From Bacillota bacterium (GTDB lineage: Bacteria > Bacillota > JADQBR01), in contig JADQBR010000136.1 of NCBI GenBank assembly GCA_016278515.1, forward strand, positions 1 through 34,712: 34,712 nt of DNA, given 5' to 3'. The notes beneath the pieces were generated by a model. It had not been told where the DNA came from. It did not search any database and was given only the letters and a program-made list of their open reading frames with translations. Each line of letters starts with the position of its first letter. Position 1 is the stretch's first letter. The position numbers and the translations under genes are program-made. Of the stretch, positions 1 to 34,712 are shown piece by piece.

Positions 1-53
1 AACCCTCGCGACTGGCTTGGAAGGCCAGGGCTCTACCACTGAGCTACACCCGC
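1..53 (-). tRNA. tRNA-Gly (TCC anticodon), 3' part outside window
   Basis: On the minus strand the sequence begins GCGGGTGTAGCTCAGTGGTA, a standard tRNA 5' acceptor and D-arm. It continues into an anticodon stem-loop with CTTCCAA, so the anticodon is TCC (glycine), and then into the variable region. The window ends at the start of the T arm, so the T loop and 3' acceptor strand are missing. A promoter lies just upstream. Confidence 0.93.
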
Positions 54-69
54 ATGACCGACAAGTTAT

Positions 70-98
70 AGTGTACCACAAAACCAATTCTCAGTCAA
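70..98 (-). promoter_or_regulatory. sigma-A type promoter for tRNA-Gly
   Basis: On the minus strand TTGACT (93-98) is followed by exactly 17 bases and then TACACT (70-75). Transcription would start about 10 bases before the mature tRNA 5' end at 53. Confidence 0.6.
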
Positions 99-137
99 AA
101 GAAATAACTGGTATTTACTTCCCTGCCAATACACACT

Positions 138-163
138 AAAGATAGCCTCGGCTATCTTTTTTG
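138..163. terminator. hairpin with T-run between metallophosphoesterase gene and tRNA
   Basis: AAAGATAGCC, a 2-base loop and GGCTATCTTT form a 10-bp stem. On the plus strand it is followed by TTTTTT; on the minus strand only by TTTAG. It probably ends the long minus-strand operon before the tRNA promoter and could work in both directions. The rest of 54-275 holds no credible gene. Confidence 0.6.
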
Positions 164-275
164 CGCAAGAAATAGTATAACATATCATCCCCAAATGTCA
201 ACATTTTATTTATCAATAGTTATGTGGAATGGGGCCGAGGAAAGGGGACACACCTGCTGAAGCTCAAGGTATTCT

Positions 276-776
276 TTATGGACAGGAATGTCCCCGATTA
301 ATAAGTGAGTAAATAGAGGCGTCAATATTTCCTCCTTCAACCTGAATAATGCCGTAAGAGGATAAGCTATTTCCGCGTGGTTGACTGACGCTGCCTGGGT
401 TAAATAGCAGAATGTCATGCCAGTAATGGTTATACGGTATATGCGTATGCCCGAAGATGACTGCCTTGACACCTTTTTCTTCAGCGGTATAAGCCAGCCT
501 TTGCAGACCCCACTTTACGCCTAACCGATGACCATGGGTTAATAAAATCTTTATTCCGCCGATTGTTATTACCTGTTCCTCAGGTTCATGAACAAAATCA
601 CAATTACCAGTGACAGCTAACAACTTTATGTCTTTTAAACTGGCCGCCAGTTTATCCGCATCAGAATACATGTCACCGGCATGTAATAGTAGTTCAATAT
701 GGCCCATTTCTTTGACCGCATAAATAAGTGCGTCAATATCCTTATGACTGTCGCTAACAACTCCGATGCGCAACAA
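276..776 (-). CDS. YfcE/MJ0936-family metallophosphoesterase
   Basis: This is a small calcineurin-like phosphoesterase of 166 residues, the usual size for the YfcE/MJ0936 family of metal-dependent phosphodiesterases. The metal-binding motifs are in order: VVSDSHKD (about residues 6-13), LLHAGDMYSD, VTGNCDF (GNCD type), LLTHGH and IFGHTHIP near residue 110. The natural substrate is unknown; family members cleave generic phosphodiesters in vitro. The start is TTG, chosen because AGAGGAGGTG lies 7 bases upstream. The gene follows rdgB in the same direction after about 20 bp and is probably the last gene of the operon. The rph-rdgB-yfcE order recurs in Firmicutes. Confidence 0.9.
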   Translation of the reverse strand: MLRIGVVSDSHKDIDALIYAVKEMGHIELLLHAGDMYSDADKLAASLKDIKLLAVTGNCDFVHEPEEQVITIGGIKILLTHGHRLGVKWGLQRLAYTAEEKGVKAVIFGHTHIPYNHYWHDILLFNPGSVSQPRGNSLSSYGIIQVEGGNIDASIYSLINRGHSCP

Positions 777-797
777 GGCACCTCCTCTACTAAAGCC

Positions 798-1391
798 TTA
801 TTTGCCTACTATGGCCAGCTTCAGAATTTGTGAAGCTTCTTGAATTGCCTTAGCTCGATGACTAATGCGGTTCTTTGTTGCACCATCCAGTTGACCGAAA
901 CTACAATCCAACGGCGGATAATAAAATAGCGGATCATAGCCGAAACCTTTATTGCCTTGAAGTTCTTCTAATATGTATCCTTCACAGGTTCCTCGAACTA
1001 CTTGTTCTGTGCCGTCAGGCATAACAATGGCTAATGCACAGACAAACCTTGCAGAACGTTCTTCCTTAGGTATTCCCTGCATTAATTTTAGCAGTTTCAC
1101 ATTATTACGATCATCATTCCCGGGTTCGCCCGCAAACCTTGCCGAATAGATACCAGGTGCTCCTTCTAAATGGTCCACTTCCAAACCGGAATCATCGGCT
1201 AAAGTTACCAGACCCGCATAACTACACATTACCCGCGCCTTCTTTAATGCATTTTCTTCAAAAGTATTTCCATCTTCTATAATAGCTGAATGACCGGGAA
1301 AGTCCTTTAGAGTTAGAAATTCGACAAAAGGGAGTAGTTCAGAAAACTCTCTTGCCTTATCTTCATTCCCGGTAGCTAGTAATGCTTGCAT
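798..1391 (-). CDS. rdgB: XTP/dITP diphosphatase (HAM1/RdgB family)
   Basis: This enzyme hydrolyses non-canonical purine nucleoside triphosphates (XTP, dITP, ITP) to monophosphates and keeps deaminated bases out of DNA and RNA. The protein is about 197 residues, normal for the family. Visible motifs are the N-terminal LLATGNEDKAREF (usual form TxNxxK), TFEENALKKA, LADDSGLEVDHLEGAPGIYSARFAG and the C-terminal GFGYDPLF and SHRAKA. The ATG at 1391 is preferred because AGGGG lies 9 bases upstream and it avoids overlapping the rph stop; a TTG three codons earlier is possible. It begins 1 base after rph ends, which indicates translational coupling. Confidence 0.95.
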   Translation of the reverse strand: MQALLATGNEDKAREFSELLPFVEFLTLKDFPGHSAIIEDGNTFEENALKKARVMCSYAGLVTLADDSGLEVDHLEGAPGIYSARFAGEPGNDDRNNVKLLKLMQGIPKEERSARFVCALAIVMPDGTEQVVRGTCEGYILEELQGNKGFGYDPLFYYPPLDCSFGQLDGATKNRISHRAKAIQEASQILKLAIVGK

Positions 1392-1392
1392 C

Positions 1393-2136
1393 TTATTCAA
1401 CCCCTATTCTATCCGCCACTGTACCTAGAACCTGTTTCTGTAATCCTATCAGTTCTTCTATTCCCCGTTTTCCCAAACCAATCATTTCTTGAAATTGACT
1501 TTCGGAAAAGGGGTCGCCTTCTGCCGTACCCTGTATTTCCACAAACTTGCCTTGTCCCGTCATTACCAGATTCATGTCTACTTGGGCCCCGGAGTCTTCA
1601 CCATAGTTCAAATCAACCATTGCTTGCCCGTCAATAATCCCCACACTTGTCGCTGCTATGAAATCTTTAATGGGAAATTCTTTAATAACCTTTTCTTGAT
1701 ATAATCTGTTTACTGCATCTACCAACGCAACAAAAGCCCCGGTAATACTGGCCGTACGAGTGCCACCGTCCGCCTGTAAGACATCACAATCTAACCAGAT
1801 GCTTCTTTCGCCGATTTTACTCAAGTCTACCACAGAGCGTAAGCTTCTCCCTATAAGGCGTTGAATTTCTTGTGTTCGACCACTTATCTTGCCTTTTGCT
1901 GCTTCACGGATAGTACGCACCCCGGTAGATCGAGGCAGCATAGAATATTCTGCAGTAACCCAACCTTGGCCCTCTCCCCTTAGCCATCCCGGCACCTTTT
2001 CCTCTATTGAAGCATTACAAATAACCTTTGTATCACCTGTTTCCACTAAAATAGACCCTTCCGCATATTTCGTAAAATTTCTTGTGATTTTAACCGGTCT
2101 TATCTGATCGACTGACCTACTATCTTTTCTCGCCAT
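1393..2136 (-). CDS. rph: ribonuclease PH
   Basis: RNase PH is a phosphorolytic 3'-5' exoribonuclease that trims tRNA 3' ends in the cytoplasm. The 247-residue length is typical. Characteristic segments are the N-terminal [56 protein letters not shown] (phosphate and RNA-binding arginines), [20 protein letters not shown] and a C-terminal [13 protein letters not shown]. The ATG start has GGAGG about 10 bases upstream. It is followed at once by rdgB, a conserved pairing in Gram-positives. Confidence 0.97.
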
Positions 2137-2166
2137 TTTTAGAAAACCTCCTTGTCTATAACTGCG

Positions 2167-2904
2167 CTATATATAATATGTATTATCCTCTCTGGCCAAT
2201 TCCACTTGATCAAAGAATTTAGAGGCCTCCCCTTTTAGCAGCTTAATGTCATATTCGGGATAAAAATGAGTTAATAATAATCGGCCGGCCTTACACTGGG
2301 CAGCCAATTGTCCTGCCTGTCCAGCTGTGAGATGTGCTCCCTGTACAAATTGGCAATCTTTTTCTAAAGCGCTGGCCTCGCAAAGCAATAGGTTGGAATT
2401 TTGCCAAAGACCAGGATAAGCTTCCTTCCACGCGGTATCAGCTGAATAAACAAATTTCTTGTGCCCGGCCCTGGCAACAAGTCCCCAGCACGGTAATATA
2501 TGTGCCGTTTCAAAGAAGTCAATGCTAAAGCCGCCAATATTGATTTGTAAGTGCTCTTCTATGTAATGAATGTTAAAAGCATCTGAAAACTTGCTCAATG
2601 GTGACTGAAAATCTAAAGCATTTTTAGGCAGATACAAATCTAATTTCGTTGAGCGGCTTTTGTCCCAAAAACTTCCTTTTAACGCATGTCTTAGTGCAAA
2701 AAGATCAACAAAATGATCCGGATGTAAATGAGAAATAATCACAGCATCTAACTTGCGGAAATCGGATACAGCCTGCAACTTGCTGAAAACACTGTTACCG
2801 CAGTCAATGAGCAACTTTCTGCCAGCCTCTTCCAGTAAATAACCTGAACAGGCTCCTTGGGGCCTAGGATAGGGAGCCCAACAACCTAAAACGGTTAACT
2901 TCAT
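2167..2904 (-). CDS. MBL-fold metal-dependent hydrolase (RNase Z-like)
   Basis: This is a 245-residue metallo-beta-lactamase fold protein. The zinc-binding motif HLHPDH is near residue 60, a further histidine lies in FETAHILP, YSADTA carries the bridging Asp, and the final ligand histidine is in LLLTHFYPEY. The N-terminal LGCWAPYPRPQGACSGYLLE resembles the glycine-rich start of RNase Z and PhnP-like hydrolases. It lacks an obvious exosite arm, so tRNA processing cannot be assumed and the substrate is unknown. Its ATG overlaps the stop of the upstream activase gene (ATGA), so the two are translationally coupled. Confidence 0.85.
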   Translation of the reverse strand: MKLTVLGCWAPYPRPQGACSGYLLEEAGRKLLIDCGNSVFSKLQAVSDFRKLDAVIISHLHPDHFVDLFALRHALKGSFWDKSRSTKLDLYLPKNALDFQSPLSKFSDAFNIHYIEEHLQINIGGFSIDFFETAHILPCWGLVARAGHKKFVYSADTAWKEAYPGLWQNSNLLLCEASALEKDCQFVQGAHLTAGQAGQLAAQCKAGRLLLTHFYPEYDIKLLKGEASKFFDQVELAREDNTYYI

Positions 2905-3662
2905 AGTTTATCACCTGCATAAACACAGCACCCAATGGCGCCGTTCATCTGAGGCCGTTCCGGCACTATCACCTGAACGGACAACTCGTCTTGAATGATT
3001 TTGTGCAGAGCCTTATTTTTAGCTACACCGCCCGTAAAAACAATTGGATCGGTTAACATCTTCATCAGAAAAGGTTTAACCCTTTTAAAAATAGTGTAAT
3101 TAATCCCGGCAGCCAATTCTTCAACACTACGGCCTTCAACTATTTTCCCAATCAATTCACTTTCGCCAAACACTGCACAGGTTGATGACAAATCGACGGG
3201 GTTGTCATAGTGTTTACCCAATTGGTTTAAGGAAATACCCAATACTTTTGCCATGTTCTCAAGATAACGCCCCGAACTAGCTGCACACTTATCATTAGTA
3301 TTAAAATCCACCATTTTCCCGTTATTAACTTTTACAACCTTGCTGTCCTGCCCACCTAAGTCTAACAAGGTAAAGTTCTTCAAGCCCGTTTGATTCATTG
3401 CACCTAACATATGAGCCTTCAGTTCAGATACTACTTCACTCCTAGCAATCTTTATCGTTAATCGGCCATAACCGGTAGAGACAATTTTATCAGCAACAGG
3501 CAATCCCAGTCCTCTGAAATCTACAATTAATTCTTCATGATACTTTTTCCCGAAATTTCGATAAAATTCTATAGTATCGAACATAAAGGTGTCAATTAGC
3601 TGGTTATCCTCCATTGTTACTACTTTGACACTGCGGCTGCCTAGATCCATACCGCACAGCAT
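2901..3662 (-). CDS. acyl-CoA dehydratase activase (HgdC/DCCP-reductase type ATPase)
   Basis: This is an ASKHA-fold ATPase of 253 residues, matching HgdC-type activators. Such proteins bind a [4Fe-4S] cluster across a homodimer and use ATP to push one low-potential electron into a partner dehydratase or double-cubane protein. Visible are the N-terminal phosphate loop GMDLGSRSVK, LLDLGGQDSKV, the first cluster Cys in NDKCAASSGRYLE, the second in SSTCAVFGESE, and the adenosine motif FTGGVAKN. It lies 4 bp after an HgdB-like gene, so the two very probably form one enzyme system. It shares the fold of the glutamate mutase repair protein GlmL but is much shorter and has the two cluster cysteines, so GlmL is unlikely. 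Confidence 0.9.
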   Translation of the reverse strand: MLCGMDLGSRSVKVVTMEDNQLIDTFMFDTIEFYRNFGKKYHEELIVDFRGLGLPVADKIVSTGYGRLTIKIARSEVVSELKAHMLGAMNQTGLKNFTLLDLGGQDSKVVKVNNGKMVDFNTNDKCAASSGRYLENMAKVLGISLNQLGKHYDNPVDLSSTCAVFGESELIGKIVEGRSVEELAAGINYTIFKRVKPFLMKMLTDPIVFTGGVAKNKALHKIIQDELSVQVIVPERPQMNGAIGCCVYAGDKL

Positions 3663-3666
3663 GATA

Positions 3667-4644
3667 TCACCTCAACATTTCTAGAAAGGTATCCAAGCGC
3701 ATCTTGTTTCTCGCATCCAGTTTACCCGGATTATCCCCTTCTAATGTTAAAATGGGAACTTGAATTTTCTTCCGAATAATTAAATCCTGAATTTGGCGGA
3801 AACAGAAACTCTGGGTGTAATGAATTATCCCGTCTATTTGTCTTTTCGCAACCTGTTCATAAATATCCTGAATTCTTCCGCCAACATGATACGGATATGT
3901 GTACAATAAATATTGTTCCACTAAATCTTCACATTCAAACGGCATGGAAAACTGTCTTTGGATCTCATTATAGACCACTCTGGCATCTTGTTCTTCAATA
4001 TAATCGTACAAATCAGTAATAATAGGAGGAACTCCTATAAAACCCAGTCTAATTGTTCCCTCATAAGGCCGCCTTTGGCCTGCTTCATTAATAAATTCCT
4101 CTACCTTACTGGCGAACCGGGTTAAATCGCCTTCGCAATCACTGCAGCTTACCTGGTATAGGTGGTTCTCAAGACCGTTCACCTTATTTTCCTCCCAAGT
4201 AAGACGATCTACTTCCCATACCCGTTTACGGAGAGTATCCAATTGTTCCTTGGCCCCAGCCACTTGGTCCCAGCTCACTTGAAAATATCGCATTAATTTC
4301 TCAATTTGGGCCCGCATTAAATCTCTGTCTCTATCAAAGGGAAATGAAAATGGTATTGTCTTAACACCTTCCATCTCCAGAGTTTCCATTAAGGCGTGGG
4401 TATTAGTGCAGTCGCCCTGTGCGACAGCAACCAGCTCGTTAATATCTGTGCTATCGAGAACTGTACCATACAGACCCTTTATCCAACCGCAGACATTTCT
4501 GGGGTAGCCAGCTGTCTCGGCGATTTCAACCAGCCTTCTTGCTTCTGAGTGAGTAACGAATATGTTATTTAAGTCCACCGGCACCACACCGGCAGCAAAA
4601 AGTATTTCTACCGGTATTGTTGTAGTAATGCCAACTTTGCGCAT
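3667..4644 (-). CDS. 2-hydroxyacyl-CoA dehydratase family protein (HgdB/double-cubane-like, single subunit)
   Basis: This 325-residue protein belongs to the HGD-D (HgdB/FldC/BcrB) family of iron-sulfur proteins. It opens with MRKVGITTTIPVEILFAAGVVPVDLNN, the typical start where the family binds or senses substrate. Six cysteines are visible, in NVCGW, QGDCTN, SCSDCEG, FECED and SFCFRQ; the first, second and last match cluster-ligand positions of the family. Classical dehydratases have two such subunits; here there is only one plus an activase. That arrangement is known for the double-cubane cluster protein of Carboxydothermus. It follows glmE by about 20 bp. The substrate cannot be inferred safely. 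Confidence 0.82.
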   Translation of the reverse strand: MRKVGITTTIPVEILFAAGVVPVDLNNIFVTHSEARRLVEIAETAGYPRNVCGWIKGLYGTVLDSTDINELVAVAQGDCTNTHALMETLEMEGVKTIPFSFPFDRDRDLMRAQIEKLMRYFQVSWDQVAGAKEQLDTLRKRVWEVDRLTWEENKVNGLENHLYQVSCSDCEGDLTRFASKVEEFINEAGQRRPYEGTIRLGFIGVPPIITDLYDYIEEQDARVVYNEIQRQFSMPFECEDLVEQYLLYTYPYHVGGRIQDIYEQVAKRQIDGIIHYTQSFCFRQIQDLIIRKKIQVPILTLEGDNPGKLDARNKMRLDTFLEMLR

Positions 4645-4665
4645 CTAAACCACTCCCAATATGAA

Positions 4666-6114
4666 TTAATGTCCAGCCTTCCCCAACAGCATCCCCTTGC
4701 TAATAGCTGAAATATCATTAATAACCATCTGAAAAGAGGGTTTCTGATGTTCTGCTTGACCCCGCTCATTAATTTTTTCCTTATGAAACTCTTCTATATC
4801 CTTATTGAAGGGCAGACGGCCCCAATCCAAAAACCGCACCGCGCCTGTCAAATCTCTTGCTGGCAATACTTTCCCTGCATTATATCTGCTGGGGGCAAAT
4901 GGAACGTCAATAATACCTGTTTTTAAAGCTTCAATAGAACCTTTAGCGATATCACCACCACCCAATTCTATAACCGAATCAAGGATGGCTTCTGTTTCCA
5001 TAATAATAAGCTGCTTTTCTTGTTCCAAAACGGTATTCTGAGGCAGCGTCTGCTGAGAAACCATATTCAATACCTGCAGCGTTGTTTCCAGACCTGCCCG
5101 AATAGTTTCTTCGCTTGGTTGGTTTAATGCCTCATGAGGATTTTTCACAAGAACCTTTGATGCACTAGAAAATGCTGCCGTAGCAGCAGCCCAGCCAATT
5201 ATCCCGTAGGCTCGATTAGCGTCATTAGGAAAGCCACCCATCCATTGGTGAAATGCCGTAGTCACTTGAACACCTGATAAATCGAAGCGGCTCAAATACT
5301 TATTAACCAATAAAGGCAAAGTCTGTATCGCTGCTACATCCTGAATTAGGTTACCGCACTGCCCATAACTAACTGTGACACTAGTTACTCCTTGTAAAGC
5401 TGCCAACACAGCCTCAATAATACCAACCGCATGACTAATACAGGGAGGAACTAAGGTCCCTGTTAATGCACCAAAGGGTTCTCTATTAATGCATATTCCT
5501 TCTTCTTGATATTCACCCAGTAAGCGATCTACATATTGCCAATGTTCCAACGACTGTTCCGGATCATAGTCCCTCAGATATGGGATATTGGCACTAATCC
5601 CACCACCTTCCAGGGAAGATATGCCCCCAGCCACCGCTATTTCACTTAACAACCTGCCATCAACAGCTGCATGTCTTACTTGTATAGGTTTCGTTAATAC
5701 ATTTGCCAGACGCCTACACCCATCCACGCCATAATTCACAATGGGCCAGCCATTGAGACTGTCTTTGCCCGTAAGGCGGCATTTATCTAATTCTTGTTGT
5801 ATGGCTGCATATTTCTGCTCTCGAGTAAGACTATCAATTGTAATGGTTAAAAGATCTGCATCGCCTTCCTTTGATAAATACTTCATCAATGCAAGCTGCT
5901 GCTCAATCAATGCTCGGCCGCCCCGGGGCTGTATCAATGGACGATTATGGGCCTGTCCAAGAACATATGCCACATTTTTAGTTTCGGGGAGTTTAGCATG
6001 AAATCTTACACCCTCTTCAAAACACACTTCTTTCCCCGTTACCCACTGTGATAAAGTATTCTCCCGTTGTTTGAGGAACATTTCTTTTGACCATTTCTGT
6101 TGTGAAAGTTCCAA
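4666..6114 (-). CDS. glmE: methylaspartate (glutamate) mutase epsilon-subunit-like protein
   Basis: The protein matches GlmE/MutE in length (482 versus about 483 residues) and in sequence: an N-terminal LIQPRGGRALIEQQLALMKYL, VRHAAVDGRLLSEIAVAGGISSLEGGGISANIPY (substrate-pocket arginines), EPFGALTGTLVPPCISHA and GYGQCGN-like SYGQCGNLIQD. In glutamate mutase the epsilon subunit is the TIM-barrel catalytic half. It needs the B12-binding sigma subunit GlmS, which is absent from this window. The TTG start is preceded by GGGGGG and lies 1 base after the murI stop. The partner may be elsewhere, or the protein may have been recruited to another reaction with the adjacent Fe-S pair. Confidence 0.85.
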   Translation of the reverse strand: MELSQQKWSKEMFLKQRENTLSQWVTGKEVCFEEGVRFHAKLPETKNVAYVLGQAHNRPLIQPRGGRALIEQQLALMKYLSKEGDADLLTITIDSLTREQKYAAIQQELDKCRLTGKDSLNGWPIVNYGVDGCRRLANVLTKPIQVRHAAVDGRLLSEIAVAGGISSLEGGGISANIPYLRDYDPEQSLEHWQYVDRLLGEYQEEGICINREPFGALTGTLVPPCISHAVGIIEAVLAALQGVTSVTVSYGQCGNLIQDVAAIQTLPLLVNKYLSRFDLSGVQVTTAFHQWMGGFPNDANRAYGIIGWAAATAAFSSASKVLVKNPHEALNQPSEETIRAGLETTLQVLNMVSQQTLPQNTVLEQEKQLIIMETEAILDSVIELGGGDIAKGSIEALKTGIIDVPFAPSRYNAGKVLPARDLTGAVRFLDWGRLPFNKDIEEFHKEKINERGQAEHQKPSFQMVINDISAISKGMLLGKAGH

Positions 6115-6115
6115 C

Positions 6116-6922
6116 CTAATCCCCCCAATTAAGGCTAACTTGTTTTACCTTTGGCAGTTTCTGGTGGCCAATAAGCTTTTCTCCTACTTGCTGAAACATC
6201 TCCGGTTCCCCACTGACAAAATATTCATGGGAACCTATTATGTCATATTTATTTATAGAATCCACAACTTTCTTTAATTGTCTGACAGTTTCTACCGCCG
6301 GATCCACCACTGTCACATCAGGCCCTAGTATTTCCTGCAGTACCGGTGTCAAGAAAGGGTAATGGGTACATCCTAATATCAAAGTGTCAATGCCGGCCTT
6401 TTGTAATGGTTCTAAGTATTTTTTAGCTGCCATGTATGCCTCTTGAGAAGTCACCTTGCCACTTTCAACTATCGGGACAAACAGTGGGCATGCCTGGCCA
6501 ACTATGAAAACATCTGCTCCCCTTATCTGAGCTTTGTCTTTATGGGCAGCACTTTTAATGGTTGCCTCAGTAGCAATGACACCAACCCGACCGTTCCTGG
6601 TCTGAGAGACTGCTGCTTCCAACCCCGGTTCAATAACGCCAATAATTGGGACTGCATACTTCTCCTTTAAAAAATCCAACGCTACTGCGGAAGTACTATT
6701 ACATGCATCCACGATAACCTCCGCGCCTTGATCCAGCAAGAACTGGCAAATTATATCGGCAAAGCGTATTAACTCCTCTCTGCTGCGTGCTCCATAGGGA
6801 ACATGAGCGGTATCACCAAAATAGATAATCCTACCCTCAGGTATTTGTTGAGAGATTTGTTGAACAACAGTCAAGCCACCAACTCCGGAATCGAATACCC
6901 CAACGGGACATTGTTTTGTCAA
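6116..6922 (-). CDS. murI: glutamate racemase
   Basis: MurI converts L- to D-glutamate for peptidoglycan. The 268-residue length is normal. Both catalytic cysteines are visible: the first in VDACNSTSAVAL (usually ACNT; here Ser replaces Thr) and the second in ILGCTHYPFL. The N-terminal VGVFDSGVGGLTVVQQI carries the Asp-Ser substrate motif, and YFGDTAHVPYG follows. The TTG start has AGGAGTG upstream. It is the first gene of the operon that continues into glmE and the dehydratase-like pair, so D/L-glutamate supply and a glutamate-mutase-like protein are co-transcribed. Confidence 0.95.
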   Translation of the reverse strand: MTKQCPVGVFDSGVGGLTVVQQISQQIPEGRIIYFGDTAHVPYGARSREELIRFADIICQFLLDQGAEVIVDACNSTSAVALDFLKEKYAVPIIGVIEPGLEAAVSQTRNGRVGVIATEATIKSAAHKDKAQIRGADVFIVGQACPLFVPIVESGKVTSQEAYMAAKKYLEPLQKAGIDTLILGCTHYPFLTPVLQEILGPDVTVVDPAVETVRQLKKVVDSINKYDIIGSHEYFVSGEPEMFQQVGEKLIGHQKLPKVKQVSLNWGD

Positions 6923-7084
6923 CTAGTATCACTCCTATTTTTGTGGGAAAGCTCACCTAACACTAACATTATACATCTTAAATAATCCTATACAACTATT
7001 AATAAAACTTGGCTTTCACCATAGAAGACTGTCAGTTCACTGGCTTAGTCGCACTTGTGCCCTGGTGCAAGACTTTAGACTGGT

Positions 7085-7137
7085 GAAAGTCTTAGTTGCA
7101 TTTATGCTAATCAGAAAGTCATATTTTCTGATAGTAG
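7085..7137. repeat. dispersed intergenic repeat, copy 1
   Basis: This shares TTAGTTGCATTYATGCTAAT followed by an AGAAA...TTTCT hairpin and TGATAGTA with 15044-15093. Here the hairpin ATCAGAAA/TTTCTGAT is a perfect 8-bp stem. It is non-coding and lies downstream of the terminator of the DUF2179-type gene. Confidence 0.7.
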
Positions 7138-7196
7138 AGCATAGGCATTTCATGCCTTTCTGCTTTCAACGGTTATGCTTTTACTCTTATACATTT

Positions 7197-7224
7197 AAAA
7201 GAGTGGTTGCCTGCAAACCACTCC
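7197..7224 (-). terminator. rho-independent terminator after DUF2179-type gene
   Basis: On the minus strand GAGTGGTT, a 7-base loop and AACCACTC form an 8-bp stem followed by TTTTAAA, about 50 bases after the stop codon at 7275. Confidence 0.8.
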
Positions 7225-7274
7225 TAGCCCCTATAATTATATGTTACATGTGTAAAGGAATGTGCAAAGATTTT

Positions 7275-7796
7275 TCATTTCCCTTTTCGATTAAAGACTA
7301 CTCCCCCCTTAATTGCTCGGGTATCAAAAACGGTGATAAACGCACTAAAATCCCATTCATCCACTTGTTTCATTAGTTTTGTAAGTCTCTTTCTAGGTAG
7401 AATAATATTTAAAATATGACGAACACCATCTCTTCCCTGACCTTCCAATACGGTGACGCCATATCCTTCCTTCCTAAGCCGGGCGCATAATTCTAGAGGC
7501 TTTGTCTTGGTAATGACCTGTACGGTTAAATTGCCGATGGCCAATTTTTCTTCCAACCAGCTTCCCACAATATTCCCAGTTGAAAAGCCTAAAGCATAGA
7601 ACAAAAGACTCCAAACATTATCCAATTGGCTTACCACATACTTTAACGCTAATATATAAACTAGAGTCTCAAAAAAACCTATTAAAGCTGCACTAACACG
7701 TTGCCCGCGTACTACCATTAGGGTACGCACGGTAAATAACGATACATCCACTACGCGCGCAAAAAATATTAATAAGTAACCGATAATGACCTCCAC
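7275..7796 (-). CDS. UPF0316/DUF2179 membrane protein
   Basis: The protein is about 173 residues. Three hydrophobic segments fill the first half (IIGYLLIFFARVVDVSLFTVR; AALIGFFETLVYILALKYVV; LLFYALGFSTGNIVGSW). A cytoplasmic DUF2179-like domain makes up the second half, with TKTKPLELCARLRKEGYGVTV, GRDGVRHILNIILPRKR and a C-terminal FITVFDTRAIKGG. This two-part layout is that of UPF0316 (YebE-like) proteins, whose function is unknown; the soluble domain may bind a small ligand. The GTG at 7796 is preferred because GAGGGGGGTGG sits directly upstream. It appears to be a single-gene transcript. Confidence 0.85.
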   Translation of the reverse strand: MEVIIGYLLIFFARVVDVSLFTVRTLMVVRGQRVSAALIGFFETLVYILALKYVVSQLDNVWSLLFYALGFSTGNIVGSWLEEKLAIGNLTVQVITKTKPLELCARLRKEGYGVTVLEGQGRDGVRHILNIILPRKRLTKLMKQVDEWDFSAFITVFDTRAIKGGVVFNRKGK

Positions 7797-7861
7797 AAAG
7801 CCACCCCCCTCGCCACATTCTGCTAACAATTTTATCAGTGGGTATTAACGGTGTCAACCAA

Positions 7862-7900
7862 GAAGAAAAGGCTGCCCTCAACAATAATAAGAGCAGCCCT
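7862..7900 (-). terminator. rho-independent terminator after the amidase gene
   Basis: On the minus strand GGCTGCTC and GAGGGCAGCC pair around a TTATTATTGTT loop, followed by TTTTCTTC. It begins 12 bases after the amidase stop codon. Confidence 0.8.
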
Positions 7901-7910
7901 TTCTTTTAAT

Positions 7911-10127
7911 TTAATTCATTAAGTATCTCTCTATACCTCTAGCTATACCCTTGGCTATTTTTTGTTGAAACCCGGGATTTCGTAACAGTATTTCTTCTTC
8001 AGCGTTTGAAATAAAAGCGGTTTCTACCAGCACAGATGGAACTTTTGTATTCCTTAATACAGAAAAGTTTTCTTCTCTCACCCCAAGATCAGCCGTGTCG
8101 GCTGCATTGACTAATTCTCCTTGTATCAAATTAGCCAATTTATAGCGTTCGTTGCGTTGTGAAGACAATGATGCTGACCACGAAGGTGCATAAAAGTAAG
8201 TGGTTGACCCTTTGAGCCTTCTAGAGGGAGATGCATTTGCATGAATACTCACAAAGAGGTCGGCATTATTATTGGCAACCCTAGCCCTATCTTCCAAGCT
8301 TAAATTAGTATTCCCTTTACGTGTCATGATTACTTCCGCACCTGTCTCTTTAAGTAATTCGGCAAGCTTTAGCCCAATATCTAATACTACCTCTTTTTCA
8401 TATGTCCCACTATACCCGATAGCCCCCGGATCCGAAGCACCCCACAAGGTCCTGCCGGCATGGCCGGGGTCAATTACTATTTTCCTACCTGCTAAGCTGG
8501 GAGGTGTGACACTTATTTCCAAAGTCCGACCATTATCCAGATTGTTCAGCTTGTACCCTATATTTTCATCCACATCCAGTACTACTCTGACAATATCCTG
8601 TTCGAACTGCCCCAGCCTAATCTGTTTGACCAGATTGTCATCCACGGCAAGTTGTTGTCCTTCCTCAGGAATTGTTAATATCTGACCGGGTAAGTCAATT
8701 ACTAGTCTGGACGGATTTTGAAGCTGCATAATGTCATAAATTATCGGTTCACTAGATTTAACTACTATGGACAAGTTCCCGCCATTATGCCCAACCCTCG
8801 TTTCATAGATGCCCTTTTGTTCCTTATCCCTGGTTTCATCTTCTTCATTATCCTTCTGCCGGTCCACACTACCTCTATCAGATACAGAACTACGTTCAAT
8901 CCAACCCGTCGTCTCATCACCCAGACTAACTTCGTACCAATCCTGCTGTACCGTCAACAGTTGAAGAATGCCACCTTTAGCTATTGCTCTAACCTTTGGG
9001 AATCTTATGTCGGGTCCATAATATAGATACATGTCATAACGTGCAGTAAAAAATCTGTTTCCCGAAGTCCCAGGTGTTTCCGTCCCTTCATCCACCTTAT
9101 CATCACTATTTTGCTTTTCGTTACCTGCCTTATCTTGGTAATTATGACCTGTTGGAGTAGTCTTTTCTTCTGCCTGTCCCAACCAACCTGCGATCCAGCC
9201 TTTTTGACCGTTAGCTAAGGCAATCTGCAGCCATTCATCTTGCTGAGCAACTATGGTATATTCCTCACCTTGCTTTACTTGGGTAATCCGTGAATCTGTT
9301 GTACTCGGCCCCGACCTAACATTAACTACATTTCCGGTCACTTTAACCTGCCGCAATTCAGGCTGGGCAGATCCATCTCTCGAGGATTGACTTTGCTCAT
9401 CATACAGCTCACCCAGCCAATCGGCCAAGTAACCTACCTTTCCTTCTTTAAGCTGCACTTTATGCCACCCATCTTCAGAAGCCAATGCAGTTAACCTAGT
9501 TCCTTTAACGGTGCGGCTGACTACGGGGCTATTTTCATTAGGCTGTAAGCGAATATTAACCGTAGAGCCAGTTACAATAACAACACCTATGGGTTTCTGC
9601 GGACTCTTCTCATCCTTTTGGTTATTAGAACCGGAGGGAGAATCGATTGACTTAGTCAGCCATCCGGCAACCCAACCGCTACGCTTACTATTTAACTGTA
9701 TTTCCAACCAATCACCTTGCTTACCAATTACTTTGAAGTCCTCGCCGTTTTTCACCTGATCTATCATACTGTATGTAGTCTCGGGTCCACTGCGGACGTT
9801 TACCACCGAACCGGCAATCTCTATCCGGCTGGAACCTTTAATAACTTTATCCTGATTAACCTGCACAAGTTCTTTCGCAATCCAACCGATACGTCCATCC
9901 GCAAATTCAACCTTATACCAACCATTCTTTTCATCCAGAATTTCTAGCTTATACCCCTCCGTCACAACCCCTACTTTCAACTCGCTGGTAGATGGCCCAC
10001 TTCGGATATTTACAACACTTCCGGTTACAACCCCGGTTTGAGCAGCAAAAGCAACTGCGCTTAAAACTAGAATATATATAGAAACAATTGTGAATGCAAT
10101 CACATTTTTATATGCTAATTTTAGCAT
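7911..10127 (-). CDS. N-acetylmuramoyl-L-alanine amidase with five SH3b repeats, AMIN and amidase_3 domains
   Basis: This exported cell-wall hydrolase of about 738 residues cleaves the amide bond between MurNAc and L-Ala. A signal peptide (LAYKNVIAFTIVSIYILVLSA, cleavage near AFA-AQ) is followed by five bacterial SH3 repeats at about 33-88, 100-160, 182-240, 258-315 and 352-415. Four carry the VVNVRSGP-like signature; the fifth is divergent (YLYYGPD). An acidic linker leads to an AMIN domain (about 440-545) and the catalytic domain from IVIDPGHAG to the end. Zinc ligands are in DPGHAG, YEKEVV and SIHANA, and the catalytic Glu in VLVETAFISN. The ATG with GGAGGG 10 bases upstream is chosen over an upstream TTG. 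Five SH3b repeats is a long wall-binding array. Confidence 0.93.
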   Translation of the reverse strand: MLKLAYKNVIAFTIVSIYILVLSAVAFAAQTGVVTGSVVNIRSGPSTSELKVGVVTEGYKLEILDEKNGWYKVEFADGRIGWIAKELVQVNQDKVIKGSSRIEIAGSVVNVRSGPETTYSMIDQVKNGEDFKVIGKQGDWLEIQLNSKRSGWVAGWLTKSIDSPSGSNNQKDEKSPQKPIGVVIVTGSTVNIRLQPNENSPVVSRTVKGTRLTALASEDGWHKVQLKEGKVGYLADWLGELYDEQSQSSRDGSAQPELRQVKVTGNVVNVRSGPSTTDSRITQVKQGEEYTIVAQQDEWLQIALANGQKGWIAGWLGQAEEKTTPTGHNYQDKAGNEKQNSDDKVDEGTETPGTSGNRFFTARYDMYLYYGPDIRFPKVRAIAKGGILQLLTVQQDWYEVSLGDETTGWIERSSVSDRGSVDRQKDNEEDETRDKEQKGIYETRVGHNGGNLSIVVKSSEPIIYDIMQLQNPSRLVIDLPGQILTIPEEGQQLAVDDNLVKQIRLGQFEQDIVRVVLDVDENIGYKLNNLDNGRTLEISVTPPSLAGRKIVIDPGHAGRTLWGASDPGAIGYSGTYEKEVVLDIGLKLAELLKETGAEVIMTRKGNTNLSLEDRARVANNNADLFVSIHANASPSRRLKGSTTYFYAPSWSASLSSQRNERYKLANLIQGELVNAADTADLGVREENFSVLRNTKVPSVLVETAFISNAEEEILLRNPGFQQKIAKGIARGIERYLMN

Positions 10128-10261
10128 AAGAAACACACCCTCCAAGAATACTGTCTATTATAGGGTCTATTTCTTTCTTGGAGTCGAATTTCCTGCATAT
10201 GCAGTAAGAAGAAATTGAGGAAAAATGTTCCAATTAATATTTCACTTTTCCAAACCAGACA

Positions 10262-10287
10262 AAAAAAAAGCATCGGACCCGATGCAA
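10262..10287 (-). terminator. terminator after the GerMN gene
   Basis: On the minus strand GCATCGG, GT and CCGATGC form a 7-bp stem with a 2-base loop, followed by TTTTTTTTT. It begins 8 bases after the stop codon at 10295. Confidence 0.9.
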
Positions 10288-10294
10288 AAATAGT

Positions 10295-10909
10295 CTATTT
10301 TATTATTAGATCTGTATTTGGTGCCATTGCCTGTGAAACGTCCACATGCCCTGCTATACTCTCCACATACTGGCCATCAACCAAGATCTGCACTTCGTCG
10401 ACCGTCGAAAACTGGCTAAGGGTATTTACAATCGAATATACAGTAAGATTTTCTTCCGTACTGCCCCCTAGGTGGTTTTCGATTAAGTCACTGGTGAAAT
10501 CTACAATCATTAGACCGTTATCTTTAACATTAATGTCTGTGAGTTGAGTCCCTTCAGGTATTGTCGGTAATAAACCTGATTGCATGGGGCCATTAATTAA
10601 TTCTGTTATGGTTGCACGGGCTATTCCTTCTACTTTTGGAACACTTCTGGTCTCAGTCACTAATCCTTCCCCCGATGGATCAGCAAAGAATAACGTGACA
10701 TCGGTGATTTCTCCTAGATATTCTACCTCAGGCGTTATCGTCGGTTCTTCCGGTGGTTCAAAGACGGCATTATCTAATTGGACATCTTCATCCGAGTCTC
10801 TAAAAGATAAAATGCGATCTACAAGGCCACAACCAGTAGCAGTAAATAATATGCCGACTATAAGCACCACAACCAATACTTTTAAGTTAGATTTTGAAAC
10901 TAAAAACAT
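10295..10909 (-). CDS. GerMN-domain lipoprotein (sporulation/germination)
   Basis: This is a 204-residue lipoprotein. The N-terminal hydrophobic segment VLVVVLIVGILFTATGC ends in a lipobox with Cys27, then an acidic linker rich in Asp, Glu and Pro, and then a GerMN domain (about residues 65-200): ITDVTLFFADPSGEGLVTETRSV, ATITELINGP, GTQLTDINVKDNGLMIVDFT, NTLSQFSTVDEVQILVDGQ. GerMN proteins include B. subtilis GerM, needed for the SpoIIIAH-SpoIIQ (A-Q) complex in sporulation. The single GerMN domain here differs from the two of GerM. The ATG start has AAAGGAGGGG upstream. It is probably monocistronic, and its nearness to a wall amidase suits a wall or spore role. Confidence 0.85.
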   Translation of the reverse strand: MFLVSKSNLKVLVVVLIVGILFTATGCGLVDRILSFRDSDEDVQLDNAVFEPPEEPTITPEVEYLGEITDVTLFFADPSGEGLVTETRSVPKVEGIARATITELINGPMQSGLLPTIPEGTQLTDINVKDNGLMIVDFTSDLIENHLGGSTEENLTVYSIVNTLSQFSTVDEVQILVDGQYVESIAGHVDVSQAMAPNTDLIIK

Positions 10910-11239
10910 CTTCTCTTTCCCCTCCTTTAAAATGGAACTCTGTTACTCTTAATCTTATAAAGGGAAAGATGAATTTATTACTTATTTTTAGCTCAGACCA
11001 TTAAAAGTTTCCTAAAAATGTTCAAAAACACCGCAGGGGTACCTATCATTTCTATCCAAGCCAGCTTATAATGATACATCATAATGTAAAAAGGCAAATA
11101 TTAATGGTAGACAGAAAAAATTCAAGGATAAACAGTGCGAAATTAAAATAATTTTGAATTTAACAAAAACAAAGCAGGACTTTTCATTAAATTATCAAAA
11201 TTATTAATAAATCACCTCTTTATAGAAAGCGGGGGGCAT
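10910..11239. other. divergent promoter region between GerMN and LytTR genes
   Basis: No gene is seen. The region is AT-rich and must hold the promoters of both flanking genes. A short palindrome, ATGATACATCAT (11071-11082), sits in the middle and could be an operator. No convincing -35/-10 pair was found. Confidence 0.35.
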
Positions 11240-11986
11240 ATGAGTAAATTAAAGGTTCTAATTGTTGACGATGAGTATCCTGCAAGGAAAGAGCTTCGCT
11301 ATTACTTGGACGTCTACGATAATCTACAAATTATAGGCGAAGCTACAAACGCACATGAAGCCATGGAGTTAGTTAATGCCTTAGACTACAAAATATTGTT
11401 CTTAGACATAAATATGCCCGGCAGCAGCGGCTTAGAGTTAAGTAATAAACTGCAGCAAAAGGCTAATTCCCCTTATATTATTTTTGTTACTGCCCATGAA
11501 GAATTTGCCTTAGAAGCATTTAAGGTTAACGCAATAGACTATATTCTAAAACCTATCGATCCGAATCGTTTGGATAATGCATTACAAAAGGTATTTAAAC
11601 TAGTTGAATTTGGTTCATCGACAAAAGAAACAAAAATAGAAAATAAAACCCCCTTGGGCTTAATTCCTGTAGAGTCTCAGGGCAAAACTATCTTACTCGA
11701 AGAAAAGGACATTGTCTTTGTTTACGCAAGTAACGATTATACCTATATCAAAACCCAGAGTCAAAAATATCTAACACGCTTTACCCTAAAAGAGCTGGAA
11801 CAACGGCTAAATTCTTCACTTTTTCATAGATGCCACCGGTCTTATTTAATTAATATTAAAAAAGCGCGTGAAGTAATACCTTTATATAACGGCACCCTAA
11901 CCTTAATAGTAGATGATAGCCAAAAAAGCGAAGTTCCCGTTAGTAGGTCTCAGAGCAAAAAGATGCGTACTTTATTAGGGTTATAG
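11240..11986 (+). CDS. LytTR-family response regulator
   Basis: The 248-residue regulator has an N-terminal receiver domain (LIVDDEYPARKELRYYL, acidic pocket DD; phosphoacceptor Asp in FLDINMPGSSG near residue 57; switch residue in FVTAHEEFALEAF; Lys in YILKPIDPNRL). A C-terminal LytTR DNA-binding domain follows (about 140-248) with DIVFVYASNDYTYIKT, FTLKELEQRL and FHRCHRSYLINIKK. Such regulators usually work with a LytS-type or 10TM/5TM histidine kinase; none is adjacent, so it is an orphan. The ATG has CGGGGGG upstream. It ends at a bidirectional terminator facing hisC. Known LytTR targets include murein hydrolases and pyruvate transporters; the target here is unknown. Confidence 0.92.
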   Translation: MSKLKVLIVDDEYPARKELRYYLDVYDNLQIIGEATNAHEAMELVNALDYKILFLDINMPGSSGLELSNKLQQKANSPYIIFVTAHEEFALEAFKVNAIDYILKPIDPNRLDNALQKVFKLVEFGSSTKETKIENKTPLGLIPVESQGKTILLEEKDIVFVYASNDYTYIKTQSQKYLTRFTLKELEQRLNSSLFHRCHRSYLINIKKAREVIPLYNGTLTLIVDDSQKSEVPVSRSQSKKMRTLLGL

Positions 11987-11990
11987 TGCA

Positions 11991-12020
11991 AAAAGGAGAG
12001 CGGATATCCGCTCTCCTTTA
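11991..12020. terminator. bidirectional terminator between convergent genes
   Basis: AAAGGAGAGCGGATATCCGCTCTCCTTT is a perfect inverted repeat of 14-bp arms between the stops of the LytTR gene (plus) and hisC (minus). T-runs are short on both sides. Confidence 0.8.
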
Positions 12021-12023
12021 ATA

Positions 12024-13136
12024 TTATTTTATTTTCAGACCAGCTAACGAATCATCCAATGCATCAAAGAAACGTTTATTCTGCTCCTCAGTGCCTACTG
12101 TCAACCTTATATAATCTTCATTGCCAAATATGTCACCGGAGCGTACGATAACTCCCCTCTGAAGCATAGCTGGAAACAGCTCTTTTGAAGATACCCCAAC
12201 CTTAATGAAGATAAAATTGGCTTCTGTCGGAACATAACTAAGTCCTCGTTCCTCCAAACCACGATAAATTTGTTTCTTGCCTGCTTCATTAAGCTGGACA
12301 CTTTCCCTAACGTGATTTTGATCCTTAATACCGGCGAGAGCGGCTGCTTGTGCAAAATTATTGACGTTAAACGGTTCCATGGTGCGTTTAATCCAAGAAA
12401 TTACTTCCGGATGTGCAATTCCATAGCCAATACGCAGACCTGCTAAACCATAAACCTTAGAAAAAGTTCTTAAAATAATAACGTTTTTCCGGCCTTGCTT
12501 TACGTAGTCCAGAGTCTTGGGATACTCCTGGTTTTGTACATATTCGTAATATGCTTCGTCAAATATAACCATGACATTGTCAGGAACTTTTTCCATCAAG
12601 TCATCAACTTCCTGTTTTGTCACGACAGTACCGGTTGGGTTGTTTGGATTGCATACAAATAACAGCTTAGTTTTATCCGTAATTTTTTCGGCCATGGCAG
12701 ATAAATCATGAGTGAAATCCTTTAACGGAACGAATATGCATTCTGCATCCATTAACTTGGCTGCAAATATATATTCAGAAAATGACGGCTGCCCTATCAC
12801 AACTTCATCACCAGGTAGCAAAAATGTTTCAGCGATTAATTTTAATAATTCATCAGACCCGTTTCCTACCATCAATTGATTAGGAGAGACTTCCCAGTGC
12901 TGACTCAAGGCATCTTTTAAATAGTAACAATTGCCATCAGGGTAAATCTGGGCCTTAGCTGCTAAATCTTGTATAGCACTAACGGACTTAGGAGACGGCC
13001 CTAAAGGGTTCTCATTAGCTGCCATTTTAATTACATTTTTAATTCCTAATTCTCTTTCTACTTCCTCAATAGGCTTTCCCGGTACATATGGCTTAATATC
13101 TGCCAAATTTTTTCTCACCATTTTCGATAAATCCAT
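12024..13136 (-). CDS. hisC: histidinol-phosphate/aromatic aminotransferase
   Basis: This is a 370-residue class I/II PLP-dependent aminotransferase of the HisC subgroup. Seen are the N-terminal YVPGKPIEEVERELGIKNVIKMAANENPLGPSP, GNGSDELLKLIAETFL, the NPNNPTG substrate-carboxylate region, IFDEAYYEYV (PLP Asp-Tyr), and the Schiff-base lysine in LRTFSKVYGLAGLRIGYG; the C-terminal arginine lies in YIRLTVGT. HisC acts on histidinol phosphate, and many HisC-type enzymes also transaminate phenylpyruvate or hydroxyphenylpyruvate. No other his gene is present and it is downstream of a Phe-type T-box with paaK, so aromatic transamination is the likelier job here. ATG with GGAG upstream. Confidence 0.9.
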   Translation of the reverse strand: MDLSKMVRKNLADIKPYVPGKPIEEVERELGIKNVIKMAANENPLGPSPKSVSAIQDLAAKAQIYPDGNCYYLKDALSQHWEVSPNQLMVGNGSDELLKLIAETFLLPGDEVVIGQPSFSEYIFAAKLMDAECIFVPLKDFTHDLSAMAEKITDKTKLLFVCNPNNPTGTVVTKQEVDDLMEKVPDNVMVIFDEAYYEYVQNQEYPKTLDYVKQGRKNVIILRTFSKVYGLAGLRIGYGIAHPEVISWIKRTMEPFNVNNFAQAAALAGIKDQNHVRESVQLNEAGKKQIYRGLEERGLSYVPTEANFIFIKVGVSSKELFPAMLQRGVIVRSGDIFGNEDYIRLTVGTEEQNKRFFDALDDSLAGLKIK

Positions 13137-13207
13137 ATTAACAACTCCTTACTGAATCAGTTGGTTATCAAAAAACTTAACCTTTCCAACGTTCCCTCTT
13201 TCCAACT

Positions 13208-13639
13208 TTATAGGGCATATATTTCTTCACCTTTAAGTATGTTTATTCCTTTTTCTTGCAAAACTTTTATGGCATCATCAATATTCTCCACACGGAAAAT
13301 AACTAAAGCATCTTCATAAGCGCTCCCTACAAACGCATAAAGATATTCAATATTGACCTGGCGCTTTTCTAAAATCTCCATAACTCCTGCTAACCCGCCC
13401 GGTTCGTCGGACATGGCCACCCCGATAACCTCAGTCATGCTAACTGTAAATCCTTGTTCTTTCAACACCTCATATGCTTTATCCGGTTCATTAACTATTA
13501 GACGCAAAATCCCAAAGTCAGAAGTATCTGCGATCGATAACGCGCGAATGTTTACCCCTTCTTCAGCCAATAACTTTGTTACCGCTGCCAGTCTGCCTTG
13601 TTTGTTCTCCAAAAAAATGGATATTTGCTTGATCTTCAT
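13208..13639 (-). CDS. tandem ACT-domain amino-acid-binding protein
   Basis: A 143-residue protein made of two ACT domains, ferredoxin-like folds that bind amino acids. The first spans about 1-70 (ISIFLENKQGRLAAVTKLLAEEGVNIRALSI), the second about 72-143 (VAMSDEPGGLAGVMEILEKRQVNIEYLYAFVG). There is no catalytic domain. Proteins of this kind are common beside paaK in anaerobes and may sense aromatic amino acids, modulating the neighbouring ligase or aminotransferase; that is inference. It lies 21 bp after paaK and 71 bp before hisC, all under the same T-box. GGGGGTAGG lies upstream of its ATG. Confidence 0.9.
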   Translation of the reverse strand: MKIKQISIFLENKQGRLAAVTKLLAEEGVNIRALSIADTSDFGILRLIVNEPDKAYEVLKEQGFTVSMTEVIGVAMSDEPGGLAGVMEILEKRQVNIEYLYAFVGSAYEDALVIFRVENIDDAIKVLQEKGINILKGEEIYAL

Positions 13640-13660
13640 TCAGGTCCTACCCCCTTATTT

Positions 13661-14962
13661 TTAGTATTTACGCTTATCAAAAACTCTTTTAGCCTTTCCT
13701 TCGCTACGTTCAATAGTTTTTGGTTCAACCAAAGTAATCTTAGCACTAATCCCTAAAACAGTATCAATTTCTTTTCGTATCTTTTCTTCCAACTGTTCTA
13801 ACCGTCTTACTTCATCGGAGAAAAGCGCCTCCGATACTTCAACCTGAATTTCTAACGTATCCAAGGTGCCAATACGGTCCACTATTAATTTATAATGCGG
13901 TTCTGTTTCCCCAATATCCAATAAGACACTCTCCACTTGAGAAGGAAAGACATTAACACCTCGAATAATTAACATATCATCACTGCGACCACTCACTCTT
14001 TCCATACGAATATGAGTCCGGCCACAGGAACATTCTTCCTCGATTAACCTGGAAATATCACGAGTACGATATCTGATCATCGGTAAAGCTTCTTTCGTAA
14101 GAGAAGTAAATACTAGTTCACCTACTTCTCCTATTGGTAAGGTTTCTCCTGTTTCGGGATTTATTATTTCCGGGATAAAATGATCCTCGAAAATATGCAA
14201 CCCTCTTTTCTCTTCACATTCTATAGCAACACCTGGGCCAATTATTTCGCTCAGACCGTATATGTCATGAGCGGAAATATCCAGTTTTCTCTCAATTTCC
14301 TTACGCATATTCTCAGACCAAGGTTCTGCACCAAATATACCACTTTTAAGTTTTAAATCCGTTTTAGGATCAATACCCATTTCTTGCATTACCTCGGCCA
14401 TAAATAAAGCGTAGGAGGGCGTACAGGTTAAAACCGTAGTACCATAATCTTTCATAATCATAATTTGTCGTTTTGTATTACCACCCGACGTGGGAATAAC
14501 TGATGCACCTAATCGTTCGGCTCCGTAGTGCACCCCTAGTCCCCCGGTAAATAAGCCGTAACCATATGAATTTTGAATAACATCTTCACGCCCAGCCCCA
14601 CCGCAAGCTAGTGAACGCGCCATCAATTCTGCCCAAGTGTTTAAATCATTTCTCGTATATCCTACTACCGTCGGCTTTCCTGTAGTACCCGACGAGGAAT
14701 GAATGCGGACTATTTCTGATAGATGTACGGCAAACATTCCATATGGATAATTGTCCCTTAGGTCCTCTTTAGTCGTAAAAGGTAGCTTGCTCAGATCATC
14801 CAAGGAACTTATATCCCCCGGTTCCATTCCCTTATCCTGCATTACCTTCTTATAATGCTCAACATCATGGAAACTCCGTTCAATTGTCTGTTTCAACCGC
14901 TCCAACTGCAATTCCTTTAAGTCTTCTCTCGGTAGAGTCTCATATTTTTCATTCCAATTCAT
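13661..14962 (-). CDS. paaK: phenylacetate-CoA ligase
   Basis: An AMP-forming ligase of 433 residues, the standard length of PaaK, activating phenylacetate or another aryl acid with CoA. Seen are the N-terminal [22 protein letters not shown], the P-loop-like [54 protein letters not shown] and the C-terminal domain with [23 protein letters not shown]. No ring-epoxidase genes (paaABCDE) are near, as expected for an anaerobe. It is first after a T-box reading Phe codons, so it should be made when charged tRNA-Phe is short. That suggests phenylacetyl-CoA is used to make phenylpyruvate and phenylalanine. The ATG follows GGGGGGTATTTAA. Confidence 0.93.
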
Positions 14963-15043
14963 TTAAATACCCCCCAATATATTGTTATTCATATTACCTA
15001 TTGTGCCAATGGCTGATCAAAAAATTACCCCAAGACGCAGGAA

Positions 15044-15093
15044 AAAGCCTTAGTTGCATTCATGCTAATCCAGAAAGGTTACTTTCTGATAGT
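15044..15093. repeat. dispersed intergenic repeat, copy 2
   Basis: Second copy of the element at 7085-7137: AGCCTTAGTTGCATTCATGC, then a CAGAAAG/CTTTCTG hairpin and GATAGTA. It lies between the T-box terminator and paaK, so it is transcribed as part of the paaK leader on read-through. Confidence 0.7.
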
Positions 15094-15136
15094 AAAAATA
15101 AAGCCACAATTCCGTCTCAGGGACGAAATTGTGGCT
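15093..15136 (-). terminator. second (main) T-box terminator
   Basis: On the minus strand AGCCACAATT(T)CGTC and GACGGAATTGTGGCT pair around CCTGA, followed by TTATTTTTA. Its 5' arm overlaps the T-box antiterminator, so it is conditional on tRNA charging. Confidence 0.88.
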
Positions 15137-15460
15137 GCGCGCTACCACCCTGCTGGTTCATGGATATACCTCTCTATGGGTGTAAAACTTGGTTTTAGAA
15201 AATAAAAAACCCCATCCTAGGGCTGAGAGTCTTTTCTCATGTTACCACCCTAAATGTGGTATAAAACAAGTACGGGACCAAGTCCTTATACCCTCTTCCC
15301 CTTAACGGAGGAAGATCCGTCGCACCTACTAACCATACAACTCAGCGTACGGCATTCAGCTTGAAACTCCCAGGAGAACTTCAGCTTAATCATCCCCACC
15401 AGGCTCCCACCATTCCCGACTCGCTTTTGGTTTCTACTAAGTTTACTTTTCCTGTTCATT
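15093..15460 (-). promoter_or_regulatory. T-box riboswitch (Phe specifier) with two antiterminator/terminator platforms
   Basis: On the minus strand a T-box Stem I is seen (AGCGAGTCGGGAATGGTGGG, then AGCC, about 15400-15425). The specifier loop is GAAG-TTC-TCCTGGGAG; TTC at 15376-15378 reads Phe by alignment with the glyQS pattern (GAAA-GGC-ATTCTTGAG). A first T-box sequence, AGGGTGGTAAC (15241-15251), is followed by a weak hairpin AGCCC/GGGTT and a T-run (15203-15224). A second, AGGGTGGTAGCGCG (15138-15151), is followed by a strong hairpin ending in TTTATTTTT (15093-15136). No second Stem I is present. A likely -10 (TATAAT, 15470-15475) lies upstream. Confidence 0.9.
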
Positions 15461-15541
15461 GTTTTTAAAATTATATCACTGTATTTATTTAATTTAATCA
15501 CAATTCCGTGATTTAGTCAACTAATTAATTGAAAATTTGGT

Positions 15542-16084
15542 CTAACCTTCTGCTCCTAGTTCCAGTGAGTTTAAGATAGTTTCAATCTCCTTTATTTCTG
15601 CCTCATAACTTTGGCAAGTCTGCAAGTCAAACATACTAAGGTTCTTTTTGGCCAGCTCAATGTTCCCCTTACCACAGGTCATTAATAAAGCAAACCCGGC
15701 TTCCGCATCTCCCTTAACAATTTCATAACAACTATTGTGTAGAGGTTCATATTGATTCATAACATCGATACAAGCCCTTGCCATTTCCAAGGGAATTTCC
15801 ATAGCCCTAGTTGTAGCTCCCTCTTCATTCCGTAGAACAGCAGAAAAAGCAGTCATATCCTCATTTCCAAAATCGAGTAGTTTTTCAGCAAACTCTGTCG
15901 TCTGCATAGCGAGATCTTCGAAACTATGGCTGTTTATCCTTTTCAATGTAATTTTACAAACCATGCCGATTAAAGAAGCACCTAAAGCGCCTGTAATTGC
16001 TAATGAAGCCCCTGCGCTAGGTTGTACCCTTGTAGAATTTAGCTCATCAAGAAATTCTTTAATTAAAGTATTTCTAATATCCAA
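15542..16084 (-). CDS. cyclodeaminase/cyclohydrolase family protein (FchA-like)
   Basis: An all-helical protein of about 180 residues from the formiminotransferase-cyclodeaminase (FTCD_C) family. These proteins act on formimino- or methenyl-tetrahydrofolate. Typical is the N-terminal FLDELNSTRVQPSAGASLAITGALGASLIGMVCKIT (usual form PGGGSVAAL), followed by helices ending in KGNIELAKKNL and a long C-terminal helix. The glycine-rich segment is weaker than in proven cyclodeaminases, so the exact reaction is uncertain. The TTG at 16084 is chosen because GGAGGAATAACA lies directly before it; a GTG 8 codons upstream lacks a ribosome site. It follows the flavodoxin gene closely and is probably cotranscribed with it. 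Confidence 0.78.
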   Translation of the reverse strand: MDIRNTLIKEFLDELNSTRVQPSAGASLAITGALGASLIGMVCKITLKRINSHSFEDLAMQTTEFAEKLLDFGNEDMTAFSAVLRNEEGATTRAMEIPLEMARACIDVMNQYEPLHNSCYEIVKGDAEAGFALLMTCGKGNIELAKKNLSMFDLQTCQSYEAEIKEIETILNSLELGAEG

Positions 16085-16110
16085 TGTTATTCCTCCAGTA
16101 TCATTCACTA

Positions 16111-16656
16111 TTAAGTACTACTAATAGTCTGTGCTATCTCTTGGGTCTTTGTTCTTATTTCAGCTAGCTGCTTCTCATTGGGAAGCTCTCTGATATCCCC
16201 CATTTTCCCTTTAGTACTATTTTCCTCAGAGCCTTGAAACTCGCTCAAGACATACCACTCGTCCAACACGTTAAAACCTATGTGCTCAAAAAACTGCCCA
16301 ATATATTTACCTACTGGTATTGCCTCATTAATTCCAGTATGTGGTCCGGAGTATGTACAAAATATTACTGCATTCTTCCCTTCAACCTTCGGCGCAGCCA
16401 GTTTAACTTTCCCTTCTTTCTGATATTGTTTAAATTTATTTCTTAAGAAAGTATCTACCTGCTTTGGCGGATGCCAGTGATAAGATGGGATTCCAATGCA
16501 GATAAGGTCATAATCAAAGAAATCGACATTATCATCTTGGCTAATATTCATCATGTCCACCGAAATACCAAAATCTTTCAAAGCTGACGCAATTTCCTCA
16601 GCAACTTTCAAAGTATTTCCTGTTTTCGACCAATAGACTAACGCGGCCTTGAACAT
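16111..16656 (-). CDS. flavodoxin-like FMN protein
   Basis: A 181-residue flavodoxin-fold protein. The FMN phosphate loop is YWSKTGNTLKVAEEI (residues 8-22), the second flavin loop is near LICIGIPSYHWHPPKQVDTF, and the third near VIFCTYSGPHTGINEAIP. It is longer than electron-carrier flavodoxins and resembles flavodoxin-family NAD(P)H-dependent FMN reductases. The redox partner is unknown. ATG start with GGGAGG 7 bases upstream. It forms a two-gene unit with the cyclodeaminase-like gene. Confidence 0.88.
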   Translation of the reverse strand: MFKAALVYWSKTGNTLKVAEEIASALKDFGISVDMMNISQDDNVDFFDYDLICIGIPSYHWHPPKQVDTFLRNKFKQYQKEGKVKLAAPKVEGKNAVIFCTYSGPHTGINEAIPVGKYIGQFFEHIGFNVLDEWYVLSEFQGSEENSTKGKMGDIRELPNEKQLAEIRTKTQEIAQTISST

Positions 16657-16725
16657 TATTTTGCCTCCCTTGTTCTATTTTGGATATACATTAACTTTGG
16701 TACCATAATAACTTATTTGACAATC

Positions 16726-16763
16726 AGGGACAAGGACCCTGTCCCTTGTCCCTGTTGTCCCTG
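16726..16763. repeat. GGGACAAGG-type inverted repeat
   Basis: AGGGACAAGG (16726-16735) and CCTTGTCCCT (16744-16753) are perfect 10-bp inverted arms around ACCCTGTC, with a third partial unit TTGTCCCTG at 16755-16763. It is non-coding, in the 387-bp interval between tatA and the flavodoxin gene. Confidence 0.75.
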
Positions 16764-16773
16764 CGAAGTTTGC

Positions 16774-16845
16774 TATGCCAAGTAAAAACAAAAAACAGGC
16801 TCTTGGCCTGGGTATAATAAATATACTACCTTCGGTCATAAACCT
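16774..16845 (-). terminator. repeat-borne rho-independent terminator, copy 1
   Basis: On the minus strand CAGGC, CAAGA and GCCTG form a hairpin followed by TTTTTTGTTTTT, which would end the reductase-tat operon. The flanks CCGAAGGTAGTATATTTATT and CTTGGCATA are shared with the element at 28268-28339, so the terminator is part of a dispersed repeat. Confidence 0.75.
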
Positions 16846-16936
16846 ATTAATGGGACAGAAAGATAAAATGATGCTTGCGTTTAATTTACATTTTCACTTA
16901 TTATAGAAACATGTCTACCGTTGGTTAGCTTCCTTT

Positions 16937-17032
16937 TTAGAGGGCGTCTTCACCGGCATGAAAGTTACGGTAAGTATCTTTGCCAGGTTTATCCCTATGC
17001 ATCATCATTATCCCATGACCATTAAAACCCAT
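16937..17032 (-). CDS. candidate 31-residue His/Met-containing microprotein
   Basis: An ATG 11 bases after the tatA stop opens a 31-codon frame whose N-terminal part reads MGFNGHGIMMMHRDKPGKD and which ends in ...HAGEDAL. The HGIMMMH cluster could bind a metal ion, but that is speculation. Only a weak AGGG lies about 10 bases upstream. It would be the last gene of the operon, before the terminator at 16774-16845. It is not recognised as any family; it may be chance. Confidence 0.3.
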   Translation of the reverse strand: MGFNGHGIMMMHRDKPGKDTYRNFHAGEDAL

Positions 17033-17043
17033 CGTAAAATACC

Positions 17044-17256
17044 CTAATCATTCCCTTCATTTTGTTTAACTGCATTTTTTTCAGGTTTAATCTGTTCATC
17101 AATTTCAAGGGATTTTTGTATTTCAGTAGTAGCTTTTTTAAATTCTTTAATTCCGTTTCCTAATGCTTTACCTACTTCCGGTAATTTTTTAGGGCCAAAT
17201 ACAACTAATGCTAAAATTAATATTAATATTAATTCAGGCATGCCAATATTAAACAT
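17044..17256 (-). CDS. tatA: twin-arginine translocase subunit TatA
   Basis: A 70-residue TatA/E protein: a short N-terminal [19 protein letters not shown] membrane helix, the [14 protein letters not shown] hinge and amphipathic helix, then a charged tail. TatA polymers form the pore for folded cofactor-containing proteins that carry an RR signal. ATG start with GGGAGG upstream. It is the second of two tatA genes at the end of the operon for the Tat-exported molybdoenzyme, so it is probably dedicated to that substrate. No tatC is in the window. Confidence 0.93.
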
Positions 17257-17268
17257 AATATTGCCTCC

Positions 17269-17439
17269 CTATTTTACTTCTTGGGTTTTTTCATCTTCAG
17301 TTTCCTTTACAGATTCTCTAAAGCCTTTAACGCTTTCCCCCAACGCTTTGCCTGCATGGGCAAGCTTCCCTGCACCAAAAATAACTAACACCAACACAAG
17401 AATAACTATCAGTTCAGGCATACCAATCCCACCTAGCAC
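17269..17439 (-). CDS. tatA: TatA paralogue, second copy
   Basis: A 56-residue TatA-type protein with start GTG at 17439, preceded by GGAGGT 8 bases away and overlapping the last base of the upstream stop (TAGTG). The membrane helix is GMPELIVILVLVLVIFGAG, followed by KLAHAGKALGESVKGF. The usual FGP hinge is FGA here, and the tail is short and acidic. It is 12 bp from the other tatA. Two non-identical copies suggest specialised pore subunits or a recent duplication that has diverged. Confidence 0.88.
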   Translation of the reverse strand: MLGGIGMPELIVILVLVLVIFGAGKLAHAGKALGESVKGFRESVKETEDEKTQEVK

Positions 17440-17885
17440 TAACTTCCACCTCCGAAATTTAGTTCCTCCTGACATGCAGGGCAATATATTTCCCTAGTAG
17501 CTACATGTATGTTGCCGCACCCTATACAATTAAATTTAAAACCTCTAGCCAATATACTAGCACTTTGACCGATAAAAGGAATCTCTTTAAGCACAATAGC
17601 TTTGTAAAAGCAGACCTCATTACAGAGATTACAACCACTGCATAATAAATTATCTAAATGCAAAGTTACTTCATCGTCCTCTTCGATTTGCTTTAAAGCC
17701 CCATTAGGGCACAACCTGCTGCAAACTCCACAAAATCTACAATCGTCCACCATTACTGGCTGCGATACCACTATTTCCTCTTTAATGGTTGGTTTATAGT
17801 TGTTAATAATATAATTTAGTACTTTTCGCCTTTCTGCCACTTTAATACTCTGTTTGGTAATTTTATCTTGGCCATTTCCAACCAC
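17439..17885 (-). CDS. Fe-S protein, C-terminal part (frame-broken)
   Basis: This segment carries two ferredoxin-type motifs, CRFCGVCSRLCPNGAL and CSGCNLCNEVCFYKAI, and then a CIGCG...CPACQ four-cysteine unit like a small zinc or rubredoxin-type knuckle. The GTG at its 5' end has no ribosome site and overlaps the preceding frame (17816-18460) by 70 bases. It is in the same frame as the ATG at 18533, so it is most simply the C-terminus of one long protein. Its likely role is electron transfer or maturation for the neighbouring molybdoenzyme. The true boundary of the domain within the overlap is unclear. Confidence 0.7.
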   Translation of the reverse strand: MVGNGQDKITKQSIKVAERRKVLNYIINNYKPTIKEEIVVSQPVMVDDCRFCGVCSRLCPNGALKQIEEDDEVTLHLDNLLCSGCNLCNEVCFYKAIVLKEIPFIGQSASILARGFKFNCIGCGNIHVATREIYCPACQEELNFGGGS

Positions 17886-18533
17886 ATAGATACTATTTTA
17901 TCGGGAGTCTGTGTTAGTTTACCTATTAATGCCCCAATTAACCGTCGCCGGCTTTTATCAACTTTATTTGCAACCTTTTTGTTACTAATTATCATATATG
18001 GCGCCTGCCCGACAAATGAAATTTCATGATTAGACAGTTGTTTCGCCTTATGAAGATGCTGTTTCCATACTTTTTCCCCATTTTTAATCTTACAGGAACT
18101 GCAGTGATTAGACGGTAAAAAAATTTTAACTTTAGGGGCATTATTTAAAAAAAATAACCAACATTCCCAGGGGATGGCGCCTAAACAAGGCGCCTCAACT
18201 CCCTGCAATTTCTGTCTAGGCGATAAGACCATAGAACAATGTATATATACCTCCCCATAGACACCAATTATATGTTCGACTCTATCAATGGTTTGTAGCG
18301 GTGATGGGGCTTTCCATAATAAAGATTCCGTGGGACAAACAGACGAGCACAAGCCACATTCTACGCATTTTAATACTTCTAGACCTGCCCTGTTTAACTT
18401 AATCCCTGATGTAGGACATACTTCCATACATGCATTACAATTACTAAGGGGTGATTGCAACCTGCTGCATAGTTTAGGTCTGATAGCTAAATTCTCTAGC
18501 TACTATCTCTGCTGTTTTTTGTAAGTCAATCAT
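17816..18533 (-). pseudogene. Fe-S protein, N-terminal and middle part with a frame break near 18480
   Basis: An ATG at 18533, with GGTGAT 5 bases upstream, opens MIDLQKTAEIVAREF. Homologous-looking sequence then continues one frame over as AIRPKLCSRLQSPLSNCNAC if one base is skipped near 18480 (TTT-A-GCT). The second frame runs to 17816 with ferredoxin motifs CNACMEVCPTSGI and CVECGLCSSVCPTESL, a CSSCK site and a basic segment, then overlaps the C-terminal piece. With both frame breaks repaired, the protein is about 365 residues with four 4Fe-4S motifs. The stretch readable without the first break is 17816-18460 (TTG start). Causes could be sequencing indels, decay or frameshifting. Confidence 0.6.
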
Positions 18534-18555
18534 ACGCCATCACCACTCTAATTAA

Positions 18556-21500
18556 TTATGCCTTGGTAATCTCTACTCGAATATCAAACTGTGCAGCACC
18601 ACCGCCAATGGGGTCATTTAAATAGCCCTTCTTAAAGCTCTCATCAGCTCTATGAAGATAATTAAGGCAAAACCCTGCATCCCTGCGCCCAGCATATCCA
18701 GTATCTTTTCCAACGGCCCACGACACATGCCCATATTCAGGGTCTATATTAGTCTTTTTTCCGTCAATTTTAAAAGCAGAAGAACCATACGCAAAGTGCC
18801 CATAATTATATGAACTACCCACAACCCCGGGTCTAACACGGTTAGTAATCTTAACTCTACCTTTCACTTCATAACTTGCCGATTTGATTTTAACGTTATC
18901 CCCTTGGGACAATCCTCGAATTTTAGCATCTTCCGGGTTAATCCATAAGAAGTTTTCTTCCTCTATTTCTCTAAGCCAAGTATCACTAATATTACGGTGC
19001 GTACCAATATGGCGAGCTTTCCAGTTGATCAATTGCAGTGGTAAGCTGTTATCTTTGACATCATTCCCATCATAGAATTTTACGGTTTGTAATTTAGCTA
19101 AGCCATCAAAAAATTCCCCGGAATAGGAATCACGCTTACCGGCTACCCTTTCGCTATAGAAATCGGCTTGAGCACCCATTTTGTATTTTAAATGTTCACC
19201 TTGATATTCATAGCCGCTTTCCTCAAATCTTCCACCTCTATTAAGAATATAGACAACTTTTGACCATTCATGAGGTTTTACTGCAGCTCGCCATTCTTTC
19301 TCTTCAAAATAGCGCCCTAAAGCTTTTTTCCTAGCTTCAATAAATACATTTTGTTCTTTTTTAGTAGCATCTGGAACCGGCGTGCCATCAAAAGCTATAT
19401 TTGCAACCAGTTTTAGATAAAAATCTTCTGCAGAGTTTAGTGTACTGCCATCAGGAAAAGCGCTATTACCTACACCAGGTAGACTCATACGTTTCCCTAT
19501 CTCAATTAATGTATCTTCAAAGGCTCTCGGCCCTTCAAAAGCCCTAGTTACGGGCTGCTGAAAATGCGTTATCCTTAATGGTTGATTTGGATAAATACTT
19601 TCTAACCCCCATCGTTCTAGATATGTTAAATCTGGAAGTACGTAGTCAGCCATAGAAGCTGTTTCACTTAGGGTGATATCAGAAACAACCAAAAGAGGTA
19701 TCTTCTTTGGATCTTTTAATATGCTTTGCATCTCACTACCTCTCGGCGCGGATAGAATAGGTGAAATTCTATGGATAAACATAGCGTTGATTCCATAAGG
19801 ATATCCTTCGTCAATACTTGGTAAAACATCTTGAGATACATGATTAGATAGTGGAAACCATGGTCTTTTGGCTGGGTAACCGTCTTTTTTAAATAGACTA
19901 CTCTTCTCGTACGGTCCTCTCCTAAATATGGTAGTACCCCAGGGCTTTAATCCATTTGGTACATTTAATAATTCATATTGTCCGCCAAAGCGGTTAAACA
20001 TAGCTCCACTGCTAATGCTTCCGCCCTTCCAATCATAATTTCCTAATAAATGATTTAAGCAATTAATAGCACGCAAATTATAAAAACCATTTGTATGCAT
20101 CGCAGGCCCGCGATATGAAGTAATAGAAGCCTTCTTACCATACGAGGTAAATTCTCGTGCCAAGTCTATCATTTGCTGTACGGAAATACCGCAAGCATCT
20201 GCATACTCCTCTATAGTTTTTTCAAAAACTCTTTCCCTAAATAGTGCAAAGGCAGATTTTACTTTTATTCCATTTACCACAGTATCTACCTCTAACTCAG
20301 CCTCGTTTACCTGATCATTAGGAATCAATGCACCATTATAACTTACTACATACTGTTTACCCTCAATACCGATGTCCATTGCTCTCAATTTTGGGCGCTT
20401 TGGATCACTCAAATTCACTAAGTGAGTAGCGTCTGACCAAGTAGGCTCCCCTATAAGAGCTGCAGCTTTTTTATTCGGTCTTGTTAAATATCGTGTATCA
20501 AAACGACTATTTTCAATCATCCACCTAGCCATACCCATAGCTAATGCAGCATCTGTTCCCGGCATTATAGGTAACCACATATCAGCCTTTTCTGCCGCCT
20601 TACTCATGCGTGGGTCAACAACAGCTAGTTTCATGCCCCTTGCAATGGCATTTTGAAACTTAGGTGCCAACCAAGTGGGCCCCTTATTAGATACAAAGGG
20701 ATCTGTTCCCCAAACTATTACAAATTCAGCATGATCAACATCTGAATACATGCGTTTTTTCTTTGTTTTAGTAAATGACTGAATGTTACCCATTACACCA
20801 CTGATACCACATATACCACCATGGTGCATTGTGTTGTTGCTTCCCAATGATTTATTCCAAAAACGGCTCTGGATAAAGTCTCTTCGGTCTCCAACCAAAC
20901 TAATTATTTGGTTGGATTTTGGCCCAAAATCAGGATGCTTTGTATCTATTAACACATCTTTATAAAGTTTGTCAAACTCGGCTTGAGTTAGCTCACCCGC
21001 TTTTACTTTATCCCAGTCATCCATCACCTTATCTTGGGGAACATATGCCCAGACATCTTTAAGTCCCAGTGTTCCTAAGTCACTCCCATCAACAATTTCC
21101 TTAATAGCTTGTTCCCAAGAAACAGTCTTGAATTCACCGCTACCTCTTGGCCCTACTCGCTTCAATGGCTGTTTTATTCTCAATTTATCATAGGTAGTTT
21201 GGATACCTGCCTGTCCTTTTAAACAAGTCCGACCACCTCTAAATCCGCGACCGTCAACTGCTATGTTGCGATTACCTTTTGCGGCCTTATCTACTGGCGT
21301 GTCATAAGGTATTTGCCCAAATGGCTGGGTATTTAATGAACTATAAGGGTTACCCGCAATTTTTCTTATTACACCCGGAGAGGCTACAGTTTCTCCTTCA
21401 GTAATTACGGCCTTCATGGTGCAGTGTGTATTACACTGTTCACAAAGACTATAAATCACCTGAGTAGCATCGTAATCTTCAGCTTCATTACCAACACCAT

Positions 21501-21654
21501 GAGGTGTATCCAACCAAAGTTTTTCAATTCCACTGAGTTGTTCCTTTTGTGAGCCAAAGGCCGGAGTTATTAATGATAAACCACCGATAGTTAATCCACC
21601 TTTAATAAACTTCCGTCGAGATAGACTGCAATCTAATTTACTTTTAGAACTCAT
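18556..21654 (-). CDS. Tat-exported molybdopterin oxidoreductase, TtrA/PsrA-like catalytic subunit
   Basis: A 1032-residue DMSO-reductase-family enzyme. The twin-arginine signal is SRRKFIKGGLTIGGLSLITP (about 12-31), so it is exported folded. The 4Fe-4S motif is CEQCNTHC at about 72-79 with the fourth Cys in GRTCLKGQAG after a long insert. The molybdenum ligand is probably the Cys in HHGGICGISGVMGN. Mo-bisPGD regions include GTDPFVSNKGPTWLAPKF, VVDPRMSKAAEKADMWLPIMPGTDAALAMGMARWM and the C-terminal domain with GDNVKIKSA. Length and the GFRGGRTCLKGQAGIQTTYD/LKRVGPRGSGEFKTVSWEQA stretch suit the tetrathionate/arsenate/polysulfide group. The substrate (tetrathionate, thiosulfate, polysulfide, arsenate or selenate) is not determined. 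ATG with GAGGAGG upstream. Confidence 0.9.
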   Translation of the reverse strand: MSSKSKLDCSLSRRKFIKGGLTIGGLSLITPAFGSQKEQLSGIEKLWLDTPHGVGNEAEDYDATQVIYSLCEQCNTHCTMKAVITEGETVASPGVIRKIAGNPYSSLNTQPFGQIPYDTPVDKAAKGNRNIAVDGRGFRGGRTCLKGQAGIQTTYDKLRIKQPLKRVGPRGSGEFKTVSWEQAIKEIVDGSDLGTLGLKDVWAYVPQDKVMDDWDKVKAGELTQAEFDKLYKDVLIDTKHPDFGPKSNQIISLVGDRRDFIQSRFWNKSLGSNNTMHHGGICGISGVMGNIQSFTKTKKKRMYSDVDHAEFVIVWGTDPFVSNKGPTWLAPKFQNAIARGMKLAVVDPRMSKAAEKADMWLPIMPGTDAALAMGMARWMIENSRFDTRYLTRPNKKAAALIGEPTWSDATHLVNLSDPKRPKLRAMDIGIEGKQYVVSYNGALIPNDQVNEAELEVDTVVNGIKVKSAFALFRERVFEKTIEEYADACGISVQQMIDLAREFTSYGKKASITSYRGPAMHTNGFYNLRAINCLNHLLGNYDWKGGSISSGAMFNRFGGQYELLNVPNGLKPWGTTIFRRGPYEKSSLFKKDGYPAKRPWFPLSNHVSQDVLPSIDEGYPYGINAMFIHRISPILSAPRGSEMQSILKDPKKIPLLVVSDITLSETASMADYVLPDLTYLERWGLESIYPNQPLRITHFQQPVTRAFEGPRAFEDTLIEIGKRMSLPGVGNSAFPDGSTLNSAEDFYLKLVANIAFDGTPVPDATKKEQNVFIEARKKALGRYFEEKEWRAAVKPHEWSKVVYILNRGGRFEESGYEYQGEHLKYKMGAQADFYSERVAGKRDSYSGEFFDGLAKLQTVKFYDGNDVKDNSLPLQLINWKARHIGTHRNISDTWLREIEEENFLWINPEDAKIRGLSQGDNVKIKSASYEVKGRVKITNRVRPGVVGSSYNYGHFAYGSSAFKIDGKKTNIDPEYGHVSWAVGKDTGYAGRRDAGFCLNYLHRADESFKKGYLNDPIGGGAAQFDIRVEITKA

Positions 21655-21686
21655 AGTATACCTCCTCGTATTTGGTCATATAATTA

Positions 21687-22949
21687 TTAAGTAATATCGT
21701 TAGCCTTTGTATCCATAGGTAAATACCTTGCTGATACGGTATATATCAAAAGGCCTAGCCCCATAACTCCTAGACTAGTTCCCCACTCCACTAACGTAGG
21801 GAAGTAGTATCCTGTAGGCAAACCAGGCAGCACCGGAACTGTAAGTGCCGGAATAACAATATTGAAACGAACACCCAATATACCGATAACTACAGCAATT
21901 GCTGCAACCAGCATTCCTTTTGTTGAATTCCGGGTTCTAGAGATTATATATAGAAGTATTGGTATCAAAACACCTATTACTAATTGCACTCCCCAGTATG
22001 ACCAAGAAAAACGACTCGTGAATATAGTAAATAATGTAGCTATTTCTTGATGTTCGAGACCATACAGACCTACTAGAATTTCAAATACTTGCAGCCCCAC
22101 ATCGACTACTAAAAATAAGATCATCCAGCCAGCTAAGGATTTTACTAAGGATTGCTCCACCAGTTCACCAGTTGCCCAGTTACGTATAATATATATGACT
22201 GTAACTAATGCTGTTCCAGAAACTAGAGCAGACACAACAAATATTACCGGGAATAGTGCGGTATTCCAGTATGGTTGTGCTTTTACAACAGCAAATAATA
22301 GACCTGTTCCACCATGGACACCGAAAATAGCGATGGGTATACCAATACCTCCAAGGACTTTCAACATCCACCAATCTTTCTGTCGGCCTTCTTCGGTGGC
22401 ATCTTTACTTCCAAGCTTAAGTAGTCTTGCAATTTTAGCCTTCAGACCATCACCTTTGGCCTGTAGTATTAAATCATGGCGTAGAGAGAAATAGAGTTCC
22501 GTCAGAAGCAAAACAATGTAAATACCATAAAAACGCACTTCATAGGCTAAAACACTGGTTATATTGCCATACCAAAGAGCATGCCAAAATCTGTCCATCC
22601 TACCAAGGTCCAATAGAATAAAACAAAGTGCTAGTATCATAGAAATAATAGCAACTAAAGTTGCATCCCGCCCTACTTTTCTAAGATGCTTCATATCAAA
22701 AACATGGATCAGGGAAGAAAGCAAGAACGCTCCCGCACTCATTCCCACAAAATAGATGTAAAATGATACCCACGCTCCCCATGGCATGCTGCTGGTAAGA
22801 TTTGTAGTTCCTAATCCTCCATTAACGCGCGCAGCCAAGGCCACCGCTCCCAATGCCAGTAATATTACCAAAAATACATACCACAAGGTCAATGGATCCT
22901 TTTTATTTGTCTTTGTCATTTTTTGTTCCACTGTTAGTTGTGTTGACAC
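21687..22949 (-). CDS. nrfD: NrfD/PsrC-family membrane quinol-interacting subunit
   Basis: A 420-residue polytopic membrane protein of the NrfD (PsrC/TtrC) family with about nine or ten hydrophobic segments. The first is LWYVFLVILLALGAVALAAR, and the family motif SMPWGAWVSFYIYFVGMSAGAFLLSSL follows; an acidic residue in LDLGRMDRFWH is typical of the quinol side. It passes electrons from menaquinol to the Fe-S subunit. It lies between the Fe-S and catalytic genes. The GTG start has GAGGTG 8 bases upstream. No haem ligands are evident, as usual for the family. Confidence 0.92.
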   Translation of the reverse strand: MSTQLTVEQKMTKTNKKDPLTLWYVFLVILLALGAVALAARVNGGLGTTNLTSSMPWGAWVSFYIYFVGMSAGAFLLSSLIHVFDMKHLRKVGRDATLVAIISMILALCFILLDLGRMDRFWHALWYGNITSVLAYEVRFYGIYIVLLLTELYFSLRHDLILQAKGDGLKAKIARLLKLGSKDATEEGRQKDWWMLKVLGGIGIPIAIFGVHGGTGLLFAVVKAQPYWNTALFPVIFVVSALVSGTALVTVIYIIRNWATGELVEQSLVKSLAGWMILFLVVDVGLQVFEILVGLYGLEHQEIATLFTIFTSRFSWSYWGVQLVIGVLIPILLYIISRTRNSTKGMLVAAIAVVIGILGVRFNIVIPALTVPVLPGLPTGYYFPTLVEWGTSLGVMGLGLLIYTVSARYLPMDTKANDIT

Positions 22950-22960
22950 ACAAATTCACC

Positions 22961-23677
22961 TCACTTAAGATAAATTACTCTTGGATGAGTTCCCATTTCT
23001 TCTTTTAAATAAAAAGCTCTAGGGCTTTTTGCTAATTTACTTACTATACTATTAGGATTACTTAAATCACCGAAGTAACGTGCGTCTCCCAAACAGACTT
23101 CCACACATGCAGGCTCTTCATCACGTAGTAGCCGATGGTAACAAAAATGGCATTTACGTGTAACACTTGTTGGGGAATTCTTGCTACCACGTTTACCTCT
23201 TTGAGTACCATATTCAGGAGCCTGCACCTCATCATAAGCTAACATTTCTTGCTCGTAAGTTCCTCCAAAGTCAAAATACCTAGCACCATATGGACAAGCA
23301 ACAATACAATACCGACAGCCAATACACCTATCATAGTCAATAGCCGTTATACCGTTAGTCATCTTGTATGTGGCCTTGACTGGGCAAACTTGCGCACATG
23401 GTGGTCGATCACACTGCATACATGGACGGGGGACATGAGTAGCCTTAACATTTGGATAGTTTCCCTTTTCTTCTGTTAGTACAACATTGTAAGTTACTCC
23501 CGGTGGAGTCCGGTTCTCTGACTTACAGGCAACAGTGCAAGTGTCACAACCAATACATTTGGCTAAATCAATAACCATTGCCCATTTTGGTTCTTTACTT
23601 GTTTCATCCTTTTCTGCTGCATGCGCCGTTGATATAAAGTTATTGCGTAATAACTCTCGACGCGTTAATTTCTTCAA
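22961..23677 (-). CDS. four-cluster ferredoxin subunit, PsrB/TtrB-like
   Basis: A 238-residue electron-transfer subunit with four cysteine groups for four 4Fe-4S clusters: CIGCDTCTVAC (about residue 41), CMQCDRPPCAQVCP, CIGCRYCIVACPYG and CHFCYHRLLRDEEPACVEVC. This is the DmsB/PsrB/TtrB pattern. The N-terminus KKLTRRELLRNNF has two arginines but lacks a clear hydrophobic core; it is probably exported together with the catalytic subunit. It is the first gene of the operon, 48 bases from a sigma54 promoter. TTG is the only start: an in-frame TGA is two codons upstream, and AAGGGTGATG serves as ribosome site. Confidence 0.9.
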   Translation of the reverse strand: MKKLTRRELLRNNFISTAHAAEKDETSKEPKWAMVIDLAKCIGCDTCTVACKSENRTPPGVTYNVVLTEEKGNYPNVKATHVPRPCMQCDRPPCAQVCPVKATYKMTNGITAIDYDRCIGCRYCIVACPYGARYFDFGGTYEQEMLAYDEVQAPEYGTQRGKRGSKNSPTSVTRKCHFCYHRLLRDEEPACVEVCLGDARYFGDLSNPNSIVSKLAKSPRAFYLKEEMGTHPRVIYLK

Positions 23678-23725
23678 TCTTCATCACCCTTCCTCAATAG
23701 ATTTCTAAACTAGTAATATCTATTG

Positions 23726-23741
23726 AGCAATAAACATGCCA
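23726..23741 (-). promoter_or_regulatory. sigma54 (-24/-12) promoter of the reductase operon
   Basis: On the minus strand TGGCATG-TTTA-TTGCT matches the consensus TGGCACG-N4-TTGCW at all key positions, with correct GG-to-GC spacing. Transcription should start about 12 bases on, leaving a leader of roughly 37 bases before the first gene. The gene next upstream encodes a sigma54-dependent activator. Confidence 0.88.
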
Positions 23742-23795
23742 TAGATAAAATCCCTTGAAATCGGTACTCCACTACATCCGTAAGCCTAAAGCATA

Positions 23796-23828
23796 TGACA
23801 AAATGTCATAACACGTGACATTTTGTCA
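23796..23828. promoter_or_regulatory. paired palindromic activator sites (UAS)
   Basis: TGACAAAATGTCA (23796-23808) and TGACATTTTGTCA (23816-23828) are each 5-bp palindromes around a 3-base centre, and the two are inverted copies of each other. Their centres are 20 bp (about two helical turns) apart and about 60-80 bp upstream of the -24 element, the usual spacing for an NtrC-type activator. Confidence 0.8.
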
Positions 23829-23830
23829 AA

Positions 23831-23865
23831 AAAATAAGCGTAACTAGTGGTTACGCTTATTTTTC
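23831..23865. terminator. bidirectional terminator after the sigma54 activator gene
   Basis: AATAAGCGTAAC and GTTACGCTTATT pair perfectly over 12 bp with a TAGTG loop. A T-run follows on the minus strand and TTTTT on the plus strand. It begins 7 bases after the activator stop codon at 23872. Confidence 0.88.
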
Positions 23866-23871
23866 AGGGAC

Positions 23872-25194
23872 TTATTCAGGTTCAATCTCATAATTTTCCA
23901 GCTTACGATATAGATTACGAACGCTTATACCCAATATTTCAGCTGTACGTTTTTTATTCCAATTATTTCGCCTCAGAATACATTCTATGTGATTTCTTTC
24001 AACCTCTTTTAACGTCAAGGTAGTTGCAGTTACTTTTTTCTGCACGCACCCAAACATATCTTCAGACAAAATGTATTGTCCTTCACTTAAGAGTATACCT
24101 CGTTCTACCAAGTTCCTCAGTTCTCTAACATTGCCTGGAAAGTGATATTTTTGCAGTTCTTTAAGTGCCTCAGAAGACATTTGCTTGTTGAGAGCCATTT
24201 TTTTCATGAAATGCTCTACAAGCAAAGGCACATCCTCCCCCCTTTCCCTAAGAGGTGGTACAGCAATTTTAACAACATTTAAACGGTAATAAAGATCTTC
24301 TCTAAAATTACCTGCTTCAATTTCTTGCTCTAAGACACTGTTAGTAGCGGCAATAATTCTTGTTTCCACCCAGCGCAGGCGGTTATCTCCAACACGGCGA
24401 AATTCCCCGTTCTCCATAAACCGAAGCAATTTAGTCTGCAAACCCAAAGGGAGTTCACCAATCTCATCTAAAAAGAGACTGCCCCCCTCTGCCATTTCTA
24501 CAAGGCCCGGCTTTCTCTCCTGGGCTCCAGTAAAGGCCCCTTTCTCATGCCCAAAAAGTTCACTTTCCATTAGCTGTTCGGGGAGGGCACCGCAGTTAAC
24601 AACTATAAACGGGGCCTCCGTTCTATGGCTTTCATAATGTAGTGCTCTGGAAACCAGTTCCTTGCCAGTACCACTTTCACCTATCACCAAGACAGGGCTA
24701 TCACTGTTTGCTACTTTCCCTATTAACTGTTTTAGCTGTTTTATTGATCTAGATGTTCCAATAAGTCTCTGATCAGCTACATTCTCTCTTTCCAAAGCTG
24801 CTTTTAGGCCCTGATTCTGTCGCTTCAAAGAGGCCTTTTCAACTGCTTTATCCAATAATACCTGAAGCTCCTTAAGGTTAACAGGTTTGGTCAGATAGTC
24901 ATATGCCCCTAATTTCATAGCTTCAACTGCAGATTCAGTAGTCCCATGTCCTGTTAGAACTACTACTTCTGTTTCCGACTGATTTTTTTTAATTCGCTGC
25001 AGGAGTTCCAACCCTTCCATTCCCGGCATCTTTAGGTCAATTAATGCTACCTCAAATACCCTATCAGCTAAAAAATCTAATGCCTCTAGACCTGAAGCAG
25101 CTCCGGTTGCACTAAAATTTTTTCTATTCAATCTTTTGACAAGTAGGTTACGAAAATCTTCTTCATCATCAACAACCAGTATTCTTGTAACCAT
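23872..25194 (-). CDS. sigma54-dependent NtrC-family response regulator
   Basis: About 440 residues with three domains. The receiver (about 1-115) has ILVVDDEEDFRN, phosphoacceptor Asp in ALIDLKMPGMEGLEL and Lys in LTKPVN. The AAA+ domain (about 145-375) has Walker A GESGTGKE, the GAFTGA loop in ELFGHEKGAFTGAQ that contacts sigma54, and Walker B GGSLFLDEIGELPL. The C-terminal Fis-type HTH reads EVERNHIECILRRNNWNKKRTAEILGIS. An ATG with AAGGAGG 6 bases upstream is chosen over an upstream start. It overlaps the kinase gene end by 26 bp, so the two are coupled. It very probably drives the reductase operon directly downstream. Confidence 0.95.
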   Translation of the reverse strand: MVTRILVVDDEEDFRNLLVKRLNRKNFSATGAASGLEALDFLADRVFEVALIDLKMPGMEGLELLQRIKKNQSETEVVVLTGHGTTESAVEAMKLGAYDYLTKPVNLKELQVLLDKAVEKASLKRQNQGLKAALERENVADQRLIGTSRSIKQLKQLIGKVANSDSPVLVIGESGTGKELVSRALHYESHRTEAPFIVVNCGALPEQLMESELFGHEKGAFTGAQERKPGLVEMAEGGSLFLDEIGELPLGLQTKLLRFMENGEFRRVGDNRLRWVETRIIAATNSVLEQEIEAGNFREDLYYRLNVVKIAVPPLRERGEDVPLLVEHFMKKMALNKQMSSEALKELQKYHFPGNVRELRNLVERGILLSEGQYILSEDMFGCVQKKVTATTLTLKEVERNHIECILRRNNWNKKRTAEILGISVRNLYRKLENYEIEPE

Positions 25195-27028
25195 ACGAAC
25201 CCTCCTTATCATAGGGAAACATAAGTTTTATCTTGGTACCTTCTCCAAAATTACTGTTAAGTTCTAAATAGCCACCCATACGCTGCATAATGTTATAGCA
25301 AATAGAAAGTCCCAGCCCAGTGCCCTTTCCGGGTTCTTTTGTGGTAAAGAACGGATCAAAAATGTGCTTCATATTTTCAGGTTTTATACCGCTTCCATTG
25401 TCTTCAATTTCCAATTCCACATTATCTTGATTTAATCTGGCACAAATTATTAACTGACCACTAGGCTCTAATGAGTCCAATGCATTTGTTACAATATTTA
25501 GAAGCACCTGCTGTACTTCATCTACATTACCAGAAAGCGGTGGTAATTCTTGAGGAATATTAATATCTACTAAAACTCTTTCTTTCTTTAGTCTGTATTC
25601 TACAAGCATAAGTGTACTCTCCACAACCTGCTTTAAGTTCAATTTAGCCTTTTCACTACCCGATTGTCGTGAGTAATCCAGCAGATTACTGGTAATACCT
25701 TTACAGCGAGTTGTTTGTTTAACAATGACCTCTAAATAATCAGATAGCTCCCCACTGGTTACTAAATCCTTGATTTCTTCTTCTTCAATTCTTTCTTGTA
25801 AGTCTTCAGCATAAGCAGACATAATTGCTAAAGGATTATTTATTTCATGAGCCACCCCAGCAGCCATCAAACCCAAAGAGGAAAGCTTTTCAGCCTGCCT
25901 TAAGGCTTCTTCCTGTTGACGCCTGGTCAGAAGTTCTTCCCGCATATTGTCCAGCGTTTCCCCTAGCTTACTCAACTCATCTTTTCCCTCAACCTGAAAG
26001 GTATACTTTAGATTTCCATATCGTATTTGTTCAACAAAATGTTCCAACCGTCGAAAAGATTTATTAAAATTAATACCGAAGAAAATGCTTAATGCAGTAA
26101 CAAAGAAGATTAGTACACCTCCAGCTACCAACAACTGTTTGATTATTTGATTCACTGGTGCAAATGCTTGACTAACCGGTACTTCTTGCACTACTGCCCA
26201 GCCTAAGTTGTTTACAATGGAGAAATCGCCAAGTACCTCCTTCCCATCGTAACTAATATATTTATCCGCTACAGTTAACACTTTTGTGTTACGCCCTTGA
26301 ACCTCAGTAAACCTCTTTACGGGAAGGCTAAACCTTACATCAGTTTTTTTAAGTACTTGACTAAAATCCTGGTGCCCAATCAACTTTCCATCACTATCAA
26401 CAACAAATAGTCTACCTTGGAACTCTGGTTGCCGTTTAGTGAGCTGATCGATAATCTCTCGAAGACTAATTTCTAAGATTAGCCCCCCAGTAAATTCTCC
26501 CTTATCCAAACCGTGAATTGGAATTATCCGCTTTAATCTAACCTGCCCGTACTTATCCAAAAACGTTTCCGACCATAACAAATTACTTTTTGCTAAATTT
26601 TGAAAGGCTTCTGTACTGCTTACACTTCTCCCATTACTATTAACAACCAATCTCCTCGAGGCCCTAGCTAGTTCTTGCCCATCAGCACCTACCAAGGATA
26701 TTTCTTCCAGATAGGGCGCTTCCTGAAGCAAATTATATAGCAAACCTTCTTGGTAACTTTGCTCCTTTGTCAATAGCTTTCTCCCACCAACATTAGCAAC
26801 AGAAAAAATTTGCTTAATCTGACCACCAATCAGAGATTCCAAATCGGCTGCTAACCTTTGGGTAGTAATCTCTATGTCATAATAAATATTTTGCTGCAAG
26901 TTGTTTCTAAGCGTTTTGGCATAAAAGTACCCAAAAACAGTCATCGGAATGATGGACATAACGATGCCAAAAATAAGCAGACGATTCTTAATACTATGCC
27001 ACCAAGGAATTATTTCTTTATTTTTCAT
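25169..27028 (-). CDS. membrane sensor histidine kinase with dCache-type extracellular domain
   Basis: About 619 residues. TM1 (about 15-37: LLIFGIVMSIIPMTVFGYFYA), a large extracellular region (about 40-295) of dCache type with LVGADGQELARASR and LFVVDSDGKLIGH, TM2 (about 297-320), HAMP (about 322-375), a HisKA helix with the phospho-His in LGLMAAGVAHEINNPLAIMSAY, and HATPase boxes N (LLNIVTNALDSL), G1 (LEIEDNGSGIKPE) and G2 (KGTGLGLSICYNI). It is encoded between a substrate-binding protein and its response regulator. The start is ATG at 27028 or GTG three codons earlier; ribosome sites do not decide it. Confidence 0.93.
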   Translation of the reverse strand: MKNKEIIPWWHSIKNRLLIFGIVMSIIPMTVFGYFYAKTLRNNLQQNIYYDIEITTQRLAADLESLIGGQIKQIFSVANVGGRKLLTKEQSYQEGLLYNLLQEAPYLEEISLVGADGQELARASRRLVVNSNGRSVSSTEAFQNLAKSNLLWSETFLDKYGQVRLKRIIPIHGLDKGEFTGGLILEISLREIIDQLTKRQPEFQGRLFVVDSDGKLIGHQDFSQVLKKTDVRFSLPVKRFTEVQGRNTKVLTVADKYISYDGKEVLGDFSIVNNLGWAVVQEVPVSQAFAPVNQIIKQLLVAGGVLIFFVTALSIFFGINFNKSFRRLEHFVEQIRYGNLKYTFQVEGKDELSKLGETLDNMREELLTRRQQEEALRQAEKLSSLGLMAAGVAHEINNPLAIMSAYAEDLQERIEEEEIKDLVTSGELSDYLEVIVKQTTRCKGITSNLLDYSRQSGSEKAKLNLKQVVESTLMLVEYRLKKERVLVDINIPQELPPLSGNVDEVQQVLLNIVTNALDSLEPSGQLIICARLNQDNVELEIEDNGSGIKPENMKHIFDPFFTTKEPGKGTGLGLSICYNIMQRMGGYLELNSNFGEGTKIKLMFPYDKEGSYGYKNTGC

Positions 27029-27092
27029 CCCGGTCACCCGCTTCCGGAAAAATCACTTCCGCAAAACCTAGGAACTCTTTATTAACATTAGT

Positions 27093-28031
27093 TCACAACT
27101 TCTTTGCAACATCTAAATTAACAGTTAACTTAAGATTAGTTGGAGGCTCTACAGGGATATCCTCCACCTTTTGACCCCTAATTATTTTCACCAATATCCT
27201 TGCTGCTTGTTTTCCCTGTTCAAAGAGTGGAACCCCATAATAGGCAAACAGTTGTGCAGTATCAGACTCTTCCACTCCCATTACCGGTAACTTTTTTTTC
27301 ATTGCCAAAGAAGCTATTAAATTAGCGCCTCTGCTTTCCAGAAAAAAGCTGGGTAACAGCAATGCGGCATCTATATCCTTATGGTCGGACTGAAATATTT
27401 TTCTAATATCTTCCAGGGTGCTTGCAGGAGCTGACTGTAAATCAATATCAATTTTTCTAGCAGCTTCAAAGGCAGCCTGTAGGCTTTCTGATGTAGGTAC
27501 CACCCGTGGGTCATAAATTAATAACACCCTTTTAGTTCCAGGAAGCAATTTGGTTAGTAGTTCTAACCGCTTTGCAGTTAATGCTGCATGGTCATTTTGA
27601 ATTCCTGTTAAGCCTTCACTTGGAGTCAGAAGGTTTTTTACAAGGCCATCGTGTTTGAGCGCAGTTAAACCCATAAATAAAACCGGAATGCTTGACCCTC
27701 TAGTTACCTGCTTTGCAGCCTCAGTCTCAACCCTGCCGGTAGTCACAATCACCTGTACTTCGGACTCAACTAAGGATTGGGCCTGATTTACTAAATCATC
27801 TTTAATACCTTTCGCATTGTTAACAATAAATTCTATATTCTCACCTTCATACATCCCAAAGTCCTTAAGGCCTTCTTTCAACCCTTCAAATTTTGATAAT
27901 CGGAAATCACTAGATGATAAAAGTCCAACTCGATACAGGGTCGTTCTTCTCTCCTCTTTCTCAGGGGGTAGACCGGTTAATATAATAGTACTAAACATTA
28001 AAAGCAAGATAGCTAATAGAATACGCCGCAT
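27093..28031 (-). CDS. ABC-type substrate-binding protein (PF04392 type), orphan; probable sensor partner
   Basis: About 312 residues. An N-terminal signal or anchor (RRILLAILLLMFSTIILTG, no lipobox Cys) leads to a type-1 periplasmic-binding fold: YRVGLLSSSDFRLSKFEGLKEGLKDFG, VNNAKGIKDDLVNQAQSLVESEVQVIVTTG, SIPVLFMGL, LLIYDPRVVPTSESL and a C-terminal YYGVPLFEQGKQAARILVKIIRGQ. This is the TrpX/YtfQ-like family. There is no permease or ATPase gene nearby; kinase and activator follow at once. A role as ligand-presenting partner of the kinase, by analogy with TorT-TorS and ArxX-ArxS, is inferred. ATG with AGGGGGG upstream preferred over a TTG. Confidence 0.85.
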   Translation of the reverse strand: MRRILLAILLLMFSTIILTGLPPEKEERRTTLYRVGLLSSSDFRLSKFEGLKEGLKDFGMYEGENIEFIVNNAKGIKDDLVNQAQSLVESEVQVIVTTGRVETEAAKQVTRGSSIPVLFMGLTALKHDGLVKNLLTPSEGLTGIQNDHAALTAKRLELLTKLLPGTKRVLLIYDPRVVPTSESLQAAFEAARKIDIDLQSAPASTLEDIRKIFQSDHKDIDAALLLPSFFLESRGANLIASLAMKKKLPVMGVEESDTAQLFAYYGVPLFEQGKQAARILVKIIRGQKVEDIPVEPPTNLKLTVNLDVAKKL

Positions 28032-28267
28032 GTTGCCCCCCCTTTTCCTCAAGTTAAAAGCACTTTCGACATTTATACCCTTAAACCTCTAAAAAATTAT
28101 TTCCAAGCACTATGTTACCTCTCATGTAAAGTTGTACATATTATATTTACTAATTACTCTCGTAGGTTTTTTTATTTGCTTATTTCAGCAAACCATAAGG
28201 GAGTTTTTTTCCTGAATGATGTTTCATGAAAAAAATTTTATATCTAGTGAAAATCCCTAAATTCTAG
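28032..28267. other. upstream region of the sensory operon, no gene seen
   Basis: AT-rich DNA with no credible reading frame. A T-rich hairpin (TTTTTC..TGA / TCA.GGAAAAA, near 28205-28240) is visible. The promoter of the substrate-binding protein gene should be here but no clear sigma-A or sigma54 site was found. Confidence 0.35.
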
Positions 28268-28339
28268 TATGCCAGGCAAAACAAAAAACCAGGCAACTTT
28301 AACCTGGTCTGATAATAAACGTACCGCCTTCGGTTATAA
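28268..28339 (-). terminator. repeat-borne terminator after spoVR, copy 2
   Basis: On the minus strand CCAGG, TTAAAGTTG and CCTGG form a hairpin followed by TTTTTTGTTTT. Flanks CCGAAGGCGGTACGTTTATT and TGCCTGGCATA match copy 1 at 16774-16845. The element abuts and slightly overlaps the spoVR stop codon (28334-28336). Confidence 0.75.
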
Positions 28340-29545
28340 CAACTGTCGCTTATTCTTCTTTCCATCATAGGAAAATAAGACTTCTTTTGCCTCAATTACC
28401 GTTTCTATGTGAACAGGCCTACCCCAAAGCAAATACACATAAGGAAGAGTCTTTTCTAAATAAGTTATATCTAACTCTTTCCCTTCATAACAGTGTTTAA
28501 GTAATAATTCACCACTTCCTCTATAATCACCGTCTATCACTTCAATATGCGGGTGTCCGCCGTTAACTAAATTGTCTACCAACCCATCCCTTACTTTTTC
28601 CCAATTGGTCTCTATTACTCGCCATTCATGGCCTACTTTTTGGTAAAGGTATAAATCAAGTTTTTCTACCAACTCTTCGGTAAGATAGTTTCTTAAAAAG
28701 GAATTGTCACTCTCCATTTCCCTAACTTGGAAAATTTTCTCTAACCCTCTGCCTGTTTTTCTATTAAACTTGCGCTGTTCATTTTGAGTAGGATTGTCCC
28801 ATCTATTATATATGTCTTCAAATATTGCATGACCGACATGATACGGGTTTATAGAAGTTTTTGAAGGCAAAATAATATTAGAATGCATCTTGGCAAATTC
28901 TATTGCCTCATCCTCTGCTAGATCTAAGGCTCTCATGATCCGCAGATGCCAGAACGTCGCCCAGCCTTCGTTCATGATCTTAGTCTCCAGCTGAGGCCAA
29001 AAGTACAGCATCTCTTCCCGCAGCATCCATAGCACATCCCTCTGCCAATCCTCTATCCCCACCGCATGCTTCGCAATAAATCCCATCAAGTCCTTAACCG
29101 GTTGCGCAGGGAAACGTTTCTCCTTCCTAACCTTTGAATTTAACTCTCGATTCCCCTTTTCTTCTAATGCAAATAAATCTTCGTATTCTGTGGTAACTAT
29201 TTCCTTTTTATTGGCATCATTACGCAACCCCAATTGAGCCCTTGGGTCTACGTGTTCAAGAATAGCGATAGCCGCATCCAAAAATATTTCTACTTCCTGT
29301 CGCCCATATTTGGATTCATATCCCTCTATCCTCTGAGCATTGCAAGCCATAGTCTCGATCATCTCTTTTGAGGTCTTTTTAAAGAAGATGTTATTCTTAA
29401 AAAAATCACAATGGGCAATCACGTGAGCCATAACCATCTTATTTTGTATTAACGTATTACCTTCCAGTAAAAAAGCATAACAGGGATTCGTATTAATTAC
29501 CAATTCATAAATACGGCTTAAATTATAGTCATACTGCATCTTCAA
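28334..29545 (-). pseudogene. spoVR: SpoVR-family sporulation protein, 3' part interrupted at its 5' end
   Basis: SpoVR is a cytoplasmic protein needed for normal spore cortex; its biochemical function is unknown. The open frame (TTG start) covers about 403 codons, while B. subtilis SpoVR has about 468. Matches are collinear from GKSFHRLKMQYDYNLSRIYELVI through AHVIAHCDFFKNN to the end. Upstream of Y-G-K (about 29564) the homology stops: the expected [20 protein letters not shown] block is absent, replaced by VNNGRY and an in-frame TGA at 29591. No ribosome site precedes the TTG. The missing 60-65 codons should lie past the end of the adjacent recombinase element. It may be functional only after excision. 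Confidence 0.85.
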
Positions 29546-29593
29546 ACGATGAAATGACTTACCGTACCTTCCATTATTAACATAAATAAATCA
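29546..29593. other. candidate attachment site (element/spoVR junction)
   Basis: SpoVR homology on the minus strand ends around GGTACGGTAAGTCATTTC (about 29550-29566), within 300 bp of the serine recombinase gene. An imperfect dyad AATG...CATT flanks the break (29554-29576). The exact crossover core cannot be fixed without the partner site. Confidence 0.5.
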
Positions 29594-29752
29594 TACAGCC
29601 TCTTTAGACTTATCACCGTCCTTTTCTGCTTTTAATGCCACATTAAAAGCTAACGCTGTAAGCTTCTTGTCTAAGTTTTCCTTCTGCTTTGCTTTTAACC
29701 TTTCAGCCTCTACAACTGTGCCATCCTCACTTATAAAATATCTCTTAATCAT
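29591..29752 (-). CDS. 53-residue ORF between recombinase and attachment site
   Basis: ATG at 29752 with a very strong ribosome site (GAGGGGGGAGGGAGA). The product is small and charged: MIKRYFISEDGTVVEAERL, then a Lys/Glu-rich helix and ...DKSKEAV. It has no family I recognise. Position (between a large serine recombinase and its attachment site) and size (SprB, the directionality factor of SP-beta, is 58 residues) make a recombination directionality factor a reasonable guess only. The stop codon TGA is in frame with the spoVR remnant, 26 bases before homology begins. Confidence 0.6.
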   Translation of the reverse strand: MIKRYFISEDGTVVEAERLKAKQKENLDKKLTALAFNVALKAEKDGDKSKEAV

Positions 29753-29812
29753 TCTCCCTCCCCCCTCTGTAAACTTTATGCATCTTGGTTTTGTCCAATT
29801 AAAACAAAAGAC

Positions 29813-29845
29813 AAAAAAAGAACCAAAACTTCATTGGTTCTTGTG
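29813..29845 (-). terminator. terminator after the recombinase gene
   Basis: On the minus strand AAGAACCAA and TTGGTTCTT form a 9-bp stem with a TGAAGTT loop, followed by TTTTTGTCTTTTG. It starts 17 bases after the recombinase stop codon. Confidence 0.85.
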
Positions 29846-29859
29846 TTTCTGGAAAAAGC

Positions 29860-31341
29860 TCACAGTTGATAAAACACTTCTAGCTCGTTCTCAGAGTGAA
29901 CAATTATTTTTTTTATTACCTGCTGTAAATCTTTTTTAAACTCCAATACTTTCTCTTGATCAGGCTCGCTTTCAATAAATATATTCAGTAATTGTTCGAA
30001 ATTAGGATACGATTTCAGTCTTGTCCGTACACGCTCCTCTATTTCCTCTCTGGTAAGCCCTTCTTTAATCCTCTTCTCTATTTTCTCTTTTTCCTCTTTA
30101 AGCATTTTTATTTGCTCATTGATACTTTTTTTGCGTTTTGAGAAAAAATCAAGATCATATTCGCCAGACTCAAAAGCTTCAGCTGCTCTCTCCAACATGT
30201 TACGGGCCTTAGTCAAATCCCTTTTTATCCCAATAATCTCTTTTCCCATATTATCCTTTTCTAGAGGTTCTATCCTATAACTGTCTACAATTTCATTAGG
30301 AATTGTTTCTAATAAAGATGCTAAATCTTTAAGTACTATCTCTTCAATTGTTCTTGCTCTATACTCCTTTGAATTACATGCACTCTTACCAGAGCTAATC
30401 ATTGTATTGCAGCGATAATTATAGTATTTATATCTTTTAGCCTTATATTTATGTGTTCGACATGCACCAACAATACTTGAACCACATTTCCCGCATCTTA
30501 ATAACCCAGATAACAAAAATGTAGCGTTTTGGCTTCGTCCCCCAAGCTGTTTTTTTTGTTCCCTACGCCTATACACCGTGTCAAATAACTCTTTACTGAC
30601 TATCGGTGGTACCGCATCTTCCATCCTAATATCCTTCCAGATAAACGTACCTTTATATATTTCATTATCCAAAACATCTCGTACACTTACATGGGACCAT
30701 TTATTGCCTAACGCAGTACGTAGCCCTCTTTCGTTTAACTCTTCTGCAATCAATCTAAGTCCTTTATTCCGATTAGCATAAGTTTCAAATATCTCTAGAA
30801 CTAAATCTGCTTCCTCTTCAAGGATTTTGAAATTACCGCTATCTATACTATACCCATAGGGCCTACGGCCCATTGGCCTAGCACTTTGAGCACGGTCCGT
30901 CATTCCGCCTAAGACCTTTTCTGCTAGCTGCTTTCTAAAGTATTCCGCAAATGCAGCCAAAATCTGCATTTGTAATTGACCCTGGGAAGTAGAAGTATCA
31001 AATCCATCGTGGACACTAATAAATGTAACTTGTCTATTATGTAATTCATCAACAAAAAGTAGGGTATCGGTCATGGATCGTGCTAAGCGATCCAATTCAT
31101 GCACAACCACTACCTGAATGTTGTTATTTTCTATGTAATTAATAAGTTCTTTCTGTTCATTTCCGCTGGTCTTCATTACTGTAGCACCGCTCATAACGAA
31201 CTCAAAAATTTTAACCAAATCATGGTTTCTTTTATGGCATTCCTCCGCAATATGCTGGCGCTGGTGCGGGAGTGAATGCCTTTCATCTTTGGCTTGCTCT
31301 TTAGAACTAACACGTATAATAGCTAATGCTTTTTTCTTCAT
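29860..31341 (-). CDS. large serine recombinase (SpoIVCA-like site-specific recombinase)
   Basis: A 493-residue large serine recombinase, close to SpoIVCA (500). The N-terminal resolvase domain (about 1-150) has the catalytic serine in AIIRVSSKEQ, LDRLARSMTDTLLFVDEL and FDTSTSQGQLQMQILAAFAEYFRK. Then a recombinase domain (about 158-270: GRRPYGYS, GLRLIAEELNERGLRTALGNKWSHVSVRDVLDNEIYKG), a zinc ribbon (CGKCGSSIVG ... CNTMISSGKSACNS), and a coiled coil (about 370-430). Such enzymes integrate and excise elements at specific sites. It lies 290 bp from the broken spoVR end, in the same direction. ATG with GAGGAGG upstream. Excision presumably needs a directionality factor or mother-cell expression. 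Confidence 0.95.
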   Translation of the reverse strand: MKKKALAIIRVSSKEQAKDERHSLPHQRQHIAEECHKRNHDLVKIFEFVMSGATVMKTSGNEQKELINYIENNNIQVVVVHELDRLARSMTDTLLFVDELHNRQVTFISVHDGFDTSTSQGQLQMQILAAFAEYFRKQLAEKVLGGMTDRAQSARPMGRRPYGYSIDSGNFKILEEEADLVLEIFETYANRNKGLRLIAEELNERGLRTALGNKWSHVSVRDVLDNEIYKGTFIWKDIRMEDAVPPIVSKELFDTVYRRREQKKQLGGRSQNATFLLSGLLRCGKCGSSIVGACRTHKYKAKRYKYYNYRCNTMISSGKSACNSKEYRARTIEEIVLKDLASLLETIPNEIVDSYRIEPLEKDNMGKEIIGIKRDLTKARNMLERAAEAFESGEYDLDFFSKRKKSINEQIKMLKEEKEKIEKRIKEGLTREEIEERVRTRLKSYPNFEQLLNIFIESEPDQEKVLEFKKDLQQVIKKIIVHSENELEVFYQL

Positions 31342-31772
31342 ATCCTCCTCACCTGCCCCAGTAATTTGTATGTCATCAAATAATTAAACAGAACCATACT
31401 TGTTTCCAAAAAACTTATCTACGCTAAACCTATAATTCTTAGGTCTATCAAAAATATATGTGGAAACAGAACTGTTATTTTCAATATTATTTACGGGCAA
31501 CAGCTTGTGAAACTAGTCACCACCTCCGGGCATAGCTTCGCCCTACCCGGCTATTATTGTTTTTTTCGGCTATGGCATTTCAACTTGCACCTAGCCGCAG
31601 GGGACGCTTGGGTGTTTCCCCTGACAGCCTTGAATGGTACTCTAGTGATTGTACTCTTCTCTTAGACAACAATACAATTTATGGGGCTTTCTTTAAAGCT
31701 TCACTTTTGAATAACTTGAACTGACCACCATCACTACATCATTACCATTAAACATTTGAATGCTTGGCTAGG
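31342..31772 (-). other. 431-bp non-coding region with several hairpins (possible structured RNA or leader)
   Basis: No reading frame is credible. On the minus strand hairpins are seen in a row: CAGGGGA/TCCCCTG (about 31597-31622), CGGCTA/TAGCCG followed by A-rich sequence (about 31568-31598), and CCGGG-TAG/CTA-CCCGG (about 31527-31550). GTGAAAC-like GTGACTAGTTTCAC follows. The GC content is higher than the flanks. It precedes the recombinase gene as a long leader and follows a NusG-N-domain gene. Confidence 0.5.
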
Positions 31773-32468
31773 TCACAACCGGTACTCCTGTGCCTCAGCC
31801 AAGGTAATTGCCAATGTCACAGGGTTGAATAGCCCGATATTTTCAATAGCAAGCCCAATTTGTTCCACCAGCTGCAGTGGAAACTCCAGCACAGATTGTT
31901 TGCCCCTAACAACCCGATTGCCGGCAAATAGATGAAGATTACGCAAGTAATCTATGTACTGTTGAGACTGCACCTTAATACTGGCTATTCTTTCGCGGAA
32001 CTTCTTTTTAAGCCGTTCTAAATACTTTTCATCAACCGAAGGCTCCAACTGCTTTACTTTCTTTACCATGCGGTCAAAACGTTTCTCCAATCGCCTGGCC
32101 TTTTGACCCCGAGTAAAATCTTGAGTTTTCGGCTCGTGTACTTGCAATTGGGGTTCGTCCACCATGTGCTGCATATGCTGAAATTCCTCTTCACTTACCT
32201 CTCCGAGTATTTTAAGAACGCCCGTGGTATTGGATAGTAAGTAATAGACATCATCGCTGTATCCGTCCTTTATTTCTGCAATTAGGCTGCCTGGTAGAAT
32301 ATTTTCCAGAGTTTCATTCCTACAGCCGTCCGGAAAAACCTTAAGTACCCGTCGCAAGAATGTATGAAGCACTATACTTCCCTTCATCCCCTGGGTTTCT
32401 ACGCGCTGCTGAAAGCTGCGTTGCACCCTCTTTTCTTGTCCAGTTTGAATTTGCAGAGCTAAAAACAT
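31773..32468 (-). CDS. NusG N-terminal (NGN) domain protein with non-KOW C-terminus
   Basis: A 231-residue protein. Residues 1-90 match the NGN domain of NusG: FLALQIQTGQEKRVQRSFQQ (compare WYALQVRTGQE) and LPGSLIAEIKDGYSDDVYYLLSNTTGVLKILG (compare PGYVLVEM...VRNTPGVTGFVG). The KOW domain normally following is not visible. Instead there is a basic coiled region (RGQKARRLEKRFDRMVKKVKQLEPSVDEKYLERLKKKFRERI, longer than 20 so only its ends matter: 118-160) and a hydrophobic tail. Specialised NusG paralogues such as LoaP and RfaH change elongation at chosen operons. ATG with GGGAGGGG upstream. It may act on the element's own transcripts. Confidence 0.78.
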   Translation of the reverse strand: MFLALQIQTGQEKRVQRSFQQRVETQGMKGSIVLHTFLRRVLKVFPDGCRNETLENILPGSLIAEIKDGYSDDVYYLLSNTTGVLKILGEVSEEEFQHMQHMVDEPQLQVHEPKTQDFTRGQKARRLEKRFDRMVKKVKQLEPSVDEKYLERLKKKFRERIASIKVQSQQYIDYLRNLHLFAGNRVVRGKQSVLEFPLQLVEQIGLAIENIGLFNPVTLAITLAEAQEYRL

Positions 32469-32501
32469 GGTTTCCCCTCCCTCTTGTTATTAATCAAGGC
32501 A

Positions 32502-32684
32502 TCAGTTCTTGTTCTCACTACTATCACTATAAAGAATTGCTACGCTGTACGGTTTTTCAAACCCGTAAGTCTGGTAGTCGAATTGCTTCATTTCGATGTA
32601 CTGCTTACTTAGGAATTCGTTTGTCTTTTCTTGGAGCTCTTCAATTGTGGTTGCAGCAATTAATTTAAGGCGTGTAATGGACAT
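32502..32684 (-). CDS. small hypothetical protein (60 residues)
   Basis: ATG at 32684 with GGAAAGGAGTG 8 bases upstream opens MSITRLKLIAATTIEELQEK, then an Ile/Leu-free middle with KQFDYQTYGFEKPYSVAILYSD. It looks like a small alpha/beta protein, and the last strand YSVAILY is typical of sporulation- or phage-associated small proteins of unknown function. It is 33 bp upstream of the NGN-domain gene and in its operon. A longer frame extends 47 codons upstream but has no ribosome site and is not preferred. Confidence 0.7.
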   Translation of the reverse strand: MSITRLKLIAATTIEELQEKTNEFLSKQYIEMKQFDYQTYGFEKPYSVAILYSDSSENKN

Positions 32685-32867
32685 CTTGTTCACTCCTTTC
32701 CGATAGATGCCAGAACAACTCTGACCTTCTACCCCAATACTTTCATAAGGCCTAAAAGAAGGAACTTGAATCGTACCTACTTCATTGAGCACCCTCTTTC
32801 GATAAACATTGGCAAAATATATCAAAGGACATTTATAGCTAGTACAGAAATAATATAACTAAAGTTA

Positions 32868-33098
32868 TTAACCATTTACAACCTGAATAGTTGACTCCTT
32901 GCAAACATTATAGGCTTTAAGGATTTCTTCAACAGTAACCCCATAAAGATTTGCCATTTCACTGGCTAAATCTAATGACATACGTCTCTTTCCATTTTCT
33001 AATAATGATAAATAACTCTTTGAAATTCCTAAGCTTTTAGCTACTTTCTTTTGCGAAATATTAACACGCAAAACACTAAGATCCACTCCTTCTTTCAT
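32868..33098 (-). CDS. XRE-family (Cro/C1) HTH regulator
   Basis: A 76-residue Cro/C1-type DNA-binding protein: VNISQKKVAKSLGISKSYLSLLENGKRRMSLDLASEMANLYGVTVEEIL covers the five-helix domain, with the recognition helix at SKSYLSLLENGKR. ATG at 33098 has AAGGGGAG 8 bases upstream and is preferred over an ATG eight codons earlier. It is divergent from the XRE gene at 33259, with repeated operator sequences between them, like a CI/Cro pair. It probably sets the lysogenic state of the element. Confidence 0.9.
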   Translation of the reverse strand: MKEGVDLSVLRVNISQKKVAKSLGISKSYLSLLENGKRRMSLDLASEMANLYGVTVEEILKAYNVCKESTIQVVNG

Positions 33099-33123
33099 AA
33101 CTCTCGCTCCCCTTGTTTGCATT

Positions 33124-33239
33124 TAGTCAACTTTTATTTAATTATAAATTACATATTGTCAACATGTCAACCCTTTTTCCTTATCTTGTTGACTATTTGT
33201 AAATATTTGTTGTGTTTACATGTAGTCAACGTTTATAAT
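33124..33239. promoter_or_regulatory. divergent promoter/operator region with five GTCAAC sites
   Basis: Five copies of (T/A)(A/T)GTCAAC are seen: 33124-33131, 33156-33163, 33164-33171, 33188-33195 (inverted) and 33223-33230. The minus-strand promoter is TTGACA (33165-33170), 18 bases, TATAAT (33141-33146), so operators overlap its -35. The plus-strand promoter is probably TTGTGT (33210-33215), 18 bases, TATAAT (33234-33239), with one operator in the spacer. Confidence 0.72.
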
Positions 33240-33258
33240 TAATAAGAGGTGTGAATAC

Positions 33259-33729
33259 ATGGGTAAAAAATTCCCCCAGCGACTACGGGAGTTAAGAAAA
33301 GAAAAAAATATTTCGCAAAGTTCTCTCGGTAAAATTGTAGGCGTCAGCAAGTCTACGATATCTTTGTATGAAGCAGGGAAAAGGCAATCAGATTATGATA
33401 TCCTAGTAAAACTTGCTGATTTCTTTAATGTGTCTACAGATTATTTGTTGGGTAGGACTGAAGATAGGAGATTAAAACAAAATACGCCTCCTAATCAGGA
33501 ATACTCTGAAAAGAAAATTGCTGGGAAAAGGCCTTCTTGTGGTAATGATCCAGATGACCTGGATGACGAGATACTAGATTCACAGCTGGCAGCCAGTATG
33601 AAAAGCGATTATGGCAAGGAACCCTCGGATGAATACAAGGACATGGCCAAGCGCATCTATAAAAAAGTGCTGGCAGAAGTTACAAAAGAGGCGGAAGATG
33701 CGGAAAGAAAAAAGAAGAGTGATGGTTAG
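33259..33729 (+). CDS. XRE-family phage-type repressor
   Basis: A 156-residue repressor-like protein. The N-terminal HTH (about 5-65) reads QRLRELRKEKNISQSSLGKIVGVSKSTISLYEAGKRQSD, followed by ILVKLADFFNVSTDYLLGRTED, a signature of Firmicutes phage repressors. The C-terminal part is charged, without a LexA-type Ser-Lys peptidase, and may be the dimerisation and ImmA-cleavage region. ATG with AGAGGTG upstream. ImmA/IrrE follows downstream, a pair in which the peptidase inactivates the repressor (ImmR-ImmA of ICEBs1). Confidence 0.93.
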   Translation: MGKKFPQRLRELRKEKNISQSSLGKIVGVSKSTISLYEAGKRQSDYDILVKLADFFNVSTDYLLGRTEDRRLKQNTPPNQEYSEKKIAGKRPSCGNDPDDLDDEILDSQLAASMKSDYGKEPSDEYKDMAKRIYKKVLAEVTKEAEDAERKKKSDG

Positions 33730-33766
33730 GTGGACACAATAATTTGCAGAAATAATGAAAGTTAGA

Positions 33767-33868
33767 AACTACTATCCGTAAAGATGGTAGTTTTCGCTTT
33801 TATATAATAATTTACATATTGTGTATTTATATGGAAGTAACTGCTATTCTCATAAGGATAGTAGTTTT
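33767..33868 (+). terminator. two similar hairpins between repressor and peptidase genes
   Basis: AAACTACTATC/GATGGTAGTTT (33767-33793) with a CGTAA loop is followed by TTCGCTTTTA; AACTGCTATTC/GATAGTAGTT (33839-33866) with TCATAAG loop is followed by TTGTCGTTTA. The two are imperfect tandem copies. They could attenuate read-through into the peptidase gene. Confidence 0.65.
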
Positions 33869-33924
33869 GTCGTTTATGAGGCATTCGACATACTTCGTCA
33901 TTTAACTACAAAAGGAGGGCACCA

Positions 33925-34395
33925 GTGGACAAGTTGGATAAGCTATTTGCAATCGCTAGGAAGGAAAGCATCAGAATCTTATATGAGGACTTATATTCGT
34001 TACCGGAGAATATTAGCGGGTTGTACATGTATAATTATAAGGTTGGCCCAATCATTGTTTTGGATAAACGCCTGGAGCACATGAGAAGGGATCATAAGTG
34101 CGTACTTGCTGAAGAAATTGGTCACTTCTATACAGCACCAAGAACCAACAGCTTATCGGCTTATACATGTTCTAATCATAGAATTATGATGTCCCAAGAT
34201 GAACGCAAGGCACTGCAGTGGGGTACTGACTTTCTTATTCCGGATGCGGAACTGTGCGAGGCCTTAAAGTCCGGTCTCCGCAGCTTCTTTGAGTTAGCAG
34301 AATATTTCGACGTGACCGAATGGTTTATGTACCAAAAGCTGGGCTTCCTAAAAATGTGCTTCCGGCGGACAGGTCTTAAACCTGAATTCCCGTGA
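33925..34395 (+). CDS. ImmA/IrrE-family metallopeptidase
   Basis: A 156-residue ImmA/IrrE (DUF955) protein. The zinc motif is CVLAEEIGHFYTAP (ExxGH type: E-E-I-G-H, with the first position of HEXXH replaced by Glu/Ala, as in many phage members). A third ligand is probably the Glu in MMSQDERKALQWGTDFLIPDAEL. Such peptidases cleave a cognate XRE repressor to induce excision. The GTG start has AAAGGAGGG 7 bases upstream. It lies 195 bp after the repressor, beyond two hairpins. The stop is 10 bp from an IS transposase stop. Confidence 0.88.
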   Translation: MDKLDKLFAIARKESIRILYEDLYSLPENISGLYMYNYKVGPIIVLDKRLEHMRRDHKCVLAEEIGHFYTAPRTNSLSAYTCSNHRIMMSQDERKALQWGTDFLIPDAELCEALKSGLRSFFELAEYFDVTEWFMYQKLGFLKMCFRRTGLKPEFP

Positions 34396-34404
34396 AAATT
34401 ATAC

Positions 34405-34712
34405 CTAGGTTGGCACAGCAACCCCCATGGACTCATACAGGCTCATTTGTTTCTTCGTCATCTCACCGATACGATGCTTTCGACCTGGGTGTTCAAAGCG
34501 TTCAATCACATCCAGTTCATCCAATAACTCCTGCAAAGTATAGTTTTTGAATAACTGGTTATCACTCATTGCCTTGCTGATATAAGAAAGATACATCAGT
34601 GCAATAAACTGCACAAACAGCTTTCCATCCAGGTTTTCTTCCGAAGAGACCGAGGTGCGCCGCATGTTTAATCGCTCTTTCAAATTACCAAACGCCTTCT
34701 CGACTAGGTCTT
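34405..34712 (-). CDS. IS1634/IS4-type transposase, C-terminal part (runs off window)
   Basis: The readable part is about 102 codons, open through the window end, and continues upstream of the apparent TTG. It reads DLVEKAFGNLKERLNMRRTS, then FVQFIALMYLSYISKAM, LFKNYTLQELLDELDVIERF and GEMTKKQMSLYESMGV, typical of the C-terminus of IS1634-like DDE transposases. The insertion is inside or beside the spoVR element and ends 10 bp from the peptidase stop. Inverted terminal repeats were not identified. Confidence 0.78.
   Translation of the reverse strand, partial: DLVEKAFGNLKERLNMRRTSVSSEENLDGKLFVQFIALMYLSYISKAMSDNQLFKNYTLQELLDELDVIERFEHPGRKHRIGEMTKKQMSLYESMGVAVPT

Follow-up and report, generated by a model that had tools for sequence, protein, structure and literature searches.

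A phenylalanine T-box leader with one Stem I, two antiterminator/terminator units and a long-range complementarity that may hand the sensor from one unit to the other

How can a T-box leader that contains a single tRNA sensor serve two expression platforms? The question is raised by a doubled leader on the minus strand (15468-15094) of the window, i.e. the whole 34,712-nucleotide stretch of Bacillota DNA analysed here, upstream of paaK-ACT-hisC. Leaders with duplicated terminator-antiterminator elements were reportedly first described by Vitreschak et al. in 2008 (RNA). The class, termed 'partially tandem', combines one sensor with two expression platforms, just as the leader in the window does, and is acknowledged in the literature (PMC7583486), as the first-pass annotation of this DNA had stated; it has been noted for years without a known mode of action. 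Fully tandem T-boxes (trp, thrS, ilv) also have two serial terminators, which have been suggested to sharpen the response (PMC9413887; PMC12452182), but they contain a Stem I and a specifier per unit, whereas the leader in the window has one Stem I in all. The leader itself thus belongs to a known class, and the hand-off of the sensor proposed below is not described as far as checked: in the literature covered, which does not include Vitreschak et al. 2008, we found no account of a covarying helix between the second unit and the sensor or of a bias towards Phe.

The first-pass annotation had read the region as a single Stem I followed by two modules, each with a T-box sequence, a hairpin and a T-run, 100 bases apart and without a second specifier, and had proposed a covariance model search of both modules. 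This search confirms the layout. RF00230 matches 15468-15216 (minus strand) at 93.7 bits, marginally above the gathering threshold of 93, and the match stops in antiterminator 1. The T-box sequences AGGGTGGTAAC (from 15251) and AGGGTGGTAGCGCG (from 15151) are spaced by 100 nt, and unit 2, scanned on its own, matches no more of the model than positions 102-219 (16.5 bits, under the cut-off), i.e. there is neither a second Stem I nor a second specifier. A consensus scan of the minus strand yields exactly two terminator-like sites, one of 7 bp (15224-15208) and one of 15 bp (15136-15102), as compared to 0.2 from shuffled sequences. It also yields three promoter-like sites, with 1.3 expected from shuffles, among them a weak one (TTGACT-18-TAAATT, 15491-15520, minus strand, 9/12), and none between unit 1 and unit 2.

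The single Stem I (15366-15463, minus strand; RF00230 alignment) comprises the GA motif/AGTA region, the apical AGCGAG and GGTGGGA loops and the specifier loop GAAGUUCUCC. The specifier is TTC (15376-15378, minus strand) within GAAGTTCTCC, as given by the RF00230 alignment and the identical triplet in aligned leaders of relatives. As the element GAA-N-UUC recurs in the single-unit leaders that precede paaK in relatives (L016, L026, L031, L040 and L042), the codon can be read as UUC, i.e. Phe, in agreement with the first-pass annotation and with the aromatic amino acid genes downstream. Stem I is followed by the Stem IIA/B region (15292-15319, minus strand; direct reading and RF00230 alignment), where the CGG..CCGTTA (F-box) hairpin exposes a CTTCC loop able to pair with GGAAG downstream. 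Ordinary Phe T-boxes, e.g. the pheS leader of the same genome and the single-unit paaK leaders, share the UUC specifier, Stem I, the F-box and the hairpin that joins sensor and antiterminator, but have one unit only, whereas the leader in the window has two. In both of these the UGGN bulge of the antiterminator reads UGGU, and each antiterminator is exclusive with a terminator, with which it shares CCCT. UGGU suits A73, the usual discriminator base of tRNA-Phe; the sequence patterns used gave no match to a tRNA-Phe gene in the same genome. A truncated tRNA with the anticodon arm CTGGCCTTCCAAGCCAG lies at the contig end (1-53 of the window, minus strand) and looks like tRNA-Gly.

Doubled leaders recur in the phylum. 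The motif pair is present in 41 of 398 sampled genomes (26 of 266 genera), and a reversed-pattern control gave no match in the same 398 genomes. About half of the matches of the first scan were a Stem I loop artefact caused by GGGTGGTG in the distal loop and were removed; the pattern of the later scan barred G at the place that gives rise to it. Pooling the phylum scan, a scan of named genomes and gene-based searches, and dropping three poor candidates, resulted in at least 83 doubled leaders. Phe is the commonest specificity in this sample (61 of 83), and paaK is the target of 8 of the leaders, so that a Phe specifier before paaK is not unusual, contrary to what the first-pass annotation had supposed. 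The most frequent targets are DAHP synthase (40 leaders) and sodium:solute symporters (9 leaders, and one more distant); others include ABC transporter substrate-binding and permease genes, prephenate dehydratase, lysA and ilvH. An aminoacyl-tRNA synthetase is the target of none of the collected doubled leaders (at least 83). In the genome under study, by contrast, such a gene lies behind 8 of 12 single T-boxes; the sample is biased by the spacing window and by kinship, the contrast nonetheless being large. This genome has 14 T-boxes, of which only two, both Phe, are doubled, namely the paaK leader and one before DAHP synthase (L004); its pheS T-box is single.

Two leaders are more elaborate. 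In a leader from a member of the Veillonellaceae one Stem I is followed by three T-box sequences, 93 and 90 nt apart, upstream of an amino acid ABC transporter gene (L081, 1545-1740). In Alicyclobacillus fastidiosus a complete T-box and then a T-box with two antiterminator units precede DAHP synthase (L046, 598-1161), and further T-boxes are found on the opposite strand.

In the window, unit 1 consists of antiterminator 1 (15218-15252, minus strand; RF00230 alignment, -10.5 kcal/mol), the T-box bulge of which reads UGGUAAC, and of terminator 1 (15199-15224, minus strand; consensus scan and fold energy), a weak 7 bp hairpin followed by a T-run. As CCCTA at 15222-15218, the 3' side of antiterminator 1, is common to both, the two structures are mutually exclusive; the first module, whose ability to form them the first-pass annotation had left to structure modelling, can thus adopt either. 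Unit 1 has no Stem III. Its place is occupied by TACCAC, a potential partner for GUGGUA in the T-box bulge, and the possible hairpin TACCAC/GTGGTA (15243-15261, minus strand; fold and direct reading) would mask the first bulge. The arrangement is similar in the paaK leader of a member of the same family (G001), and in L017 a comparable hairpin, CACC/GGTG, may form over the T-box bulge.

The hairpin of terminator 1 alone has -6.5 kcal/mol and is the weakest among 78 first terminators measured. Because of this weakness and of the missing Stem III, unit 1 may be a leaky, weak or decaying gate in this leader, and, terminator 1 being weak, the main burden probably falls on the second gate. Taken further, unit 1 would be a decaying leftover, only unit 2 would terminate, and the leader would act like any one-unit T-box, apart from carrying a long insert. 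The energy of terminator 1 as compared to -10.5 kcal/mol for antiterminator 1, the lack of Stem III and the presence of a single unit in another family member (G002, L016) would all be in line with this idea, but we consider it unlikely, as unit 1 keeps its T-box sequence, antiterminator and T-run, as the complementary strand of unit 2 described below is kept as well, and as the first terminator before paaK in G001 is strong (-19.8). Throughout the class most first terminators are genuine, with a median near -18 kcal/mol, and in 55 of 68 doubled leaders they are weaker than the second. The first units of L205, L177 and L108 (Desulforamulus putei), for example, are stronger than that of the window.

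Unit 2 is more complete. It comprises a strand complementary to 15293-15278, CCAAGTTTTACACCC (15178-15192, minus strand), which is followed by the purine string AGAGA and a Stem III (GGT...ACC; 15155-15175, minus strand; direct reading and aligned spacers), by antiterminator 2 (AGGGTGGTAGCGCG ... CGTCCCT; 15119-15151, minus strand; model alignment and direct reading) with a canonical bulge, and by terminator 2 (15094-15136, minus strand; consensus scan), a 15 bp hairpin with a T-run (-22.8 kcal/mol, z -7.8).

The long-range complementarity that links unit 2 to the sensor is an addition beyond the first-pass annotation. In Phe leaders the pseudoknot and unit 1 are separated by a hairpin, as a rule GGUAUCGGA...UCCCGUACC, whose 5' strand and loop have a complementary counterpart in the spacer before unit 2. 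In the window the 5' strand GGGTATAAGGACTTGG (15278-15293, minus strand; fold and duplex computations) has two alternative partners, i.e. the local 3' strand GTCCCGTACTT on the side of unit 1 (15268-15278, minus strand; aligned spacers and folds) or the strand of unit 2, in which case GGGUAUAAGGACUUGG (15293-15278) lies opposite CCAAGUUUUACACCC (15192-15178) in a duplex of -17.6 kcal/mol. The local and the distal fold are nearly equal (-33.9 vs -33.7 kcal/mol), all energies being equilibrium values modelled for the RNA with neither tRNA nor protein present, and the duplex values leaving out the cost of loop closure. In one fold run the single best structure was the local hairpin, whereas the ensemble favoured the distal helix.

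Matched duplexes average -19.3 kcal/mol over all 60 leaders, as compared to -14.5 +/- 0.37 kcal/mol when spacers are permuted among leaders (0 of 20,000 permutations), and -19.05 vs -14.01 +/- 0.60 kcal/mol over the 25 leaders that share under 70% identity (z -8.4, 0 of 20,000), with z -1.5 and -2.0 for two control regions in the same 25-leader test; the leaders are kin, so these counts are not true probabilities. Counting pairs more strictly, in a fixed register, again gives an excess for all leaders (0 of 5000), but a modest one for a set of 18 divergent leaders (47 of 5000). Moreover, the sequences change on both sides: the group with GGAUAUC carries GUAUC in unit 2, leaders with CCAGUAUC carry GGUACUGG, a better pairing partner than the strand in their unit 1, AAGGCAAC occurs together with GUUGCCUU in L080, and in L175 U-A replaces C-G in the distal helix.

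The 3' strand CCGUACC recurs in the spacer before unit 2, mostly without the 5' strand; CCGTAC is found in 22 of the 61 Phe-leader spacers (0.5 expected), and 12 have a GGTAT or GGTAC of their own. The complementarity might thus be a by-product of the duplication of the 3' strand together with the antiterminator rather than a selected helix. As CCGUACC-like strands are present in both units, duplication alone could account for part of it, and kinship inflates the permutation tests. Nevertheless, such an origin appears rather improbable, since control regions give little signal and since in several leaders, e.g. L129 and L080, the 5' strand is matched better by unit 2 than by unit 1. Furthermore, the pairing extends into the loop of hairpin 1, which is specifically complementary to the stretch immediately preceding the unit 2 strand (z -5.1 in 43 leaders; z -3.3 in a divergent set of 12); copying of the 3' strand alone would not account for this.

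Based on these findings we favour, with a probability of roughly 55%, a tRNA-Phe T-box in which one sensor, i.e. Stem I, Stem II and the pseudoknot, would serve two serial expression platforms and would be handed over between them by strand exchange; what makes this reading the likeliest is the complementarity of the unit 2 spacer to the sensor-side hairpin. Uncharged tRNA-Phe on Stem I would steady antiterminator 1 so that the polymerase passes terminator 1. As a tRNA has only one 3' end and the antiterminator-tRNA complex is stable, the second antiterminator would require the sensor to be moved. Once transcribed, the spacer before unit 2 would pair with the 5' strand and the loop of the hairpin between sensor and unit 1, the exchange perhaps starting at the loop, the unit 1 strand would be displaced and unit 1 looped out, and Stem III and antiterminator 2 would take its former place next to Stem I and the tRNA bound there. 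The same tethered tRNA might then be questioned again at antiterminator 2. With charged tRNA-Phe either terminator could stop transcription, and basal expression would approximate the product of two leak rates.

Two independent gates without any hand-off would be conceivable, too, antiterminator 2 using another uncharged tRNA or being reached by the tRNA end without the distal helix. The presence of a Stem III and a canonical bulge in unit 2 itself, as well as Alicyclobacillus doubled leaders, which appear to have no joining hairpin, would be compatible with such an arrangement. We regard it as very improbable for the leader in the window, since unit 2 has no sensor, since isolated antiterminators bind tRNA weakly, and since the covarying complementarity would be left unexplained.

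For Phe-specific doubled T-boxes we suggest tentatively, at slightly less than even odds, a toehold-like strand exchange in which the spacer of unit 2 would invade the linking hairpin, free unit 1 and re-dock the same sensor, still loaded with its tRNA, on unit 2. A single aptamer would thus take two successive termination decisions per transcript. The hand-off is not general to the doubled class, as the pairing signal is weak in a mixed set of non-Phe doubled leaders (8 of 10,000) and the joining hairpin is apparently missing in Alicyclobacillus. The conserved long-range helix provides a concrete hypothesis, accessible to mutation, of the way in which a single tRNA sensor may serve two platforms.

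The purpose of a second gate is suggested by the lack of aminoacyl-tRNA synthetase targets. A leak that is multiplied down would fit costly biosynthesis and uptake genes, not essential synthetases, and the proposal of the first-pass annotation that two decisions on one sensor sharpen the off state is plausible in the light of the target distribution; in the leader of the window, however, terminator 1 is weak.

The first regulated gene encodes a paaK-like phenylacetate-CoA ligase (13661-14962, minus strand; best NCBIfam match TIGR02155, 605 bits, slightly below the cut-off of 646), followed by a protein with a pair of ACT domains (13208-13639, minus strand; Pfam ACT_8, 2.5e-32) and a HisC-type aminotransferase (12024-13136, minus strand; TIGR01141, 349 bits, above the cut-off). 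Elsewhere in the genome a gene for indolepyruvate:ferredoxin oxidoreductase alpha (776 bits, above the cut-off) adjoins a second paaK homologue, and in one relative a doubled Phe T-box is followed in a row by a sodium:solute symporter, an EamA transporter, paaK and the ACT-pair gene. From this context we infer that the operon functions in the uptake of phenylacetate and its conversion via phenylacetyl-CoA and phenylpyruvate to phenylalanine. The Phe specifier links paaK operons to phenylalanine supply, probably via Phe made from phenylacetate. The symporters behind doubled Phe T-boxes (L060, L064, L080, L095, L116, L129, L167, L168 and L173) are candidate phenylacetate or arylacid transporters.

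Directly 3' of terminator 2 lies one copy (15030-15100, minus strand) of an intergenic repeat (ACTATCAGAAAGTATAACTTTCTGATTAGCATAAATGCAACTAAGGCTT..., about 66 nt long), of which the window contains another at 7086-7136 (minus strand). The repeat is dispersed, with 17 matches across the genome, and has no match in Rfam, and the ileS T-box (L001) is likewise followed by a stretch that resembles it.
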